64,000 nt of DNA from Reyranella aquatilis (GTDB lineage: Bacteria > Pseudomonadota > Alphaproteobacteria > Reyranellales > Reyranellaceae). The notes beneath the pieces are model-generated. The model ran no database searches and was not told the DNA's origin. It saw only the letters and a program-made list of their open reading frames with translations. The DNA is taken from positions 744,001-808,000 of the forward strand of contig NZ_JAJISD010000001.1 of NCBI RefSeq assembly GCF_020880995.1. Reading direction: 5' to 3'. Position numbers and translations under genes: made by a program. Shown here piece by piece: positions 1 through 64,000 of this stretch (position 1 is its first letter; each line of letters opens with the position of its first letter).

Positions 1-506
1 GCTCCTCTGGCCTCGGAACCATCACCCATCTCACAGGGGAAGTGCTGACGCGCGCGGCCGGAATCCAGATGCAGCATTCGCCCTACAAGACCATCGTCGA
101 TGCGACGGGCGACGTGTTCGACGGCCGCATCCAGATGGTCTTCGATCCGTCCTTCGTACCGTATGCCAAGGCCGGCAAGGTGCGCGCCGCATTCGTCGAC
201 CAGCCGACGCGCATGGCGGACCTGCCGGACACGCCAACCGCAATAGAGGTCGGGCTCGACCTCAAGGGCTTCCGCGCGCGCAGCTGGTTCGGCCTGTTTG
301 CGCCGAAGGGAACGCCGGAGCCCGTGCTCAAGCGTCTCTCGGATGCTGCCGCCCAAGCTGCCGCCCTGCCCGAGATGAAGGAGAAACTGCTCCTCGTGGC
401 GCAGAACGTGGAGTATCAGTCCTACACGGACTTCGCGCGTCAGGTGCGGGACGATCAGGTCTACTTCGCCAATCTGCTGAAGGACCTCGATATCAGGCTG
501 GAGTAG
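1..506 (+). CDS. Bug-family tripartite tricarboxylate transporter substrate-binding protein, 5' truncated
   Basis: This is the C-terminal half of a periplasmic solute-binding protein of the Bug/TctC family, which delivers carboxylates to TctAB-type permeases. The reading frame is open from base 3 to the TAG at 504-506, so the gene begins before the window. The visible part starts SSGLGTITHLTGE, matching the family's conserved binding-loop region, and continues with the PYKTIVDA segment and the LPDTPTAIEVG and FGLFAPKGTPEPV blocks seen in nearly all Bug proteins. About 168 of the usual 320-330 residues are present. No permease gene is in view, as is common for orphan Bug genes. Ligand unknown. 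Confidence 0.9.
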   Translation, partial: SSGLGTITHLTGEVLTRAAGIQMQHSPYKTIVDATGDVFDGRIQMVFDPSFVPYAKAGKVRAAFVDQPTRMADLPDTPTAIEVGLDLKGFRARSWFGLFAPKGTPEPVLKRLSDAAAQAAALPEMKEKLLLVAQNVEYQSYTDFARQVRDDQVYFANLLKDLDIRLE

Positions 507-556
507 CTGCGGCGCCCTGTGAGAGAGTGCCGGTATCAGGAGACAGACGGAAGATC

Positions 557-2431
557 ATGGCCAAGCGCAAGACGGGAAAAGGCAACGGCAAGTCCAAGGC
601 TCAGGCCAAGCGCAAGGTCGCCGCCAAGGCGAAGAAGCCGGCCGGGCGTGTCGCGAAGAAGGCAGCTCCCAAGAAGGCCGCCTCCCCGAAGAAGGCCGTC
701 GCACCGAAGCCCCTTGCCCGGCCCGGCCAGCGGCGGCCGGTGAAGAGCCGGACCTCCGTCACGCGCCTCGCGCCGCCCCGTCCGGTGTCTCACAGGACCG
801 CGCTTGCCGCGCACAACATCTACGAGCGAGACCTCGACAGGACGCCGGCGAACTTCGCCGCACTGACGCCATTGCAGTTCATCGAGCGCACGGCGAGCGT
901 CTATCCCGACCATGTCGCCCTGGTTCACGGCGAGCGTCGCCAGAGCTGGGCCGAGACCTATGGACGCTGTCGCCGCCTCGCCTCGGCGCTGGTCAAGGTC
1001 GGCATTGGCATCGGCGACACGGTCGCGATCATGGCACCGAACATCCCGGAGATGTACGAGGCGCATTTCGGCGTGCCGATGACGGGCGCCGTGCTCAACT
1101 CCCTGAACACCCGCCTCGATGCGGCGATGGTCGCCTTCATCCTCGACCACAGCGAGACCAAGGTGCTGCTGGTCGATCGCGAATACCATCGCGTCGTCAC
1201 CGAGGCGCTGGCGATCGCCAAGGTTCAGCCGCTGGTCGTCGACATCGACGATCCCGCTTGCGACGACCGCGCCCAGATCGGCGATACGACCTGGGAAGAG
1301 TTCATCGCCGACGGCGATCCCGATTTCGCCTGGGCCTATCCGTCGGACGAGTGGAACGCGATCACGCTCAACTACACGTCGGGCACCACCGGCAATCCCA
1401 AGGGCGTCGTCTTCAGCCATCGCGGCGCCACGCTGTCGGCCTACGGAAACGCCACGCAATGGCCCATCGGCCTGCACCCGGTCTATCTCTGGACCCTGCC
1501 GATGTTCCACTGCAACGGCTGGTGCTTTCCCTGGACGCTGGCGCTGGTCGCGGGCACCAGCGTCTGCCTGCGCCGCGCTTCGGCCAAGACGATCTTCGAT
1601 GCCCTGGCCGACAGCGGCGTTACCCACATGTGCGGCGCGCCGATCATCATGCAGTTCATCATCGGCGCCACGCCGGCCGAACGGCGGACGTTGAAGCAGC
1701 GGGTCGAGTTCATGACCGCCGCCGCCCCGCCGCCAGCCGCCGTCCTCGAGGCGCTGGAGAAGGAAAACTTCAGGGTCACCCATGTCTACGGCCTCACCGA
1801 GGTCTATGGCCCGGCGACGATCTGTGCGTGGCACGAGGCCTGGGACTCGCTGCCGTCGCACGAGCGGGCACGGCTCAAGGCGCGCCAAGGCGTGCGCTAC
1901 ACGGCCGAGGACGGCGTCACCGTAATGAACCCGAAGACCATGAAGGAGGTGCCGCGCGACGGCACCACGATGGGCGAGGTGATGTTCCGCGGCAATCTGG
2001 TGATGAAGGGCTATCTCAAGAACCCGGCGGCCACGAAGGAGGCCTTCGACAAGGGCTGGTTCCATTCAGGCGACCTCGGCGTCCTGCATGAGGACGGCTA
2101 CATCGAACTGCGCGACCGTTCGAAGGACATCATCATCTCGGGCGGTGAGAACATCTCGACCATCGAGGTCGAGAGCGCGATCATCGCCCATCCCGCCGTG
2201 GCCAACGCCGCCGTGGTCGCCAAGCCCGACGAGAAATGGGGCGAGACGCCCTGCGCCTTCGTCATGCTGAAGCCGGGTGCGACGGCGACGGTCCAGGACA
2301 TCATCGCCCACTGCCGCGCCCATCTCGCCGGCTACAAGTGCCCCCGTCATGTCGTCTTCCGCGACCTGCCGATGACATCGACCGGCAAGGTGCAGAAATT
2401 CGTCCTGCGCGAATGGGCCAAGGCCGCCTGA
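557..2431 (+). CDS. Acyl-CoA synthetase (AMP-forming) with Lys/Ala-rich N-terminal tail
   Basis: A member of the ANL superfamily that activates a carboxylic acid to acyl-AMP and then acyl-CoA. Visible motifs in order are the P-loop YTSGTTGNPKGVV (about residue 275), the GLTEVYGP motif A5, the GWFHSGDLG adenylate-binding motif, the hinge DRSKDIIISGGENIS and the C-terminal catalytic lysine in TSTGKVQKF. The body resembles the medium-chain/methylmercaptopropionate (DmdB-like) ligase group; the substrate cannot be read from sequence. I chose ATG 557, preceded by AGGAG/GGAAG, rather than GTG 527. The first 60 or so residues are Lys, Ala and Pro rich and resemble a histone H1 tail; this is not part of the enzyme fold. 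A GTG at 785 without a clear ribosome site would remove the tail. Confidence 0.9.
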   Translation: MAKRKTGKGNGKSKAQAKRKVAAKAKKPAGRVAKKAAPKKAASPKKAVAPKPLARPGQRRPVKSRTSVTRLAPPRPVSHRTALAAHNIYERDLDRTPANFAALTPLQFIERTASVYPDHVALVHGERRQSWAETYGRCRRLASALVKVGIGIGDTVAIMAPNIPEMYEAHFGVPMTGAVLNSLNTRLDAAMVAFILDHSETKVLLVDREYHRVVTEALAIAKVQPLVVDIDDPACDDRAQIGDTTWEEFIADGDPDFAWAYPSDEWNAITLNYTSGTTGNPKGVVFSHRGATLSAYGNATQWPIGLHPVYLWTLPMFHCNGWCFPWTLALVAGTSVCLRRASAKTIFDALADSGVTHMCGAPIIMQFIIGATPAERRTLKQRVEFMTAAAPPPAAVLEALEKENFRVTHVYGLTEVYGPATICAWHEAWDSLPSHERARLKARQGVRYTAEDGVTVMNPKTMKEVPRDGTTMGEVMFRGNLVMKGYLKNPAATKEAFDKGWFHSGDLGVLHEDGYIELRDRSKDIIISGGENISTIEVESAIIAHPAVANAAVVAKPDEKWGETPCAFVMLKPGATATVQDIIAHCRAHLAGYKCPRHVVFRDLPMTSTGKVQKFVLREWAKAA

Positions 2432-2499
2432 CGCCGCACTCGCGCCGGCCATCGCAAACCATCGCGCCGCCACAATCGGCGGGCTAGTTTCTGGTTCCC

Positions 2500-3858
2500 A
2501 TGGCCGGCGAAGCAACGCTCATCGTGACGACCCGCAGCGGCGTGCGCCCGCTCGGCGTGCGCGGCGAGCCCCTGCACAATGCGGCACCGCAATTGCGACG
2601 CGTGGTCCGCCGCCGGCTGGGCGATGCCGCTGCAGACCTGCTGGCCGATCCGCAGCTCCATGAAAGCGATCAGGGCATCGACTGGTATGCGGACTGGTCC
2701 GGCCCCGTCCGCCCCGTCACCGAGCTGCCCGCGGCCGAGCGTGACTCGGTGCTAGCGAAGATCGAGGCCACGCTCGCGGAGATCCGGCGCCTGGGCGACA
2801 TGCTGGCGGGGCATGGACCGAAGGAAGAGACCGGCGTCGTCGGCCTTTCCCTGAAGCTCGCGGCCCGCGCACCTTCTCCGGCCTTTGTTTTCCTGGTCGG
2901 CGACCGTCCGGTGATCGTCGCCTGGGGCTACGAAAAGGAAGCGGCCAGCGCGCTGTTGCCGCTGGCGCTGCCGCGCGTACCCGACCGACCCGCACCGGAG
3001 TTGAGAGCACCCGAGCGACGCCCGGTGCTGGAAGCCGCGCAGGTGGCACCCCGCACCGTCCCGGCCATCGTTCCCGCCAGCGTGCCATGGTGGCGAACCC
3101 TCGCCGTGGCGCTGCCGCTGCTGCTCCTGCTGCTGGGTGGAGCCTGGTTGCTGCGCGGGCTGCTGCCGGTGGCACCCGACGTCGCCATCGCCACGCGCGA
3201 GGGACCGCCGGCGCCGCCGCCGCTCGAGGCGCCGCCGGATCCGGTGCCGGCCCTGAAGGCCGCCTATTCGACCGAGCAGTCGCGCGAACGGGTGCTGAAG
3301 GTGGAACTCGCACTAGCCGAGGCGGAACTGAAGAAGCGCATCGCCGACTGCAAGCCGCCGGAACCGCCCAAGCCGCCGCAGGTCGCCGCCGCGCCGCCGC
3401 CGATGATCCCGCCGGCCCCGAAGCCCGCGCCGCCCAAGGCCACGCCCCAACCCGCGCCGCAGCCGCGCAATCCCGGCGACGATCGTCTGCGCCTGCCGAA
3501 CGCTCCGACAAACGACTACTCCTTCATGCAGGGCTGCTGGCGAACCGACCCTTTCCGTCACGAGGCATTGCAGCTGCAGCCGGGAGTCTCGTCCTACTGC
3601 TTCGATGCGAGCGGCGCGGGCCAGCTCGAATGGCGGCGCGGCCGCACCGCCTGCCGGACACGCGCCCAGGCCCGCTTCGAGGGGACGGTGCTGCGTCTGC
3701 GCGACGCCGATTCGACCTGCAACGACGGGTCTCGCTGGTTTTCGGACCAGCTCGTCTGCCATCGCGGCTCCGACAACGTCGCCGTGTGCAGCGGCCAGTC
3801 GCGCAATGCCTACGGGGCGCCCGTGACCTGGTCGGTCAACCTGCACAAGCTGAACTGA
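2500..3858 (+). CDS. Membrane-anchored protein of unknown function with Cys-rich C-terminal domain
   Basis: Not recognised with certainty. The 452-residue protein has a cytoplasmic-type N-terminal half (1-195), one strong hydrophobic segment (about 197-222, WWRTLAVALPLLLLLLGGAW), a charged helical stretch likely to be a coiled coil (about 250-285), a Pro/Lys/Ala-rich linker (about 286-325) and a C-terminal domain (about 343-452). That domain starts FMQGCWRTDP and holds six or more cysteines, consistent with a disulfide-bonded periplasmic domain. The architecture recalls SrfA-type proteins of srfABC operons, but no srfB or srfC lies nearby, so this is only a weak suggestion. It stands alone between the ligase and azlC. 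Confidence 0.7.
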   Translation: MAGEATLIVTTRSGVRPLGVRGEPLHNAAPQLRRVVRRRLGDAAADLLADPQLHESDQGIDWYADWSGPVRPVTELPAAERDSVLAKIEATLAEIRRLGDMLAGHGPKEETGVVGLSLKLAARAPSPAFVFLVGDRPVIVAWGYEKEAASALLPLALPRVPDRPAPELRAPERRPVLEAAQVAPRTVPAIVPASVPWWRTLAVALPLLLLLLGGAWLLRGLLPVAPDVAIATREGPPAPPPLEAPPDPVPALKAAYSTEQSRERVLKVELALAEAELKKRIADCKPPEPPKPPQVAAAPPPMIPPAPKPAPPKATPQPAPQPRNPGDDRLRLPNAPTNDYSFMQGCWRTDPFRHEALQLQPGVSSYCFDASGAGQLEWRRGRTACRTRAQARFEGTVLRLRDADSTCNDGSRWFSDQLVCHRGSDNVAVCSGQSRNAYGAPVTWSVNLHKLN

Positions 3859-3873
3859 CCCAGTTCATGCGCG

Positions 3874-3890
3874 ACTGAGTTAAACTCGGT
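3874..3890. promoter_or_regulatory. Imperfect palindrome upstream of azlCD, possible operator
   Basis: ACTGAGTTAAACTCGGT is a 17-bp near-palindrome with a perfect 11-bp core, GAGTT-A-AACTC. It lies about 52 bp before the azlC start and after the stop of the preceding gene. An Lrp- or TetR-type site is possible. No regulator gene is adjacent. Confidence 0.3.
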
Positions 3891-3941
3891 TCCTGCCGCA
3901 GCGCCCCTGCCCTAGATTGCGCGCCGTTTCCTCATTACCCG

Positions 3942-4679
3942 GTGGCAGTTTCAGTGTCCCTTTCCGCGCGCGTGACGTGGCGCAGTTTCCAGGCCGGCGC
4001 CCTGCGCATGATCCTGCCGGGCCTCGCATCCCTGCCTTTCGGAATTGGCTTCGGCGTCGCCGCCGCGCAGAAGGGCCTCAGCGCCTTCGAGACCACGCTG
4101 ATGAGCTTCACCGTCATGGCCGGCACCAGCCAGATGGTGGCGCTCGATATCTGGGCCCAGCCCCTGCCGCTGATGGCCCTCGCGGTTTCGGTGTTCGTGG
4201 CCAACCTGCGCTACTTCGTGATGGGCGCCGCGCTGCAGCCTCACCTTCCGCATCTTCCGTGGTGGCTGCAGCCGCCGGTCTGGTACGTGACAGTCGACCA
4301 GAACTGGGCGGTCAACATCGCGGAGTATCGACGCGGCCACGGCGACCTCGGCAAATTCCTCGGCGGCGGTTGCGTGATGGCCTGCATCTGGTCGGGCTCG
4401 ACTCTCGCAGGCCATCTCGCCGCGGGCGGTATCCTTTCCGATCCCACGATGGCCAAGCGGCTGGGCCTCGACTTCGTGGGCGTGGCCGTGTTCGTCGTGG
4501 TGGCGACGATCCTGTTCCGCGGCAAGCGCGACATTGCACCGTGGATGGTGGCGATCGCCGCGGCCTTCGCCGCCAGATGGCTGATCGGCGGCAACTGGTA
4601 CATCGTGATCGGCGGCCTGGCCGGCGGGGTGTTCGGCGCACTGCGCGATCTCGGGAAAGACGATGTCCGCCAGTCCTGA
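3942..4679 (+). CDS. azlC: AzlC family branched-chain amino acid exporter, large subunit
   Basis: Inner-membrane protein of the AzlCD two-component efflux system, which exports branched-chain amino acids or analogues. The sequence has about seven hydrophobic segments. The conserved N-terminal block LPGLASLPFGIGFGVAA is followed by the AGTSQMVALD segment and VANLRYFVMGA, all characteristic of AzlC. Its 245 residues match the family. The GTG at 3942 is used as start; the ribosome site is weak and GTG 3954 is also possible. The gene overlaps azlD by 17 bp, so the two are translationally coupled. Confidence 0.88.
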   Translation: MAVSVSLSARVTWRSFQAGALRMILPGLASLPFGIGFGVAAAQKGLSAFETTLMSFTVMAGTSQMVALDIWAQPLPLMALAVSVFVANLRYFVMGAALQPHLPHLPWWLQPPVWYVTVDQNWAVNIAEYRRGHGDLGKFLGGGCVMACIWSGSTLAGHLAAGGILSDPTMAKRLGLDFVGVAVFVVVATILFRGKRDIAPWMVAIAAAFAARWLIGGNWYIVIGGLAGGVFGALRDLGKDDVRQS

Positions 4680-4971
4680 GAACCTGATCGCCATCTTCGT
4701 CATGGCCCTCGCGGCGATGGCGGCGAAGGGCGGCGGCTTCATCGCCATGCGATGGCTCGGCCGCCATCGCTTCGTGACCGCCCTGCTCGATCACGCCCCG
4801 GGCGCGGTGCTGGTGTCGGCCGCCGTCGTGCCGCTGGCACAAACGGGCGGCGCGTTCGTGGTGGGAGCCGTCGTCGCCGCCGTGCTCACCCGCAAGGTCG
4901 GAGGGTTTACCCCCGGCCTGTTCGGTGGCGTCGGCGCCGTGGCGCTGGCCCGCTGGGCGGGCCTCGCCTGA
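4663..4971 (+). CDS. azlD: AzlD family branched-chain amino acid exporter, small subunit
   Basis: A 102-residue protein with three to four hydrophobic helices, the small partner of AzlC. The LLDHAPGAVLVSAAVVPLA segment and C-terminal glycine-rich helix fit the AzlD family. Its ATG lies inside azlC, which is the usual arrangement of this pair and supports one transcript and one complex. Confidence 0.85.
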   Translation: MSASPENLIAIFVMALAAMAAKGGGFIAMRWLGRHRFVTALLDHAPGAVLVSAAVVPLAQTGGAFVVGAVVAAVLTRKVGGFTPGLFGGVGAVALARWAGLA

Positions 4972-4992
4972 ACTGCTGGATGACGACGGACG

Positions 4993-5172
4993 TCAGTGCG
5001 ACGTGTCGGGCTCGCTGAGACGGACAATCTCGTCCTTGATCATGAGCTTCCGCTTCTTGAGGCTGCAGATTGCATCGTCGTCGGGATGCGGCCTCGCGTT
5101 TTCCTTGTGAATCGCCTGCTCGAGAACAGCGTGCTTGTTCTTCAGTGCTTCGATGTGGTCCACGGTGCTCAT
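4993..5172 (-). CDS. YdcH-like (DUF465) small coiled-coil protein
   Basis: A 59-residue protein of the YdcH/DUF465 family: one long charged helical hairpin with the family ending in the LKKRKLMIKDEIVRL block. Its molecular role is not known. I start it at ATG 5172 (MSTVDHIEALKNKH), which has a good GGAGG site about 10 bp upstream, instead of the longer reading from 5226. A second YdcH-like gene sits at 5981-6205, on the other strand. Confidence 0.85.
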   Translation of the reverse strand: MSTVDHIEALKNKHAVLEQAIHKENARPHPDDDAICSLKKRKLMIKDEIVRLSEPDTSH

Positions 5173-5322
5173 AGTCGGATACCTCCGAGTTTGTTTGCGA
5201 GGACAGCAGAAGTCTGACTCTGACATTGGGCGGAGTCACGTCGAATCAACCCGTGAAGCGACCGGCCGGCGAAGATTGTGCATAACCGTCGCTTCGGTCA
5301 GCGACCGCCAACGATCCGCAAC

Positions 5323-5886
5323 TCAGGCCGCGAGGCCCACGGCCTCCGCCACCTCGGGCGCCGCAAGCGCGGGAAAGGTCGCGCGCATCAAGGTCGCGAC
5401 AGCCTTGCGATCCTTCTCGTCGGGTATGACGCCGAGACAAACGGCGTAGACGCCGAGATTGCCGACGGCCGCCCGCAGGCGCTTCTCTGGCGAACGATCG
5501 CGATCGGCCGGCGGCGTGTGCAGCCCGGCGAGCTTGAGTTGCTCCGCGTGCTCGGCCGCCAGTTCCGCGTCGGCAACGCGCCGGCGCACGGCATCCACCG
5601 TTTCGGGCAAGGCACCCGGCCAGCTCCGGTCCTTGAGTCGGCGCCGCATCTCGCGCAGCGGCTTCACGACCTCCGACTGCCAGGCATCGCTGGCGGCGAG
5701 GATCGAGCGCAGCCGCTCGGCCGTCAGCGTCGGCCGCCCCGAGGCGCCCAGCCAGCAGCAGAACAGCAGGACGTTGACGTCGCAGCCGCGCCGCTCCTGC
5801 AGATCGAGGCACGCTTCCGCCACGCCCTCGCCGGCGTAGAGCTCGAGCGAGAAGTTCCAGAACGGATGGGGGAGAAAGTCCGACAC
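5323..5886 (-). CDS. TIGR02444/DUF2390 family protein
   Basis: A 187-residue soluble protein of the TIGR02444 family, found widely in proteobacteria and without a known function. The N-terminal signature HPFWNFSLELYAGEGVAEACL, the CDVNVLLFCCWLGASG block and the WQSEVVKPLREMRRRLK helix are the family hallmarks. It is flanked by two unrelated-strand YdcH-like genes. No catalytic motif is visible. Confidence 0.82.
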   Translation of the reverse strand: MSDFLPHPFWNFSLELYAGEGVAEACLDLQERRGCDVNVLLFCCWLGASGRPTLTAERLRSILAASDAWQSEVVKPLREMRRRLKDRSWPGALPETVDAVRRRVADAELAAEHAEQLKLAGLHTPPADRDRSPEKRLRAAVGNLGVYAVCLGVIPDEKDRKAVATLMRATFPALAAPEVAEAVGLAA

Positions 5887-5980
5887 GGTTGGTTGGCCTT
5901 TGGGCGCTTCCCTTTGCGCGGGCTACGGGGTACACGGCCGGGAGCGACGTGGCTAGCCTGCCTGGACGAGTGCGCCCCGC

Positions 5981-6205
5981 ATGAATGACCTGACGTCGTC
6001 GGACCCGCCGGACGCCGAGACCATCAAGGCCAAGCTGGAGGCCCTGAAGAGCGAGCATCGCGACCTCGACGAGGTGATCGATCGCCTGATCGAAAAGCCG
6101 CCGTTCGACCAGCTGCAGCTCCAGCGGCTCAAGAAGCGCAAGCTCGGCCTGAAGGACCAGATCCTGCGGCTGGAAAGCCGGCTCATTCCCGATATCATCG
6201 CCTGA
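5981..6205 (+). CDS. YdcH-like (DUF465) small coiled-coil protein
   Basis: A 74-residue DUF465 protein. The C-terminal [18 protein letters not shown] block matches the first YdcH-like protein at 4993-5172, so the window has two paralogues less than 1 kb apart. It lies seven bases before purE on the same strand and may be cotranscribed with it. Confidence 0.85.
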
Positions 6206-6212
6206 GAAGAGC

Positions 6213-6746
6213 ATGGCCACGAAAACAACAAAACGCCGCCCTGCCGCCAGGCCGGCGGTCGGCCTCATCATGGGCAGCCAGTCCGACTGGTCGACCATGC
6301 GTCACGCCGCCGAGACGCTGGAGGCGCTGGGCGTCCCGTTCGAAGCGCGCATTATTTCCGCGCACCGGACCCCGAAACGCATGATGGACTACTCTGCCAG
6401 CGCCAAGGGGCGCGGCTTGCAGGTCATCATCGCGGGCGCGGGCGGTGCCGCCCACCTTCCCGGCATGACGGCCGCCATGACTCCTCTGCCCGTTCTGGGC
6501 GTCCCGGTGGAAAGCGCCGCCCTGAAGGGGCAGGACAGCCTTCTTTCTATTGTCCAGATGCCTGCGGGCATACCGGTCGGAACACTCGCCATCGGCCGCG
6601 CGGGAGCGATCAATTCGGCTCTTCTGGCAGCCTCCATCGTCGGTCTTGGCAACGCCAAAATCATGGCCGCTGTCGAAGCGTGGCGGACCCGCCAGACGGC
6701 AGCTGTCGCGAAGCTTCCCACAGACGACTCCCCGGCCCACCGCTGA
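6213..6746 (+). CDS. purE: N5-carboxyaminoimidazole ribonucleotide mutase PurE
   Basis: Class I PurE converts N5-CAIR to CAIR in de novo purine synthesis, working after PurK. The phosphate-binding GSQSDW (about residue 21), the catalytic-histidine motif SAHRTP (about 49) and the [11 protein letters not shown] loop (about 76) are intact. The protein is 177 residues with a short basic N-terminal extension ([11 protein letters not shown]). The stop overlaps the purK start (TGATG), typical of the purEK operon. Confidence 0.95.
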
Positions 6747-7849
6747 TGGCGGCCGCTCCTCCTCTCCCGCCGGGATCGACCATCGGCATCCTGGGCGGCG
6801 GCCAGTTGGGGCGCATGACGGCGCTTGCCGCGGCCCGCCTGGGCTACCGCTGCATCGTCTATGCCCCGGACGAAGATCCGATCGCCGCGCTGGTCTGCGC
6901 CGGCCATGTCCGTGGGGCCTACGACGACGTCGAGGCCCTAGCCCGGTTCGCGGCCCAGGTGGACGTCGTCACCTATGAGTTCGAGAACGTCCCCGAAGGC
7001 GCCGTGCTGGAATGCGAGAAGCTGAAGCCGGTCCGGCCGGGCGTTAAGCCCATCCATTTCGCCCAGCATCGCCTCCGTGAGAAGGATTTCCTGCGCAAGC
7101 TCGGGATCGGCACGGCCGACTACCAGCCCATCCGCTCCGAGGCCGACATCGCCGCCGCCACCGCACTGCCCGGCATCCTCAAGACCTGCACCGAGGGGTA
7201 TGACGGCAAGGGCCAGGCGCGCGTGACGGACAGGGCGGGACTGGCCGCCGCCTGGGACAAGCTCGGCCGGCGGGAATGCATCCTCGAAGCCATGGTCGAT
7301 TTCGAGTGCGAGGTCTCCGCCATCGTCGCCCGGGGGCTCGACGGCGCCACGCGCTGCTTCCCGATCGGCATCAACGGCCATCGCGACGGGATCCTGCGCA
7401 CCACCACCGTGCCGTCAGGCCTGCCGGCGGCAACGCTCGCCACGGCCGAGCGCTTCGGAATCGAACTGGCGCAGGGCCTCAATCTCGTGGGTCTGGTGGC
7501 GCTGGAAATGTTCGTGACGAAGGATGGACGCGTGCTGGCCAACGAGATGGCGCCGCGGCCGCACAACTCCGGTCACTGGACCATGGACGCCTGCGCCACC
7601 AGCCAGTTCGAGCAGCTGGTCCGCGCCATCTGCGGCCTGCCGCTGGGGCCGGTCGACGTGCTGGCGCCGTCGCGCATGGAGAACCTGATCGGCGACGAGG
7701 CCAACGGCTGGCCCCGCTACCTCGCCGAGCCGACGGCCCGGCTGCATCTCTACGGCAAGGCGGAAGCCCGCCCCGGCCGCAAGATGGGACACGTCACCTA
7801 CGTGCTGCCGGGCGTGCTGCCGCCCTCTTCGGGTTCGTCCAGGACCTGA
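6746..7849 (+). CDS. purK: 5-(carboxyamino)imidazole ribonucleotide synthase PurK
   Basis: ATP-grasp enzyme that makes N5-CAIR from AIR, ATP and bicarbonate and hands it to PurE. ATG 6746 overlaps the purE stop and yields [24 protein letters not shown], with the GGGQLGRM nucleotide-fold motif. TYEFENVP and the metal-binding NEMAPRPHNSGHWT block are present. Length is 367 residues. The last 56 bp overlap, tail to tail, the 3' end of the coq9-family gene on the other strand. Confidence 0.95.
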   Translation: MAAAPPLPPGSTIGILGGGQLGRMTALAAARLGYRCIVYAPDEDPIAALVCAGHVRGAYDDVEALARFAAQVDVVTYEFENVPEGAVLECEKLKPVRPGVKPIHFAQHRLREKDFLRKLGIGTADYQPIRSEADIAAATALPGILKTCTEGYDGKGQARVTDRAGLAAAWDKLGRRECILEAMVDFECEVSAIVARGLDGATRCFPIGINGHRDGILRTTTVPSGLPAATLATAERFGIELAQGLNLVGLVALEMFVTKDGRVLANEMAPRPHNSGHWTMDACATSQFEQLVRAICGLPLGPVDVLAPSRMENLIGDEANGWPRYLAEPTARLHLYGKAEARPGRKMGHVTYVLPGVLPPSSGSSRT

Positions 7850-8456
7850 CCTGCCCCTTGAGCTTCTCGATCCGCATCACGTCGTCGATGCGTCGGTCGA
7901 GGAAGGCCCAGGTGGCCTCGGCGTCGGGCGAGCGGTCGTTCAGCCAGTAGAGCAGGGTCGAGGAATAGACGCCGGCCAGGGTCGCGCGCTTGGTGTAGAA
8001 ATTGAAGTCGGTGCTGGTGTCGCCCGCCGCGTACCACATGGCGTCCACAGTCCCGTAGAGCAGCTTCATGGCCAGCGGGGCATTGAAGGGCAGCGACAGC
8101 AGGGAAAGCGCCCGCCGTGCCGCTTCGCGCTGTCCGGCATGACGCTCCAGGCGGATGCGGACGGCGGCCTTGATGCGATCGCGGATCTTGAGGGCGATGA
8201 CGCCCTCCTTCTCCATATCCTCGACCATGCGCATGTCCGATCGCCGGCTGAGATAGGCGAGGACATCGAGAGGCCCGCCGGGAAACAGCCTCTCCCCCTC
8301 GCCGGCCGGCAGATCGAGGCCCCGCGCGGCGCTGGCGAGGGCCGCCCGCGTCCAGCCGTCGAAGCTCGCCTCGGAGGCAAGAGCGTCGGCCAGGCGGTCC
8401 CTCAGCAGGGCATCCGGGTCATTTCCCGCAAAATCGGGGGTTTTCTGCTCATCCAT
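7794..8456 (-). CDS. coq9: COQ9 family protein (ubiquinone biosynthesis accessory, rpsU-divergent)
   Basis: A TetR-like-fold lipid-binding protein of the COQ9 family, which in eukaryotes helps the COQ7 hydroxylation step. Blocks typical of the family are LFPGGPLDVLAYLSRRSD, the helix RRALSLLSLPFNAPLAMKL and DAMWYAAGDTSTDFNFYTKR, the last being the diagnostic substrate-pocket region. The ATG at 8456 (MDEQKTPDF) is preferred over the upstream 8492 reading. The gene is divergent from rpsU, the arrangement that gave the bacterial family its older name. Confidence 0.9.
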   Translation of the reverse strand: MDEQKTPDFAGNDPDALLRDRLADALASEASFDGWTRAALASAARGLDLPAGEGERLFPGGPLDVLAYLSRRSDMRMVEDMEKEGVIALKIRDRIKAAVRIRLERHAGQREAARRALSLLSLPFNAPLAMKLLYGTVDAMWYAAGDTSTDFNFYTKRATLAGVYSSTLLYWLNDRSPDAEATWAFLDRRIDDVMRIEKLKGQVRSWTNPKRAAARPAARR

Positions 8457-8580
8457 GACGTGGAATATAGGGGTCAATCGGGGGGTTCCCAAGGGTATCG
8501 CCCTGTGATACCTACGCCGCCTCTGAATTCAGGCCCCGGTCAATCCGCGGGGCAAGCCGCATTGGAAGGAAGCGATCGAA

Positions 8581-8784
8581 GTGCAGGTTCTCGTTCGTGA
8601 AAACAACGTCGATCAGGCGCTGCGCGTCCTGAAGAAGAAGATGCAGCGCGAAGGTATCTTCCGCGAGATGAAGCTCCGCCGTAATTACGAGAAGCCCTCC
8701 GAGCGCCGCGCCCGTGAGCGCGCCGAGGCCATCCGCCGCACCCGCAAGCTGATGCGCAAGCGCATGGAGCGCGAGGGCTACTAG
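8581..8784 (+). CDS. rpsU: 30S ribosomal protein S21
   Basis: A 67-residue basic ribosomal protein ([20 protein letters not shown]) with the Arg/Lys-rich helical tail of bacterial S21; it assists initiation on the 30S subunit. It starts with GTG at 8581, preceded by GGAAGGA. A strong intrinsic terminator follows at 8811. Confidence 0.97.
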
Positions 8785-8810
8785 TCCTCTCTCCTCGCAC
8801 GAGACGACAA

Positions 8811-8837
8811 CCCCCGGCATCCCCGGGGGTTTTTGTT
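8811..8837 (+). terminator. Intrinsic terminator of rpsU
   Basis: Arms CCCCCGG (8811-8817) and CCGGGGG (8823-8829) form a 7-bp GC stem with a 5-nt loop, followed by a run of five T, then GTTT. It lies 27 bp after the rpsU stop. Confidence 0.9.
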
Positions 8838-8841
8838 TGGT

Positions 8842-9225
8842 TCAAGGCGAACAACGACGATAGGCAGCGGTCGGCCCGCCCATGCCCCAGCCCATGCCGT
8901 AGAAGGCCAAAGTATCCGGCTCGACATACTGGACGTTTGCGACCTCGCCTTGGGCGGCCCAGCGTAACGTCGGCCGGCCACTTACTTCGTGGGTGTAGAA
9001 GACAATCGCCGCAGGCTTGCCCTCACCCATCGCTACCGTCGTCGGCGTGACGACCAGCCGCTCCGTTGGAACCGAGCACCTTCCGCTCTTGGCCCATGTG
9101 CCCAGCATCTCCTGAGCCGCGGGCTGGGCCACCGCATGAGACGGCCAGCCAAGAGCCGCCACCATGGCAACAACGATAGCCCTATGTATCGAATGCCTAA
9201 CGGCGTGCACGCAACGCCCGCTCAT
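8842..9225 (-). CDS. Small secreted protein of unknown function
   Basis: Not recognised. About 127 residues with an N-terminal signal peptide (hydrophobic IVVAMVAALGWPSHAVAQ, probable cleavage after AVAQ or HAVA). The mature part carries two cysteines (GRCSVP and the terminal RRCSP), which may form a disulfide. I start at ATG 9225, which has AGGA just upstream; ATG 9240 is possible. The start lies inside the parE toxin gene (28-bp overlap), so it may be read through from the parDE transcript. Confidence 0.6.
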   Translation of the reverse strand: MSGRCVHAVRHSIHRAIVVAMVAALGWPSHAVAQPAAQEMLGTWAKSGRCSVPTERLVVTPTTVAMGEGKPAAIVFYTHEVSGRPTLRWAAQGEVANVQYVEPDTLAFYGMGWGMGGPTAAYRRCSP

Positions 9226-9538
9226 AATCCTGCCCACCATAGAAAATCCGGACGATCGTCACCTCCGCTTTTCCAACTTGGAAGACAATCGTCACCCGAC
9301 GCTCGAAGCCCATGATCCGAAGTCCGCCCCGGATATCGTCCCTCGTCGTTCCGCGCTTGGGAGAGGTTTCCAGAGAGAGACACACTTCTTCGATCCGGCC
9401 GATGTAGTCCCCGGCAATTTCCAAGCCCGCGTCCTCAGCGATATGCCGGTGCAACGCAAGGAGATCGGCCTCTGCGGCAGGACGAAAGACGACCTCAAAT
9501 TTTTTCACGGCGGCGGCGGCTCTTGCTTGCTGCCGCAT
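9197..9538 (-). CDS. parE: RelE/ParE family toxin
   Basis: Toxin of a type II ParDE pair. The core FEVVFRPAAEADLLALHRHIAE and the C-terminal strands RVTIVFQV...VTIVRIFYGGQDYE match the ParE/RelE fold. The ATG at 9538 gives a 113-residue protein of normal size; the longer open frame to 9673 overlaps the antitoxin too far. It overlaps the parD end by 44 bp, which supports coupled translation. Confidence 0.82.
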   Translation of the reverse strand: MRQQARAAAAVKKFEVVFRPAAEADLLALHRHIAEDAGLEIAGDYIGRIEEVCLSLETSPKRGTTRDDIRGGLRIMGFERRVTIVFQVGKAEVTIVRIFYGGQDYERALRARR

Positions 9539-9779
9539 GATGGTCGCGCAAACGACGGAAAACTTCGTGGGCCGGGACGCTCGGCGCCGGATCAGCGAAC
9601 GCTTCTTCCACTTTCTGTCGTAACCAGCCGTCGACAGCCGACTCTTCCCGATCCAGTGCCCGCAGAGCCGCACGCACCACCTCGCTCGCCGAGGCGTACG
9701 CGCCGGATGTCACGCGACTCTCGACACTCTCATGAAGTTCGCCGAGCGTGACAGTAATGGGACGACTCGCACGGGGCAC
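9495..9779 (-). CDS. parD: ParD-like type II antitoxin
   Basis: Ribbon-helix-helix antitoxin partner of ParE: ITVTLGELHESVESRV, then GAYASASEVVRAALRALDREE, which is the classic ParD DNA-binding region, followed by a charged C-terminal tail that would bind the toxin. I choose GTG 9779, because a strong GGGAGGAA lies about 7 bp upstream; the TTG at 9794 overlaps that site. Product about 94 residues. A 15-bp palindrome lies just upstream, as expected for autoregulation. Confidence 0.82.
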   Translation of the reverse strand: MPRASRPITVTLGELHESVESRVTSGAYASASEVVRAALRALDREESAVDGWLRQKVEEAFADPAPSVPAHEVFRRLRDHHAAASKSRRRREKI

Positions 9780-9797
9780 GGATATTCCTCCCAATGA

Positions 9798-9812
9798 TAT
9801 GACACTGTCATA
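9798..9812. promoter_or_regulatory. Palindromic operator candidate of parDE
   Basis: TATGACA-C-TGTCATA is a perfect 15-bp inverted repeat with one central base, 19 bp before the parD start codon. ParD-type ribbon-helix-helix proteins repress their own operons through such sites. Confidence 0.55.
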
Positions 9813-9834
9813 CTAGGGCTGGCGTCGCGCTGCT

Positions 9835-10485
9835 TCAAGCCATGAGCGCTGCGATTGCCGCTTCCAACTCGGCCACATCGGTAACGACGGCATCGGGCGT
9901 TTCAGCCGCCGAACGTGGCCGCTGCCGGCGCCAGCGGCCGGAGCGGAACTGGATGGTGGCCATGCCCGCCGCTTTGGCGGGTGCGACGTCGGCGTCGATC
10001 CGGTCGCCGACGAAAACACAGTCAGCCGGCGGTATGCCGTGATCGCGCGTGAACAGGTCGGCGATTCCGGCCCGCTCAAGCCGTTCCCAGCGCGGCTCCC
10101 GCGCTCCGAGCGTCAGCCCGCGCGCCTTGAGGCGCTCCAGCAAGCCCTCAATCTCGGGCCGGATCTGGAAGGCATCGAGTTGTCCCGTCATCGCCTCGAC
10201 CCGACGCGCCACGCGCGCCACCGTTGCGGGCTCGCCGCCGCACAGCGTCTCGATCATGTGGCGTACGATATCGGGCGCGAAGGCGGCCACCGCCAGCTCG
10301 GACGCTTCCTCGACCGTCGTCGGATCGACGCGGATGCCTTCCAGTCCGCAGGCCGCGGCAATGGCGCCGTCGAGCGCCATCTCCCAGGCGAATTCGAGAT
10401 CGACCGCGCCGCCGATGTCGAAGATGACGGCGCGATAGCGGCTCAGTGCGCGGAGCCTTCGAGCGCCTTCACGATGTTCTCGCAC
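9835..10485 (-). CDS. HAD-like hydrolase family protein, active site degenerate
   Basis: The 216-residue protein has the HAD fold: motif I VIFDIGGAVD near residue 20 and motif IV VFVGDRIDADV followed by AKAAGM. However, the second aspartate of motif I (DxD) is Gly, the motif II Ser/Thr region reads LTLGAREP, and the roughly 20-residue stretch with the motif III Lys-Pro is missing between DLFTRDHG and IPPADCVFVGD. It is therefore probably not a normal phosphatase. The GTG start at 10485 overlaps pntB by 43 bp; a start nearer the pntB stop would need CTG. Confidence 0.7.
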   Translation of the reverse strand: MREHREGARRLRALSRYRAVIFDIGGAVDLEFAWEMALDGAIAAACGLEGIRVDPTTVEEASELAVAAFAPDIVRHMIETLCGGEPATVARVARRVEAMTGQLDAFQIRPEIEGLLERLKARGLTLGAREPRWERLERAGIADLFTRDHGIPPADCVFVGDRIDADVAPAKAAGMATIQFRSGRWRRQRPRSAAETPDAVVTDVAELEAAIAALMA

Positions 10486-11852
10486 ATCACCTTGGCGTCG
10501 GCGAAGAGCATCATCGTGTTGTCGCGGAAGAACAGTTCGTTGTCGACGCCGGCATAGCCCGAGGCCATGCCGCGCTTCACGAACAGAACGGTCTGGGCCT
10601 TCTCGACGTCGAGGATCGGCATGCCGTAGATCGCGCTCTTGGGGTCGGTCTTGGCGGCCGGGTTGGTGACGTCGTTGGCGCCGATCACGAAGGCCACGTC
10701 GGTCGAGGCGAAGTCGCGGTTGATGTCGTCGAGCTCGAAGACCTCGTCATAGGGCACGTTGGCCTCGGCCAGCAGCACGTTCATGTGGCCCGGCATGCGG
10801 CCGGCCACCGGATGAATGGCGTAGCGAACCTGCACGCCCTCCTTCTTCAGCAGGTCGGCCATCTCGCGCAGCGCGTGCTGGGCCTGCGCCACCGCCATGC
10901 CGTAGCCCGGCACGATGATGACCGACTGCGCGTTCTTCATCAGGAAGGCCGCGTCCTCGGCCGACCCCGCCTTGACCGGCTTGTCGTTCTTCGCCGCCGG
11001 GCCACCGGCCGCCGCGCTGTCAGTGCCGAAGCCGCCCAGGATCACGTTGAAGATCGAGCGGTTCATGCCCTTGCACATGATGTAGCTCAGGATCGCGCCC
11101 GAGGAGCCGACCAGCGCGCCGGTGACGATCAGCGCCGTGTTGCCCAGGGTGAAGCCGATGCCGGCCGCCGCCCAGCCCGAATAGGAATTGAGCATCGACA
11201 CCACGACGGGCATATCGGCGCCGCCGATCGGCAGGATCAGCAGGAAGCCCAGCGCCAGCGACAGCACCACCAGCAGGACGAAGGTCGAGGTGTGGCCGCG
11301 CATGGCGAACCAGACCAGCAGCACGACCAGCGCGATGCCCAGCAGCGCGTTCAGCGGATGCTGGCCCTTGAAGACCAGCGGCGAGCCCGAGACCAGGCCC
11401 TGCAGCTTGGCGAAGGCCACGACCGAGCCGGTGAAGGTGATCGCGCCGATCGCAGTGCCCAGGCCCATCTCGATCAGGCTCTGCACCTTGATCTTGCCGG
11501 GGACGCCGAGGCCGAAGGCTTCGGGCGAGATGAAGGCCGCCGCCGCCACGAACACCGCAGCGAGGCCGACCAGCGAATGGAAGGCCGCCACGAGCTGCGG
11601 CAGGGCCGTCATCTGGATGCGCAGGGCGACGAAGGTGCCGATCGCACCGCCGATCACCAGGCCGGCCATGATCAGCCAGGGCGAGAGGACGCCCGGCGAC
11701 AGAACGGTGACGCCGATGGCAATCACCATTCCGACGATGCCGAACAGGTTGCCCTGCCGCGAGGTCGTCGGCGAGGACAGGCCGCGCAGCGCCATGATGA
11801 AGCAGATGGCGGCGATCAGATAGCCATAGGCGGCCAGTTCCTGGGTGAACAT
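10443..11852 (-). CDS. pntB: NAD(P) transhydrogenase beta subunit PntB
   Basis: Membrane subunit of proton-translocating transhydrogenase, which uses the proton gradient to reduce NADP+ with NADH. The N-terminal two-thirds hold about nine hydrophobic helices; the C-terminal domain III binds NADP(H), with VIIVPGYGMAVAQAQHA, the HPVAGRMPGHMNVLLAEA loop and GANDVTNPAA. Its 469 residues match the roughly 464-residue beta subunit of the Rhodospirillum three-gene type. Third gene of the pntAA-pntAB-pntB operon. Confidence 0.96.
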   Translation of the reverse strand: MFTQELAAYGYLIAAICFIMALRGLSSPTTSRQGNLFGIVGMVIAIGVTVLSPGVLSPWLIMAGLVIGGAIGTFVALRIQMTALPQLVAAFHSLVGLAAVFVAAAAFISPEAFGLGVPGKIKVQSLIEMGLGTAIGAITFTGSVVAFAKLQGLVSGSPLVFKGQHPLNALLGIALVVLLVWFAMRGHTSTFVLLVVLSLALGFLLILPIGGADMPVVVSMLNSYSGWAAAGIGFTLGNTALIVTGALVGSSGAILSYIMCKGMNRSIFNVILGGFGTDSAAAGGPAAKNDKPVKAGSAEDAAFLMKNAQSVIIVPGYGMAVAQAQHALREMADLLKKEGVQVRYAIHPVAGRMPGHMNVLLAEANVPYDEVFELDDINRDFASTDVAFVIGANDVTNPAAKTDPKSAIYGMPILDVEKAQTVLFVKRGMASGYAGVDNELFFRDNTMMLFADAKVMCENIVKALEGSAH

Positions 11853-11867
11853 CCCTGCTGCTCCCGC

Positions 11868-12290
11868 CTACTTCTTGACCGGCTTCTTCTTGAACATCGA
11901 CAGCATGCGGTGCGTGACGATGAACCCGCCGAAGATGTTCACGGCGGCCAGCGCCACCGCGATGAAGCCGAAGAGCTGGGCGGCGCCCAGCCCCTTGAGG
12001 CCGGCCGCCAGCAGTGCGCCGACGATGATGACGGAGGAGACGGCGTTGGTGACGGCCATCAGCGGCGAATGCAGCGCCGGCGTCACCCGCCAGACCACGT
12101 AGTAGCCCACGAAGCACGAGAGCGCGAAGATTGTCAGCAGCGCCACGAACGGCATGTGACCGTCCGGCACCGCGACCGGGCTCGCCGCCGCCGCATCGGT
12201 GATCTGCTGCGCCAGGGCCTTCAGCTGGCTCGCGACGTCCTGTGCCTGGGTCGCGAGCTTGGAGGCTTCGCCTGCGATCTTGTCGTCCAT
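11868..12290 (-). CDS. pntAB: NAD(P) transhydrogenase alpha subunit part 2 (PntAB)
   Basis: Small membrane subunit (140 residues) with an amphipathic N-terminal helix and about four membrane helices, including [28 protein letters not shown], the proton-channel part of domain II. In enterobacteria it is fused to PntAA; a separate gene is the rule in many alphaproteobacteria. It lies 10 bp after pntAA and 15 bp before pntB. Confidence 0.94.
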
Positions 12291-12300
12291 GGGGCCGCTC

Positions 12301-13449
12301 CTAAGCCTGGGTCAGCGAGGGATGCACGATCTGCCCGTCGCGGGTGACCAGCGTGCCCTTCACGACCTCATCCTCGAGATTGATCGTGAGCGCCTTGGTC
12401 TCCTTGTCGACCATCGGCGTGATGAAGTTGAGCAGGTTGCGCGAGAACAGCGCCGAGGCATCGGTCGGCAGCTCGCCCGGCAGATTGGCCGGCCCGACGA
12501 TCTTCACGCCGTACTTCTCGACCACCTTGCCGAATTCGGACAGCGGGCAGTTGCCGCCCTGCTCGACCGCCATGTCGACGATCACCGAGCCGGGCTTCAT
12601 GGTCTTCACCATCTCCTCGCTGACCAGCACCGGCGCCTTGCGGCCGGGGATCAGGGCTGTGGTGATCACGATGTCCTGCTGCCGGATGTGGTCCGCCACG
12701 AGCGCCGCCTGCTTGGCCTGGTACTCCGGGCTCATCTGCTTGGCATAGCCACCGGCCGTCTCGGCAGCCTTGAACTCGTCGTCCTCGACCGCCACGAACT
12801 TGGCGCCCAGAGACTGGACCTGCTCCTTGGTGGCCGGACGCACGTCGGTCGCGGTCACGACAGAGCCGAGACGGCGGGCCGTGGCGATCGCCTGAAGGCC
12901 GGCGACGCCCACACCCATGATGAAGCTGCGCGAGGGCGCCAGCGTGCCGCCCGGTGTCATCATCTGCGGGAAGATGCGACCGTAGTTGTTTGCGGCCAAC
13001 AACACGGCCTTGTAACCGGCGAGATTGGCCTGCGAGGACAGAATGTCCATCGACTGGGCCCGCGTAATGCGGGGAATGAGCTCGAGGGCGAAGGAGGTCA
13101 CGCCGCGCGACGCGAGGGCCTGCACCAGCTCCTTGTTGGTGAGCGCTCCGAGCGGCGCCATGAGCGTCTGGCCCTGCCGCAGCAGGCCGAGTTCGTCGAG
13201 CCCCTCTTCCGCCGACATCGGCCGCTGGATCTTGAAGACGATATCGCTGCCGGCGACGGCCGAGGCCGCGTCGGGCACGATGGTCGCACCGGCCTCCTGG
13301 TAGGCCTGGTCGGTGTAGGCGGCCGCCGTTCCCGCTCCAGCTTCAATCGTGATCTCGGCACCCAGCGCCTTCAGCTTCTTGACGGTCTCGGGCGTGGCGG
13401 CCACACGGGTTTCGTGGGGCCTGCGTTCTTTGACAATGGCGATTTTCAT
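12301..13449 (-). CDS. pntAA: NAD(P) transhydrogenase alpha subunit part 1 (PntAA)
   Basis: Soluble NAD(H)-binding domain I, 382 residues. The start [26 protein letters not shown], the hydride-transfer region with [14 protein letters not shown] and the dinucleotide fold [26 protein letters not shown] are all conserved. First gene of the operon; the promoter should lie in the 143-bp gap shared with the divergent dehydrogenase gene. Confidence 0.95.
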
Positions 13450-13592
13450 GGAGCGCTTCAGATCCGTTTGAACGCGGCGGGACGCTTCGTGTTAACCACC
13501 TTGCACAGCGTTCCGTTCTTTGCCAAGCCGGTTTTTCGCCGCGCCGGACATGGCGATTTATCTGCGGTGCAACGCACGTCATACTTGCGGCC

Positions 13593-14609
13593 ATGGCCGC
13601 TCCCGTTCGCTCCCGTCCCGCCCTCCTCACCGGTTTTCACTTCACCAAGCCCACACTGGCCGCCTTCTCCGAGCGAGGCGACATCGTTGGCCACATGGAC
13701 AGTCCGACGCCCACGGTCGCCGACATCCCGCCGGGCGTCGCCCGTGCCGTGCAGGCGATCGTCAGCACCGGCAGCGTCGGCATTTCCGATGCCATGATGG
13801 CCGCTCTGCCAAGGCTCTCCCTGTTCTGCTGCTACGGCACCGGCTACGAACGGGTCGACCTCGAAGCGGCCCGCCGGCGCGGCATCATGGTCACCCACGG
13901 GGCCGACGCGAATGCGCCCGACGTGGCGGAACTGGCCGTCGGCATCCTGCTCGCCTCGACGCGCCGACTGGTCCGCGCCGACAAGATGATCCGGCGCGGC
14001 GAGTGGAAGCAGCGCATCCCCAACCGCTTCGGCCCTATCGCCGGCCTGAGCGGCGGCAAGGTGGGCATCCTGGGCCTCGGCGCCATCGGCCTGGAAGTGG
14101 CCAGGCGCCTCAAGGGTTTCGACGTCGAAGTCGCCTACTGCAATCGTAACCGGCGCAGCGATGTCGACTTCCGGTACTTTTCGAACGTGATGGCGCTCGC
14201 CACCTGGTGCGACTACCTGATCGTCTGCCTGCGCTCCGATGCCTCGAACCGGCACATAATCAACGCCGAGGTACTGAAGGCACTGGGTCCGCGCGGCCAC
14301 CTGGTCAACATCTCGCGCGGCTGGGCGGTCGACGAGGCGGCGCTGGCCGACGCCCTGCGCAACGACGTCATCGAAGGCGCGGCGCTCGACGTGTTCGACG
14401 AGGAGCCCTACACCGGCACCGAACTGCTGGAACTCGACAAGCTGGTCATGACGCCCCATTTCGGCGGCGGCACGGAGCATGCCCAACGCCGCATGACCGA
14501 TCTGGTCTGCCGCAATCTCGACAATCACTTTTCCGGCAGGCCGGTCGTCTCGCCGGTACCGGAACTGCGCGAATGGGCGAACGCCCCTGACGCTCCCCGG
14601 CCGCGCTGA
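13593..14609 (+). CDS. D-isomer-specific 2-hydroxyacid dehydrogenase
   Basis: NAD(P)-dependent reductase of 2-oxo acids, probably glyoxylate/hydroxypyruvate type; substrate not certain. The Rossmann motif GILGLGAIGLEVARR lies near residue 153. The catalytic triad is present: Arg in NISRGWAVDE, Glu in DVFDEEPY and His in MTPHFGGGTEHA. Length 338 residues. It is divergent from pntAA, which makes an NADPH-linked role plausible, but that is inference. Confidence 0.88.
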   Translation: MAAPVRSRPALLTGFHFTKPTLAAFSERGDIVGHMDSPTPTVADIPPGVARAVQAIVSTGSVGISDAMMAALPRLSLFCCYGTGYERVDLEAARRRGIMVTHGADANAPDVAELAVGILLASTRRLVRADKMIRRGEWKQRIPNRFGPIAGLSGGKVGILGLGAIGLEVARRLKGFDVEVAYCNRNRRSDVDFRYFSNVMALATWCDYLIVCLRSDASNRHIINAEVLKALGPRGHLVNISRGWAVDEAALADALRNDVIEGAALDVFDEEPYTGTELLELDKLVMTPHFGGGTEHAQRRMTDLVCRNLDNHFSGRPVVSPVPELREWANAPDAPRPR

Positions 14610-14616
14610 CGGCCCC

Positions 14617-15765
14617 TTGGACGTAGCGGGCAGACTGGTGGGAACAAGCACCGCGGGGTATCCGCAGGGCGTCGAACGGGCCGCCAATGCCGGTCTGATC
14701 GTCGCGCTGATCCTGGCATTCTACGTCGGCTTCGGTGTGCCGATCCTCTGGGCCATCAACTACTACATCCCGAGCTTCTTCGACGGCTTCGGCCGGCGCA
14801 GTCTTGTGGGGACGCTGCTCTACCCGTTCGGTCCCCTGCGCTTCGAGTATGTTTTCGTGGCAGCGCTCCAGATGGCCGTCCGCTACACGCTGATTGCGAT
14901 CCTGTTCTGGCGCGCGTGGCATTCGTCGCTCCCGCTGAAACTGGTGGTGATCGCCTTCCTCGTCGCACCGACCGGCGGCTATCTCTTTCACACCGCCGGC
15001 TATCCCGAGGACGTCCTCTACCTGGCGCTGCTGGCAGCAATCCACGTGCCGCCCCTGCCAGCCCTCCTGATCATGGGGGCCACGCTCTTCGTCCAGGAGC
15101 TGGCGGCGTTCACCGTCATCCCGCTCTACATCACGAGCCTCGTTCTGCGCCGTGAATTCGGAAGGGCCGTCGTGCACGGCGCCGCCCTGGTCGCGGTTTT
15201 CGCCGTTATCTACCTGTTCCTCCAGACGGTACCGCCCGAGGCCATCGAGGCGCTGCTGGCACGGGTGCGCGCCGTCGCCCGCTACACCATCGACGAGAGC
15301 TACTACCAGCTGTTCCGGAACGACTTCGTCGGCGAGCGAATGCGCAACTATTACATGCCCCCGGCCCGCTACCTGACCCGGTCGCTGCTGCTGGCAGGCT
15401 GCGTATCGGTCGTGGTGGCGGCGGCCTGCTACCGTCGTTCCGATCGCTGGTTCGGCCTGCTGAACGTCCTGTGCGTGCTCGGCGCGTGTCTGGCGCCTCT
15501 GCTTCTCGGGTTCTTCGGCTGGGACGTCTTCCGCTGGGTCTTCCTGTCCCTGCTGTCCGGCCTCTTCGTTCTCCTGTTCGTCGCAAGGCCCTCGCCGGCG
15601 CCGGTCGTGCTGGCGGTTGCCGGCCTGCTGATGGTCTTCGCCCTCGTCGGCCACCTCGAATACTTCGACGGCGCGCAGCCACGCCCGGTGCTGTCTTATG
15701 AGCGGTTCATGGATTTCTGGGGCGCCGAGCTGCCGCAGATCCTCGGCAAGGCGCTGTCCCGGTGA
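14617..15765 (+). CDS. Polytopic membrane protein of unknown function
   Basis: Not recognised. About 382 residues with eight to ten hydrophobic segments and short polar loops; the pattern and aromatic-rich loops resemble small integral-membrane glycosyltransferase-like or EpsG-type proteins, without a catalytic motif I can name. The start is uncertain: TTG 14617 or GTG 14638, neither with a clear ribosome site. It begins eight bases after the dehydrogenase gene on the same strand. Confidence 0.7.
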   Translation: MDVAGRLVGTSTAGYPQGVERAANAGLIVALILAFYVGFGVPILWAINYYIPSFFDGFGRRSLVGTLLYPFGPLRFEYVFVAALQMAVRYTLIAILFWRAWHSSLPLKLVVIAFLVAPTGGYLFHTAGYPEDVLYLALLAAIHVPPLPALLIMGATLFVQELAAFTVIPLYITSLVLRREFGRAVVHGAALVAVFAVIYLFLQTVPPEAIEALLARVRAVARYTIDESYYQLFRNDFVGERMRNYYMPPARYLTRSLLLAGCVSVVVAAACYRRSDRWFGLLNVLCVLGACLAPLLLGFFGWDVFRWVFLSLLSGLFVLLFVARPSPAPVVLAVAGLLMVFALVGHLEYFDGAQPRPVLSYERFMDFWGAELPQILGKALSR

Positions 15766-15794
15766 AGACAGTCCTACCCGATAGAAAACCGTCC

Positions 15795-16451
15795 TTAGTT
15801 CGGCGGATCCGTGCCGACAACGATGGGCTTGCCTAAATATCGCGCCGGAGTGTCGAACCAGACATCGAAAAACGCACGAAGGGCAGAGGGGTAGCGCCGC
15901 AATTCGGTGATGAGGCTGTAAGCCCGCGCAACGTCCCGCGCTTCGAAGCCCCAGGCCTCGATGCCCTGCTCGCGAGCAAGGAAGATCGCCCGCGACAGGT
16001 GGAAGCGCTGCGACACGATGATCAGCCGAGTCTGGCCGAACACCGATTCCGCCCGCAGCACGGAGTCCAGCGTGCGAAGGCCCGCGAAGTCCCGGTAGAT
16101 GGCTTCCGCCGGCACGCCGCGCTCTATCAGCCCGGCGCGCATCGCTGTCGGCTCGTCATAGCCGGCGCGGCTGTTGTCGCCGCTCACCAGCAGGTACTTC
16201 ACCCTGCCGGCCTTGTAGAGGGCGGCGGCCGCGTCCAGGCGATACACGAAGTAGCGGTTGGGACCGCCTTCGGGACCGATCGGCGCCGCGCCCAGCACGA
16301 GGGCCACCGGAATCTCGGGCAGGCGGGCCGGATCTGAGGCGATGTAGGGAGCCGCGAGCGCCTCTAGACGACGCTCCGCCACCCAGGACAGAAGAGAAAG
16401 CACCAGGGCAAGCGCGCCGAGGGCCAGCACCGCGTAGAGCATCAAACGCAT
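15795..16451 (-). CDS. ElyC/SanA/YdcF family protein (DUF218)
   Basis: Envelope protein with one N-terminal membrane anchor (MRLMLYAVLALGALALVLSLLS). The periplasmic DUF218 domain has VALVLGAAP, YRLDAAAALYKAGRVKYLLVSGDN, GLRTLDSVLRA and IIVSQRFHLSRAIFLAREQGI, all typical of SanA, which affects vancomycin permeability in E. coli. ATG 16451 is preferred to the longer reading from 16484 because it begins directly at the anchor. Function here unknown. Confidence 0.83.
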   Translation of the reverse strand: MRLMLYAVLALGALALVLSLLSWVAERRLEALAAPYIASDPARLPEIPVALVLGAAPIGPEGGPNRYFVYRLDAAAALYKAGRVKYLLVSGDNSRAGYDEPTAMRAGLIERGVPAEAIYRDFAGLRTLDSVLRAESVFGQTRLIIVSQRFHLSRAIFLAREQGIEAWGFEARDVARAYSLITELRRYPSALRAFFDVWFDTPARYLGKPIVVGTDPPN

Positions 16452-16542
16452 GTCATCGTCCCGACCGCACTCCCCGCTCCGCAAGGAGCCGCTGACAGAA
16501 GATGATCTATCACGCGGGAGCCCGTGGGAACGACAGCGATCG

Positions 16543-16734
16543 CTAGTCGATCGCGTCCGCGGTCTTGTCGAGCGGGTAGGCGACGACGTCTCCGGCCACC
16601 GGTACGAGCTTCGCCGTGGCGCTGGTCACCCGGACCGGGAATGCTGCGACGCCACACCCGGAGAGAGCGGTCGCGACGCCCATGAGCATCGCGGCAGCCA
16701 CGAGGCGCCTGGGAGAAAGAAAGCAGGTCATCAT
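16543..16734 (-). CDS. Small lipoprotein (DUF6726-like)
   Basis: A 63-residue protein with a lipoprotein signal (RRLVAAAMLMGVATALSGC; lipobox LSGC, about 27 residues). The mature part contains the pattern FPVRVTSATAKLVPVAGDVVAYPLDKTADAID, which repeats a VPVxGDVVxxPxDxTADxID theme found in small alphaproteobacterial lipoproteins. Function unknown. Confidence 0.7.
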   Translation of the reverse strand: MMTCFLSPRRLVAAAMLMGVATALSGCGVAAFPVRVTSATAKLVPVAGDVVAYPLDKTADAID

Positions 16735-16770
16735 GGCGGTAAAACGCCCGCGCGCCGCAATAGTTGCCCT

Positions 16771-17685
16771 CTACCGCAGCGCCTCGAGGACTTCTCGAAA
16801 GCCTGTGCGACAGGTGAAACCTAGCACACGCGCCGCCCGCCCCGCGTCATACACACGGTCGATGGAGTCGAACATCGTCCAGCCGCGCTTCGCATAGAGC
16901 GCCCGATACTCTGGGAACAGCCGGTCCACGACGGTGGGCGCGTCCGCGATCAGCCCGCGGCAATCCTCGCGCCGGAAGGGTGTCGGCGCCGAGACGATGA
17001 AGGTGTCGAAGCCAATCTCCGTGGCCTTGGCCAGCGCCACGACATGCGCTTCAGCGGCATCCTCGACGGTGAGCCGGCGGAACAGGAACTCGTTGGCCTT
17101 GGTGTTTTCCCCCGACTGGGCGATGGCGTGCGCCATGTCGTCTTCCTCCGGGAAGAAGCGTGAGGTGCGCAGCACCACGACCGGTAGCCGGTGCAGGTCA
17201 TTGAACAGGCGGCATAGCTCCTCGGCAGCAAGCTTGGTGACGCCGTATATGTTGCGCGGCCTGAATGGTGCCATCGTCTCGTCGATCCAGACCGCCTCGT
17301 CCGCTCCGCCCGCCTTCCCGTCGCGAATCTTCTGCGAGATCATGAGCGAGGTCGTGGAGGTGAAGACGAACCGGTCGACGGTCGAGCCCGGCGCTGCCGC
17401 TTCCTCGAGCAAGTTCAGCGTGCCCTGCACGTTGACGGCGACGAACTCGGAATTGTCATGGGTCCCGATGTGAGGCTTGTGGCGCGCGGCCGCATGAACG
17501 ATGGCCGTGATGCCCTCATCGCGGATCACCCGCCGGACCAGGGCACGATCGACCACCGAGCCGACCACGCTGGTCGTCGCACCCGGCTCCGGGTCGAGCC
17601 CCACCACCTCGTGACCTTCACGTGCGAGCCTCGGGACCAGGCTGCGGCCGAGCCAGCCCGACGATCCGGTGACGAGGACTTTCAC
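16771..17685 (-). CDS. NAD-dependent epimerase/dehydratase
   Basis: Extended short-chain dehydrogenase, 304 residues. The NAD-binding motif TGSSGWLG lies at residues 6-13, the active-site pair is Ser/Thr in FTSTTS and Tyr/Lys in YGVTK. It most likely acts on a nucleotide sugar; the exact reaction cannot be told. The stop codon of the downstream-oriented ABC1 kinase gene lies 4 bp from this start, so the two overlap and are coupled. Confidence 0.83.
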   Translation of the reverse strand: MKVLVTGSSGWLGRSLVPRLAREGHEVVGLDPEPGATTSVVGSVVDRALVRRVIRDEGITAIVHAAARHKPHIGTHDNSEFVAVNVQGTLNLLEEAAAPGSTVDRFVFTSTTSLMISQKIRDGKAGGADEAVWIDETMAPFRPRNIYGVTKLAAEELCRLFNDLHRLPVVVLRTSRFFPEEDDMAHAIAQSGENTKANEFLFRRLTVEDAAEAHVVALAKATEIGFDTFIVSAPTPFRREDCRGLIADAPTVVDRLFPEYRALYAKRGWTMFDSIDRVYDAGRAARVLGFTCRTGFREVLEALR

Positions 17686-19031
17686 TGACGGCTGGCGTCC
17701 TTCAGGCCCGCCGCCGCCAGGGCCGCCTCCTGACGCGCGGCCAGCGCCTCGGCGTCGAAGCCGTCGATCAAGGTCTCGAAAAGCTGATGCCAGTTGATCG
17801 AAGCCCGGAGGTGGATGAACACCGAGCCGAGGCCGATCGCGGCGCGATCCATGAAGACGAACTCGCGCGGCGGCCGCACGCCGCCCATCTTGCGCAACTC
17901 GCCGAAGACGTTCTGCGCCATCTCACGGCCGTAGCCGTCGGCCATGCCTTCGGTCAGGCGACGCGGCCGGTCGTCCATCAGCGGGCCGTAGAGGAACGCG
18001 GCCCAGCGGTTGAGGATCGCGATCATCTCCCTGCTGAGGCCGGTGAATCCCCAATCCTCGTAGGCCGCCACGGCGCGCGCCTCATCGTCCGTCATCAGCG
18101 CGCGATAGAGCTCGATGGAGCCGCGCACGAAGCGCGGCGGGAAAATGCGGATGCAGCCGAAATCCATCAGGTTCACCGAACCGTCCGGTCGCACCGAGTA
18201 GTTCCCGAGATGCGGATCGCCGTGGATGGTGCCGTAGAAATAAAACGGCACGTACCAGGCGCGGAACATGGCGATGGCGAGTGCGTCACGCTCTTCCTGC
18301 GAACGGCTCTTCCAGTTGAGCAGAGGCTCGCCGCTCAGCCAGTCCATGGTGAGGAGGCGCTCGGTCGAGTGGGAGTCGATGACACCCGGCACATGCACCT
18401 GGTTCTCGTCGCGCAGCATGTGGCGATAGAGCGCCGCGTGCCGCGCCTCGCGGCGATAGTCGAGTTCCTCGCGCAAACGGTTGGCGATCTCGGCATGGAT
18501 CTCGTCGGTGCGGATCGCGGGATCGAAGCGCTGGCCGATCGCAAACACCACCTTCAGCTGGTTGAGATCGGCCTCCAGCGCCGAGGACATGTCCGGATAC
18601 TGCAGCTTGGCGGCGACCTCCCGTCCGTCGAGCAACGTCGCGCGGTGTACCTGGCCCAAAGAGGCGGCGAATGACGCCTCCTTGTCGAACCGCGCGAACT
18701 TCGCCTGCCAGTCGGGCCCCAGCTCCGAAGCCATGCGGCGGCGCACGAAGGCCCAGCCCATGGCCGGCGCGTTGGCCTGGAGTTGCGCCAGCTCGCGCGC
18801 ATATTCCGGCGGCAGCGCATCGGGGATGGTCGCGAGCAACTGCGCCGCTTTCATCAGCGGACCCTTCAGCCCGCCCAGCGCCGCCTTCAGTTCGCCGGCG
18901 TGCTTGTCGCGGTCGAGACCGAAGCCGAGATAGCGCTGGCCCGCCAGCTTGACGGCCAGTCCGCCAACCGAGGTGCCCACGCGCGCGTAGCGGCCGAGCC
19001 TTCCGCCCAGGGAGTCGCCTTCATCCGCCAT
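17682..19031 (-). CDS. ABC1/UbiB-family atypical protein kinase
   Basis: Member of the AarF/ADCK/UbiB family, which supports ubiquinone biosynthesis. Family marks visible: the KxGQ-type motif as MKAAQLLA (Gly replaced by Ala), the Ala-rich loop AASLGQVHRA, the ion-pair lysine in AAKLQYP, catalytic HGDPHLGN and the metal aspartate in MDFGC. Length 449 residues. Same strand and close to pepF (7 bp) and the epimerase (4-bp overlap), so likely one operon. A ubiquinone role fits the coq9 gene in the same window but is inference. Confidence 0.87.
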   Translation of the reverse strand: MADEGDSLGGRLGRYARVGTSVGGLAVKLAGQRYLGFGLDRDKHAGELKAALGGLKGPLMKAAQLLATIPDALPPEYARELAQLQANAPAMGWAFVRRRMASELGPDWQAKFARFDKEASFAASLGQVHRATLLDGREVAAKLQYPDMSSALEADLNQLKVVFAIGQRFDPAIRTDEIHAEIANRLREELDYRREARHAALYRHMLRDENQVHVPGVIDSHSTERLLTMDWLSGEPLLNWKSRSQEERDALAIAMFRAWYVPFYFYGTIHGDPHLGNYSVRPDGSVNLMDFGCIRIFPPRFVRGSIELYRALMTDDEARAVAAYEDWGFTGLSREMIAILNRWAAFLYGPLMDDRPRRLTEGMADGYGREMAQNVFGELRKMGGVRPPREFVFMDRAAIGLGSVFIHLRASINWHQLFETLIDGFDAEALAARQEAALAAAGLKDASRQ

Positions 19032-19037
19032 GGCTGC

Positions 19038-20807
19038 CTACAGCTTCTCCAGCTCGTCGATGAAGCCCGAGATCACGTCGAGGCCCCTGTCCCAGAAAGC
19101 CGGATCCGAGGCGTCGAGGCCGAACGGCGCCAGCAGCTCCTTGTGCCGCTTCACGCCGCCTGAGCGCAGCATGTCGAGATACTTCTCCTGGAAGCCGTCG
19201 GGCTTGGCCTGGTAGGCCGCATAGAGCGAGTTCACCAGACAGTCGCCGAACGCGTAGGCGTACACATAGAACGGCGAATGGATGAAGTGGCCGATGTAGG
19301 ACCAATAGTACTTGTACTCGTCGTCGAAGGTGAACGCCGGACCGAGGCTCTCCTTTTGCACCGCCATCCAGATCTCGCCGATCGCGTCGGGCGTCAGTTC
19401 GCCCTCGCGACGCGCCATGTGCAGGCGCGATTCGAAGTCGTAGAAGGCGATCTGGCGAACGACGGTGTTCAGCATGTCCTCGACCTTGCCCGCCAGCATC
19501 GCCTTGCGCGTGGCCTTGTCGGGCGCGGTCTTGAGCAGCGACTGGAAGGTCAGCATCTCCCCGAACACCGAAGCCGTCTCCGCCAGGGTGAGCGGCGTGT
19601 CGGCCATCAGCGGGCCCTGCTTGGCCGCGAGGACCTGATGCACGCCATGGCCCAACTCATGGGCGAGCGTCATCACATCCCGCACCTTCCCCTGGTAGTT
19701 CAGCAGGAGATAGGGATGCGCCGACGGCACCGTCGGATGGGCGAAGGCGCCGGGCGACTTGCCGGGCCGCGCCGGCGCGTCGATCCAGCCGGTGCCGAAA
19801 AACTTCCGGCCGACATCGGCCAGCTCGGGAGAGAAGGCATTGTAGGCGTCGAGCACGATCTTCTCGGCCTCGGGCCAGGGAATCGTGCGGTCGTCGTGCT
19901 CCGGCAGCGGCGCGTTGCGGTCCCAATAGGGCATCGTCTCCACGCCGAACCACTTCGCCTTGAGCTTGTAGTAGCGATGCGCGAGTTTCGGATAAGCGGC
20001 CTTCACCGACTCCGCGAGCGCATCGACCACCTCGTCCTCGACCACGTTGGCCAGGTTGCGGAAGGATTGCGGCCGCGCGTACCTGCGCCAGCGATCGTCG
20101 ATCTCCTTGTCCTTGATCAGCGTGTTGGTGATCAGCGAGAAGATCGCGATGTTGTCGCCCTGGACCTTGCCGAACGACTTGGCGGCTTCCTTGCGCACCG
20201 TGGCGTCCTTGTTCGACAGCTTGTCGAGGATCTGCGGCTCGCTCAGCATTTCGTTGCGGAACGGATAGCGCAGCCGGGCGATCGTCTCGTCGAACAGGCG
20301 CGACCAGGCACTGCTGCCGACCACCGACTGGTCGTGCTGGAACTTCTCCAGTTCGTCGGACAGCTGATGCGGGCGGAACAGGCGCGCGTCGCGCAGCCAC
20401 GGCGCGTACTTGGCAAGCTCGGGCGCCTTCAGTTTCTCGGCGAGATCGGCATCCTCGATCTTGTTGATCTCCAGCCGGAAGAACAGGAGCTTCGAGCCGA
20501 TGTCGTTCAGCTTCTCGGAAATGTCCTGCGCGAAGCGGTTGCGCTCGGGGTCGGACTGGTCCTGCGCCGAGTAGAGCTGCGCATAGGACCCGATGCGGCC
20601 CAGCAGGTCGCTCATCGTTTCGAGACGGGCGATCGCCCCGCCCAGCCCCTTGCCGTCGAGGCCGGCGAGCCGGCCCTCGTAATCCTTCGAAAACGCATCC
20701 GCCTCGGAGGCGGCGCGCTTCAGGTCGGCGCCCAGGTCCGTCCCCGTCGGGCTGGAATAAAGGTCGCCCAGGTTCCAGGTCGGCAGGTCGCCCAACACAA
20801 CGTTCAT
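19038..20807 (-). CDS. pepF: Oligoendopeptidase F (M3 family)
   Basis: Cytosolic zinc metallopeptidase that degrades short peptides. The zinc site LAHELGHGVHQ (HExxH) is near residue 380, with the third ligand region ETASVFGEML downstream, both intact. Length 589 residues, matching the PepF clade found in alphaproteobacteria. First gene of the run pepF-ABC1 kinase-epimerase. Confidence 0.93.
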   Translation of the reverse strand: MNVVLGDLPTWNLGDLYSSPTGTDLGADLKRAASEADAFSKDYEGRLAGLDGKGLGGAIARLETMSDLLGRIGSYAQLYSAQDQSDPERNRFAQDISEKLNDIGSKLLFFRLEINKIEDADLAEKLKAPELAKYAPWLRDARLFRPHQLSDELEKFQHDQSVVGSSAWSRLFDETIARLRYPFRNEMLSEPQILDKLSNKDATVRKEAAKSFGKVQGDNIAIFSLITNTLIKDKEIDDRWRRYARPQSFRNLANVVEDEVVDALAESVKAAYPKLAHRYYKLKAKWFGVETMPYWDRNAPLPEHDDRTIPWPEAEKIVLDAYNAFSPELADVGRKFFGTGWIDAPARPGKSPGAFAHPTVPSAHPYLLLNYQGKVRDVMTLAHELGHGVHQVLAAKQGPLMADTPLTLAETASVFGEMLTFQSLLKTAPDKATRKAMLAGKVEDMLNTVVRQIAFYDFESRLHMARREGELTPDAIGEIWMAVQKESLGPAFTFDDEYKYYWSYIGHFIHSPFYVYAYAFGDCLVNSLYAAYQAKPDGFQEKYLDMLRSGGVKRHKELLAPFGLDASDPAFWDRGLDVISGFIDELEKL

Positions 20808-20858
20808 CGACTGACTCCTTGCATCGCTTCCCGATATGGGGCGCGACCGGCCACGTGC

Positions 20859-21383
20859 CTAGAGGCAGCGCCGGACCAGGCCGGCCCGATCTATCACGCT
20901 GGCCGGCTCGACGGACACCAGTTCGAAGCCATGCTCACGGTAGACACGCTCGTGCACCGCCTCGAAGCGCCGGGCGTCTTCCAGGGCGATCCGCCGCGCC
21001 GCCGTGGGCTGAATGAATCCCATGAGGCGCACGAAGAACACCTGACGCTCGTAAAATCCCGTGCGCTTCAGTTCCTGGATCTCCTGCAGCAGCAGGGCTG
21101 ACGGAGCGTGGCCGAGAAAGACCGCCAGTGCCTCGGTGCAGAAGGCAGACCGGTCATGGACCTGCGTCAGTCCCGCCGCGAGCCGCCGCCTTTGCCGCTG
21201 GAGGGTCACGATCCGGTCGATGAAGTCGGCATCGGTCCAGGGCTCGGGAACGCCCCTGGCCTGTTCGAGGGCGATGACGTCGGTCACCGCCTCTTCCACC
21301 ACCCCGATTCCGTCGACCTCGAGCTGCCGCAGCAGGGCCGTCTTCCCCGCTCCCGGCGCGCCGGTGAGGATGAAGCGGCGCAT
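20859..21383 (-). CDS. AAA_28-type P-loop ATPase/kinase
   Basis: A 174-residue nucleoside-triphosphate-binding protein. Walker A is GAPGAGKT (residues 8-15), and HDRSAFCTEAL carries a Walker B-like aspartate with arginine. These features fit the AAA_28 family of small predicted kinases, which have no settled substrate. Its ATG overlaps the stop of the epimerase gene upstream (TGATG), so it is translated from the same message. Confidence 0.8.
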   Translation of the reverse strand: MRRFILTGAPGAGKTALLRQLEVDGIGVVEEAVTDVIALEQARGVPEPWTDADFIDRIVTLQRQRRRLAAGLTQVHDRSAFCTEALAVFLGHAPSALLLQEIQELKRTGFYERQVFFVRLMGFIQPTAARRIALEDARRFEAVHERVYREHGFELVSVEPASVIDRAGLVRRCL

Positions 21384-22357
21384 CAGAGCCGGTTGTAGGC
21401 CTTGAACCAGTCGACGAAGAGCGGAATGCCCCGGTCGACGGTCACCTGGGGCGACCAGCCGAGATCGCGCACGGTGCTTCCGATGTCGGCCGCGGTTTCC
21501 TGCATGTCGCCCGGCTCGCCGGGCTTCAGCTCGATCGTGGCCTTGCGGCCCAGCGCCGCCTCGAACAGGCCGATGACGTGCAGGATCTCCTCGCTGCGCG
21601 ACGCGCCGAGATTGTAGAGCCGGTGGCCGGCTGCCCCGGGAGGTCTGTCGAGCGCCGCCAGCGTCCCGGAGACGATGTCGTCGATGTAGCTGAAATCCCG
21701 CCTCACCTTGCCTTGGTGATAGAGGTCGATCTTTCGGCCATCGTGGATCGCCCGCGCGAAGATGTAGGGCGACATGTCAGGCCGGCCCCACGGCCCGTAG
21801 ACCGTGAAATAGCGCAGCCCGGTGGCCTTCAGGCCGTACTGGTGGACGTAGGTCTCGGTAATCAACTCGTCGGCCCGCTTGGTCGCCGCATAGAGCGAGA
21901 CCGGACGGTCCACCGGATCCTCCACCGCGAAGGGGATTTTGGTGTTGCCGCCATACACCGAGGAAGACGAGGCATAGACCAAGTGCCTGAGCCGGGGCCC
22001 CAGCCGGCGCGCCAGTTCGAGCAGGATCACCTGCCCCATCAGGTTGGTCTGGACATAGATGTAGGGATCGACCTTGGAGTGCCGGACACCGGGCTGCGCG
22101 GCGAGGTGCACGATCCGGTCGATGTCGTCGTGCCGGGCGGACAGGCCCTCCATCGCCGCACGGTCCGACACATCCGCTTCGAGGAAAGTGAATCCCGGCG
22201 TCTCCCGCAGCGGTTTCAGCCGGGCGAACTTGAGGATCGGGTCGTAGTAGTCGCTGAAATTGTCCACGCCGATCACGGTCTCGCCTCGCGCGAGCAGGGC
22301 GCGGGCGACATGCGAGCCGATGAAGCCGGCGACGCCGGTGACGAGGACTGAACTCAT
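21383..22357 (-). CDS. UDP-glucuronate 4-epimerase-like NAD-dependent epimerase
   Basis: Extended SDR enzyme of 324 residues with TGVAGFIGSH (NAD binding), GVDNFSDYYDP, YASSSSVYGGN and catalytic YAATKRADE. The blocks QPGVRHS and RYFTVYGPWGRPDM are typical of UDP-glucuronate 4-epimerases (CapI/LpsL type), which provide UDP-galacturonate for envelope polysaccharide. Same transcript as the AAA_28 protein. Confidence 0.88.
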   Translation of the reverse strand: MSSVLVTGVAGFIGSHVARALLARGETVIGVDNFSDYYDPILKFARLKPLRETPGFTFLEADVSDRAAMEGLSARHDDIDRIVHLAAQPGVRHSKVDPYIYVQTNLMGQVILLELARRLGPRLRHLVYASSSSVYGGNTKIPFAVEDPVDRPVSLYAATKRADELITETYVHQYGLKATGLRYFTVYGPWGRPDMSPYIFARAIHDGRKIDLYHQGKVRRDFSYIDDIVSGTLAALDRPPGAAGHRLYNLGASRSEEILHVIGLFEAALGRKATIELKPGEPGDMQETAADIGSTVRDLGWSPQVTVDRGIPLFVDWFKAYNRL

Positions 22358-22531
22358 GCCGGCGGACGATTACAACATTTCACCCGGAGGAGACACCGTG
22401 AAACGGCAAGGCCACTTCGGCCCTGGTGGGCGGACGTAAAACGTCGTTTTTCGATCGCCGCTCCGTTCCGCATTGCCCGCAGCGTGCAAACGTCGCTACC
22501 GTCCCCATATTGAAATGTCAGGGAGGTTGCC

Positions 22532-25500
22532 ATGCCCCTCGCGGTGACCCTGGACGACAAGTACATCCTTGAAAAAGGTCGCGTTTACCTGACCGGGACG
22601 CAGGCGCTGGTGCGCCTCCCCATGATGCAGCGCCAGCGGGACGTTGCCGCCGGGCTGAATACAGGCGGCTACATTTCCGGCTATCGCGGTTCGCCGCTCG
22701 GCGGCTTCGACCAGGCCCTGTGGCAGGCCAAGAAATTCATCAAGAAAAGCCATATCGAGTTTCAGCCGGGCACCAACGAGGACCTGGCCGCCACCGCCCT
22801 GTGGGGCACCCAGCAGATCCACCTCTACCCCGGCGCGCGTTACGATGGCGTGTTCGGCATCTGGTACGGCAAGGGCCCCGGCGTCGACCGCTCGGGCGAC
22901 GTGTTCAAGCACGCCAACTATGCCGGCACCTCCAAGCATGGCGGCATCGTGGCCCTCGCGGGCGACGACCACATGGCGAAATCTTCGACCGTGGCCCATC
23001 AGAGCGAGCCGGCCTTCATGTCGGCCGGCATGCCGGTCATCCACCCCGCCAGCGTCCAGGAATATCTCGACTGGGGCCTGCACGCCTTCGCGATGTCGCG
23101 CTATTCGGGCCTGTGGGTCGCCTTCAAGGTGCTGAGTGAGACGGTCGACAGCTCGGCCTCGGTCTACATCGATCCGCACCGGGTCGAGATCCACACCCCT
23201 ACCGACTTCGTCCTGCCGCCCGACGGCGTGCATATCCGCTGGCCCGACGACTGGCTGGGCCAGGAGCGCCGCGTCGTCACGGTGAAGCAGCCCGCGGCGC
23301 TCGCCTACTGGCGCGCCAACCGGCTCGACCGGCTGATGCTGGGCCGCCCCGACGCCCGGTTCGGCATCGTCACCGTCGGCAAGTCCTATCTCGACGTGCG
23401 CCAGGCGCTCGACGAGCTGGGCATCGCCGACGCGGAAGCCGAGGCGCTCGGCCTCGCCATCTACAAGGTCGGCATGGTCTGGCCGCTCGAGACCGAGGGC
23501 GCCACCGCCTTCGCCACGGGCAAGCGCGAGATCCTCGTGATCGAGGAGAAGCGCAACCTGATCGAGCAGCAGCTCAAGGAAGCGCTGTTCAACGCCCCGG
23601 CCGACCGCCGCCCCGTCGTGGTCGGCAAGACCGACGAGCGCGGCCAGAAGCTGCTCAGGACCGACGGCGAGCTCACGCCGTTCGAGATCGCCTCGGCGAT
23701 CGTCGCGCGCTTCGGTCTCGAGTCCTTCAGCGGCCGCACGAAGGAGCGCTTCGAGGCGCTGAAGCGCCGCGCCGGCCGCCAGGTGCGCAACGAGGCCGGC
23801 CTCGCCCGCGTCCCCTATTTCTGCTCCGGCTGCCCGCACAACAGCTCGACCAAGGTGCCGGACGGCTCGATGGCCATGGCCGGCATCGGCTGCCATACGC
23901 TGGCCATCGGCATGGAGCGCAACACCAAGACCTTCACCCACATGGGCGCCGAGGGCGCGCCGTGGGTCGGCGCCAGCCACTTCACCGACATGCCGCACGT
24001 CTTCCAGAACCTGGGCGACGGCACCTATTTCCATTCGGGCTATCTCGCGATCCGGCACGCGGTCGCGACCAACACCAACATCACCTACAAGATCCTCTAC
24101 AACGACGCCGTCGCCATGACCGGCGGCCAGCCGCACGACGGAAACGTACATCCCTGGACCATCAGCCAGCAGGTCTACGCCGAGGGCGTGCGCCGCATCG
24201 CGCTGGTCAGCGACGAGCCCGACAAGTACCCGCTCGGCACCGAATGGGCGCCGCATGTCAGCTTCCATCACCGCGACCAGCTCGACGAGGTCCAGCGCGA
24301 GCTGCGCGACTACAAGGGCGTCTCGGTCCTGATCTACGACCAGACCTGCGCCGCCGAGAAGCGCCGCCGCCGCAAGCGCGGCACCTTCCCCGATCCCAAC
24401 AAGCGCCTCTTCATCAACGAGGCGGTGTGCGAGGGCTGCGGCGACTGCTCGGTGAAGTCGAACTGCCTCTCGGTCGTGCCGGTCGAGACCGAGTTCGGCC
24501 GCAAGCGCGCCATCGACCAGTCCTCCTGCAACAAGGACTTCTCCTGCCAGAACGGCTTCTGCCCCTCCTTCGTGAGTGTCGAGGGCGGATCGCTGCGCAA
24601 GGGCAAGGCGGTCACGGCGAAGAAGACCGATGCCGCGGCCAAGCCTGCCGAACCCGAGATGCCGGCCGCGCCGGCGCTGCCGTCGGTCGAGGACAGGCCC
24701 TATGGCGTCCTCATCACCGGCATCGGCGGCACCGGCGTCGTCACCATCGGCGCCATCATGGGCATGGCCGCCCATATCGAGGGCAAGGGCGCGACCGTGC
24801 TCGACCAACTCGGCATGGCGCAGAAGGGCGGCGCGGTGATCAGCCACGTGCGCATCGGCGCCACCCCCGAGGCGCTGCACGCCGTGCGCCTGGCCGCCGG
24901 CGGCGCCAACGTGCTTTTAGGCTGCGACCTGGTCGTCAGCGCCAGCCCCAACGCGCTGGCGAGCCTCGAGCCCGGCGTCTCGCGCGCCGTCGTCAACACG
25001 CACGAGACCATCACCGGCGAGTTCACCCGCCATCCCGACCTCGCCTTCCCGGCCAACACCTTGAAGCTCTCGGTCGAAGCCGCGGCCGGCGCCGATGCGG
25101 TCGAGTTCCTCGACGCGACCGGCATCGCCACGGCGCTGATGGGCGATTCGATCGCCACCAACATGTTCGTCCTGGGCTACGCCTATCAAAAGGGCCTGAT
25201 CCCCCTCGCCCATGAGTCGATCGAGCGCGCCATCGAGCTGAACGGCGCCGCTGTGCCGATGAACCTCGCCGCCTTCCGCTGGGGCCGCCGCGCCGCCGCC
25301 GACCGCGCCGCCGTCGAGAAGCTGGTCGCACCCAAGGCGACGAAAGACAACGTCGTCGCCTTCACGCGCAGCCAGCCCAAGACGCTCGACGAGATCGTGG
25401 CCTCGCGCACGAAGCACCTGACCGGCTACCAGAACGCGGCACTGGCCCAGCGCTACAAGGCGCTGGTCGACAAAGTGCGCGCCGCCGAGCAGAAGATCGG

Positions 25501-26035
25501 CCAGACCGGCCTCGCGGAAGCCGTCGCGCTCTATTACGCCAAGCTGCTGGCGTACAAGGACGAATACGAGGTCGCTCGCCTCTACAGCGAGGCCGCCTTC
25601 CAGGCCGGCCTCAGCAAGCAGTTCGAGGGCGACTACAAGCTCAAGTTCCACCTCGCCCCGCCGCTCTTCTCCAGCCGCGACCCGCAGACCGGCCAGCTCA
25701 TCAAGCAGGAGTTCGGCGCCTGGATGCTCCCGGCCTTCCGGATGCTGGCCAAGCTCAAGGGCCTGCGCGGCACCGCTTTTGACGTGTTCGGCTACACCGA
25801 GGAGCGCAAGACCGAGCGCCGCCTGATCGCCGACTACGAGGCGCTGATCGCGGAGCTGCTGGCGGGCCTGTCCGCCCAAAACCACGCGCTGGCGATCAAG
25901 CTCGCCTCCATCCCCGACGACATCCGCGGCTACGGCCACGTGAAGGACGCGCACCTGGCGAAGGCCAAAAAGAAGGAAGCCGACCTGCTCCACCAGTGGC
26001 GCAACCCGGAGGCGATGAAGGCGGCGGCTGAGTAA
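22532..26035 (+). CDS. Fused indolepyruvate ferredoxin oxidoreductase (alpha/gamma domains)
   Basis: A 1167-residue ThDP-dependent 2-oxoacid oxidoreductase that oxidatively decarboxylates aryl or branched 2-oxoacids to acyl-CoA. Domains in order: an N-terminal pyrimidine-binding region (GYRGSPLGGFDQAL), ThDP region with CSGCPHNSSTKVPDGS and GIGCHTLA (about 430-460), an iron-sulfur block with CEGCGDCSVKSNC (about 632) and CNKDFSCQNGFCP (about 668), then the gamma domain GIGGTGVVTIGAI (about 730) to the end. This fused form is common in aerobic proteobacteria. ATG 22532 follows a GGGAGG site. No separate ferredoxin gene is adjacent. Confidence 0.93.
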   Translation: MPLAVTLDDKYILEKGRVYLTGTQALVRLPMMQRQRDVAAGLNTGGYISGYRGSPLGGFDQALWQAKKFIKKSHIEFQPGTNEDLAATALWGTQQIHLYPGARYDGVFGIWYGKGPGVDRSGDVFKHANYAGTSKHGGIVALAGDDHMAKSSTVAHQSEPAFMSAGMPVIHPASVQEYLDWGLHAFAMSRYSGLWVAFKVLSETVDSSASVYIDPHRVEIHTPTDFVLPPDGVHIRWPDDWLGQERRVVTVKQPAALAYWRANRLDRLMLGRPDARFGIVTVGKSYLDVRQALDELGIADAEAEALGLAIYKVGMVWPLETEGATAFATGKREILVIEEKRNLIEQQLKEALFNAPADRRPVVVGKTDERGQKLLRTDGELTPFEIASAIVARFGLESFSGRTKERFEALKRRAGRQVRNEAGLARVPYFCSGCPHNSSTKVPDGSMAMAGIGCHTLAIGMERNTKTFTHMGAEGAPWVGASHFTDMPHVFQNLGDGTYFHSGYLAIRHAVATNTNITYKILYNDAVAMTGGQPHDGNVHPWTISQQVYAEGVRRIALVSDEPDKYPLGTEWAPHVSFHHRDQLDEVQRELRDYKGVSVLIYDQTCAAEKRRRRKRGTFPDPNKRLFINEAVCEGCGDCSVKSNCLSVVPVETEFGRKRAIDQSSCNKDFSCQNGFCPSFVSVEGGSLRKGKAVTAKKTDAAAKPAEPEMPAAPALPSVEDRPYGVLITGIGGTGVVTIGAIMGMAAHIEGKGATVLDQLGMAQKGGAVISHVRIGATPEALHAVRLAAGGANVLLGCDLVVSASPNALASLEPGVSRAVVNTHETITGEFTRHPDLAFPANTLKLSVEAAAGADAVEFLDATGIATALMGDSIATNMFVLGYAYQKGLIPLAHESIERAIELNGAAVPMNLAAFRWGRRAAADRAAVEKLVAPKATKDNVVAFTRSQPKTLDEIVASRTKHLTGYQNAALAQRYKALVDKVRAAEQKIGQTGLAEAVALYYAKLLAYKDEYEVARLYSEAAFQAGLSKQFEGDYKLKFHLAPPLFSSRDPQTGQLIKQEFGAWMLPAFRMLAKLKGLRGTAFDVFGYTEERKTERRLIADYEALIAELLAGLSAQNHALAIKLASIPDDIRGYGHVKDAHLAKAKKKEADLLHQWRNPEAMKAAAE

Positions 26036-26130
26036 CGCTCCAGCCGTCCGCTCATCAAGCGGAATGGGTATCCCGCGCCTCTTGCGGTCGGGACATTGTG
26101 CGTCATGCTCTCCCAAAAGGAGGGAACGCC

Positions 26131-27360
26131 ATGAAATTCGGCATCTTCTACGAGCTGCAGCTGCCCCGCCCGTGGGCGCCCGGCGACGAGCATCGTCTCT
26201 ATCAGAACGCGCTCGACCAGGTCGAGTTGGCGGACCGGCTGGGCTACGACCATGCGTGGCAGGTCGAGCATCACTTCCTCGAAGAATATTCCCACTCGCC
26301 CTCCCCTGAGTCCTTCCTCGCGGCGGCGAGCCAGCGGACCAAGAACATCCGCCTGGGCCACGGCATCTTCCAGGTGACGACCAACCATCCGACGCGCGTG
26401 GCCGAGCGGGTCGCGACGCTCGACCTGCTGTCGAACGGGCGCTGCGAGTTCGGCATGGGCGAGAGCGCCTCGATCACCGAGCTCGAACCGTTTGGTGTCA
26501 CCATGGAGAACAAGCGCGAGATCTTCGAGGAAGCGGTCCGCGCCATCATGCCGATGTTCAAGGACGGGCCCAGCGAGCACGCGGGCAAGGTCTGGAACAT
26601 CCCGCTGCGCATGGTCGTGCCGAAGCCGCTGCAGAAGCCGCACCCGCCGCTCTGGGTCGCCTGCTCGCAGCTGCAGACGCTGACCAAGGCCGGCGAATGG
26701 GGCATGGGGGCGCTCGGCTTCCAGTTCGTTTCGGCCGACGCCGCGCATGCCTGGGTGCATGCCTACTACAACGCCTTCGTGAAGCGGCAGAAGAAGCTCG
26801 CCGACTACAAGACCAATCCCAACATCGCGCTGGTCAGCTTCTTCATGTGCGCCAAGACGGACGAAGAGGCGCGCGAGCGTGCCGACGGCGACACGTTCTT
26901 CCAGTTCGCGCTGCGCTTCTACGGGCAGTCGGCCGACCGGCGGCGCCCGGCCGCCGGCACGGTCAACATGTGGGACGAGTACCAGAAGTGGAAGAAGGCC
27001 AATCCCGAGCAGCATGCCGCGGCGCTGCGCGGCGGCCTGATCGGTTCGCCCGACACGATCCGGCGCAAGCTGAAGAAGTTCCAGGCCTCCAACATCGACC
27101 AGGTGGTGCTGCTGAACCAGGCCGGCAAGAACCGCCACGAGGATATCTGCGAATCGCTGGAGCTGTTCGCGAAGGAGGTGATGCCCGAGTTCCAGGGCGC
27201 ACACCCCGAGCTGCTGAAGTGGAAGGAGCGCGTGCTCAACCGCGAGGTCGAGCTGGAGGAGATCGACACCACCGCCTTCACCGACCGGTACGGCGGCACG
27301 ATGAAGGGCATTGCGCCCGGAAAGCGGCCTGCGACACAAGGTATGCGCGCCGCCGAGTGA
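26131..27360 (+). CDS. LLM class flavin-dependent oxidoreductase (luciferase-like)
   Basis: Bacterial luciferase-like monooxygenase of 409 residues, using reduced FMN or F420. The start MKFGIFYELQLPRPW, the AWQVEHHFLEEYS histidine motif and the NHPTRVAERVATLDLLSNGRCEFGMGE block are standard for the class. The start is ATG 26131, with GGAGGG 6 bp upstream, not the GTG at 26098. Substrate unknown. Confidence 0.9.
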   Translation: MKFGIFYELQLPRPWAPGDEHRLYQNALDQVELADRLGYDHAWQVEHHFLEEYSHSPSPESFLAAASQRTKNIRLGHGIFQVTTNHPTRVAERVATLDLLSNGRCEFGMGESASITELEPFGVTMENKREIFEEAVRAIMPMFKDGPSEHAGKVWNIPLRMVVPKPLQKPHPPLWVACSQLQTLTKAGEWGMGALGFQFVSADAAHAWVHAYYNAFVKRQKKLADYKTNPNIALVSFFMCAKTDEEARERADGDTFFQFALRFYGQSADRRRPAAGTVNMWDEYQKWKKANPEQHAAALRGGLIGSPDTIRRKLKKFQASNIDQVVLLNQAGKNRHEDICESLELFAKEVMPEFQGAHPELLKWKERVLNREVELEEIDTTAFTDRYGGTMKGIAPGKRPATQGMRAAE

Positions 27361-27721
27361 CGCGGCCCCCCCCCCCCCCGCAAATAGGCGACGGGCCGGA
27401 AGCGCGACGGCCCGTCGGATCGAGTCGATGACCGCGGAACGTCGCCTTCCCCCCGCTCAACGGCCGATGCGATGCCGACAGGGCTTCACGATCGAACGCA
27501 TTGCCGATTTCCGTCTGCGCCTTGTCCACGCAAATTTCCCGCTGCCGCCGCGCCTCGTCGCTCACGTCGTCGATGAGGTCAGTCGCAGGTTGGTCACAAC
27601 CAGATAAGCGCAAGCCGCATATGTTCGCCGACGAACGCGGACTGTTACCGCATCGCGGATGCGGTCTGTTGACCTTGCCGATCGGTCGCGAATGCGGGTC
27701 TAGTGGTGCCGGGGGACGACG
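27361..27721. other. Intergenic region with a 14-base C run and a hairpin
   Basis: About 360 bp without a convincing gene; the open frames here are not conserved-looking. It begins with a run of 14 C (27366-27379). Next comes a perfect 10-bp inverted repeat, CGACGGGCCG (27389-27398) and CGGCCCGTCG (27408-27417), with a 9-nt loop and no T tract. The rest shows nothing clear. Confidence 0.6.
27389..27417 (+). terminator. GC hairpin downstream of the LLM gene
   Basis: A perfect 10-bp stem with 9-nt loop, 29 bp after the stop. There is no T run, so if it ends transcription it does not look like a textbook intrinsic terminator. Confidence 0.4.
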
Positions 27722-28012
27722 ATGTCACGCAGTCTGGATGCTCCACTCAGTCCGAACGAAGAGGTGACGTTGCGCCGTGTTGCGCTCGGGATTTCGCCGA
27801 TGAAGGACCTTGCCCCGCGCGACCTCACGCGACTTATCGCGCTGTCCCTGGTCGAGATCGACGCCGGCATCGCCCGCCTCACCGAAGTCGGCCGCCAGCG
27901 CTATAGGTCCCTGCCCCGCGCCGGCAGCATCAACGACGTCTCTTCCTACGAGACGATGATCGCGGCGGTCGGCGAGCGACTTCGCAAGACGGCGGGCAAG
28001 ACCGCCGATTAG
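27722..28012 (+). CDS. Small hypothetical protein, helix-turn-helix-like
   Basis: A 96-residue protein starting MSRSLDAPLSPNEEVTLRRVALG, with LTEVGRQRYRSLPRAGS in the middle. This resembles the second half of small winged-helix or marker proteins in alphaproteobacteria that contain an LTxxGxxR element, but I cannot name a family. It stands alone, upstream of the PRC-barrel gene. Confidence 0.6.
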   Translation: MSRSLDAPLSPNEEVTLRRVALGISPMKDLAPRDLTRLIALSLVEIDAGIARLTEVGRQRYRSLPRAGSINDVSSYETMIAAVGERLRKTAGKTAD

Positions 28013-28105
28013 CCGCTTCTGCGGCATCCCTTTTCGCGATCCGCGGCAACTGGCCGGGCGAGCCGCGCGTTCCAGAGGCACCCCCACCATCGAACGGAGA
28101 AAGCG

Positions 28106-28468
28106 ATGACCGATCTGTCCATCACGCCCCGAAACCTGATCGCCGCCGAGCGTGTGAACGGCACCGACGTCTACAATCTGCAGGGCGACAAACTCGGCAC
28201 CGTCGCCGACATCATGATCGACAAGGTAAGCGGACGCGCGATCTATGCCGTCATGTCGTTCGGCGGCTTCCTCGGCATCGGCGAGAAGCATCATCCGCTG
28301 CCCTGGTCGACCCTGAAGTACGACGAGCGCCAGGGCGGATACGTCGTGGCACTCGACAAGAAGGTCCTGGAGGATGCACCGACCTTCGACGATTCCGAGA
28401 CCTTCAGCTGGACGCCGGACTATGGCCGTCAGGTCGACCGGTACTACAACGCGCCGAGCTACTGGTAA
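28106..28468 (+). CDS. PRC-barrel domain protein
   Basis: A 120-residue single-domain PRC-barrel protein: VYNLQGDKLGTVADIMIDKVSGRAIYAVMSFGGFLGIGEKHHPLPWSTLKYDE is the canonical PRC-barrel sequence (first strand plus the conserved LPW). Such proteins are often linked to membrane association or stress. A bidirectional terminator follows. Confidence 0.88.
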   Translation: MTDLSITPRNLIAAERVNGTDVYNLQGDKLGTVADIMIDKVSGRAIYAVMSFGGFLGIGEKHHPLPWSTLKYDERQGGYVVALDKKVLEDAPTFDDSETFSWTPDYGRQVDRYYNAPSYW

Positions 28469-28494
28469 GAGCCCGCCGAGGGCCCGGAGAAACC

Positions 28495-28530
28495 GGCCGG
28501 CCGCCCCGAAAGAGGCGGCCGGCCGCCTTT
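28495..28530. terminator. Bidirectional terminator between PRC-barrel gene and lipoprotein gene
   Basis: Arms GGCCGGCCGCC (28495-28505) and GGCGGCCGGCC (28514-28524) make an 11-bp perfect stem with an 8-nt loop. Short pyrimidine-rich tails lie on both sides (CCTTTCTC forward, GTTTCTCC reverse), which suits the convergent genes. Confidence 0.7.
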
Positions 28531-28531
28531 C

Positions 28532-28963
28532 TCAGGGCGTGACCTTCTGGCAGCCCGCTCCCTGCCAGCGATAGCCCTGCGCCGCTCCGCCGACCATGGT
28601 CCACTCCACGATGCAGCCCTGGCGCACCAGCGTCGGCGGGAAGCCTCCCATCGGGATCCACAGACCGCCGCCCCATCCCCAACCCCAGCCGCCGAAGCGC
28701 TGGTAAATGGGCGGCATGCCCGGATCGATGTAGGACGTGTCCCATTTCCATTGCAGGATCCGGGTGCCGTCCTCGAGCTGGTAGGTATTGTCAGGAATGC
28801 GGCCCATGCTCCGCAGCAGCCCGGCCTCCGAGGCGCCCGACATCGCGCGCAGCTGGCTGTCGAAGGCGGCCTCGCGCTCCGCGCGCGTCTCGCATCCCAC
28901 GAGCGTCGCCATGGCGAGGATCGAGAACGCAATGGCCGCGAGATTTCGGGTGAGCACCATCAC
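28532..28963 (-). CDS. Predicted lipoprotein with Gly/Trp-rich segment
   Basis: A 143-residue protein with a lipobox (LVGC, Cys near residue 24). After a charged region it has a GGWGWGWGGGLWIPMGGFPP stretch and two C-terminal cysteines. Not recognised. First of a small run of minus-strand envelope proteins downstream of alaS; no partner known. Confidence 0.7.
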   Translation of the reverse strand: MMVLTRNLAAIAFSILAMATLVGCETRAEREAAFDSQLRAMSGASEAGLLRSMGRIPDNTYQLEDGTRILQWKWDTSYIDPGMPPIYQRFGGWGWGWGGGLWIPMGGFPPTLVRQGCIVEWTMVGGAAQGYRWQGAGCQKVTP

Positions 28964-28979
28964 GGCCTGCGCTGCCGCT

Positions 28980-29270
28980 CTAGCGGATGGCGCCCAGCGC
29001 GATCTTGCACTCGGTCGTGAGTTGGTTGGTGCGCTGGTCGTTGCACGGCTTCTGGCGCTCGATCAATACCGCCGACCAGTAGAAGACGAACACGCCGAGG
29101 ATCCAGGCCGTGATCGACCAGCTCATGGCGCTGTCCAGCCGCTTGTGGAACTCGGGCGTGGCGCGCGCTGGCGCGGCCACGGAAACGGCGGCCCGCACCG
29201 CCGTCAGCGTCAGCGGGAAGGTCGCAGCCCCGCAGGCGAGGTAGAGCAGGACGACCTTGAGCACGCCCAT
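28980..29270 (-). CDS. Small membrane protein of unknown function
   Basis: A 96-residue protein with two hydrophobic segments (VVLLYLACGAATFPLTL and SWSITAWILGVFVFYWSAVLI) and a C-terminal polar tail with two cysteines. Function unknown. It lies between two lipoprotein genes with 16-bp gaps on each side, so probably the same operon. Confidence 0.65.
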   Translation of the reverse strand: MGVLKVVLLYLACGAATFPLTLTAVRAAVSVAAPARATPEFHKRLDSAMSWSITAWILGVFVFYWSAVLIERQKPCNDQRTNQLTTECKIALGAIR

Positions 29271-29286
29271 GTCAGATACCCTTTCG

Positions 29287-29631
29287 TCACCAGGTCAGCT
29301 TGGGCATGGGAATGGGCCCATTCTGCTTGGGCGCCCAGCCGCGCGCTTCCATGCAGCTGGCCATCGAGCGCTCGAAGCTGAACTTGTATCCCTGGTTGGC
29401 CATGTCGGTGTACAGCCCCTGCTGGCCGTACCGTTCGCGTTCGGCCGAAAAGGTGGCGCGACGCTGATCGTCGATGTTGCGTTCCTGTTGGGCCTGGGCT
29501 CGCACCTGGGTGCGGCACAGCGACTCGTCGCGGGTGAACTGATCGGCCGTCGCGCCGTCCTTGGTGAAATCCTTGGGCGCACACGCCGACATCGCCGCCG
29601 CCGCGATCACGAGGGCGATGGCGGGCTTCAT
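29287..29631 (-). CDS. Small lipoprotein of unknown function
   Basis: A 114-residue protein with lipobox MSAC (Cys 17), then a charged mature chain with two further cysteines ([16 protein letters not shown]). The C-terminal pattern of CMEARGW recalls small lipoproteins of alphaproteobacteria. Its ATG overlaps the alaS stop (ATGA), which indicates coupling to alaS. Confidence 0.75.
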
Positions 29632-32297
29632 CGGCCGCCTGCCAGCGCCGTCTCGATGGCCTTCAGGGCGTCCGGTGCCTTCGACCCGTCCGGGCCGCCA
29701 CCCTGCGCCATGTCGGGCCGTCCGCCGCCGCCCTTGCCGCCCAGCGCCGCGACACCCGCCTTAACCAGCTCGACCGCGCTGTGGGTCTTCGCCAGGTCGT
29801 CGGTCACGCCGACCACGGCCGAGGCCTTGCCGTCCTCGACACCGATCAGCGCCACGACGCCCGAGCCCAGCTTCTTCTTGAACTCGTCGGCCATGCCCTT
29901 GAGGTCCTTGCCCGGCACACCATTCAGCACGCGGCCGATCAGTTTGACGCCACCGACGTCGCGAACCTCATCTGCCGCGGAACCGCCGGCAGAGCCGCCG
30001 CCCGCCAGGGCCAGCGCCTTGCGGGCATCCGACAGTTCGCGCTCGATCTTCTTCTGGCCCTCGACCAGCGCCGCCAGACGCGCCGGCAGATCCTCGGGCC
30101 GCACCTTGAGCGCCGCCGCCGCCTCGACGAGCAAGTCGGCCTGGTGGCGGACATGGGCCTCGGCGGCATGTCCCGCCAGCGCCTCGATGCGGCGAACGCC
30201 GGCCGCGACCGCGCCCTCGCCGATGATCTTGAACAGGCCGATGTCGCCGGTCCGGCGCGCATGCGTGCCGCCGCAGAGTTCGACCGAATACCGCTCGCTA
30301 CCCGGAACCTCAGAGTCGCCGCCCATCGAGAGCACGCGCACCTCGTCGCCGTACTTCTCGCCGAACAGCGCCATGGCGCCGGCGGCAATTGCCTCGTCCG
30401 GAGTCATGAGGCGCGTCTCGACCGCCGAATTGTGGCGGATGCGATCGTTCACCTCATCCTCGATGCGGCGCAGCTCGTCGGCCGAGATCGCCTTGGTGTG
30501 GCTGATGTCGAAGCGCAGCCGGTCGGGCGCGACCAGCGAGCCCTTCTGCGTCACGTGCTTGCCGAGATGACGGCGCAGCGCCTCGTGCAGCAGGTGGGTC
30601 GCGGAATGATGGGCGCGCAGCTGGGCGCGGCGGACCGGGTCGATGGTCATGACCAGGTCGTCGCCGACCTTCAACTCGCCTTTCGCGACCTTCGCGTGAT
30701 GCGCATGAAGGTCGCCCACCATCTTCTGGACGTCGCTGACCTCGGCCTCGTTCACACCGCTCACCAGCTTGCCCGCGTCGCCCTGCTGGCCGCCCGACTC
30801 GGCGTAGAATGGAGTCTGGTTGGTGACGATCCAGCCGGTCTGGCCGGCCTTGAGCGAAGAGACTTCCTTGCCGTCGAGCAGGATCGCCTTGATCTGCCCC
30901 TCAGCGCGCTCGGTGTCGTAGCCCAGGAACTCGGTGGCGCCGGCCTTCTGACGCACGTCGAACCAGATCGCCTGGTCGGCGGTCTCGCCCGAGCCCGCCC
31001 AGGCCGCGCGCGCCTTGGCACGCTGCTCCTCCATCGAGGTCTCGAAGCCCGCCGTGTCGACCTTGATGTCGCGCGCACGCAACACGTCCTGCGTGAGGTC
31101 GAGCGGGAACCCGTAGGTATCGTAGAGCTTGAACGCGACCTCGCCCTTCAGTGTGCCGCCGGCGCCGAGGTCCTTCGTCTCGTCCTCGAGCAGCTTGAGG
31201 CCGGTGCCCAGCGTCTTCTTGAACCGCGTCTCCTCGAGCTTCAGCGTCTCGGTGATCAGCGGCTGGGCGCGCGACAGTTCGGGATAGGCATCGCCCATCT
31301 CGCGCACCAGCGTCGGCACCAGCTTGAAGATCACCGGATCCTGCGCGCCAAGGATATGAGCGTGACGCATGGCCCGGCGCATGATGCGGCGGAGGACATA
31401 GCCACGGCCTTCGTTCGACGGCAGCACGCCGTCGGCGATCAGGAAGGAAGTCGCGCGCAGATGGTCGGCGATCACCTTGAGCGAGGCGCTCTGCTTGCCG
31501 TCGGGATCGACGTTGATCTCGTGTGCCGTGGCCTCGATCAGGGCCCGGAACAGGTCGATGTCGTAGTTGTTGTGCTTGTGCTGCAGGACGGCCGCGAGGC
31601 GCTCCAGGCCCATGCCGGTGTCGATCGAGGGCTTGGGCAGCGCGATGCGCTCTTCCTTGGTCACCTGCTCGAACTGCATGAAGACCAGGTTCCAGATCTC
31701 GATGAACCGGTCGCCGTCCTGGTCGGCGCTGCCCGGCGGCCCGCCGGGGATGCCCTCGCCGTGGTCGTAGAAAATCTCTGAACACGGGCCGCAGGGGCCG
31801 GTGTCGCCCATCGCCCAGAAATTGTCCGAGGTCGGGATGCGAATGATCCTGTCGTCGGAGAGGCCGGCGATCTTCTTCCAGTGGCCGGCCGCCTCGTCGT
31901 CGGTGTGGAACACCGTGACCAGCAACTTCTCCTTAGGGAGGCCGTAGTCCTTGGTCAGGAGGTTCCAGGCCAGCTCGATCGCGTGTTCCTTGAAGTAGTC
32001 ACCAAACGAGAAATTGCCCAGCATCTCGAAGAAGGTGTGGTGGCGGGCCGTGTAACCCACGTTCTCGAGATCGTTGTGCTTGCCGCCCGCGCGCACGCAC
32101 TTCTGCGACGTCGCGGCTCGCGAATAGGAACGCGTCTCCAGACCGGTGAAGACGTTCTTGAACTGGACCATGCCGGCGTTGGTGAACATCAGCGTCGGGT
32201 CGTTACGAGGCACCAGAGGGCTCGACTCAACGACTTCGTGGCCGTTCTTGCGGAAGTACTCTAGGAAGGTACGACGGATTTCGCTGACGCTTTGCAT
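29628..32297 (-). CDS. alaS: Alanyl-tRNA synthetase
   Basis: Class II aminoacyl-tRNA synthetase of 889 residues. The N-terminal catalytic domain is clear ([29 protein letters not shown] and [12 protein letters not shown]). The editing domain has [17 protein letters not shown] and the zinc-binding [15 protein letters not shown]-Ala tail ends the protein. I start at ATG 32297 ([11 protein letters not shown]) and not the ORF extension to 32348. Confidence 0.96.
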
Positions 32298-32353
32298 GCC
32301 GGCCTTGTAGCGTGCGCCAGCCCGCCAAGTCCAGAACAGGGAACCCAAGGGAA

Positions 32354-33049
32354 ATGGCCGCCGAGGCCCATTCTACCGCCACTCTTCGCCTCTCCGTGGG
32401 CGACCTCCGGATCGTCCATCCGATCACCGTTCCGACCGGCCCGGTGGCCGCCGCGGACGTCGTCCCGGCGCTGCAGGGGCTGGTGAACGCGGTGGTCGCC
32501 GCCGCGGAAGCCGGCAAGGCGATATCCTGCCGCAAAGGCTGCGGCGCCTGCTGCCGCCAGCTCGTTCCGATCTCGCGCACGGAGGCTGAACGCCTGCTCG
32601 AGACCGTGGCGGCCCTGCCGGCGGAACGGCGCGCCGTCCTCGAAGCCCGTTTCGCAGCCGCCGAGGCCGCGCTGGCCGCCGCCGACCTCAAGGAGCGCAA
32701 GGGCCGGCCCGACCGGGAACTGTCAACCGCCTACTTCGGGCTCGGGATTCCCTGCCCGTTCCTCGAGGACGAAAGCTGCTCGATCCATCCCGACCGGCCG
32801 CTGGTCTGCCGGGAATACTTGGTCACCTCGCCCGCCGACCTCTGTGCCGGCCCCGCACAGGAGGGTGTGACGCCGGTGCCGGTGCCTAAGATCTCGCTGG
32901 CCGCGCGCGGGCTGCAGGACGAGAGCGAGGACTGGTTCCCGCTCGCCCTACTGATGGACTGGGCGAAGACGCGCCCCAAGGGAGGCGCGCGGCGGACGGG
33001 GCCGGAGTGGATACAGAAGTTCCTGAAGGGGATGTCGCGGAAAGGCTGA
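32354..33049 (+). CDS. YkgJ-family cysteine-cluster protein
   Basis: Zinc- or iron-binding cysteine-cluster protein of the YkgJ/UPF0153 type. The signature [16 protein letters not shown] is followed by [25 protein letters not shown], giving the CxxxCxxCC...C...C...C set of the family. The first 65 residues are Ala-rich and variable. I use ATG 32354, with AAGGGA upstream. Divergent from alaS; metal and function not proven. Confidence 0.85.
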
Positions 33050-33074
33050 GGATGGCCATCCGACGGGGGCGAAA

Positions 33075-33168
33075 GGGCCCTCCCTTCGTTCGGGATGACA
33101 TCGGTTTTCGGATGAGCGCACTGCGCCATCCCCGGCAACGTTGTCATCCCGAACGAAGTGAGAGGCCC
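33075..33168. repeat. REP-like interspersed palindrome
   Basis: Two arms each with a 16-bp exact core, in opposite orientation and 41 bp apart, with partly matching GGGCC/CTC ends. The look is that of a short interspersed palindromic element; the copy number cannot be seen from one window. Confidence 0.5.
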
Positions 33169-33246
33169 TTGGTCGACGCCCGGATCCTTTCTGAACCCTG
33201 CGGGCTCTCGCGCATTCGCGTAGCCGCGAATACGCTGCCGCCCGCC

Positions 33247-33287
33247 CCGCCCATTTTCTTTGCGCTTCGCGCAAAGAAAATGGGCGG
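33247..33287. terminator. Perfect 19-bp hairpin with A/T tracts, recA downstream
   Basis: Arms 33247-33265 and 33269-33287 are exact inverted repeats of 19 bp with a 3-nt loop; each arm contains an A/T run (TTTTCTTT). It can end transcripts from either side, recA on the minus strand and the YkgJ-like gene on the plus strand. Confidence 0.55.
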
Positions 33288-33314
33288 TACCGCGCGTGGG
33301 ATGCGGTACCGCCC
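33282..33314. repeat. Second inverted repeat overlapping the first hairpin
   Basis: GGGCGGTACCGC (33282-33293) and GCGGTACCGCCC (33303-33314) form a 12-bp perfect stem with a 9-nt loop. The first arm shares six bases with the 19-bp hairpin, so the two folds exclude each other. Confidence 0.55.
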
Positions 33315-33346
33315 TTAGGGACCCGGAGACAGGGGATCGGGGTTCC

Positions 33347-34417
<1,071 letters not shown>

Positions 34418-34570
34418 TGGCTTTCTCCTTCTTCCCATGCCCCTGTCAGGAGCGGCAATGCGGATAAGTCCGCAGCGGGTCGGAACGTCCGAGAGCGCCA
34501 ATGTACCCATTTTGTTCCACTCGGCAACGGAACAATTAAGCTGCTGAAAGAACTAATGTTCTTGACACAA

Positions 34571-34585
34571 GTTCTAGATACGTTC
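34571..34585 (-). promoter_or_regulatory. Alphaproteobacterial SOS (LexA) box of recA
   Basis: GTTC-N7-GTTC on the plus strand (GAAC-N7-GAAC read toward recA) matches the known LexA site of alphaproteobacteria. It sits about 154 bp before the recA start. Confidence 0.7.
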
Positions 34586-34592
34586 CCGGTGG

Positions 34593-34614
34593 ATTATCCC
34601 GAATTCGGGATAAT
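34593..34614. promoter_or_regulatory. 22-bp perfect palindrome upstream of recA
   Basis: ATTATCCCGAA/TTCGGGATAAT is a perfect inverted repeat with no spacer. It covers the last codons and stop of the AAC(3)-like gene, 7 bp from the SOS box. It is suitable for a dimeric regulator; the identity of that protein is unknown. Confidence 0.55.
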
Positions 34615-35394
34615 TCCGCGCATGCTTGCCCTCGCCTCGTCGCAGTCGGCACAGCCCTCGGCAGGGTCGTGCAGGAAAAGCGTCGGCTGCCGCAGCAACG
34701 CGTCGACCGCCAGACCGACGATGTCCCGGGCCCGCGCCAGCCGAGCGGTGCCGTGGCCCACGGGTCCCTCCGCCTGCACTCCCCTCGCCCGCAGCCAGTC
34801 GTCGGCCAGGGCGAAGCGCCGGCAGCAATGATCGTTCTCGCGATAGTCGATCCGCACGCGATGGCCACCCTGTTGGACGAAGCAATGCCTCGGGATACCG
34901 TAGGGTACCTTCGCCATCAGCTCGGCGAGATGGAGCGAGGTGTCGGCATCGTGCCCCACGCCCAACAACAGGACCTGGCCGTCGAGGTCGTGGACGCGGC
35001 CCACCGGACTGTCCGGCGTATGCGGCGGCAAGGGCAGAGCCGTCTTCACGATCGCCTCGGCGCGCGGTCCGAGGGCGGCGAAGGCCTGCAGATGGTCGGA
35101 GCGCACGACGCCGGGCCGGCGCCAGAAGCGGTCGGCCGTCACGCCGAGATCCTCGGCAGCGGCGGTCGCCGCGGGCTCGAACGGCGCCTCGTCGTCTCCG
35201 GTCCATGACGGCATGACCAGCGTCCCTGCCGGGCCGAGCGCGGCGCATAGAGCGTCGATGAGGCCCTCGGGCCCGCCCTCGATCGGCCGCACCGCCCGGA
35301 ACGAGGTGTGCACCAGCAGAACGCCGCCGCGCCGGACGCCCAGCGCGCGCAACTGATCGGCGACCTCGCTCCGGCGGAACGCCCGCAGCGTCAT
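34594..35394 (-). CDS. AAC(3)-family N-acetyltransferase-like protein
   Basis: Protein of the aminoglycoside 3-N-acetyltransferase family, using acetyl-CoA. HTSFRAVRPIEGGPEGLIDAL and GTLVMPSWT at the N-terminus, and the VLLLGVGHDADTSLHLAEL block later, are hallmarks. Length 266 residues. True drug acetylation is not implied: chromosomal members often have other substrates. Its ATG overlaps the CaiB-type gene's stop (ATGA), so the two are coupled. It ends inside the 22-bp palindrome. Confidence 0.85.
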   Translation of the reverse strand: MTLRAFRRSEVADQLRALGVRRGGVLLVHTSFRAVRPIEGGPEGLIDALCAALGPAGTLVMPSWTGDDEAPFEPAATAAAEDLGVTADRFWRRPGVVRSDHLQAFAALGPRAEAIVKTALPLPPHTPDSPVGRVHDLDGQVLLLGVGHDADTSLHLAELMAKVPYGIPRHCFVQQGGHRVRIDYRENDHCCRRFALADDWLRARGVQAEGPVGHGTARLARARDIVGLAVDALLRQPTLFLHDPAEGCADCDEARASMRGIIPNSG

Positions 35395-36587
35395 CCGTGC
35401 CGTGGTCCCAGAACTCCGGCCGTCTTCAAACCCGCGATGCCCGCCGGGTCGTAACCGATCTCCGCCAGCACCTCGTCATTGTGCTCGCCGATTGCCGGCG
35501 GGTTCGACGTCAGTGGCGGCCGCCAGCCCATCATCTGGAAGGGCAGCAGCGGCAGGCGCGTCTGCACGCCTCCCGGCAGGGTGGTCGGTGCCAGAGAGCC
35601 GTTGGCCAGCAGGTGCGGATGGTCGAACAGGTCCTGCGGCCGCGCGACCGGCGCGAACGAGATGTCGGCCTCCAGGCACATCTTCTCCAGCGCCTCCTTG
35701 GTGTAGGCCTTGAACACGCTGGCGACCCTCGGCACCAGCCACGGGCGCGCCTCGATGCGCTGGTTGTTGGTCGCGAGCTTCGGATCGGCCGCCAGCTCGG
35801 GCTGATTGAAGAACTCGCAGAAGCGCTTCCACTGGCCGTCGCTGGTGATACCGACGAAGACCTGCAGGTCGTCAGCGGTATTGAAGATCTCGTAGACCGC
35901 CCAGGAGCTCACGCGTTCGGGCATCGGCGGCGGCGCGGCGCCGTTGATCGCGGTGATGGCGAGGTGCTGCCCCATCAGAAAGACGACCGATTCGAACAGC
36001 GCGCTCTCGACCAGACCGCCCTTCCCCGTCCGGTCGCGCTGCTTCAGCGCCAGCACTGTCCCGAACGCGCCGAACATGCCGCCGACGATGTCGATCACGG
36101 AAGTGCCGGCGCGCAGAGGCCGGCCGCTCGGGCCCGTCATGTAGGCAAGCCCGCCCATCATCTGCACCACCTCGTCAAGCGCCGGCCGCTTCTCATAGGG
36201 GCCCGGCAGGAAACCCTTGAGCGCGCAATAGACGAGGCGTGGGTTGATCTTCTCCAGGTCCGCGGGTCCCAGCTTGCGCTTGGCCATCGAGCCCGGCGCG
36301 AAGTTCTCGATCAGCACGTCGGCCTTCTCGAGCAGCTTCACCAGCACCTTGCGGCCCTCAGGCGAGTCCGCATCGAGCGCCAGGCTCTTCTTGTTGCGAT
36401 TGAAGTAGCCGAAAAAGCCGGCCCCGAAGCCGCGCAGCTTGCGCGTGCGGTCGCCGTCGGCCGGCTCGACCTTGATCACCTCGGCGCCGAGGTCGGCCAG
36501 GATCATGCCGCAGGACGGGCCGAGGATGGTGTGCGTGAGTTCGACGACGCGGATGCCCTTGAGAGGCGGTTCAAAGGATGAGGTCAT
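35391..36587 (-). CDS. CaiB/BaiF (class III) CoA transferase
   Basis: Class III CoA transferase of 398 residues. The N-terminal GIRVVELTHTILGPSCGMILADLGAEVIKVEP, the LSLDADSPEGRK-type stretch NKKSLALDADSPEGR, and DVLIENFAPGSMAKRKLG are standard. The catalytic aspartate lies in RPALDEVVQMMGG near residue 144. Substrate acid not determinable. Cotranscribed with the AAC(3)-like gene. Confidence 0.9.
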   Translation of the reverse strand: MTSSFEPPLKGIRVVELTHTILGPSCGMILADLGAEVIKVEPADGDRTRKLRGFGAGFFGYFNRNKKSLALDADSPEGRKVLVKLLEKADVLIENFAPGSMAKRKLGPADLEKINPRLVYCALKGFLPGPYEKRPALDEVVQMMGGLAYMTGPSGRPLRAGTSVIDIVGGMFGAFGTVLALKQRDRTGKGGLVESALFESVVFLMGQHLAITAINGAAPPPMPERVSSWAVYEIFNTADDLQVFVGITSDGQWKRFCEFFNQPELAADPKLATNNQRIEARPWLVPRVASVFKAYTKEALEKMCLEADISFAPVARPQDLFDHPHLLANGSLAPTTLPGGVQTRLPLLPFQMMGWRPPLTSNPPAIGEHNDEVLAEIGYDPAGIAGLKTAGVLGPRHG

Positions 36588-36602
36588 GCCTCATGCAATA
36601 CC

Positions 36603-37250
36603 TCACCTCGCCGGGGTGAGCCACGTGTCGATGTCCTTGGTCAGCGGCAGGCCTGCCGTCTCGGCGAGGACGCGATGCCCCATGCCGGCCCCGACCATGA
36701 ACGCCTCCTGATGCGGCAGTGCGTTGGTCTTCAACATCGAGCGGATCGTCCCACCGTCGTGTCCCCAACCCACCGCCTCGACCTTGCCGTCGAAAGCACG
36801 GTTGAGGATGGACAGGAATTCCGCGCGCTCCTCCTCGGAAAGCCCCGGAACGGCGTCGATGTCGCCCAGGACGAACAGGCGTCCCCGGAACTTGGCCACA
36901 AGCTCAGCGGTCGAATTGCGCGGCTCGACGATGATTTCGCGGTTCGGACCGCGGCGCACGCGGGCTGCCAGCGACAGCGGGATCACCGCGGCGCTGAGAT
37001 AGGAGCCCGAGTCCATGAAGGCCGAGGTGAGTTCACGATAGGTGATGCCCAGCCGCTCGGCCCGCTTCAGGCGCATCAACGCGACTTCCGGCTTCGGCGT
37101 CTTCCACGCCTTGGCGGCGGCACGACGCCACACCCAAGCCTCCCACGACATGTCGAAGGTCGGTCCGTTGTTGTGCCCGATGCCGGGACGGCGTAGCAGG
37201 ACCTCGACATTGGCGTGCCGGGTCGCAAGACGGTCGAAACGATCACCCAT
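36603..37250 (-). CDS. Hypothetical protein with GIGHNNGP motif
   Basis: Not recognised. The 215-residue soluble protein has a GIGHNNGPTFDMSWEAWVWRR segment (about residues 23-43); the GIGHNxGP motif recurs in uncharacterised alphaproteobacterial proteins. Later parts read RLFVLGDIDAVPGLSEEERAEFLSIL and end WLTPAR. No membrane segment or signal peptide. It is divergent from the TcuA-like gene (47 bp between starts). Confidence 0.7.
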   Translation of the reverse strand: MGDRFDRLATRHANVEVLLRRPGIGHNNGPTFDMSWEAWVWRRAAAKAWKTPKPEVALMRLKRAERLGITYRELTSAFMDSGSYLSAAVIPLSLAARVRRGPNREIIVEPRNSTAELVAKFRGRLFVLGDIDAVPGLSEEERAEFLSILNRAFDGKVEAVGWGHDGGTIRSMLKTNALPHQEAFMVGAGMGHRVLAETAGLPLTKDIDTWLTPAR

Positions 37251-37297
37251 TGCGCCTATTGTACCGCAAAATTAATGCCGGAATCGAGGAGCGAGGC

Positions 37298-38788
37298 GTG
37301 GACGATTTTCAGGTCGATGTGTTGGTGGTCGGTGCCGGAAACGCGGCAGCCTGTGCGGCTCTGGCGGCTCGCGAGACGGGCGCCTCGGTCGCCATGCTGG
37401 AAGCGGCCCCGGAAGCCGAGCGCGGCGGCAACAGCACGTACACAGCGGGCGCCATGCGCGTCGTCTTCCACGGCGTCGACGATCTGGTGCAGCTCTACGA
37501 CCTGACCGAGGACGAGAAGCGCGACGTCGATTTCGGCAGCTACACGGCCGACGAGTATCTCGATGACATGGGCCGCGTGACCAACTACCGCTGCGACCCC
37601 GAGCTGACCGACATCCTGATCGGCCGCAGCTTCGAGACGATGAAGTGGATGCGCTCCAAGGGCGTGCGCTTCCAGCCGTCCTATGGCCGCCAGGCCTTCA
37701 AGGTGAACGGCAAATACAAGTTCTGGGGCGGCCTCGCCGTCGAAGCGTGGGGTGGCGGACCGGGTCTCGTCGACCTCGAGCACAAGGCTGCGATCAAGGC
37801 CGGCATCCCGATCCACTACGAGACCGCAGCGGTGTCGCTGATCGAGGAGGATGGCGTCGTGCGCGGCGTCATCGCCCGGCACAAGGGCCGCAAGATCAGG
37901 ATCGGCGCCAAGGCGGTCGTGCTGGCTTGCGGGGGCTTCGAGAGCAACGCCGAGATGCGCACGCGCTATCTCGGCCCGACCTGGGATCTCGCCAAGGTCC
38001 GTGGCACCCGCTTCAATACCGGCGCCGGCATCAACATGGCGCTGGCGATCGGCGCCAAGCCGCACGGCAATTGGTCGGGCGGCCATGCCGTCGGCTGGGA
38101 CATGAATGCACCTGAGTTCGGCGACCTCGATGTCGGCGACAACTTCCAGAAGCACTCCTACCCGCTCGGCATCATGGTCAACGCCAACGGACTGCGCTTC
38201 GTCGACGAGGGCGCCGATTTCCGCAACTACACCTACGCCAAGTACGGGGCGGTTATCCTCGCCCAGCCGCAGCAGTTTGCGTGGCAGATCTTCGATTCGA
38301 AGGTGCTCGACAAGCTGCGCGACGAGTATCGCATCAAGCGCATGACCAAGGTTCGCGCCGACACCATCGAGGAGCTGGCGACAAAGCTCGAAGGCGTGAA
38401 CCAGGAGCAGTTCCTCAAGACCATCAAGGAATGGAATGCCGCGGTCATGACAGACGTGCCGTTCAACCCGGCGGTCAAGGATGGCCGAGGCACGCGCGGT
38501 CTCGCCGTGCCGAAGAGCAACTGGGCCAACACGATCGACCAGGCTCCGTTCGAGGCCTATGCCGTGACCTGCGGCCTTACGTTCACGTTCGGCGGCCTCA
38601 AGATCACCAACGAGGGCGAGGTCGAGAATACGGACGGCCAGCCGATCCCCGGCCTTTTCGCCGCGGGCGAGCTCGTCGGCGGGCTGTTCTATCACAACTA
38701 TCCCGGCGGGACGGGCCTCGTGTCCGGCGCCGTGCTGGGCAAGCTCGCGGGCGACGGGGCCGGCAAGTACGTCGCTGGCAAGAACTAG
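37298..38788 (+). CDS. tcuA: FAD-dependent tricarballylate dehydrogenase TcuA-like
   Basis: Flavoprotein of the fumarate reductase/succinate dehydrogenase-like FAD family. FAD-binding VDVLVVGAGNAAACAALAARETGASVAMLEAAP starts the protein, followed by RGGNSTYTAGAMR, the AVVLACGGFESN motif and the C-terminal GLFAAGELVGGLFYHNYPGGTGLVSGAVLG. This set matches tricarballylate dehydrogenase (TcuA), which makes cis-aconitate. I start at GTG 37298 after GAGGAG (496 residues) instead of the 37250 extension. A Bug-type binding protein follows, as is usual for tricarboxylate genes. Confidence 0.83.
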   Translation: MDDFQVDVLVVGAGNAAACAALAARETGASVAMLEAAPEAERGGNSTYTAGAMRVVFHGVDDLVQLYDLTEDEKRDVDFGSYTADEYLDDMGRVTNYRCDPELTDILIGRSFETMKWMRSKGVRFQPSYGRQAFKVNGKYKFWGGLAVEAWGGGPGLVDLEHKAAIKAGIPIHYETAAVSLIEEDGVVRGVIARHKGRKIRIGAKAVVLACGGFESNAEMRTRYLGPTWDLAKVRGTRFNTGAGINMALAIGAKPHGNWSGGHAVGWDMNAPEFGDLDVGDNFQKHSYPLGIMVNANGLRFVDEGADFRNYTYAKYGAVILAQPQQFAWQIFDSKVLDKLRDEYRIKRMTKVRADTIEELATKLEGVNQEQFLKTIKEWNAAVMTDVPFNPAVKDGRGTRGLAVPKSNWANTIDQAPFEAYAVTCGLTFTFGGLKITNEGEVENTDGQPIPGLFAAGELVGGLFYHNYPGGTGLVSGAVLGKLAGDGAGKYVAGKN

Positions 38789-38890
38789 GCTGAACAACTC
38801 GCAGCACACTTGCTGCAAAGCCGGATTGGCTTCAAGGTCCGGGAAGTTCGCGCGACGCGGAGGAACTGCGCGCGCCTCAGGAGGAAGAAG

Positions 38891-39868
38891 ATGTCCAAGG
38901 TAACCCGACGTCACGCCCTGGCTCTCGGCGGCTCGTCCCTGTTGCTGCCGTCGGCCGTGCGCGCCCAGGCCAACTGGCCGGCCGGCCCGGTCACCTTCGT
39001 CGTCGGCTATGCCGCCGGCGGCAGCACCGACATCAACGCCCGCGAGCTGGCGCACGTCATGACGCCGGTCATCGGGCAGCAGATCATCATCGACAACAAG
39101 GGCGGCGCCGCAGGGTCGATCGGCCTGCGTGCCGTCGCCAACGCCAAGCCGGACGGCCAGACGCTGTTCGTCGCCGTCGGCACGAACGTGATCATCAACC
39201 CGCATGTCCAGAAGGGCATGATCGACACGCTCGCGGCCCTTGCGCCCATTTGCCAGATCACCGACTACCAGTACGTGCTGGTGGTCGGGAATACGGTTCC
39301 GGTGAAGAACGCGGCGGAACTCGTGGCCCTCGCGAAGAAGGACCCGGAAAAGCTCACCTATTCGTCGTCGGGCGTGGGCGGCAACAATCACCTCGCGGGA
39401 GCGCTGTTCGCGGATGCTGCCGGCATCAAGATCACCCACGTGCCGTACAAGGGCACAGGGCCGGCCGTCGCCGATGTGATCAGCGGCCAGATCACCATGA
39501 ACTTCTCGTCGCTGCCACCGGCGGTCTCCCAGGTCAAGGGCGGCAACCTCAAGGCGCTGGCGGTGACCGGCAACAAGCGCGTGAGCTCGCTGCCCGACGT
39601 GCCGACCCTGAAGGAACAGGGGATCGACGTGGTGGTCACCAGTTGGCAGGGCCTGTTCGCCCCGGCCAAGACCCCGCCCGACATCCTCGACAAGATCGAG
39701 AAGGCGGCCAAGGAAGGGATGAAGAACCCGAAATACGAAGAGGCCCTCGCCCGCGACGGGCTGGAAATGCCGCCGGAACGGACGCGCGCGCAGTTCGCCA
39801 AGTTCGTGGGCGAGGAACATGCCTTCTGGGGGACGACCCTGAAGAAGCTCAACATCCAGATGGAGTAG
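38891..39868 (+). CDS. Bug-family substrate-binding protein with Tat-type signal
   Basis: Periplasmic Bug/TctC protein of 325 residues. The signal peptide SKVTRRHALALGGSSLLLPSAVRAQ has a twin arginine, so export by Tat is likely. The mature part has the family blocks FVVGYAAGGSTDI, VIIDNKGGAAGSIG-type IIIDNKGGAAGSIGLR, TYSSSGVGGNNHLAGALF, THVPYKGTGPAV and LFAPAKTPPDI. ATG 38891 has an AGGAGGAAG site. Located directly after the TcuA-like gene, which suggests a carboxylate ligand. Confidence 0.9.
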   Translation: MSKVTRRHALALGGSSLLLPSAVRAQANWPAGPVTFVVGYAAGGSTDINARELAHVMTPVIGQQIIIDNKGGAAGSIGLRAVANAKPDGQTLFVAVGTNVIINPHVQKGMIDTLAALAPICQITDYQYVLVVGNTVPVKNAAELVALAKKDPEKLTYSSSGVGGNNHLAGALFADAAGIKITHVPYKGTGPAVADVISGQITMNFSSLPPAVSQVKGGNLKALAVTGNKRVSSLPDVPTLKEQGIDVVVTSWQGLFAPAKTPPDILDKIEKAAKEGMKNPKYEEALARDGLEMPPERTRAQFAKFVGEEHAFWGTTLKKLNIQME

Positions 39869-39970
39869 CGCTGGGCGCGCACAGCCCCGGTCGCGCGTCA
39901 TTCCTCAGCCAGCGAAGACGCGCCACCGGGGTGGCGCCCCCAGCCCATCATCCTGCCGTCGAGGAGGCCC

Positions 39971-40828
39971 CTACCCGGGCTTTTTCGATTGCGCCTGCCT
40001 TTCGCGCCTCTCCTCACCCAGCTTCCTCAGGCGCTCGATCTCTTCCGGCTTCACGCGCCCGTAGCGTGGCCGCCAGTCGTCGTCGGACGGCCAGACGACC
40101 TCGGAGCGCTTGATCGTGCGCGGCGCCCGTGCGCTCCCGAGTAGATCGAGCGCCTGGCCGGCGATCACGCGCTGGAGGTCCCGGCGCCCCGGCGGACCGC
40201 ACGGATTACCGAGCGGAAAGTCCGTGAACAGGAAACGCGGCACGCCGCAATATTCGACGATGTCGCGGGCGGAGCCGACGATCACCGTCGGCATGCCGTT
40301 GGCTTCGAGATGACGGGCGACCAAACTCACGGTTTGGTGGCAGACGGGTCAAAGGGGACTGAGCAGGGCCGCGTCGGCGCCGTCGGCGCGCAGTCTCTCG
40401 AGCACCTGCGGCGCGTCGATCTCCATCGTCTTGCGCTGGCTGTATTCGGTCGGTACGCCATGAAACCGCTCGGCCAGCCCACCGACCATACCTTCCGCCA
40501 TCCGCTCCTGCAGGGCCTCGACCGGCAGGAAACTGGCCCGGTCGTCTGTGTGGGTCGATTCCTTGTCCCAAGCGAGGTTGTCTGTGAAGAGTTTGGCAGG
40601 CGCGGCAGAGATCGCTTCCGACCAGACCCGACGCTGGCCAGAGGCATCGCGATTCCCAAGGTCAGGTGGGCTTGCCGTCGTCACAAGCCCAATCCGCGCC
40701 TGCGACAGCGGCTTGTCGAGGCGTGCGAACGTTACGTCGTCGAAGTGGGCCCAGACATAGTCCGATGGATAGCCGAGCGCCCGGTAGTAATCCCTCGTGC
40801 GCTCCATGTAGCGGACAGTCTCGGTCAT
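39971..40828 (-). CDS. GrdB-like candidate selenoprotein (in-frame UGA = Sec160)
   Basis: A 285-residue protein related to glycine/sarcosine/betaine reductase selenoprotein B. The reading frame is uninterrupted from ATG 40828 to 39971 except for one TGA at 40349-40351. It sits in LLSPL-[TGA]-PVCHQTVSLVARHLE, at the place where family members have a redox Cys/Sec (UxxC). Downstream the frame continues with a typical GSARDIVEYCGVPRFLFTDFPLGNPCG region. A SECIS-like hairpin follows 10 bases after the TGA. If the TGA were a true stop, only a 159-residue fragment would be made. The gene lies 37 bp after the other candidate selenoprotein gene. Role likely thiol/selenol redox chemistry; substrate unknown. 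Confidence 0.86.
40320..40338 (-). other. SECIS-like hairpin of the GrdB-like gene
   Basis: Reading downstream of the TGA: ACCAAAC, loop CGUGA, GTTTGGT. The stem is 7 bp and perfect. With the U of UGA as 1, the stem spans 14-32 and the loop GU is at 22-23, close to G23-U24 of the E. coli fdhF SECIS. Confidence 0.75.
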
Positions 40829-40865
40829 CGTCTCCCCCCTTGGCAGCCTTCTTCTTGCGGCCAGT

Positions 40866-41420
40866 CTAACCGCGCTTCGGCACGATGCAGAAGCCCTGCG
40901 CCTCTATGCCGAGCGCTGGATTGAACTTGGAGCGGAAATTCTCCATCGCGATGGCCGCCGTCAGCTCGACGATCTGGGCCTCGGTGTAGTGCCGCTTGAG
41001 TTGCTCGACGAGCGCGTCGTCGACTTTCCGGTCCGTATAGGTGATCCGTTCGGCGTACTCGAGCGCCAGCCGCTCGGCTTCGCTGAAAAGCGCGCTGTCG
41101 CGCCACGTCGTGACGTCCGCCAGCTTCTCCATCCCGCCTTCCGTCGTTTCCAGCACACGGCTGGAATTGATATCAATTCAAAACGGGCAGCCGTTGATCG
41201 TCGCGACGCGGACATAGAGCAGCGCCGGCAGGCCCTTGGGCAGCAGACCGGACTGCTCGATTGACTGGCCGAGCATGCCGGCGGCGCGCAGGATCGGCGG
41301 GCAGTGCGCCATCACCTTGGTCGGATTGAGCAGGCCGCCGAACATCTCGCGCTGCTTTTCGAAGGTGGCCTTCAGGATGGGATCGCCACCGTCTTCCTCG
41401 ATCTCGCTGACCCGCGCCAT
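40866..41420 (-). CDS. AhpD/carboxymuconolactone-decarboxylase-like candidate selenoprotein (in-frame UGA = Sec81)
   Basis: A 184-residue protein of the AhpD-like CMD family. The frame is open from ATG 41420 to TAA-side 40866 except for one TGA at 41178-41180, in ATINGCPF-[TGA]-IDINSSRVLE. Homologues have Cys here, forming the CxxC redox pair; the TGA would make CxxU (C78-P-F-U81). The C-terminal half (EAQIVELTAAIAMENFRSKFNPALG) is intact. A SECIS-like hairpin follows the TGA. AhpD-like selenoproteins with CxxU are known in bacteria. First gene of the candidate selenoprotein operon; expected function is peroxide/thiol reduction. Confidence 0.87.
41148..41166 (-). other. SECIS-like hairpin of the AhpD-like gene
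   Basis: Reading downstream of the TGA: TTCCAGC, loop CGUGU, GCTGGAA. The stem is 7 bp and perfect, spanning positions 15-33 from the U of UGA. The loop GU falls at 23-24, the same numbering as in the E. coli fdhF SECIS. Confidence 0.76.
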
Positions 41421-41534
41421 GGAGCACCTCTCCGTTTCAGGGAAACGGACGTTAGCGCCGCGGTTGGCCGTCCCACGATGGACATCTTCTCATGTCCGGA
41501 TGAAATCGCCGATGGCCAGGGCGGGAGCCCGGGA

Positions 41535-41963
41535 CTAGAGACGATGGAGATCCGGCCGGACCAACAGCCAGAAGACCATCGACGAGGCGAGCGCACAGGC
41601 CAGGACGAACGGCAGAAGAAAGGCCAGATTGGCCAGCAGCGCCAGCCAGGCCGAATCGGCCTTCTCGCCATCCGCGCCCACCAGAGCAGCGAACAGCGCA
41701 ATGAAGACGAAGCCCAGCACGAAACCGGCGGCTGCATAGGCGCGCCAGCCATCCCAGTGCTTGCGGCGCATGACCAGGAACGACGGCAGGCCGACCACCA
41801 GCGCAAACGGATAGGAGATGTAGCCGGCGAAGGCGGCGTAGCCCAAGGTCTGCGAATCGCCGCCGGTAACCAGGACGACCGCGGCAAGGATCAGCGCCGG
41901 CATCATCGGGGCGACGAGAAATCCCCCCACGGTGCGATAGGCCCGGTTGCGCGCAGACGACAT
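41535..41963 (-). CDS. Small polytopic membrane protein of unknown function
   Basis: A 142-residue protein with four hydrophobic segments (TVGGFLVAPMMPALILAAVVLV, YAAFAGYISYPFALVVGLPSFLV, AAGFVLGFVFIALFAALVGA, LLANLAFLLPFVLACALASSMVFWLL). No motif recognised. The start is ATG 41963, not the 42011 extension. It lies upstream of the candidate selenoprotein operon on the same strand with a 114-bp gap. Confidence 0.65.
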   Translation of the reverse strand: MSSARNRAYRTVGGFLVAPMMPALILAAVVLVTGGDSQTLGYAAFAGYISYPFALVVGLPSFLVMRRKHWDGWRAYAAAGFVLGFVFIALFAALVGADGEKADSAWLALLANLAFLLPFVLACALASSMVFWLLVRPDLHRL

Positions 41964-42043
41964 GACGTCTCCAAAGAAAAGGCCGGACCCGCTCATCGCC
42001 GGTCCGGCCACATCTTGATCCCGGATAGTCCCGAAATCGAGTG

Positions 42044-43627
42044 CTAGAAGCCCAGCGCCTTGGCCTGCACCACACCTTCGATACCGCTGATCTTGGCCAT
42101 CAACTCGCTCGAGATTGGCTGGTCGACCTGGACAAGAGCGATGGCCGATCCGCCCGGCTTGTCGCGGCCGAGATGGAAGGTCGCGATGTTGACCTTGCCT
42201 TCGCCCAGCAGCGTGCCGAGGCGGCCGATGAAGCCCGGCTTGTCGTCGTTGGTGATGTAGAGCATGTGCGGCGCGAACTCGGCGTCGATCTCGATGCCCT
42301 TGATCTCGACGATGCGCGGATGCTTGCCGCCGAAAAGCGTGCCCGTGACCGAGCGCGTGTACTTCTCGGTCGTGACCGAGAGGCGGATCATCGAATTGTA
42401 ATCGGTCTCACGCTCATGCTTGACCTCCGCCACCTCGATGCCGCGCTCGCGGGCGATCACCGGGGCGTTGACCATGTTGACCGACGTGAGCTGCGGCCGC
42501 AGCACGCCCATCAGCGCCACCTGGGTCAGCGGCTTGACGTTGAGCTTCGCCACCTGGCCTTCGAACTCGATCGAGACGGCCTTGATGTCCGTGTCGGTCA
42601 GCTGGCCCGCGAAGGAGCCCAGCTTCTCGGCGAGGTCGAGGAACGGCGCCAGCTTCGGCGCGTCCTCAGCCGAGACGTTCGGCATGTTGAGCGAGTTGGT
42701 GACGGCGCCCGTCAGCAGGTAGTCGGCCATCTGCTCGGCGACCTGAAGGGCCACGTTCTCCTGCGCCTCGACCGTCGAGGCGCCGAGGTGCGGCGTGCAG
42801 ACCAGGTTCGGCGCACCGAACAGCACGTTCTCCTTGGCCGGCTCCTCCACGAACACGTCGAAGCCCGCGCCCGCGATATGGCCCGAGACCAGCAAGTCGC
42901 GGACGGCCAGCTCGTCGACCAGGCCGCCACGGGCGCAGTTGACGATGCGCACGCCCTTCTTGGTCTTCATCAGGTTGGCCCGCGAGAGAATGTTCTTGGT
43001 CTGCTCAGTGAGCGGCGTGTGCACCGTGATGAAGTCGGCGCGCGCCAGCACCTGCTCCAGCGTTGCCTTCTCTACGCCGAGCTCGGCCGCTCGCTGGTCG
43101 CTCAGAAACGGGTCGTAGGCCACCACGCGCATCTTGAGGCCGATGGCGCGCTCGGCGACGATCGAGCCGATGTTGCCGCATCCGATCAGGCCCAGCGTCT
43201 TGAAGCTGAGCTCGGTGCCCATGAACTTGTTCTTTTCCCACTTGCCGGCCTGCGTGCTGGCATTGGCCTCCGGCACCTGACGGGCGACGGCGAACATCAG
43301 CGCGATGGCGTGTTCCGCCGTGGTGATGGCGTTGCCGAACGGCGTGTTCATGACGACGACGCCGTGTGAGGTTGCGGCCTTGATGTCGACATTGTCGACG
43401 CCGATGCCGGCGCGGCCGACGACCTTCAGCTTCTTGGCTACGGCAAGGACCTCGGCCGTCACCTTGGTGGCCGAGCGGATCGCCAGCCCGTCGTAGCTGC
43501 CGATGATCTCACGCAGCTCGGCGGGCTTGAGGCCCGGCTTGAAATCGACGTCGCAGCCGCGTTCCGAGAAGATCTCGACGGCGCGCGGGGACAGTTCATC
43601 GGAAATGAGAACCTTGGGCTTTGCCAT
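42044..43627 (-). CDS. serA: D-3-phosphoglycerate dehydrogenase
   Basis: First enzyme of serine synthesis: oxidises 3-phosphoglycerate. NAD site VGRAGIGVDNVDI, then LGLIGCGNIGSIVAER, the Arg of VNCARGGLVDE, the Glu of VFVEEPAKEN and the His of CTPHLGAST make the complete active site. The C-terminal ASB and ACT domains (about 300-527) are present, ending YITNDDKPGFIGRLGTLLG...IALVQVDQPI. Length 527 residues from ATG 43627. Next to serC on the same strand. Confidence 0.96.
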   Translation of the reverse strand: MAKPKVLISDELSPRAVEIFSERGCDVDFKPGLKPAELREIIGSYDGLAIRSATKVTAEVLAVAKKLKVVGRAGIGVDNVDIKAATSHGVVVMNTPFGNAITTAEHAIALMFAVARQVPEANASTQAGKWEKNKFMGTELSFKTLGLIGCGNIGSIVAERAIGLKMRVVAYDPFLSDQRAAELGVEKATLEQVLARADFITVHTPLTEQTKNILSRANLMKTKKGVRIVNCARGGLVDELAVRDLLVSGHIAGAGFDVFVEEPAKENVLFGAPNLVCTPHLGASTVEAQENVALQVAEQMADYLLTGAVTNSLNMPNVSAEDAPKLAPFLDLAEKLGSFAGQLTDTDIKAVSIEFEGQVAKLNVKPLTQVALMGVLRPQLTSVNMVNAPVIARERGIEVAEVKHERETDYNSMIRLSVTTEKYTRSVTGTLFGGKHPRIVEIKGIEIDAEFAPHMLYITNDDKPGFIGRLGTLLGEGKVNIATFHLGRDKPGGSAIALVQVDQPISSELMAKISGIEGVVQAKALGF

Positions 43628-43727
43628 GGGATGACTCCAATTGTTGTGCTGGGGTCGCGCCACTCAAGCGGCGCGTCATGCGATAGGGCAGCAGGAAGAT
43701 CGCGCCACGGGAGCGGCGCGCTCCCAG

Positions 43728-44885
43728 CTACGAAAAATCGCGCTCGATCTCGGCGTAGGCCCAGTCGAGCCAGGGCAGCAGCGCCTCGAGATCGGCCTTC
43801 TCGACCGTGGCACCGCACCAGATGCGCAGGCCTGGCGGGGCGTCGCGGTAGGAGCCGACGTCGTAGCCTGCCTTCTCGGATTCGAGCAGGTCGCCCATCT
43901 TCTTGGCGGCCGCGGCCTGCTTGTCGGCCGGCAGCGCGGTGAACCACGGCGCCTTGATGACGAGGCACACCGACGTGTTAGAGCGGATCGCCTTGTCGGC
44001 GGCCAGGAAAGCGGCCCAAGCGCGGGACTCGACGAACTTTTCCAGCACGCCGAGATTGCCCTCGGAACGCGCCATCAGGCCCTTCAGCCCGCCGACACTC
44101 TCGCCCCACTTGAGACCGTCGATCGCGTCCTCGATGCAGAGCAGCGACGGCGTATTGATCGTGTCGCCCTTGAAGATGGCCTCGGAGAACTTGCCGCCCG
44201 AGGTCAGGCGGAAGATCTTCGGCATCGGCCAGGCCGGCGTGTAGCTCTCGAGCCGCTCGATGGCACGCGGCGACAGCACGAGCATGCCGTGCGCGCCCTC
44301 GCCGCCCATGACCTTCTGCCAGGACCAGGTGACGACATCGAGCTTGGCCCACGGCAGGTCCATCGCGAACACGGCGGAGGTCGCATCGCAGATCGCGAGG
44401 CCTTGGCGATCGCCGGCGATCCAGTCGCCATTCGGCACCTTCACGCCGGAGGTCGTGCCGTTCCATGTGAAGACGACGTCATGCGTCCAGTCGACCGCCT
44501 TGAGATCGGCGATCTGTCCGTAGGGCGCCTTGAGCGTGCGGGTATCCTTGAGCTTGAGCTGCTTCACCACATCGGTGACCCAGCCCTCGCCGAAGCTCTC
44601 CCAGGTCAGCATGTCGACCGGGCGGGCGCCTAGCAACGACCACAGCGCCATTTCGACGGCGCCGGTGTCCGACGCAGGAACGATGGCGATGCGATAGTCG
44701 GCCGGAATTCCGAGGATCGCACGCGTGCGATCAACCGCTTCGACGATCTTCTTCTTGCCGAGCTTCGACCTGTGGGACCGCCCGACGGCGGCATCTTTGA
44801 GAACTTCCGGTGTCCAACCCGGACGCTTGGCGCAGGGGCCCGAAGAAAAATCGGGACGCGCAGGACGTAGTGACGGCTTCGTCAT
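43728..44885 (-). CDS. serC: Phosphoserine aminotransferase
   Basis: PLP enzyme that makes phosphoserine from phosphohydroxypyruvate; 385 residues, of the archaeal/alphaproteobacterial PSAT type. [12 protein letters not shown] near the N-terminus and the PLP-lysine region [17 protein letters not shown] are visible. ATG 44885 has better spacing from AAGGGAG than the in-frame ATG 44891. Followed by serA (100-bp gap). Confidence 0.93.
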
Positions 44886-44911
44886 TGTCATTCTCCCTTA
44901 CAGAAGAAATG

Positions 44912-44952
44912 CACTCCGGTGGGGGAGCGTGGCCCGCGCGTCGTATACGGGC
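44912..44952 (-). promoter_or_regulatory. Two hairpins in the serC leader, possible serC RNA motif
   Basis: Read toward serC, the leader has hairpin 1 (GCCCG and CGGGC, 44932-44952) and hairpin 2 (CGCTCC, loop CCCACC, GGAGTG, 44912-44929) just upstream of the AAGGGAG ribosome site. A conserved serC leader RNA is known in alphaproteobacteria; the two hairpins fit that, but the match is only suggestive. Confidence 0.4.
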
Positions 44953-44996
44953 GTACCGCTGCGCCGTCAATGTGGAGAGATTGTCGCGCTGCGGGT

Positions 44997-46649
44997 TCAG
45001 CGCCGCTGCAACTCGAAGTAGGTACCGGCGATCGGATCGTGGAACGCCTCGGTCGCCCTAAAATCATCGTGCAGCATCCGGTAGATCGCATCGGTGCGGC
45101 CCGATGCGGCAACCGTCCCGAGATACGCCGCCAGTACATCGGGCGGCCAGGACCACATGTCCGAAACCACGACGCGATAGCCACGATCCAACGCCAGATC
45201 GATGTCGCGCTTGATCGCCGCGGCATGTTCGGCCGCCGTCCAGTCGGGATGCCGGATGGCGCCGGCGTTCACGGCGATCCATTTGAACTTCGGATCGGCG
45301 GCGGGTGCCGGCGGGATGGCGACTCGGTTGTCCCAGTCCCAGGTGCGGCTCCAAAGCGCGTACTTCCAGGTCGTGACGGGCTCGTAACCGAAATAAAGGA
45401 ACACGGTGGAGTCCGGCGGAAAGCGCTTCTCGAGCGCCGCGGTCGCGGCGAGCCAGCGCGTGTCGTCACCACGCCATTTGGCGAGGGCCGAAACGTTCCA
45501 CGCGAACGGCGCGAACGACAGGACCGCCAGTACGATCGTCAGCCCGCGCCGTGTCGGCAGCAGGCTGGCGAGCAGGAGCGCCCACGCCACGACGAGCCAA
45601 GGCATGACGTTGATCTGCATCTGCGGGTCCTGCGGCTGCGAGTAGAAGTTCAGCACCTGCCCCGCCCCCAGCGTTCCGAGGAAGACAATGGCGACCACCC
45701 GCAGCCGCGGCTCGCCCCGGCGCGGCCAGAGGAGCAAGACGGCGGCGATGAAGATAGCGACCTCGAGAAGAACCGAGATCGCGAGCGGTCCCATCGCTGC
45801 TTTCGCCGACCCGGGATCGACATAGCCCCCGACCAGCAGGAAATAGTTGCCAACGCCGGACAGCATCATCCAGGCCTTGTCCCAGGTGATGCCTGCCCAG
45901 CCGGTGGCCACGCCCTTGCCCGTCCACAGGATGTCGTGCAGCCCGATCGCTCCGTTGTGGCCTTCCCACAGGAGCTGGACGATCCCCGATACCGCCAGGA
46001 TCGAGACCAACAGCGCGACCAAATGGCCTGCGCGCTCCTTGGGACGCCCAGGTGCGATCAGCAGGGCCAGGACGAAAGCCGGCAAGGTCGGGAACAGCAG
46101 GCGCCATTCGATCAGCCAGCCGAGGGTGAAGACCGCACCGACGATTGCGACACGCCGCCAGTTCGGACGGTCGAACCAAAGTCCTGCCAGTGCCATCGAG
46201 GCGAGGACGAGCACGTAGCCCGGCATGATGTCTTCGCTGATGACCGACAGCAGGAGCACGAAGCCGCATCCGAGATGGAACACCGAGGTGAACGCGGCGA
46301 CCCGCGCGCTGCCGGTCAGGCGATGGACGAACGCATAGACGACGACCGTGCCGATGCTGGCCCAGAAAGCGTTGAGATAGGCGAACTGCTTCCACGCCAC
46401 GCCCCGCAGGATGCCGAGCGCGTCGAGCAGCCGCGCGCTCACGCCGTAGAGCGGGAAGAAGAGATAGTTCGACGGGTCGAGGCGCGCGGTCGATGGCGAG
46501 GCAATCCAGGGCTCGGCCTGGATGCTCTTGTACATGCCGTTGGCGCTGATGATGTGGACGTTCTGCAGCCACCCGATCAGGCCGCACAGCACCAGCAGGG
46601 ACAGCGCGAAGGCAAGCAGAAGCTGCCAGGCAGGCGCCGTCCGTGTCAC
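44997..46649 (-). CDS. Large polytopic membrane protein, glycosyltransferase-like (GT-C type) candidate
   Basis: A 550-residue protein with about ten to twelve hydrophobic helices, then a C-terminal soluble domain of about 130 residues (VFLYFGYEPVTTWKYALW onward). The layout and position next to a GT2 enzyme suggest a GT-C glycosyltransferase using a lipid-linked sugar, but I see no proven catalytic motif. GTG 46649 overlaps the cupin gene's stop (TAGTG); the longer ORF to 46769 is not used. Confidence 0.65.
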   Translation of the reverse strand: MTRTAPAWQLLLAFALSLLVLCGLIGWLQNVHIISANGMYKSIQAEPWIASPSTARLDPSNYLFFPLYGVSARLLDALGILRGVAWKQFAYLNAFWASIGTVVVYAFVHRLTGSARVAAFTSVFHLGCGFVLLLSVISEDIMPGYVLVLASMALAGLWFDRPNWRRVAIVGAVFTLGWLIEWRLLFPTLPAFVLALLIAPGRPKERAGHLVALLVSILAVSGIVQLLWEGHNGAIGLHDILWTGKGVATGWAGITWDKAWMMLSGVGNYFLLVGGYVDPGSAKAAMGPLAISVLLEVAIFIAAVLLLWPRRGEPRLRVVAIVFLGTLGAGQVLNFYSQPQDPQMQINVMPWLVVAWALLLASLLPTRRGLTIVLAVLSFAPFAWNVSALAKWRGDDTRWLAATAALEKRFPPDSTVFLYFGYEPVTTWKYALWSRTWDWDNRVAIPPAPAADPKFKWIAVNAGAIRHPDWTAAEHAAAIKRDIDLALDRGYRVVVSDMWSWPPDVLAAYLGTVAASGRTDAIYRMLHDDFRATEAFHDPIAGTYFELQRR

Positions 46650-46918
46650 TAGTGCTTGCGGCCGATCAGGGTCACGGCGCCTTCGGGACCGAACGTCTCG
46701 GTGTGCGGGCAGCCGCGCGCCATCGTGAAGATCTCGCCGGGACGGAAGGTCTGGGTCCTGCCTTCCCATGCCAGCGTGATCGCACCGTCGATCACCATCG
46801 CCTTCACATCATAGGGATGGCTGTGCTCGCCGTTGTGCTTGGGGCCCTGCGTATTGCCGGTGAGGATCTCGTCGTAGCCGTCACGCTTCAGCTCCGCCTC
46901 GAAAGTCTGGCGATCCAT
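46649..46918 (-). CDS. Cupin-domain protein
   Basis: An 89-residue single-cupin protein: NGEHSHPYDVKAMVIDGAITLAWEGRTQTFRPGEIFTMARGCPHTETFGPEG contains the two cupin motifs with His ligands for a metal. ATG 46918 (MDRQTFEAELKRDGYDE) has a GAGGAGG site. Function unknown; it sits inside the glycosylation cassette and overlaps the membrane-protein gene by one base. Confidence 0.82.
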   Translation of the reverse strand: MDRQTFEAELKRDGYDEILTGNTQGPKHNGEHSHPYDVKAMVIDGAITLAWEGRTQTFRPGEIFTMARGCPHTETFGPEGAVTLIGRKH

Positions 46919-46928
46919 CCACCCCTCC

Positions 46929-47672
46929 TCAGGCCGCTTTGCGGGCCGCAACGGCATATTGCGCGCCCATTGGCAGCCATGTCAGCAGGCGATCGACGCC
47001 CCGCAGGAAGGCAAGACCCGGGGGCATGAACATGAGGTAGTCGGTTTCAAGCTCATAGCGCGCCACGTCGAGCAACCCGTGCCTCACCTCGTTGGCGTCG
47101 AGCAGGATGGCATTGCGGTCGATCGGCGTGCGGGCAATGACGTGGCGGACCAGCGGGTTGCGCGGATTGTGCTCGAAGACGTAGAGCCGCCCGCCCGGTT
47201 TCAGGACACGCCCCAGCTCGGCATAGACCGCCGGCCGGTCCCCTATTGGCACGTGATGCAGCACGGCGCTGATCATGGCGATGTCGAACTGCCCATCGGC
47301 GAAGGGCGTGCTGGCCCCCTGCTGCGGTGCCAGCGCCGGCGGTTCCCCGAGTTCGCGCGGCCAACGCTTCTCGACCTGCCGCAGCATGCCCGTCGAGATG
47401 TCGCAGCCGGTGAAGGACCCTTTTGCGCCATGCCCGATCAGCACCCGCATCAAGCTGCCGACGCCGCAGCCATAGTCGAGGATCGACAAGCCGCCCGTCC
47501 GCAGGCCGGGCTCGCGACGCAGCAGCCAACGGGCCTTGACCGCGATGAACTGGTCGGGCGAGCTGCCGAGCATCCGCTTGATCGGATTGTCGAGGCCGCC
47601 CTGATACTCGGCGGCGTAGTCGTCGAACTCGGCCGGTTCGCCCGACCAGGATTGCGGATCCGCGGCGGTCAC
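46929..47672 (-). CDS. Class I SAM-dependent methyltransferase
   Basis: A 247-residue methyltransferase: ILDYGCGVGSLMRVLIGHG (motif I), GCDISTGMLRQVEKRW, FDIAMISAVLHHVP and GGRLYVFEHNPRNPL. The real start is GTG 47672, which overlaps the GT2 stop (GTGA), not the long ORF to 48050. Substrate unknown; the context suggests a lipid or polysaccharide precursor. Confidence 0.86.
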   Translation of the reverse strand: MTAADPQSWSGEPAEFDDYAAEYQGGLDNPIKRMLGSSPDQFIAVKARWLLRREPGLRTGGLSILDYGCGVGSLMRVLIGHGAKGSFTGCDISTGMLRQVEKRWPRELGEPPALAPQQGASTPFADGQFDIAMISAVLHHVPIGDRPAVYAELGRVLKPGGRLYVFEHNPRNPLVRHVIARTPIDRNAILLDANEVRHGLLDVARYELETDYLMFMPPGLAFLRGVDRLLTWLPMGAQYAVAARKAA

Positions 47673-48616
47673 TTCGGGCCTCCGACGATGTCGCGGATCA
47701 TGAACAGCGGGCGACCCTTGCTCTGGTCGTACAGGCGGCCAAGATAGGCGCCGATGACGCCCAGCATGAGGAACTGCATGCCACCCAGCAGACCGACGGC
47801 GGCCATCAGCGAGGTCCAGCCCGGCATCGTGTGGCCGTTCAGCCAACCCACGATGGAGTAGAGAAAGAAGCAAAAGCCCAATCCCGCCATGATCCAGCCG
47901 ATCGTCATCGAGAGCATCAGAGGCACCACCGAGAAGGAGGTGATGGCATCGGCGGCGAAGCGAATCATCTTGGCCAGCGGGTACTTGCTCTCGCCGGCCA
48001 CGCGGGCGTGCCGGTCGTAGACCAGCGGAACCTGCCGGCCGCCGATCCACGCCACCATGCCGCGAATGAAGCGGTGGCGCTCCGGCATGGCGAGCAGAAG
48101 GTCGAGGACCCGCCGTGTGACCAGGCGGAAATCGCCGGCATCAGGCGGGATCTGCACGTCGGTGAGGCGGCCGATCAGGCGATAGAAGGCCGCCGCCGTC
48201 GCGCGCTTGAACAGGCTCTCGCCGTCGCGCTGCCGGCGCTGGCCGTAGACCACGTCCGCGCCCTCATCCATCATCCTCATCATGTCGACCAGGAGTTCGG
48301 GCGGATCCTGGAGATCGGCGTCGATGATCAGGATGCGCTCGCCCCGGCACACGGACAGGCCGGCCGTCAGCGCGAGCTGGTGGCCGTGGTTGCGCATCAG
48401 CCGAACGGCCACGATGCGCGAGTCGCGCGCGGCCGCCTCGGCCAGCACATCCCATGTGCGATCGCGTGAGCCGTCATCGACCAGCACCAACTCACTGGTG
48501 ACGCCGATGCCGTCGAGGACGCTGCAGGCCCGGCGCAGGAACTCGGGCAAGGCGTCCTGCTCGTTGAAGCAGGGCACCACGACGGAAACGGCGGGGCGTG
48601 GGGCGGCGGAATTCAT
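47669..48616 (-). CDS. Family 2 glycosyltransferase, polyprenol-phosphate sugar synthase type
   Basis: A 315-residue GT2 enzyme with SVVVPCFNEQDALPEFL, LVLVDDGSRDRTWDVL and IDADLQDPPELL (DxD-like), then two C-terminal membrane helices (MLSMTIGWIMAGLGFCFFLY, GLLGGMQFLMLGVIGAYLGRLYDQ). This is the ArnC/DPM1-like type that makes a polyprenyl-phosphate sugar. Start ATG 48616. First gene of a minus-strand run: GT2, methyltransferase, cupin, membrane protein. Confidence 0.88.
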   Translation of the reverse strand: MNSAAPRPAVSVVVPCFNEQDALPEFLRRACSVLDGIGVTSELVLVDDGSRDRTWDVLAEAAARDSRIVAVRLMRNHGHQLALTAGLSVCRGERILIIDADLQDPPELLVDMMRMMDEGADVVYGQRRQRDGESLFKRATAAAFYRLIGRLTDVQIPPDAGDFRLVTRRVLDLLLAMPERHRFIRGMVAWIGGRQVPLVYDRHARVAGESKYPLAKMIRFAADAITSFSVVPLMLSMTIGWIMAGLGFCFFLYSIVGWLNGHTMPGWTSLMAAVGLLGGMQFLMLGVIGAYLGRLYDQSKGRPLFMIRDIVGGPK

Positions 48617-48717
48617 GCACGGGAGCAATAGCCCATGCCGACCGGGAAAACGAGCCACCCGGCAGGGGACGCGTCCCGCCTCCCCTTTGGCAGCGCAATG
48701 GGCTATCAAGCGCCACC

Positions 48718-49881
48718 ATGAGCTCAAACGATAACGACCATCGCGGCCTGCTGCCGGCAGGCCTGGCCGACCTGCTGCCTCCCGACGCGGCGCGGGAGGC
48801 GCGCGCCATCGACCTGGCCATCGAGCGTTTCGCCGCGTTCGGCTACGAGCGGGTGAAGCCGCCGCTGGTCGAGTTCGAGGAGTCCCTCCTCGGCGGCCCC
48901 GGCGCCGCCCTGTCGCAGCAGACTTTCCGCCTCATGGATCCCGTTTCCCAGCGCATGATGGGCGTGAGGCCGGACATGACGGTCCAGGTGGCCCGCATCG
49001 CGGTGACCCGCCTGAAGCACGAACCCCGCCCCCTGCGCCTATCCTACGGCGGCAATGTGATCCGCGTTCGCGGCAGCGCGCTCAAGCCCGAGCGCCAGTT
49101 CGCTCAGGTCGGGACCGAACTGATCGGGGTCGACAGTGCCGAGGCCGACGCCGAAGCGGTCCTGCTGGCGGTCGATACGCTGCGCGCGATCGGCGTGTCG
49201 GACCTCTCGGTCGACCTTAATCTGCCGACTCTGGTCGCCGCGGTGGCCGGGGGCGTGAACCAGCCGGAGGAGGCCATGAGCCGGCTGCGCCGGGCGCTCG
49301 ATCGGAAGGACGAAGGGGGTATCGCCAAGGCTGGCGCCGACAGGAAGGCGGCCGATCTCTTCGCGGGCCTCCTGCGTGCCGCCGGGCCCGCCGACAAGGG
49401 ACTCGCCCAGCTCGCGAAGCTCGAGTTGCCGGAGGCCGCCGCCGCCGAGGCCGCACGCCTCGCCGAGGTCGTCAAGTTGGTGGCGGCGGCCGAGGAGGGC
49501 CTGCCGCTTACGATCGATCCGGTCGAATACCGTGGCCTCGAATATCAGACCGGCGTCTCATTTTCCGTCTTCGCGCTCAAGGGACGGGAAGAACTCGCAC
49601 GCGGCGGCCGCTATTCGGCCGGCTATCCGGAGGATGGCGTCAGCGAATCGGCGACCGGCTTCACCGTCTACATGGACGCCGTTCTGGCCGCTTCCGCAGC
49701 CCCGCCCGAGCGGCCGCGCCTGTATGTCGGCCTCGGAACGCCGTGGGCAGATTGCGCGCCGTGGCAGTCGAAAGGCTACGCCGTCGTGCGCGCTGTCGTC
49801 GCAGCCCCGGACCCGCGTGCCGAAGCAAAACGCCTGCGCTGCAGCCATGCGCTGATCGACGGCGACGCCGTTCCTCTCTGA
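48718..49881 (+). CDS. hisZ: ATP phosphoribosyltransferase regulatory subunit HisZ
   Basis: HisRS-like regulatory partner of a short HisG in histidine biosynthesis. The N-terminal LLPAGLADLLPPDAAREARAID and FRLMDPVSQRMMGVRPDMTVQVARIA are typical; the catalytic HisRS tRNA domain is absent. Length 387 residues from ATG 48718. hisG is not in this window. An intrinsic terminator follows before purA. Confidence 0.9.
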   Translation: MSSNDNDHRGLLPAGLADLLPPDAAREARAIDLAIERFAAFGYERVKPPLVEFEESLLGGPGAALSQQTFRLMDPVSQRMMGVRPDMTVQVARIAVTRLKHEPRPLRLSYGGNVIRVRGSALKPERQFAQVGTELIGVDSAEADAEAVLLAVDTLRAIGVSDLSVDLNLPTLVAAVAGGVNQPEEAMSRLRRALDRKDEGGIAKAGADRKAADLFAGLLRAAGPADKGLAQLAKLELPEAAAAEAARLAEVVKLVAAAEEGLPLTIDPVEYRGLEYQTGVSFSVFALKGREELARGGRYSAGYPEDGVSESATGFTVYMDAVLAASAAPPERPRLYVGLGTPWADCAPWQSKGYAVVRAVVAAPDPRAEAKRLRCSHALIDGDAVPL

Positions 49882-49930
49882 GGATGCATTTCGCCTCGCT
49901 CGGAGCGAGGGGAAGTGCTATCCGACATCA

Positions 49931-49964
49931 CGCCTCTCCGGAACCGGCCCCGGGGAGGCGTTTT
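49931..49964 (+). terminator. Intrinsic terminator of hisZ
   Basis: CGCCTCTCCG (49931-49940) pairs with CGGGGAGGCG (49951-49960), one G-U pair, 10-nt loop, followed by four T. It lies 50 bp after hisZ and 35 bp before purA. Confidence 0.75.
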
Positions 49965-49998
49965 CGTGTGTGAAGGGAACCGGCCGAAGGAAAATGAA

Positions 49999-51291
49999 AT
50001 GGCCAACGTGGCAGTGATCGGCGCCCAGTGGGGCGACGAAGGCAAAGGCAAGATCGTCGATTGGCTGAGCGAGCGCGCCGAGGTCGTGGTGCGCTTCCAG
50101 GGCGGTCACAATGCCGGCCATACACTGGTCATCGGCAACCAGACCTACAAGCTGGCGCTGCTGCCGTCGGGCGTGGTCCGCGAAGGCAAGCTGTCGATCA
50201 TCGGCAACGGCGTCGTGATCGATCCGTGGCACTTCCTCGAGGAGGTGCGCAAGGTCAACGAGCAGGGCCTGTCGGTGACACCGGCGAGCCTCAAGATCGC
50301 CAACCACGCCGTCCTCATCCTGCCGTTGCACCGCGACCTGGACGGCTGGCGCGAGGATGCGCCGGGCGTCATCCGCGTCGGCACGACACGCCGCGGCATC
50401 GGCCCGGCCTATGAGGACAAAGTTGGGCGTCGCGCCATCCGCGTCGGCGATCTCGGCGAACCCGACATGCTGCCGCTCAAGGTCAACACGCTGCTTGCAC
50501 ATCACAATGCGCTGCGCAAAGGGCTGGGCCAGCCGGAGATCGATGCCGCCAAACTGACCGCCGAGCTGCTCGAACTGGCGCCGAAGATCCTGCCGTTCGC
50601 GGAAGATGTATGGGAGCGGCTGGACGGGCTGCGCGCCGCCGGCAAGCGCATCCTGTTCGAGGGCGCGCAGGCCACGATGCTCGACATCGACCATGGCACT
50701 TATCCCTACGTCACTTCGTCGAACACCGTGGCGGCGCAGGCGATGATCGGCAGCGGCATGGGCAACGGCTCGGTCGGCTATGTCCTGGGCATCGCCAAGG
50801 CCTACACGACGCGCGTGGGGGACGGTCCCTTTCCCACCGAACTGACCGACGAGATCGGCCAGGGACTGGGCGACCGCGGCAAGGAGTTCGGCACCAACAC
50901 CGGGCGCCGCCGCCGCTGCGGCTGGTTCGATGCGGTGATGGTGCGCCAGGCGGTGAAGCTGAACGGCATCGACGGCATCGCGCTCACCAAGCTCGACGTG
51001 CTCGACGGCGAGAAGGTCATCAAGGTCTGCGTCGGCTACGAGCTCGACGGCAAGCGCATCGAGCGCTTTCCCTTCACGATGGGCGCGCAGGCCAAGCTGA
51101 AGCCGATCTGGGAAGAATTCGAGGGCTGGAGCGAAAGCACCCAGGGCGCCCGCTCCTTCGCCGAACTGCCGGCGACCTGCATCAAGTATGTACGCCGAGT
51201 CGAGGAGCTGGTCGGCTGCCCGGTGGCGCTGCTCAGCACCAGCCCGCAGCGCGAGGACACGATCCTGATGACCGATCCGTTCCGCGACTGA
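49999..51291 (+). CDS. purA: Adenylosuccinate synthetase
   Basis: GTP-dependent enzyme of AMP synthesis. [23 protein letters not shown] is the P-loop and catalytic start; [58 protein letters not shown] and GPFPTEL follow in order. Length 430 residues. The longer ORF from 49915 is not used; ATG 49999 has GAAGGA upstream. Confidence 0.97.
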
Positions 51292-51293
51292 CC

Positions 51294-51554
51294 GTGGAAC
51301 AGATCAACGAACTCCTGACGCGGGCCAATCTCGGCACCTGGGACACCTGGAGCATGCAGTATCGCGTGCTCGCGGTGGTCATCGGGCTGCTGCTGGCCTA
51401 TTGGGCGCTCCAGGTGCTCCTGCCGGTGGTGTTGCGCGTGCTGCGCCCGTTCATCTTCCTCGCGATCATCCTCGCCGCAGTCTGGGCTCTCTTCCCGACC
51501 GAGGTCTGCTCCATCGAGATGCTGTCGAAGATCCCGAGGATCTGCGCGCGCTGA
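51294..51554 (+). CDS. Small membrane protein downstream of purA
   Basis: GTG 51294 begins two bases after the purA stop and gives an 86-residue protein with two hydrophobic segments (YRVLAVVIGLLLAYWALQVLL and LRPFIFLAIILAAVWALF). The frame is also open upstream inside purA, so it is easy to miss. Function unknown; the tight spacing suggests cotranscription. Confidence 0.65.
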   Translation: MEQINELLTRANLGTWDTWSMQYRVLAVVIGLLLAYWALQVLLPVVLRVLRPFIFLAIILAAVWALFPTEVCSIEMLSKIPRICAR

Positions 51555-51564
51555 GTTGTCTTAT

Positions 51565-51682
51565 CCGTCGCCCTGAGCGGAGCCCAGCGTAGCCGAAGGG
51601 CCTCTTTTCCTTTCGACAAATCGTGCGCCGGAAAAGAGGTTCTTCGACTGCGCGCCTACGGCGCTCCGCTCAGAACGACGGT
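51565..51682. repeat. Imperfect palindromic element in convergent gap
   Basis: Arms around 51565-51608 and 51633-51682 are near complements: CTGAGCGGAGC and CCTCTTTT of the first match GCTCCGCTCAG and AAAAGAGG of the second. It fills the gap between the small membrane gene and the solute-binding protein gene, both ending here. Probable interspersed repeat, and possibly a two-way terminator. Confidence 0.55.
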
Positions 51683-51688
51683 AGTGTC

Positions 51689-53299
51689 CTACTTCAAGCT
51701 GACGTTCGTCAGATCCACGAACCAGGACTGCGCCGGGACGAAGCCCTGGACGTTCTTGCTGAAGGCGCGCGGGTTGAGGTCGTGCACGATGTAGAGCCAC
51801 GGCGGATTGTCGACCAGCCGCTCGTGCGCCTTCTTGAAGTTCTCGAGGATGATCGTCTCGTCCGTCGCTTCCGCGAGCGTCGTCAGCGCGGCCTCGAACT
51901 TGTCGTCCTTCCACTGCTGGAAATTCGAGCCGGTCGGCGAGGAGTTCGCCGCCGCGAAGTAGCGGAACATCATGCCGACGTCGCTCGACGGCGAGCTCAC
52001 GTTCAGCGCCATGGCGCCATTCAGCGCCGGCGCGTCGGGCAAGGCGCGGCCGGCGTTCAGCAGTACCTGCCATTCGACGGCATCGACCTGGATCTCGACG
52101 CCGCAGGCTTGCTTGAGGTTCTCCTGCAGCGCCTCGTTCATCGGCAAGGGAAGCATCTGGCCCGACCCCGACGTCGAGATCATGACCTTGAAGGAGAGCG
52201 GCTTCTGCGGCGTGAACCCGGCTTCGGCCAGCAGCTTCTTTCCCTTGGTCGGATCGAACGTGTAACGATTCTCGGGATTTCCGAACGCGGCGTCGGTGGG
52301 CTTCAGCCATCCGACGGAGGGCTCGGCCGTGCCATTCAGCATTGAGACGATGGCCTTGCGGTCGATGCAGTAGTTGAGCGCCTGACGCACGCGAACGTCG
52401 GCCAGCGGGCTGTTCTTGGCGGCCATGTTGTAGAACCACGGCCAGACATGCGGGTAGGAATTTGTCGAGATCACGTATCCCGCCTGCTTCAGCGAGGGGA
52501 TACCGTCCGGCGGCGGAACCTCAATCCAGTCGACGCGGCCGGAACGCAACGCGGCAAGGCGTGTATTGGCCTCCGGGATCGGCATCAGCAGAACCGAATC
52601 CACCTTCGCCTTGTGGCTCGGATCCCAATACTCGTCGTTGCGGCCGAGCGTGACCGACTGGCGCGGCACGACTTTGGTGATCTTGAACGGGCCCGTACCG
52701 GCGCCGCCCGCAGCGCCGACCTTGCCCCAGTCCTTGCCGAGCTTCTCCCATTGCGTCGGCGACGAAGTGAGGATGTACGGCACCATCCACGGGAAATAGG
52801 ACGCGACCTGCGTGGTTGTCAGCGCGACGGTGTAGTCGTCGATCTTCTTCCACGAGGCGAGGATCGGCACGCGCGAACGCATGATGCCGGTCGCCGCGGC
52901 CTCGAACTGCGGGCTGTCCTTGTTGAAGATTCGCTCCAGGTTCCAGATCACGGCGTCGGCGTTGAAATCAGTGCCGTCGTGGAATTTCACGCCTTTCCGG
53001 AGGGTGAAGATCCAGGTCTTTTTGTCGTCCGCTGCCTGCTTCCAGCTCTCGGCAAGGCCGGGCCGCAAGGTGGCGAGCTGGTCGGATTTCGAAAGGTCGA
53101 AGAGGATCAGGCCCTCGAAGATCGGAAAGCCGAGGAAGCGCATGCCCTCGAAGCCGTTGTTCGGCATGCCCGTGGTGGTGGGGATATCCGACGCCGTCAT
53201 GGCGATGCGGAGGGTCTTCTCCTGCGCCTGCGCCGCCGACAGCGGCAGCAAGGATGCGGCGGCCAGTGCCACGGCTAGGCGGAATCGGCGAAGGCTCAT
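51689..53299 (-). CDS. ABC transporter substrate-binding protein, family 5 (peptide/nickel type)
   Basis: A 536-residue periplasmic protein with a signal peptide (MSLRRFRLAVALAAASLLPLSAAQAQ). The mature chain begins TLRIAMTASDIP and has KTWIFTLRKGVKFHDGTDFNADAVIWNLERI, the SBP_5 signature, and AYYxD-type blocks around VRQALNYCIDRKAIV. ATG 53299 is used instead of the 53443 extension. No permease genes are adjacent, so partners are elsewhere. Confidence 0.88.
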   Translation of the reverse strand: MSLRRFRLAVALAAASLLPLSAAQAQEKTLRIAMTASDIPTTTGMPNNGFEGMRFLGFPIFEGLILFDLSKSDQLATLRPGLAESWKQAADDKKTWIFTLRKGVKFHDGTDFNADAVIWNLERIFNKDSPQFEAAATGIMRSRVPILASWKKIDDYTVALTTTQVASYFPWMVPYILTSSPTQWEKLGKDWGKVGAAGGAGTGPFKITKVVPRQSVTLGRNDEYWDPSHKAKVDSVLLMPIPEANTRLAALRSGRVDWIEVPPPDGIPSLKQAGYVISTNSYPHVWPWFYNMAAKNSPLADVRVRQALNYCIDRKAIVSMLNGTAEPSVGWLKPTDAAFGNPENRYTFDPTKGKKLLAEAGFTPQKPLSFKVMISTSGSGQMLPLPMNEALQENLKQACGVEIQVDAVEWQVLLNAGRALPDAPALNGAMALNVSSPSSDVGMMFRYFAAANSSPTGSNFQQWKDDKFEAALTTLAEATDETIILENFKKAHERLVDNPPWLYIVHDLNPRAFSKNVQGFVPAQSWFVDLTNVSLK

Positions 53300-53340
53300 G
53301 CAAGTGCTCCTGAGGTCTGCTCCCCAGGAACAACATGCAA

Positions 53341-54231
53341 TCAGCGGGCCATCAGTTCCTCGAAGCGATTGAGGTAGTCCCGGGCGTGCGCCTTGTAGTC
53401 GGCACCGGGGAGCCGCAAGTGAGTGTCGGAGACCATCGCCCACATCGCCTCGCGCAAGGCGCTGGCGGCCTTCATGGCCTGGAAGGAGCGCCGCAGCTCG
53501 GCCGATACCCTGCCCTCGAAATAGGCATCCAAAAGCATCGTGTCCTCGGCCTCTCCGAAGGCGCCGTTGGCCGACAGATTCGCAAGGTCGAACATCGCGG
53601 TGCCGAAGCCGCCATACTCCCAGTCGATCAGCCAGAGGCGCCTTCCGTCGTCCATCACGTTGCCCGGCAGAAGGTCGTGATGGCCGAAGATGATCGGCAT
53701 CGGCACCTGCGCCGCCTCGAGCACCCGACCGGCTTCGAGGAAGCGCGGCACGTCGGCGGCGAAAGGACCGTCCGCAGCGGTGATCGTGCGTCCGTAGTCA
53801 CGGATCACATGGAACACCGAGAAGAAGTTCGGCGGCCCCGCGAGGTGCTGGCCGACTTCGCGATGGCACTTGCGAAGCAAGGACGCGAGATGATGGATGT
53901 TGGCCCGCAGATCCGCCTCGGCGAAGGTGCGGCCATCGATGAAGCGCATCACGAGAAGGCCCGGCTCGCCATAGATCACTTCGGGCGATAGGCCGGCGGC
54001 GTGCGCGGCCACCGAGGCGGCCCGTTCGCGATCGCGGAAGACGTGATGGACGGGAATATCGTCGCCGCAACGCACCACGAATTTTTCACCGGCGTCGTCG
54101 ACCACGTAGGAAAGATTGGTGAGCCCGCCTGTCAGCGGCACCATCGTCACCGGGCCGCGCCAGCAGGACAGCGCCGCAATCCTTCGTTCGAGTTCAGTCA
54201 CGGCTTTTTCGCACCGCGCGTGGTCTTCCAA
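53341..54231 (-). CDS. Choline/aminoglycoside kinase-like phosphotransferase
   Basis: A 296-residue APH/ChoK-family protein. The N-terminal GGLTNLSYVVDDAGEKFVVRCG has the nucleotide-binding Lys region; the catalytic loop is FGHHDLLPGNVMDD (HxDxxxxN) and the metal motif is LWLIDWEYGGFG. Choline/ethanolamine kinase-like blocks are visible, but substrate is unproven. Same strand as the binding-protein gene, 41 bp upstream of it. Confidence 0.85.
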   Translation of the reverse strand: MEDHARCEKAVTELERRIAALSCWRGPVTMVPLTGGLTNLSYVVDDAGEKFVVRCGDDIPVHHVFRDRERAASVAAHAAGLSPEVIYGEPGLLVMRFIDGRTFAEADLRANIHHLASLLRKCHREVGQHLAGPPNFFSVFHVIRDYGRTITAADGPFAADVPRFLEAGRVLEAAQVPMPIIFGHHDLLPGNVMDDGRRLWLIDWEYGGFGTAMFDLANLSANGAFGEAEDTMLLDAYFEGRVSAELRRSFQAMKAASALREAMWAMVSDTHLRLPGADYKAHARDYLNRFEELMAR

Positions 54232-54301
54232 CCGTCATGCACTGGATCATTTCACGCGGCACGACGGCGCGCTACCCTCGCCCGCCCAACGGAGGAAACA
54301 A

Positions 54302-55975
54302 ATGCCAGACGCACCCGTCCCCAATACGATTACCGGCCGCGATGCCTTTCTGCGCGTGCTGAAGGACGAAGGCGTCACCAAGATGTTCGGCAATCCCGGC
54401 ACGACCGAACTGCCGATCATGCATGCGCTCTCCTCGGCGCCGGAAATGGGCTACGTGCTGGCGCTTCAGGAGGCCGTGGTGATCGCCATGGCGGACGGTT
54501 ACGCCCGTGCCTCCGGCAAGCTCGTGTCCTGCAACGTCCATGTGGCGCCCGGCCTCGGCAACGCCATCGGCTCGATCTACACCTCGATGATGTCGGGAAC
54601 GCCGATGATCGTGACGGCCGGCCAGCAGGAACAGGGCCACGGGTTGACCGAGCCCCTCCTCTACGCGCCGCTGGTGCCGATTGCGCAACCGGTCGTGAAA
54701 TGGGCAACCGAGGTCAGCCGCATCGAGGATCTGCCGCGCATCCTGCGCCGCGCCGCCAAGGTCGCGCTGACGGCGCCGACCGGTCCGGTCTTCATCTCGC
54801 TGCCCGGGGACATCCTGAACAACGAGGCCGCCATCGACATGGGCGACGTGACCCGCGTCGACACGGCGGTGCGCCCCAGCGATGCCGCCCTCGAGCAGCT
54901 CGCCAGGCGCCTGCTGTCGGCCAAGAAGCCCGTCATCCTGGCCGGCCACGAGATCGCGACCTCCGACGCCTTCGCCGAGGCCGCCGAACTGGCCGAGACG
55001 CTGGGCGCGCCGGTGCTGCAACAGACCGTGGCCTGGGGCGCGCATTTCCCCTCGGAGCATCCCGCTTATTTGGGCGCGCTGAACCGCGACCAGAAGTATG
55101 TGCGCCGCGTCCTCTCCGACTACGACCTGATGCTCTGTGTCGGCGCCGACGTGCTCAAGATGTCGGTGTGGAGCGAGACCGAGCCACTGCCCGAGACCAC
55201 CAAGGTCGCGATGATCGGCCTGCGCGACTGGGAGATGGGCAAGAACTTCCCGGCCGAGATCGCGCTGCGCGCCGACGTTAAGGAGACACTTAAAGCGCTG
55301 ATCCCGCTCCTCAGGAAGCTCGGCGGCGGCAGGCTCGCCGAGCAGGCCAAGGCCTCTCTGGCGGAGATTTCTGCGCGCAACTGGAGCACCCAGCGCGCCC
55401 AGAAGGCGGCCAAGGTCGCGACGCCCACGACCAGCCCGCTGCCGGCCGAATGGGTGATGATGCGCCTCAGCGACAAGCTGCCGAAGGACGCCATCGTCGT
55501 CGAGGAAGGGCTCACTAGCACCGCGACGCTGCCGAGCTACTTCGCCTTTCGCGACCGGAACAGCTTCTTCGGCAATGTCAGCGGCGGCATCGGCTGGGGA
55601 ATCGCCGCCGCCGTCGGCGTGCAGATCGCCGAGCCGAAGCGCCGCGTCGTGGCGGTGATCGGCGACGGCAGCGCCATGTACTCGATCTCGGCGCTGTGGA
55701 GCGCGGCCAACCAGAAGCTTCCGGTGATCTTCCTGATCACCAACAACGAGGGCTACCAGATCCTCAAGAACCGCCTGAAGCTGTTCCACGGCAACGACAC
55801 GCCGATCGGCATGGACTTCAACGATCCGCCGATGAACATCGCCAAGATCGCCGAAGGCTTCGGCCTGCCCTCCGAGCGGGTCGACACCGCGGAGGGCTTC
55901 GACGCCGCCCTCGACCGGGCGCTGGCCCGCACGGACGGGCCGACGCTGATCGAGGCAATGGTGAAGAAGGGCTGA
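54302..55975 (+). CDS. ThDP-binding enzyme, benzoylformate decarboxylase-like
   Basis: A 557-residue ThDP enzyme of the acetolactate synthase/benzoylformate decarboxylase superfamily. The cofactor glutamate is in ALQEAVVIAMADGYARASG, and the ThDP motif is GDGSAMYSISALWSAANQKLPVIFLITNNEGY near residue 453. The N-terminal GNPGTTELPIMHAL fits the MdlC group. Start ATG 54302. It is followed by a hydrolase and a quinone reductase on the same strand. Confidence 0.87.
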   Translation: MPDAPVPNTITGRDAFLRVLKDEGVTKMFGNPGTTELPIMHALSSAPEMGYVLALQEAVVIAMADGYARASGKLVSCNVHVAPGLGNAIGSIYTSMMSGTPMIVTAGQQEQGHGLTEPLLYAPLVPIAQPVVKWATEVSRIEDLPRILRRAAKVALTAPTGPVFISLPGDILNNEAAIDMGDVTRVDTAVRPSDAALEQLARRLLSAKKPVILAGHEIATSDAFAEAAELAETLGAPVLQQTVAWGAHFPSEHPAYLGALNRDQKYVRRVLSDYDLMLCVGADVLKMSVWSETEPLPETTKVAMIGLRDWEMGKNFPAEIALRADVKETLKALIPLLRKLGGGRLAEQAKASLAEISARNWSTQRAQKAAKVATPTTSPLPAEWVMMRLSDKLPKDAIVVEEGLTSTATLPSYFAFRDRNSFFGNVSGGIGWGIAAAVGVQIAEPKRRVVAVIGDGSAMYSISALWSAANQKLPVIFLITNNEGYQILKNRLKLFHGNDTPIGMDFNDPPMNIAKIAEGFGLPSERVDTAEGFDAALDRALARTDGPTLIEAMVKKG

Positions 55976-55986
55976 CGGAGCGGCGC

Positions 55987-56877
55987 ATGGTGTCGAGCGT
56001 CAGGCATTCCTTCGTCGAAACCCGCGGCTTCCCGACCCACGTGGCCGAGGTTGGCATTGGGTTGCCGCTGCTTCTTCTGCATGGATGGCCGGAATTCTGG
56101 GCGACCTGGGAGCCGGTGTTCGAGCGCCTGGCTGATCGCTTCCGCCTGATCGCGCCCGACTTCCGCGGCTTCGGCGAAAGCGGCAACCCGACGTCCGGCC
56201 CCTCCGACCGGGCCGGTCCCGACGTGCTGGCCGACGACATCGTGACGCTGCTCGACCGGCTGGGAATCGCCAAGGCCGGCTTCGTCGGTCACGACGTCGG
56301 CGCCTACGTGATGCAGCGTCTGGCGATCCGGCATCCCGACCGCGTGGCGGGGCTGTTCTTCTTCAACTGCGGCACCCACGGTGTCGGCGCGCGCTGGCGG
56401 GCGCCCGAGCAGATCAACGAAATCTGGTACCAGACCTTCCACCAGATGCCGTTCGCCCCCGGCATCGTCGGCGCCTCACGCGATTCGTGCCGGGCCTACT
56501 TCCGGCATTTCCTGACCCACTGGTGCCATCGCAAGGACGCGTTCGACGGCGTGCTGGAACGCTGGGTCGACAACTTCATGCGCCCCGGCAACCTCCAGGG
56601 CGGCTTCAACTGGTACATCTCGCAGAATGCCGGCCGGCTCGCCGTCATGGCGGGGACCGCACCCAAGCCGCCGATGATAACGCAGCCGACGCGCGTCCTG
56701 TGGGGCCGTCACGATCCCGTCTTGAAGTCGTCGTGGATCGATGTCGTTGGGGAGTATTTCCAGGACGTCGAGGCCGGCATCGCAGAGGATGCGGGCCACT
56801 TCGTTCACTACGAGCAGCCCGATCTCGCATCACGGGAGATCGCGAAGTTCTTCGAGCGGATCGGCTACCGCGCGTAA
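55987..56877 (+). CDS. Alpha/beta hydrolase, epoxide-hydrolase-like
   Basis: A 296-residue hydrolase: oxyanion HGWPEFWATWEPV, nucleophile Asp in GHDVGAYVMQRLAIRHPD (about residue 103), acid in GRHDPVL (about 241) and His in EDAGHFVHYEQP (about 271). The Asp nucleophile and HGWPE suggest epoxide hydrolase or haloalkane dehalogenase type. ATG 55987 is 11 bp after the decarboxylase gene. Confidence 0.88.
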   Translation: MVSSVRHSFVETRGFPTHVAEVGIGLPLLLLHGWPEFWATWEPVFERLADRFRLIAPDFRGFGESGNPTSGPSDRAGPDVLADDIVTLLDRLGIAKAGFVGHDVGAYVMQRLAIRHPDRVAGLFFFNCGTHGVGARWRAPEQINEIWYQTFHQMPFAPGIVGASRDSCRAYFRHFLTHWCHRKDAFDGVLERWVDNFMRPGNLQGGFNWYISQNAGRLAVMAGTAPKPPMITQPTRVLWGRHDPVLKSSWIDVVGEYFQDVEAGIAEDAGHFVHYEQPDLASREIAKFFERIGYRA

Positions 56878-56896
56878 GGAGCGAAGGTTAATCCGA

Positions 56897-57883
56897 ATGA
56901 AGGCCATACAGACCGCTGATCTCAGCTCCATCGACAACTATGCTCCGGTGGACCTGCCCATGCCCCAGCCAGGCGAGGGTGAGGTTCGCATCAAGGTCGC
57001 GGCCTGCGGGGTCGGGTTCGTCGATGCCCTGGTTGCGCTCGGCCGCTATCAGGTCAAGCCACCCCTGCCTCACGTGCCCGGTGCGGAGATCGGGGGCCTG
57101 GTCGATGCGCTGGGACCAGGGGTTACCGGATACGCGATCGGAGAGCGTGTGCTCGCGCAGGTGCGCGGCGGCTTTGCGGAGTACGCAATTGCTCCCGAAC
57201 GGGCCATCAGCCGCGTGCCGGACAGCATGAGCATGAACCAGGCTGCCGGCTTTCGGGTCAACTACGGCACGGCCCTGCATGGGCTTCGCGATCGCGCTGC
57301 CCTCAAGGCGGGGGAAACCCTGGTGGTGATCGGCGCTGCCGGTGGAGTCGGATTGGCGGCGGTCCAGGTCGGTCGGTTGCTCGGCGCGAACGTGATCGGT
57401 GTCGCCTCGACCGAACAGAAGCGCGCCGTCGTTGCAGGCGCGGGTGCGGGTGCCACCCTCGACCGGGACGTCGACGGATGGCGCGATCGGCTCAAAGCGT
57501 TGGCCCCGAAGGGCATCGACGTCGTTTTCGATCCGGTTAGCGGCCCTCTGCTGCAGCCGGCGTTCCGGTCGCTCGGATGGGGTGGACGCTACCTCGTCAT
57601 AGGCTTCGCTGGCGGCGCCATCCCGGCCTTGCCGGTGAACCTGCCGCTCCTCAAGGGAGCAGCCCTGATCGGCGTGGACTATCGCCAGTTCGGCGCGGTG
57701 TTCGAGGCCGGAGCCGCCGCCCGCGAACTCGATGAATTGCTCGCCTGGGTCTCGAAGGGCGACCTCGACGTGCCGGTTGGAAGAACCTTCTCCTTTGGCA
57801 AATACCGCGAATCACTCGAATACGCGCTGTCCGGTGACGGAGCCGGCAAGACCATTCTCGTCGTTGATCCGGGCCTCGTCTGA
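56897..57883 (+). CDS. Zinc-independent NADPH:quinone reductase-like (MDR family)
   Basis: A 328-residue medium-chain dehydrogenase/quinone oxidoreductase. PHVPGAEIGGLVDALG near residue 60, NYGTALHGL and the NADPH motif VVIGAAGGVGLAAVQVGRLLGANVIGVAS are visible. No zinc-ligand set, so it is of the QOR type. Start ATG 56897 with AAGGAG-like site. Third gene of the decarboxylase-hydrolase-reductase run. Confidence 0.88.
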   Translation: MKAIQTADLSSIDNYAPVDLPMPQPGEGEVRIKVAACGVGFVDALVALGRYQVKPPLPHVPGAEIGGLVDALGPGVTGYAIGERVLAQVRGGFAEYAIAPERAISRVPDSMSMNQAAGFRVNYGTALHGLRDRAALKAGETLVVIGAAGGVGLAAVQVGRLLGANVIGVASTEQKRAVVAGAGAGATLDRDVDGWRDRLKALAPKGIDVVFDPVSGPLLQPAFRSLGWGGRYLVIGFAGGAIPALPVNLPLLKGAALIGVDYRQFGAVFEAGAAARELDELLAWVSKGDLDVPVGRTFSFGKYRESLEYALSGDGAGKTILVVDPGLV

Positions 57884-57946
57884 AGCGGCCGTGAAGGCTG
57901 CGGACTTCCGCGGCACCCTCGCCGGGCAACCATGTGCAGGTACGGG

Positions 57947-58795
57947 CTAGGTCGCCTTCTCGTGCTTCTTGATGGCCGGCATCAGGCCGGTCGGATCGAC
58001 CAGCTTGCCGTGCGCCAGCATGTTGTGGGCGTGCGCCAGGTGATGGAGGGCGAACGAGGTCTGCATGGCGCCGACGCGGCCCTGCGCATCCTGCGCCGCG
58101 TTGATGGCCTGCTTCACGAGCTTCAGCGCGAACAGCGGCTTGCGGGCGATGCGCTCGGCCATAGCGAGGCCAAAGGTCTCGAGCTCGGCGCGCGGCACGA
58201 CATGGTTCACCATGCCCAGGCGATGCGCCTCGGCCGCGTTGATCCAGTCGGCGGTGAACAGGAACTCCTTGGCCTTGCGGATGCCCATCTCCCACGGATG
58301 CGCGAAGAACTCGGCGCCACCCACCCCCATGGCGACCGAATGGTCGAGGAACTCGGCATCGTCGGAGCAGACGATGAGGTCGCAGGGCCACATCAGCATA
58401 AGGCCGCCGATCATCACCTTGCCGTGCACCAGCGCCAGCGTCGGCTTGGGGATGTTGCGCCAGCGCTCGCAAAAGCCGAGGTAGATCTCCTGCTCGCGGG
58501 CGTACTGGGCCTCCGCACCTGGCTTTCCGAAGCCGCCCCAGGTGCCGACGGTCTCGTGCCTGGCCATGTTGCCGTGGCCGTCGACCTCGCGCAGATCGTG
58601 GCCCGAGGAGAAGTGCGGACCGTTGGCCGACAGCACGATCACCTTGACCGCGTCGTCGTGAGCGGCGCGGTCGAAGGCCTCGTTCAGCGCATAGAGGAAC
58701 GCGGTGTCCTGGGCATTGCGCGTATCGGGGCGATTGAGAACGATCCGGGCGATGCCGTCCGGCAGTGTCTCGTAGAGAATCGGTGAATTCGTCAT
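57947..58795 (-). CDS. Enoyl-CoA hydratase/isomerase (crotonase) family protein
   Basis: A 282-residue crotonase. IARIVLNRPDTRNAQD, the first oxyanion-hole block SSGHDLREVDG, and ALVHGKVMIGGLMLMWPCDLIVCSDDAEFLDHSVAMGVGG are present. The usual catalytic Glu positions are not obvious, so it may be a hydratase or another crotonase. Start ATG 58795 instead of the 58831 extension. Confidence 0.87.
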   Translation of the reverse strand: MTNSPILYETLPDGIARIVLNRPDTRNAQDTAFLYALNEAFDRAAHDDAVKVIVLSANGPHFSSGHDLREVDGHGNMARHETVGTWGGFGKPGAEAQYAREQEIYLGFCERWRNIPKPTLALVHGKVMIGGLMLMWPCDLIVCSDDAEFLDHSVAMGVGGAEFFAHPWEMGIRKAKEFLFTADWINAAEAHRLGMVNHVVPRAELETFGLAMAERIARKPLFALKLVKQAINAAQDAQGRVGAMQTSFALHHLAHAHNMLAHGKLVDPTGLMPAIKKHEKAT

Positions 58796-58849
58796 GGCGG
58801 GCTCCCGGAGCTTTTCCGGGAGCCTACCCAATCGAACGCGTCCCGTCCC

Positions 58850-59770
58850 TCAGGCGCGGGACGGCTGGGTCGTGGGTCGGCCGGCGGCTTCCACGACCAT
58901 GTTCTTCATGGCCTTTTGCAGCTTGTCGAAGGCGCGAACCTCGATCTGACGCACGCGCTCGCGGCTAATGCCGTACTTGGCCGAAAGGTCCTCGAGCGTC
59001 TTGGGCTCGTCGACCAGGCGACGCTCCACGATGATGTGACGCTCGCGGTCGGTGAGCTGCTTCAGCGCGGCGGCCAGCATGCCCTTGCGCTGGCCCAGCT
59101 CCTGGCTCTCGCCGAGGCGCGCTTCCTGGTTGGGCGCATCATCGACCAGCCAGTCCTGCCACTCCATGTCGCCCTCGGCCTTCACTGGGGCGTTGAGCGA
59201 GGAGTCCGGCGCGGCGAGGCGGCGGTTCATGTTGACCACCTCCTCTTCGGGCACGCCGAGGCGGGTGGCGATCTTGCTCACCTGCTCGGGCGTCAGGTCG
59301 CCCTCCTCGATGGCCTGCATCTGCCCTTTGAGCTTGCGCAGATTGAAGAAAAGCTTCTTCTGCGCCGCCGTGGTGCCCATCTTCACGAGCGACCAGCTGT
59401 GCAGGATGTATTCCTGGATCGAGGCGCGGATCCACCACATGGCATAGGTCGCCAAGCGGAAGCCACGGTCCGGATCGAACCGCTTCACGGCCTGCATCAT
59501 GCCGACATTGCCCTCGGAAATAAGCTCGGCGACGGGCAGGCCGTAGCCGCGATAGCCCATGGCGATCTTGGCAACGAGGCGCAGATGGCTGGTGACGAGC
59601 CGGTGTGCGGCTTTCGAGTCACCATGCTCGCGCCAGCGCTTGGCCAGCATGAATTCTTCCTGGGGTTCCAGCAGCGGAAACTTCCGGATGTCCGCCAGAT
59701 AGCGGCTGAGATTGCCCTCGGGCGTCAGGGACGACGGCAGGGCGGGAAGGTTTGCGGTGGCTGTACTCAT
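58850..59770 (-). CDS. rpoH: Heat-shock sigma factor RpoH (sigma-32)
   Basis: A 306-residue sigma factor. Region 2 reads LRLVAKIAMGYRGYGLPVAELISEGNVGMMQAVKRFDPDRGFRLATYAMWWIRASIQEYIL; the RpoH box QKKLFFNLRKLKGQ follows and identifies sigma-32. Region 4 is LEDLSAKYGISRERVRQIEVRAFDKLQKAM. A CIRCE-like site and a tandem repeat lie in its leader. Confidence 0.96.
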   Translation of the reverse strand: MSTATANLPALPSSLTPEGNLSRYLADIRKFPLLEPQEEFMLAKRWREHGDSKAAHRLVTSHLRLVAKIAMGYRGYGLPVAELISEGNVGMMQAVKRFDPDRGFRLATYAMWWIRASIQEYILHSWSLVKMGTTAAQKKLFFNLRKLKGQMQAIEEGDLTPEQVSKIATRLGVPEEEVVNMNRRLAAPDSSLNAPVKAEGDMEWQDWLVDDAPNQEARLGESQELGQRKGMLAAALKQLTDRERHIIVERRLVDEPKTLEDLSAKYGISRERVRQIEVRAFDKLQKAMKNMVVEAAGRPTTQPSRA

Positions 59771-59781
59771 GGTTTCTCCCC

Positions 59782-59817
59782 CTTTCTACGCGGGATATCC
59801 CTCTTTCTACGCGGGAT
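59782..59817 (-). repeat. 15-bp tandem direct repeat in the rpoH leader
   Basis: CTTTCTACGCGGGAT occurs twice, at 59782-59796 and 59803-59817, 21 bp apart. Read toward rpoH the copies end in GTAGAAAG followed by GGGG, so the copy near the gene makes part of the ribosome site. Confidence 0.8.
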
Positions 59818-59834
59818 GGCCGGTGAACGATCAT

Positions 59835-59861
59835 TTAGCACTCTCGTCACTCGACTGCTAA
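59835..59861 (-). promoter_or_regulatory. CIRCE (HrcA operator) upstream of rpoH
   Basis: TTAGCACTC-N9-GACTGCTAA on the plus strand matches CIRCE (TTAGCACTC-N9-GAGTGCTAA) with one mismatch; read toward rpoH, the right arm GAGTGCTAA is perfect. It lies 65-91 bp before the start codon. HrcA itself is not in the window. Confidence 0.7.
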
Positions 59862-59932
59862 ATCCGACTCTAGAAGTCGGATAGTCCCTTGGTCAATACA
59901 ATTCCGAGTACTCCCCTCAGGTATTGGGGACT

Positions 59933-60904
59933 TCACTTAACGCCGTTCAGCGTTCCCAACAACTTCAGGAAGTCCTGAGGCAATTCTGTGGCAAATCGCA
60001 TGTCCTTCCCTGTCGTCGGGTGCCGGAAAGCGAGCACAGATGCGTGAAGTGCCTGCCTTGGGAAGCTTCTCAACGACTCCGGCGCACTCCCGTTGCGGGT
60101 TTTGCGGCCGTAGACCGGGTCTCCGACCACCGGGCAGCCGAGATGGGCCATGTGGACGCGGACCTGATGGGTACGCCCGGTTCCGAGCTTCGCGCCCACA
60201 AGGCTGGCGATGGGCGCGATCGCCGGTCCGAACCGCTTCTCCAGCCAATACTCGGTGAGCGCCGCCCGCCCGCCGCTCTTGCGGACGGCCATGCGCTTGC
60301 GGTCGACCGGATGCCGCCCCAGCGCCGCCTCGACCGTTCCCCGCTGGGGTTTGGGCGCCCCCCAGACCAGCGCCGTGTATATGCGCTCGAGGTCATGGGC
60401 AGCGAACAGCTTGGAAAGGGCATGGTGGGTCGCGTCGTTCTTCGCCGCGACCATCACCCCGGACGTGTCCTTGTCGAGCCGGTGGACGATGCCCGGCCGC
60501 CGCACCCCGCCGATCCCAGAGAGACTGTCGCCGCAATGGGCCAGCAACGCATTGACAAGGGTCCGGTCGGGATTGCCGGGCGCGGGATGGACGACCATCC
60601 CGGCCGGCTTGTTCAAGACCAGCAAATCCGCATCCTCGAACAGTATCTCCAGCGCCATGTCCTGGGCCTGCGGGACGGCCGGCTCTGGCTCCGGAATGTC
60701 GACGACGAAGACATCGCCCGTTTTGACCTTGCGGGACGGCTCTTCTATCGTCTGGCCTCCCGCCAGCGCTACGCAGCGGCCCTCGATTAGCGCCTTCACG
60801 CGGCTTCGCGTCAGGGCAGGCAAGGCAACAGCCAGCGCGCGGTCCAGCCGTTCGCCGGCGGCGCTCTCGTCGAAGGTCACGGTGTGGCGACCGGTGTCGC
60901 TCAT
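59933..60904 (-). CDS. rluD: 23S rRNA pseudouridine synthase RluD
   Basis: A 323-residue RluA/RluD-family enzyme. An N-terminal S4 domain (ERLDRALAVALPALTRSRVKALIEGRCV) precedes the catalytic GIVHRLDKDTSGVMVAAK, with the catalytic Asp in RLDKDTSG. LLVLNKPAGMVVHPAPGN is also typical. Start ATG 60904, though the open frame continues to 61357. Divergent from the DUF6476 gene. Confidence 0.92.
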   Translation of the reverse strand: MSDTGRHTVTFDESAAGERLDRALAVALPALTRSRVKALIEGRCVALAGGQTIEEPSRKVKTGDVFVVDIPEPEPAVPQAQDMALEILFEDADLLVLNKPAGMVVHPAPGNPDRTLVNALLAHCGDSLSGIGGVRRPGIVHRLDKDTSGVMVAAKNDATHHALSKLFAAHDLERIYTALVWGAPKPQRGTVEAALGRHPVDRKRMAVRKSGGRAALTEYWLEKRFGPAIAPIASLVGAKLGTGRTHQVRVHMAHLGCPVVGDPVYGRKTRNGSAPESLRSFPRQALHASVLAFRHPTTGKDMRFATELPQDFLKLLGTLNGVK

Positions 60905-61255
60905 GGAGTTTTCTTGGCGTCCCCTGCTCAGGCCTCTGCACCGCTCTGGCTCAAGGTGCTCGTGATCGGAATGGGCCTGCTGATCGTGGTGGGCTTCGTC
61001 GTGGCGGTTGCCGAAATCGCCCGGCGCATCTCTACGCCCAACGCCGCCTATTCGCCAGCATCGGGCGGCGCTGGCGGGTTCGCCGAACGCATCGCCCTGC
61101 CCTCGGGAGCCCGGGTGGTGTCCATGACCGCCGTCGGCGATCGTCTGGTGGTGCATGTCGAATCGCAGGGCGGCCCGTCCTCGGCCTATGTCGTCGACCC
61201 GCGCAATGGCGCGCTGCTGGGGAAAATCGAGTTTCCGCCCAGCGCCAGCCGCTAG
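60884..61255 (+). CDS. DUF6476-like small membrane protein
   Basis: A single-pass membrane protein of about 113-123 residues: APLWLKVLVIGMGLLIVVGFVVAVAEIARRI, then a periplasmic-side domain with FAERIALPSGARVVSMTAVGDRLVVHVES. Reading from GTG 60884 overlaps the rluD start by 21 bp; TTG 60914 would avoid that and may be the true start. Function unknown. Confidence 0.75.
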   Translation: MATGVAHGVFLASPAQASAPLWLKVLVIGMGLLIVVGFVVAVAEIARRISTPNAAYSPASGGAGGFAERIALPSGARVVSMTAVGDRLVVHVESQGGPSSAYVVDPRNGALLGKIEFPPSASR

Positions 61256-61298
61256 GCATTTCAGTCTCCGGCGCCCTCTCGTTTGACAAGGACAAGGA

Positions 61299-62345
61299 AT
61301 GAATTTCCGCAGCGATAACGAAGTCGGCGCGCACCCCGGGATTCTCGAAGCGGTCACGAAGGCTTTCTCCGGCGGCAGTACCGCGCCGTCCTATGGCGCC
61401 GACGAGTGGACACACCGGGTCGAGCGGCGGCTGCGCGACATTTTCGAAAAGCCCGACCTCGTGGCCTTTCCCGTCGCGACCGGCACGGCCGCCAACTCGC
61501 TGGCCCTCTCCTGCTGCACCCCGTCCTGGGGATCGGTCTATTGCCACGCCGAGGCCCACATCGTCGTCGACGAGGCCAACGCTCCGGAATTCTTCACCTC
61601 GGGCGCCAAGCTTTCGACGATTCCCGGACCGGCTGGAAAAATCGACCAGAAGAAGCTGGCCGAGGCACTGGCCCAGCCGGTGTACGGCGTCGTCCACCAC
61701 CCGCAGCCGGCGGCCGTCAGCATCACGCAGGCCACCGAGTGCGGCACCGTCTACGATCCCGACGAAGTGGCCTCGATCGCCACGACGGCGCATCGCCACG
61801 GCCTCAAGCTGCACATGGACGGCGCACGCTTCGCCAACGCCCTCGCCTTCGTCGGCTGCTCGGCTGCCGAACTGTCCTGGATGGCCGGCGTCGACGTCCT
61901 CAGCCTCGGCGCAACGAAGAACGGCGCGCTCGCCGCCGAGGCCGTCGTCTTCTTCGACCCCGACCTCGCGCGCGAGTTCGAGTTCCGCCGCAAGCGTTCC
62001 GGGCACCTGTTTTCCAAGATGCGCTTCCTGTCGGCCCAGCTCGAAGCCTACCTGACCGACGGTCTCTGGCTCGCCAACGCCAATCACGCCAATGCCATGG
62101 CGCGCCGCCTGGTGGCAGGCCTGACGACGCTCAAGGGGACGCAGCTGCTCTACCCGGTCGACGCCAACGAGATCTTCGTCATCCTGCCGCCGCGCATGCA
62201 TGATGCGCTCCAGGCCGCGGGGGCGCAGTATCATCCCTGGCCTTCGGACCGGCCGGGCGAGCGGGCGTACCGCCTCGTCACGGCCTTCGACACCGAACAG
62301 ACGACCGTCGACCGCTTCCTGAGCATCGCCAAGAAAGCAGCGTGA
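61299..62345 (+). CDS. ltaE: Low-specificity L-threonine aldolase
   Basis: PLP enzyme cleaving threonine or allo-threonine to glycine and acetaldehyde. MNFRSDNEVGAHPGILEAV begins it; AEAHIVVDEANAPEFF and the PLP lysine in LSLGATKNGALAAEA follow. Length 348 residues. The neighbouring molybdoenzyme starts 8 bp after the stop. Confidence 0.92.
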   Translation: MNFRSDNEVGAHPGILEAVTKAFSGGSTAPSYGADEWTHRVERRLRDIFEKPDLVAFPVATGTAANSLALSCCTPSWGSVYCHAEAHIVVDEANAPEFFTSGAKLSTIPGPAGKIDQKKLAEALAQPVYGVVHHPQPAAVSITQATECGTVYDPDEVASIATTAHRHGLKLHMDGARFANALAFVGCSAAELSWMAGVDVLSLGATKNGALAAEAVVFFDPDLAREFEFRRKRSGHLFSKMRFLSAQLEAYLTDGLWLANANHANAMARRLVAGLTTLKGTQLLYPVDANEIFVILPPRMHDALQAAGAQYHPWPSDRPGERAYRLVTAFDTEQTTVDRFLSIAKKAA

Positions 62346-62353
62346 GCGTTCCA

Positions 62354-64000
62354 TGATCCATCAGCGCACCCTGACCGCCGCCCACTGGGGCGTCTACGAA
62401 GTCGAATACGACGACAAGGGCCAGGCGACGAAACTCCATCCCTTCTCGAAGGATCCAGATCCATCGCCGATCGGCCTGCACATGCTGTCCGACGAGGTTG
62501 CGCGGATGCGCGTACGGCGCCCCTCCTTCCGCAAGAGCTGGCTCGAGCACGGCCCCGGATCGAACAGCGACAAGCGCGGCCAGGAGCCCTTCGTCGAAGT
62601 GCCGTGGGACGAGGCGCTCGACATGGTGTCTGCCGAGCTGAAGCGCGTGAAGCACGCATACTCGAATCGCGCAATCTTCGGCGGCTCCTACGGCTGGTCG
62701 AGCGCGGGCCGATTCCATCATGCACAGAGCCAGGTCCATCGCTTCCTGAATGCGCTGGGCGGCTATGTCCGCCACCAGGATTCCTACAGCCTGGGTGCGG
62801 CGCGCGTGCTCATGCCGCACATCCTGGCCAGCATGGAAGACCTGATGGCCATGCACACGACCTGGGACGTGCTGGCAGACCACTGCAGGCTGTTCGTCAC
62901 CTTCGGCGGCGCGCCGCACAAGAACGCCCAGATCAGCGCCGGCGGCGCGATGGTGCACCGCCTCAAGGACGGGCTCTACGGCATGCGCGCCAAGGGCGTA
63001 CGCTTCATCAACATCACGCCGACCGCCGAGGATCTCGACACCGGCGGCGACATCGAATGGCTGCCGATCAGGCCCAATACCGACGCGGCCATGATCCTGG
63101 CGCTCTGCCACGTGCTCTACACCGAGAAGCTCTACGACCGTGACTTCCTCGACCGCTGCACGGTGGGCTTCGACAGGTTCGCGCCGTCTCTGGCGGACAA
63201 GACGCCGGAATGGGCCGAGAAGATCACGGGCATCTCCGCCGTGCGCATCCGCGCCCTGGCGCGTGAAATGGCGGCGACCCGCACGACGGTCAACATCAAC
63301 TGGTCGCTGCAGCGCTCGCATCACGGCGAGCAGCCTTTCTGGGCACTGGTGACGCTCGCCTGCATGCTGGGCCAGATCGGCCTGCCGGGCGGCGGGTTCG
63401 GCGCCAGCTACGGCCCGACCAATGGCATGGGCAGCGACGCGCCGTTGCTCGCCGGTCCGACGCTGTCGCAGGGCACCAACCAGGTCCCCGACTTCATCCC
63501 CGTCGCGCGCTTCACCGACATGCTGCTCAATCCCGGCGGCAAGGTTCACTACAACGGGAAGGAGCTCACCTATCCCGACATCAAGCTGATCTACTGGGCG
63601 GGCGGCAATCCGTTCCATCACCATCAGGATCTCAACCGACTCCGGATGGCCTGGGCGAAGCCCGAGACGATCATCTTCAACGAGCAGTTCTGGACGCCGG
63701 CGGCGAAGATGGCCGACATCGTGCTGCCCGCTACGACAGGCCTCGAGCGCGACGACATCGGCTACGCGCGGCGCGAGCCCTTCCTGATCGCCATGAAGAA
63801 GGCGCGCGAGCCGATCGGCGAGGCGCGCGACGACTACTGGATCTTCTCGGAGATCACCCGCCGCCTCGGCGCCGACGACGTCTACACCGAAGGCCGGGAT
63901 GCCATGCAGTGGCTGACCCACATGTATGAGGAAGGCCGCCAGAAGTCGGCTCGCATGGGTGTGGACCTGCCGCCATTCGATGCCTTCTGGGAAGCCGGCA
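62354..64000 (+). CDS. Molybdopterin-dependent oxidoreductase, BisC/DMSO-reductase-like (3' truncated)
   Basis: The frame is open from ATG 62354 to the window end, so the gene runs past it. Blocks include FRKSWLEHGPGS, IFGGSYGWSSAGRFHHAQSQ (Ser is the expected Mo ligand) and LIYWAGGNPFHHHQDLNRL. These fit the BisC/TorA/DMSO reductase group without an N-terminal iron-sulfur site. About 549 residues visible of the usual 760 or so. Confidence 0.9.

What the first reader, a model, noticed from the sequence alone, without database searches (positions are those of the whole stretch)
39971..41420. Two-gene selenoprotein operon, hidden by in-frame UGA codons
Two neighbouring minus-strand genes each contain exactly one in-frame TGA, in each case where the protein family has a redox Cys. 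With read-through they make an AhpD-like protein of 184 residues and a GrdB-like protein of 285. Both have a SECIS-like hairpin just after the TGA. Two independent mutations at Cys positions of adjacent genes, each followed by a matching hairpin, is unlikely by chance. The pairing of a CxxU AhpD-like protein with a UxxC GrdB-like protein may be a joint selenium-based redox or detoxification unit that is not described as an operon as far as I know.
Basis: partly seen in the sequence, partly recalled or inferred. Interest (0 to 1): 0.93.

Follow-up and report, generated by a model that had tools for sequence, protein, structure and literature searches.

The report
Paired selenoprotein genes in one operon
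Two neighbouring genes of a Reyranella-like bacterium each carry one conserved in-frame UGA codon followed by a conserved hairpin, so both likely make selenium-containing proteins, and the two are predicted to work as one redox pair, an arrangement that our literature searches did not find described.

Summary
Confirmed. Minus-strand genes at 40866-41420 (AhpD-like, 184 aa, CPF-Sec81) and 39971-40828 (GrdB/PrdB-like, 285 aa, Sec160-PVC) each hold exactly one in-frame TGA. The genome has selA, selB, selD and tRNA-Sec. Of distinct genes read at these sites, 67 of 72 AhpD-like and 68 of 79 GrdB-like carry TGA, the rest Cys codons. A hairpin of at least 6 bp follows 59 of 67 and 66 of 68 TGA genes (6.4 and 1.4 expected from synonymous shuffles) but 1 of 5 and 0 of 11 Cys genes. 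Both are known selenoprotein families; nine literature searches found no AhpD+GrdB pair. The pair is clade-limited: 12 of 75 Reyranellaceae genomes, two lineages, one syntenic locus. Another GrdB-like gene of this genome precedes a class III CoA-transferase; a third follows a Prx-like selenoprotein gene. Most likely mechanism: the GrdB-like selenol attacks an activated C-X bond and the AhpD-like CxxU protein re-reduces it, as in GrdA/GrdB but without known pyruvoyl subunits. Sec decoding is strongly supported; the joint mechanism is inference. New variant of a known kind.

The parts
40866..41420 (-). AhpD-like (carboxymuconolactone-decarboxylase fold) selenoprotein gene, 184 aa with TGA read as Sec, TAG stop included
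   Evidence: ORF with TGA=U; Pfam CMD PF02627 30.5 bits over cut-off 23; 67 relatives in named genomes
41178..41180 (-). in-frame TGA, Sec81 of the CPF-U motif
   Evidence: TGA in 67 of 72 distinct genes, TGC or TGT in the other 5
41148..41166 (-). SECIS-like hairpin TTCCAGC-CGTGT-GCTGGAA, 11 nt after the TGA
   Evidence: hairpin in 59 of 67 TGA genes, 1 of 5 Cys genes; covariation; 44.5 bits, first in the genome-wide model search, the model containing this sequence
40829..40865 (-). 37-nt gap between the two genes with a Shine-Dalgarno-like GGGGGGAG before the second ATG
39971..40828 (-). GrdB/PrdB-like selenoprotein gene, 285 aa with TGA read as Sec, TAG stop included
   Evidence: ORF with TGA=U; best NCBIfam match PrdB TIGR04483, E 9.4e-20, under the cut-off; 4831 relatives among 7999 scored candidates
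40349..40351 (-). in-frame TGA, Sec160 of the U-PVC motif
   Evidence: TGA in 68 of 79 distinct genes, Cys codons in the other 11; Cys in 120 of 120 listed database relatives
40320..40338 (-). SECIS-like hairpin ACCAAAC-CGTGA-GTTTGGT, 10 nt after the TGA
   Evidence: hairpin in 66 of 68 TGA genes, 0 of 11 Cys genes; 41.5 bits in the genome-wide model search, the model containing this sequence
38810..39868 (+). context: TctC-type solute receptor, convergent neighbour of the pair
   Evidence: Pfam TctC PF03401, 229.5 bits; follows the AhpD-like gene, directly or after GrdB, as next recognised gene in 38 of 62 named loci with room
37250..38788 (+). context: FAD-dependent TcuA-like dehydrogenase
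   Evidence: NF006130, 595.5 bits over cut-off 369
36603..37250 (-). context: 215-aa protein of unknown family, kept in the paired loci
   Evidence: no Pfam or NCBIfam match at E 0.001; present in L181-L185
35391..36587 (-). context: class III CoA-transferase, same strand as the pair
   Evidence: Pfam CoA_transf_3, 373 bits; relatives follow other GrdB-like copies

Best explanation
Window 41420-39971 (minus strand) holds two adjacent genes, each with one conserved in-frame TGA at its family's Cys site and a conserved hairpin behind it, in a genome with selA, selB, selD and tRNA-Sec, so they likely make two selenoproteins, an AhpD-like CxxU protein and a GrdB/PrdB-like UxxC protein, that are predicted to be translated from one mRNA and to work as one selenium redox pair. 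Shown by sequence: frames, codon conservation, hairpins, machinery, synteny. Likely: SelB with Sec-tRNA reads both UGAs with the help of hairpins that share a CGUG loop. Inferred, untested: the GrdB-like Sec160-Cys163 site does the chemistry, a nucleophilic and then reductive cleavage of an activated C-X bond in a carboxylate or acyl-CoA substrate, leaving a Sec-Cys selenenylsulfide; the AhpD-like Cys78-Sec81 site, where the usual catalytic His is replaced by Asn, would re-reduce it, the part that GrdA's CxxU motif is thought to play beside GrdB's UxxC motif. Substrate supply would come from neighbours of the locus, a TctC receptor and a class III CoA-transferase. My confidence by step: Sec in both 0.97; one mRNA 0.8; joint redox pair 0.4; C-X cleavage 0.25.
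For: Machinery: selB 456 bits over cut-off 242, tRNA-Sec 71.5 bits over 47, selD 295 over 125, selA 563 over 268 near fdhE and fdnI/H/G; fdnG has its own in-frame TGA. Sec/Cys alternation and hairpins; the best hairpin has a CGTG loop in 59 of 67 AhpD-like and 67 of 68 GrdB-like TGA genes. Covariation on 18 hairpins picked by eye: 98.3% of cells paired, 6 of 7 pairs with changes on both sides; 0 of 500 shuffles as high on paired share, double-change cells and score (10 and 14 of 500 on the other two measures); slid versions 29.4 to 48.7% paired. A model of this hairpin searched over the 6.0-Mb genome ranks both window sites and the second GrdB-like gene first (E 4.7e-9 to 5.2e-8; next 0.2). 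Selection: mean pN/pS before/after the TGA 0.24/0.30 (60 AhpD-like relatives) and 0.31/0.42 (32 GrdB-like). selB over the cut-off in 19 of 20 chosen genomes with a TGA copy (miss: one 77% complete) and in 1 of 10 chosen without one among listed matches (read). Pair at the same locus in two lineages of each tree. A second pair in the same genome: Prx-like (GSW-U-PYC) directly before a third GrdB-like gene. CoA-transferase III next after the second GrdB-like gene in 11 of 12 Reyranellaceae loci and after GrdB-like genes in 7 of 20 loci from other families. Analogy: GrdA CxxU with GrdB UxxC (PMC13188914, passages and section 9); Sec of a GrdB-like protein proposed to attack a C-F bond (PMC10838667, passages).
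Against: The pair is limited: 12 of 75 family genomes by the rows; in the class samples no pair appears outside this family among the listed matches. Pairing needs at least 2 changes on the GrdB tree and 3 on the AhpD tree, where one contig-edge genome was labelled unpaired. TctC without GrdB between is the AhpD-like gene's commoner recognised neighbour, 29 of 62 named loci against 9 with GrdB, and other GrdB-like copies stand with CoA-transferase or Prx-like genes, so AhpD is not an obligate partner. The Prx-like pair was found in only 3 of 21 loci. Overall folding energy is ordinary. The fdnG hairpin, read by eye, has no CGTG loop. Of 6 listed database relatives covering the AhpD site 5 have neither Cys nor Sec (2 Trp, Gly, Ser, Leu). 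No Rfam match, no sigma-70-like promoter. The GrdB-like model is poor (pLDDT 69.5) and had no PDB match at E 0.001. GrdA and GrdE families gave no match in the genome, but no control genome rang either, so absence is not shown; PrdA was not searched.
Confidence: 0.55

Rival explanations
1. Two genuine selenoproteins that merely lie side by side in some lineages, without working together: AhpD-like belongs to the TctC/FAD locus and GrdB-like was inserted or kept there by chance.
For: 12 of 75 genomes have the pair; in named loci TctC without GrdB between is the next recognised gene in 29 of 62 against GrdB in 9, with none of the searched genes found in 18; GrdB-like relatives occur with other partners.
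Against: Same orientation, under 10 to about 40 nt apart, at the same syntenic place in two separate lineages; the same genome holds a second selenoprotein pair built on a GrdB-like gene.
Confidence: 0.38
2. The GrdB-like protein's true partner is the class III CoA-transferase; the locus serves acyl-CoA catabolism and the AhpD-like protein is a general thiol reductant.
For: CoA-transferase III is next after the second GrdB-like gene in 11 of 12 family loci and after GrdB-like genes in 7 of 20 loci from other families; a CoA-transferase III lies about 3.4 kb from the window's GrdB-like gene on the same strand.
Against: In the window TctC, FAD and a 215-aa gene lie between, two of them on the other strand; none of the 16 orthologous GrdB-like loci L150-L165 has a CoA-transferase next door, 4 having one 3 to 5 kb away.
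Confidence: 0.3
3. The TGAs are sequencing errors, or the genes are decaying pseudogenes.
For: In the protein database 114 of the 120 listed AhpD-like relatives do not cover the site, at least 105 of them aligning from the residue after it, as if the gene began behind the TGA.
Against: The same TGA in 67 and 68 distinct genes from many assemblies, no TAA or TAG among the codons read at the site, hairpin tied to it, low pN/pS on both sides.
Confidence: 0.01
4. UGA is read as Trp or by general read-through, not as Sec.
For: 2 of the 6 listed database relatives that cover the AhpD site show Trp there, perhaps from another translation table.
Against: Cys codons are the only alternative in the DNA read, the hairpin goes with TGA, the Sec machinery is present and goes with the TGA form.
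Confidence: 0.01

Closest known systems
grdA-grdB operon of clostridial glycine reductase
   Same: Two neighbouring selenoprotein genes, one CxxU and one UxxC; GrdB homology of the second gene; PMC13188914 passages of section 7 and whole section 9; a reference title in PMC9312934 names a grdAB operon with two in-frame TGA codons.
   Different: The CxxU partner is AhpD-like, not GrdA; the GrdB-like protein is 285 aa against 431-435 model positions and falls under each Grd/Prd cut-off listed; no GrdE/GrdA match in the genome, though controls were silent.
AhpD-like selenoproteins (COG2128/YciW, CxxU) of marine metagenomes
   Same: CMD fold, CxxU, widespread Cys homologues (PMC1088965, PMC2398784, PMC9312934, passages). 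That this protein belongs to COG2128 rests on its NCBIfam relatives, not on a COG search.
   Different: Scores under the NCBIfam cut-offs of TIGR01926 and of NF053654 'YciW-related (seleno)protein'; catalytic His replaced by Asn (against PMC3141380, passages).
PrdB-type UxxC selenoproteins of marine metagenomes
   Same: UxxC, many Sec members in sea water samples (PMC1088965, PMC2398784, passages), PrdB as best NCBIfam family.
   Different: 71 bits against a cut-off of 300, so not PrdB itself; no proline reductase gene recognised nearby.
Prx-like/AhpD-like and Prx/SelW neighbouring selenoprotein genes in GOS reads
   Same: Two redox selenoprotein genes side by side (PMC2398784, passage).
   Different: Other partner; no GrdB-like gene.
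farB of Cloacibacillus (GrdB-like fluoroacetate reduction)
   Same: GrdB-related selenoprotein proposed to attack a C-X bond (PMC10838667, passages).
   Different: Anaerobe with a GrdE-type partner and a glycine reductase system (same passages).

Membership tests
bacterial selenoprotein (UGA-decoded Sec) | in-frame TGA at a family redox-Cys site, Cys homologues present | tested here: met
bacterial selenoprotein (UGA-decoded Sec) | SECIS hairpin directly after the TGA with G and U in the apical loop (loop rule recalled) | tested here: met
   loop CGUG; overall energy test negative
bacterial selenoprotein (UGA-decoded Sec) | selA, selB, selD, tRNA-Sec in the genome | tested here: met
bacterial selenoprotein (UGA-decoded Sec) | Sec found in the protein | not testable with these tools
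   needs 75Se labelling or mass spectrometry
AhpD-like / CMD family | CMD domain | tested here: met
   PF02627 30.5 bits over 23; fold match to AhpD PA0269, TM 0.86 by target length
AhpD-like / CMD family | CxxC (or CxxU) redox pair | tested here: met
   C78 and Sec81
AhpD peroxidase proper | His four residues after the second Cys (invariant in the proteins compared in PMC3141380) | tested here: not met
   Asn85 invariant in 16 of 16 aligned; passages
NF053654 YciW-related (seleno)protein | curated score cut-off 310 bits | tested here: not met
   135.7 bits
D-proline reductase PrdB (TIGR04483) | curated score cut-off 300 bits | tested here: not met
   71.1 bits
GrdB/PrdB superfamily | homology and UxxC motif | tested here: met
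   TIGR04483 E 9.4e-20, TIGR01918 E 7.1e-8; Sec160-x-x-Cys163, both columns invariant (U shown as C) in 27 aligned
glycine/proline reductase system | pyruvoyl subunit (GrdE/PrdA) and GrdA in the genome | tested here: inconclusive
   PF09338 and PF04723 gave no match, but no control genome rang either; PrdA not searched
selenoprotein operon | both genes on one transcript | not testable with these tools
   37-nt gap, same strand; no RNA data

The most novel reading that the evidence does not exclude
A pyruvoyl-free counterpart of the GrdA/GrdB pair in Alphaproteobacteria: the GrdB-like selenol cleaves C-X bonds of imported carboxylates or their CoA esters and a dedicated selenium redox partner recycles it. 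The partner is interchangeable (AhpD-like at the window locus, Prx-like at a second locus of the same genome), which would make GrdB-like proteins the constant core of a modular class of two-selenoprotein units.
Probability: 0.2. Interest if true: 0.85.

Novelty: new variant of a known kind. Interest (0 to 1): 0.58.

Why it matters
A 2006 survey stated that in Sec-decoding Alpha-, Beta- and Pseudomonadales Gammaproteobacteria FdhA is the only selenoprotein (PMC1794560, passage). This genome holds at least six Sec-type genes (AhpD-like, three GrdB-like, one Prx-like, fdnG), four of them in two side-by-side pairs. Of the 120 listed database relatives of the AhpD-like protein at least 105 align only from the residue after the UGA, so the pair is easily missed in gene tables. 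If the proteins do work together, the pair gives a tractable model for what GrdB/PrdB-like selenoproteins do in bacteria where no glycine or proline reductase was recognised.

Tried and rejected

Rows left out: trees used one row per distinct flank and at least 60% (AhpD) or 42% (GrdB) identity, plus 11 chosen database proteins on the GrdB tree; the covariation set was 18 of 135 distinct TGA genes, picked by eye; pN/pS used relatives of 60-96% identity with TGA; contexts were fetched for chosen genomes, not all; searches do not list their weakest matches.

Full report
Observation. The minus strand of 39971-41420 holds two frames that stay open if one TGA in each is read through. The first, 41420 to 40866, gives 184 aa with motif INGCPF-U-IDIN; the second, 40828 to 39971, gives 285 aa with ALLSPL-U-PVCHQT. 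Without read-through they are listed as 80+96 aa and 159+119 aa pieces. The TGA codons are at 41180-41178 and 40351-40349 and the genes are 37 nt apart.

Families. The first protein has a CMD (carboxymuconolactone decarboxylase/AhpD) domain over the Pfam cut-off (30.5 against 23). In NCBIfam its best family is 'YciW-related (seleno)protein' NF053654, at 135.7 bits against a cut-off of 310. The second protein is related to PrdB (TIGR04483, E 9.4e-20, 71 bits against 300) and more weakly to GrdB; it has no Pfam match at E 0.001. AlphaFold gives a usable model for the first (pLDDT 77; nearest AhpD PA0269) and a weak one for the second (pLDDT 69.5).

Sec machinery. The genome (6.0 Mb, 99.8% complete, 28 contigs) has selB at C12:21331-23175 (456 bits, cut-off 242), tRNA-Sec at C12:20769-20860 (71.5 bits, gathering 47), selA, fdhE and fdnI/H/G in the same region, selD at C8 (295 bits, cut-off 125). 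The fdnG gene has its own in-frame TGA; by eye a hairpin follows, but its loop is not CGTG. Nearest named relatives of the first protein are Rhodospirillaceae and Reyranella metagenome bins at 94-95% identity.

Conservation at the codons. Over the loci held, distinct genes were: AhpD-like 67 TGA, 3 TGC, 2 TGT (72); GrdB-like 68 TGA, 9 TGC, 2 TGT (79); paralogues down to about 29% (AhpD) and 33% (GrdB) identity are included. The protein database, which can hardly hold Sec, shows Cys in 120 of 120 listed GrdB-like relatives, several named Bradyrhizobium. Of the 120 listed AhpD-like relatives, 114 do not cover the site, at least 105 of them aligning from the residue after it, that is, probably cut at the UGA; of the 6 that cover it 1 has Cys, 2 Trp, and one each Gly, Ser, Leu, which I cannot explain beyond other translation tables or diverged copies. 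On the GrdB tree Sec and Cys change at least 7 times, and the chosen database Cys copies, Bradyrhizobium among them, lie inside a Sec group (SH-aLRT 81 to 99 on that path).

Hairpins. A hairpin of at least 6 bp with loop 4-6 at the SECIS place occurs in 59 of 67 AhpD-like and 66 of 68 GrdB-like TGA genes; synonymous shuffles give 6.39 and 1.37. In Cys genes it occurs in 1 of 5 (0.11 expected) and 0 of 11 (0.22 expected). The best hairpin has a CGTG loop in 59 of 67 and 67 of 68 TGA genes. On 18 chosen hairpins of both families 98.3% of cells pair, 6 of 7 pairs show changes on both sides, and sliding the partner by 1-3 columns drops pairing to 29-49%. Searched over the genome, the model of these hairpins ranks the two window sites and the second GrdB-like gene first, E 4.7e-9, 3.6e-8 and 5.2e-8, next 0.2; the model includes the window's own sequences, so the first two are expected. 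Against: total folding energy of the 42 nt is ordinary, and no Rfam family matches.

Constraint and machinery together. Mean pN/pS is 0.24 before and 0.30 after the TGA in 60 AhpD-like relatives, 0.31 and 0.42 in 32 GrdB-like ones, so the part after the TGA appears to be translated in frame. In 30 chosen genomes, selB over the cut-off is found in 19 of 20 with at least one TGA copy (the miss, G085, is 77% complete) and in 1 of 10 without a TGA copy among the listed matches (codon states).

Where the pair occurs. In 75 Reyranellaceae genomes, 68 hold a TGA-bearing AhpD-like gene at 63% identity or more, and 38 hold a GrdB-like gene at 60% or more, each with one TGA (counted from the rows). The two lie side by side in 12 (G000, G010, G017, G021, G025, G027, G038, G052, G058, G064, G066, G067; in G058 the AhpD gene is cut by the contig start); in G046 the contig ends inside the GrdB gene (L021, which has the same geometry). 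G038 is not in the window's clade on either tree, yet has the same order CoA-transferase, 215-aa gene, FAD enzyme, TctC, GrdB, AhpD, serA (L185), with under 10 nt between the two genes. Either the pair is old and was broken up in other lineages, or it formed twice at one place. In samples of 385 genomes of the class, GrdB relatives occur in 52 and close AhpD relatives (E 1e-25) in 16, with no pair outside the family among the listed matches. Of 62 named AhpD loci with at least 1.5 kb downstream (of 67), the first gene recognised with my seven neighbour queries is TctC in 29 (16 loci have it within 600 bp), GrdB followed by TctC in 9, none in 18, others in 6.

Other partners of GrdB-like proteins. 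The second GrdB-like gene of this genome (C25:36166-36993, TGA, 47%) is followed on the same strand by a class III CoA-transferase, as in 11 of 12 such loci in the family; L178 is the exception, and L180 keeps the order although its gene has Cys. In 20 loci from other families 7 show the same order. A third GrdB-like gene (C13, 390 aa, TGA) directly follows a Prx-like gene with GSW-U-PYC. In 21 loci of this third type the Prx-like neighbour, with TGA, was found in 3 (G000, G010, G056), and the third type itself carries TGA in 18 and Cys in 3. So in one genome GrdB-like selenoproteins stand twice beside a thiol-redox selenoprotein.

How it most likely works. Shown: two Sec-type genes, machinery, hairpins, synteny. 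Likely: SelB-dependent insertion of Sec at both sites from one mRNA. Inferred: GrdB/PrdB chemistry uses the selenol to attack an activated carbon (glycine reductase; proposed for C-F in fluoroacetate, PMC10838667), leaving an oxidised Sec-Cys site. In glycine reductase GrdA, a CxxU protein, is thought to interact with the UxxC site of GrdB (PMC13188914). Here the CxxU protein beside the UxxC protein is AhpD-like. It lacks the His that is invariant in the AhpD proteins compared in PMC3141380 (Asn85, 16 of 16), which argues against a plain peroxidase and leaves the dithiol-reductase part. TctC and CoA-transferase neighbours point to a carboxylate or acyl-CoA substrate. The weakest step is that the two proteins act on each other.

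What is known. AhpD-like CxxU (COG2128/YciW) and PrdB/GrdB UxxC are listed selenoprotein families (PMC1088965, PMC2398784, PMC9312934, PMC13188914; passages). Selenoprotein operons named in PMC13188914 section 9 (whole section read) are grdA-grdB, prdB-prdC, frhA-frhD-hdrA with glpC, Prx/SELENOW-like, Prx-like/AhpD-like, SAO and Tso; AhpD with GrdB is not among them. Nine literature searches found no such pair. I file it as a new variant of a known kind: a two-selenoprotein operon with a new combination, clade-limited.

Noticed in passing
L245 (G000:C13:1-4000), 121-1976 minus: A second two-gene selenoprotein pair in the same genome: Prx-like with GSW-U-PYC directly followed by a 390-aa GrdB-like protein with U-PAC; the pair was found in 3 of 21 loci examined, the GrdB-like gene alone in the others.
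   Followed up: partly
L148:5146-7252 (G000:C25:36145-38251): A GrdB-like selenoprotein gene followed by a class III CoA-transferase, an order seen in 11 of 12 family loci and 7 of 20 loci of other families, Cys copies included.
   Followed up: partly
L064:2359-2889 minus: A second, distant AhpD-like gene with a TGA at the redox site (GCNY-U) near the AhpD-like selenoprotein gene of a Burkholderiales bin.
   Followed up: no
L189:775-2406 (G032:C199): Two GrdB-like genes in tandem, both with TGA.
   Followed up: no
L180 (G064:C24) and database proteins P0012, P0026: Cys copies nested among Sec relatives, with the hairpin lost where the DNA was seen (L180): likely Sec-to-Cys changes.
   Followed up: partly
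database proteins P0122-P0124, P0202, P0225: AhpD-like relatives with Trp, Gly, Ser or Leu in place of Sec or Cys at the redox site.
   Followed up: no
L087 and L149 (G000:C12): selB and tRNA-Sec lie apart (selB 21331-23175, tRNA-Sec 20769-20860), unlike the nested arrangement reported for other Alphaproteobacteria (PMC8124441, abstract in the listing and passages).
   Followed up: no
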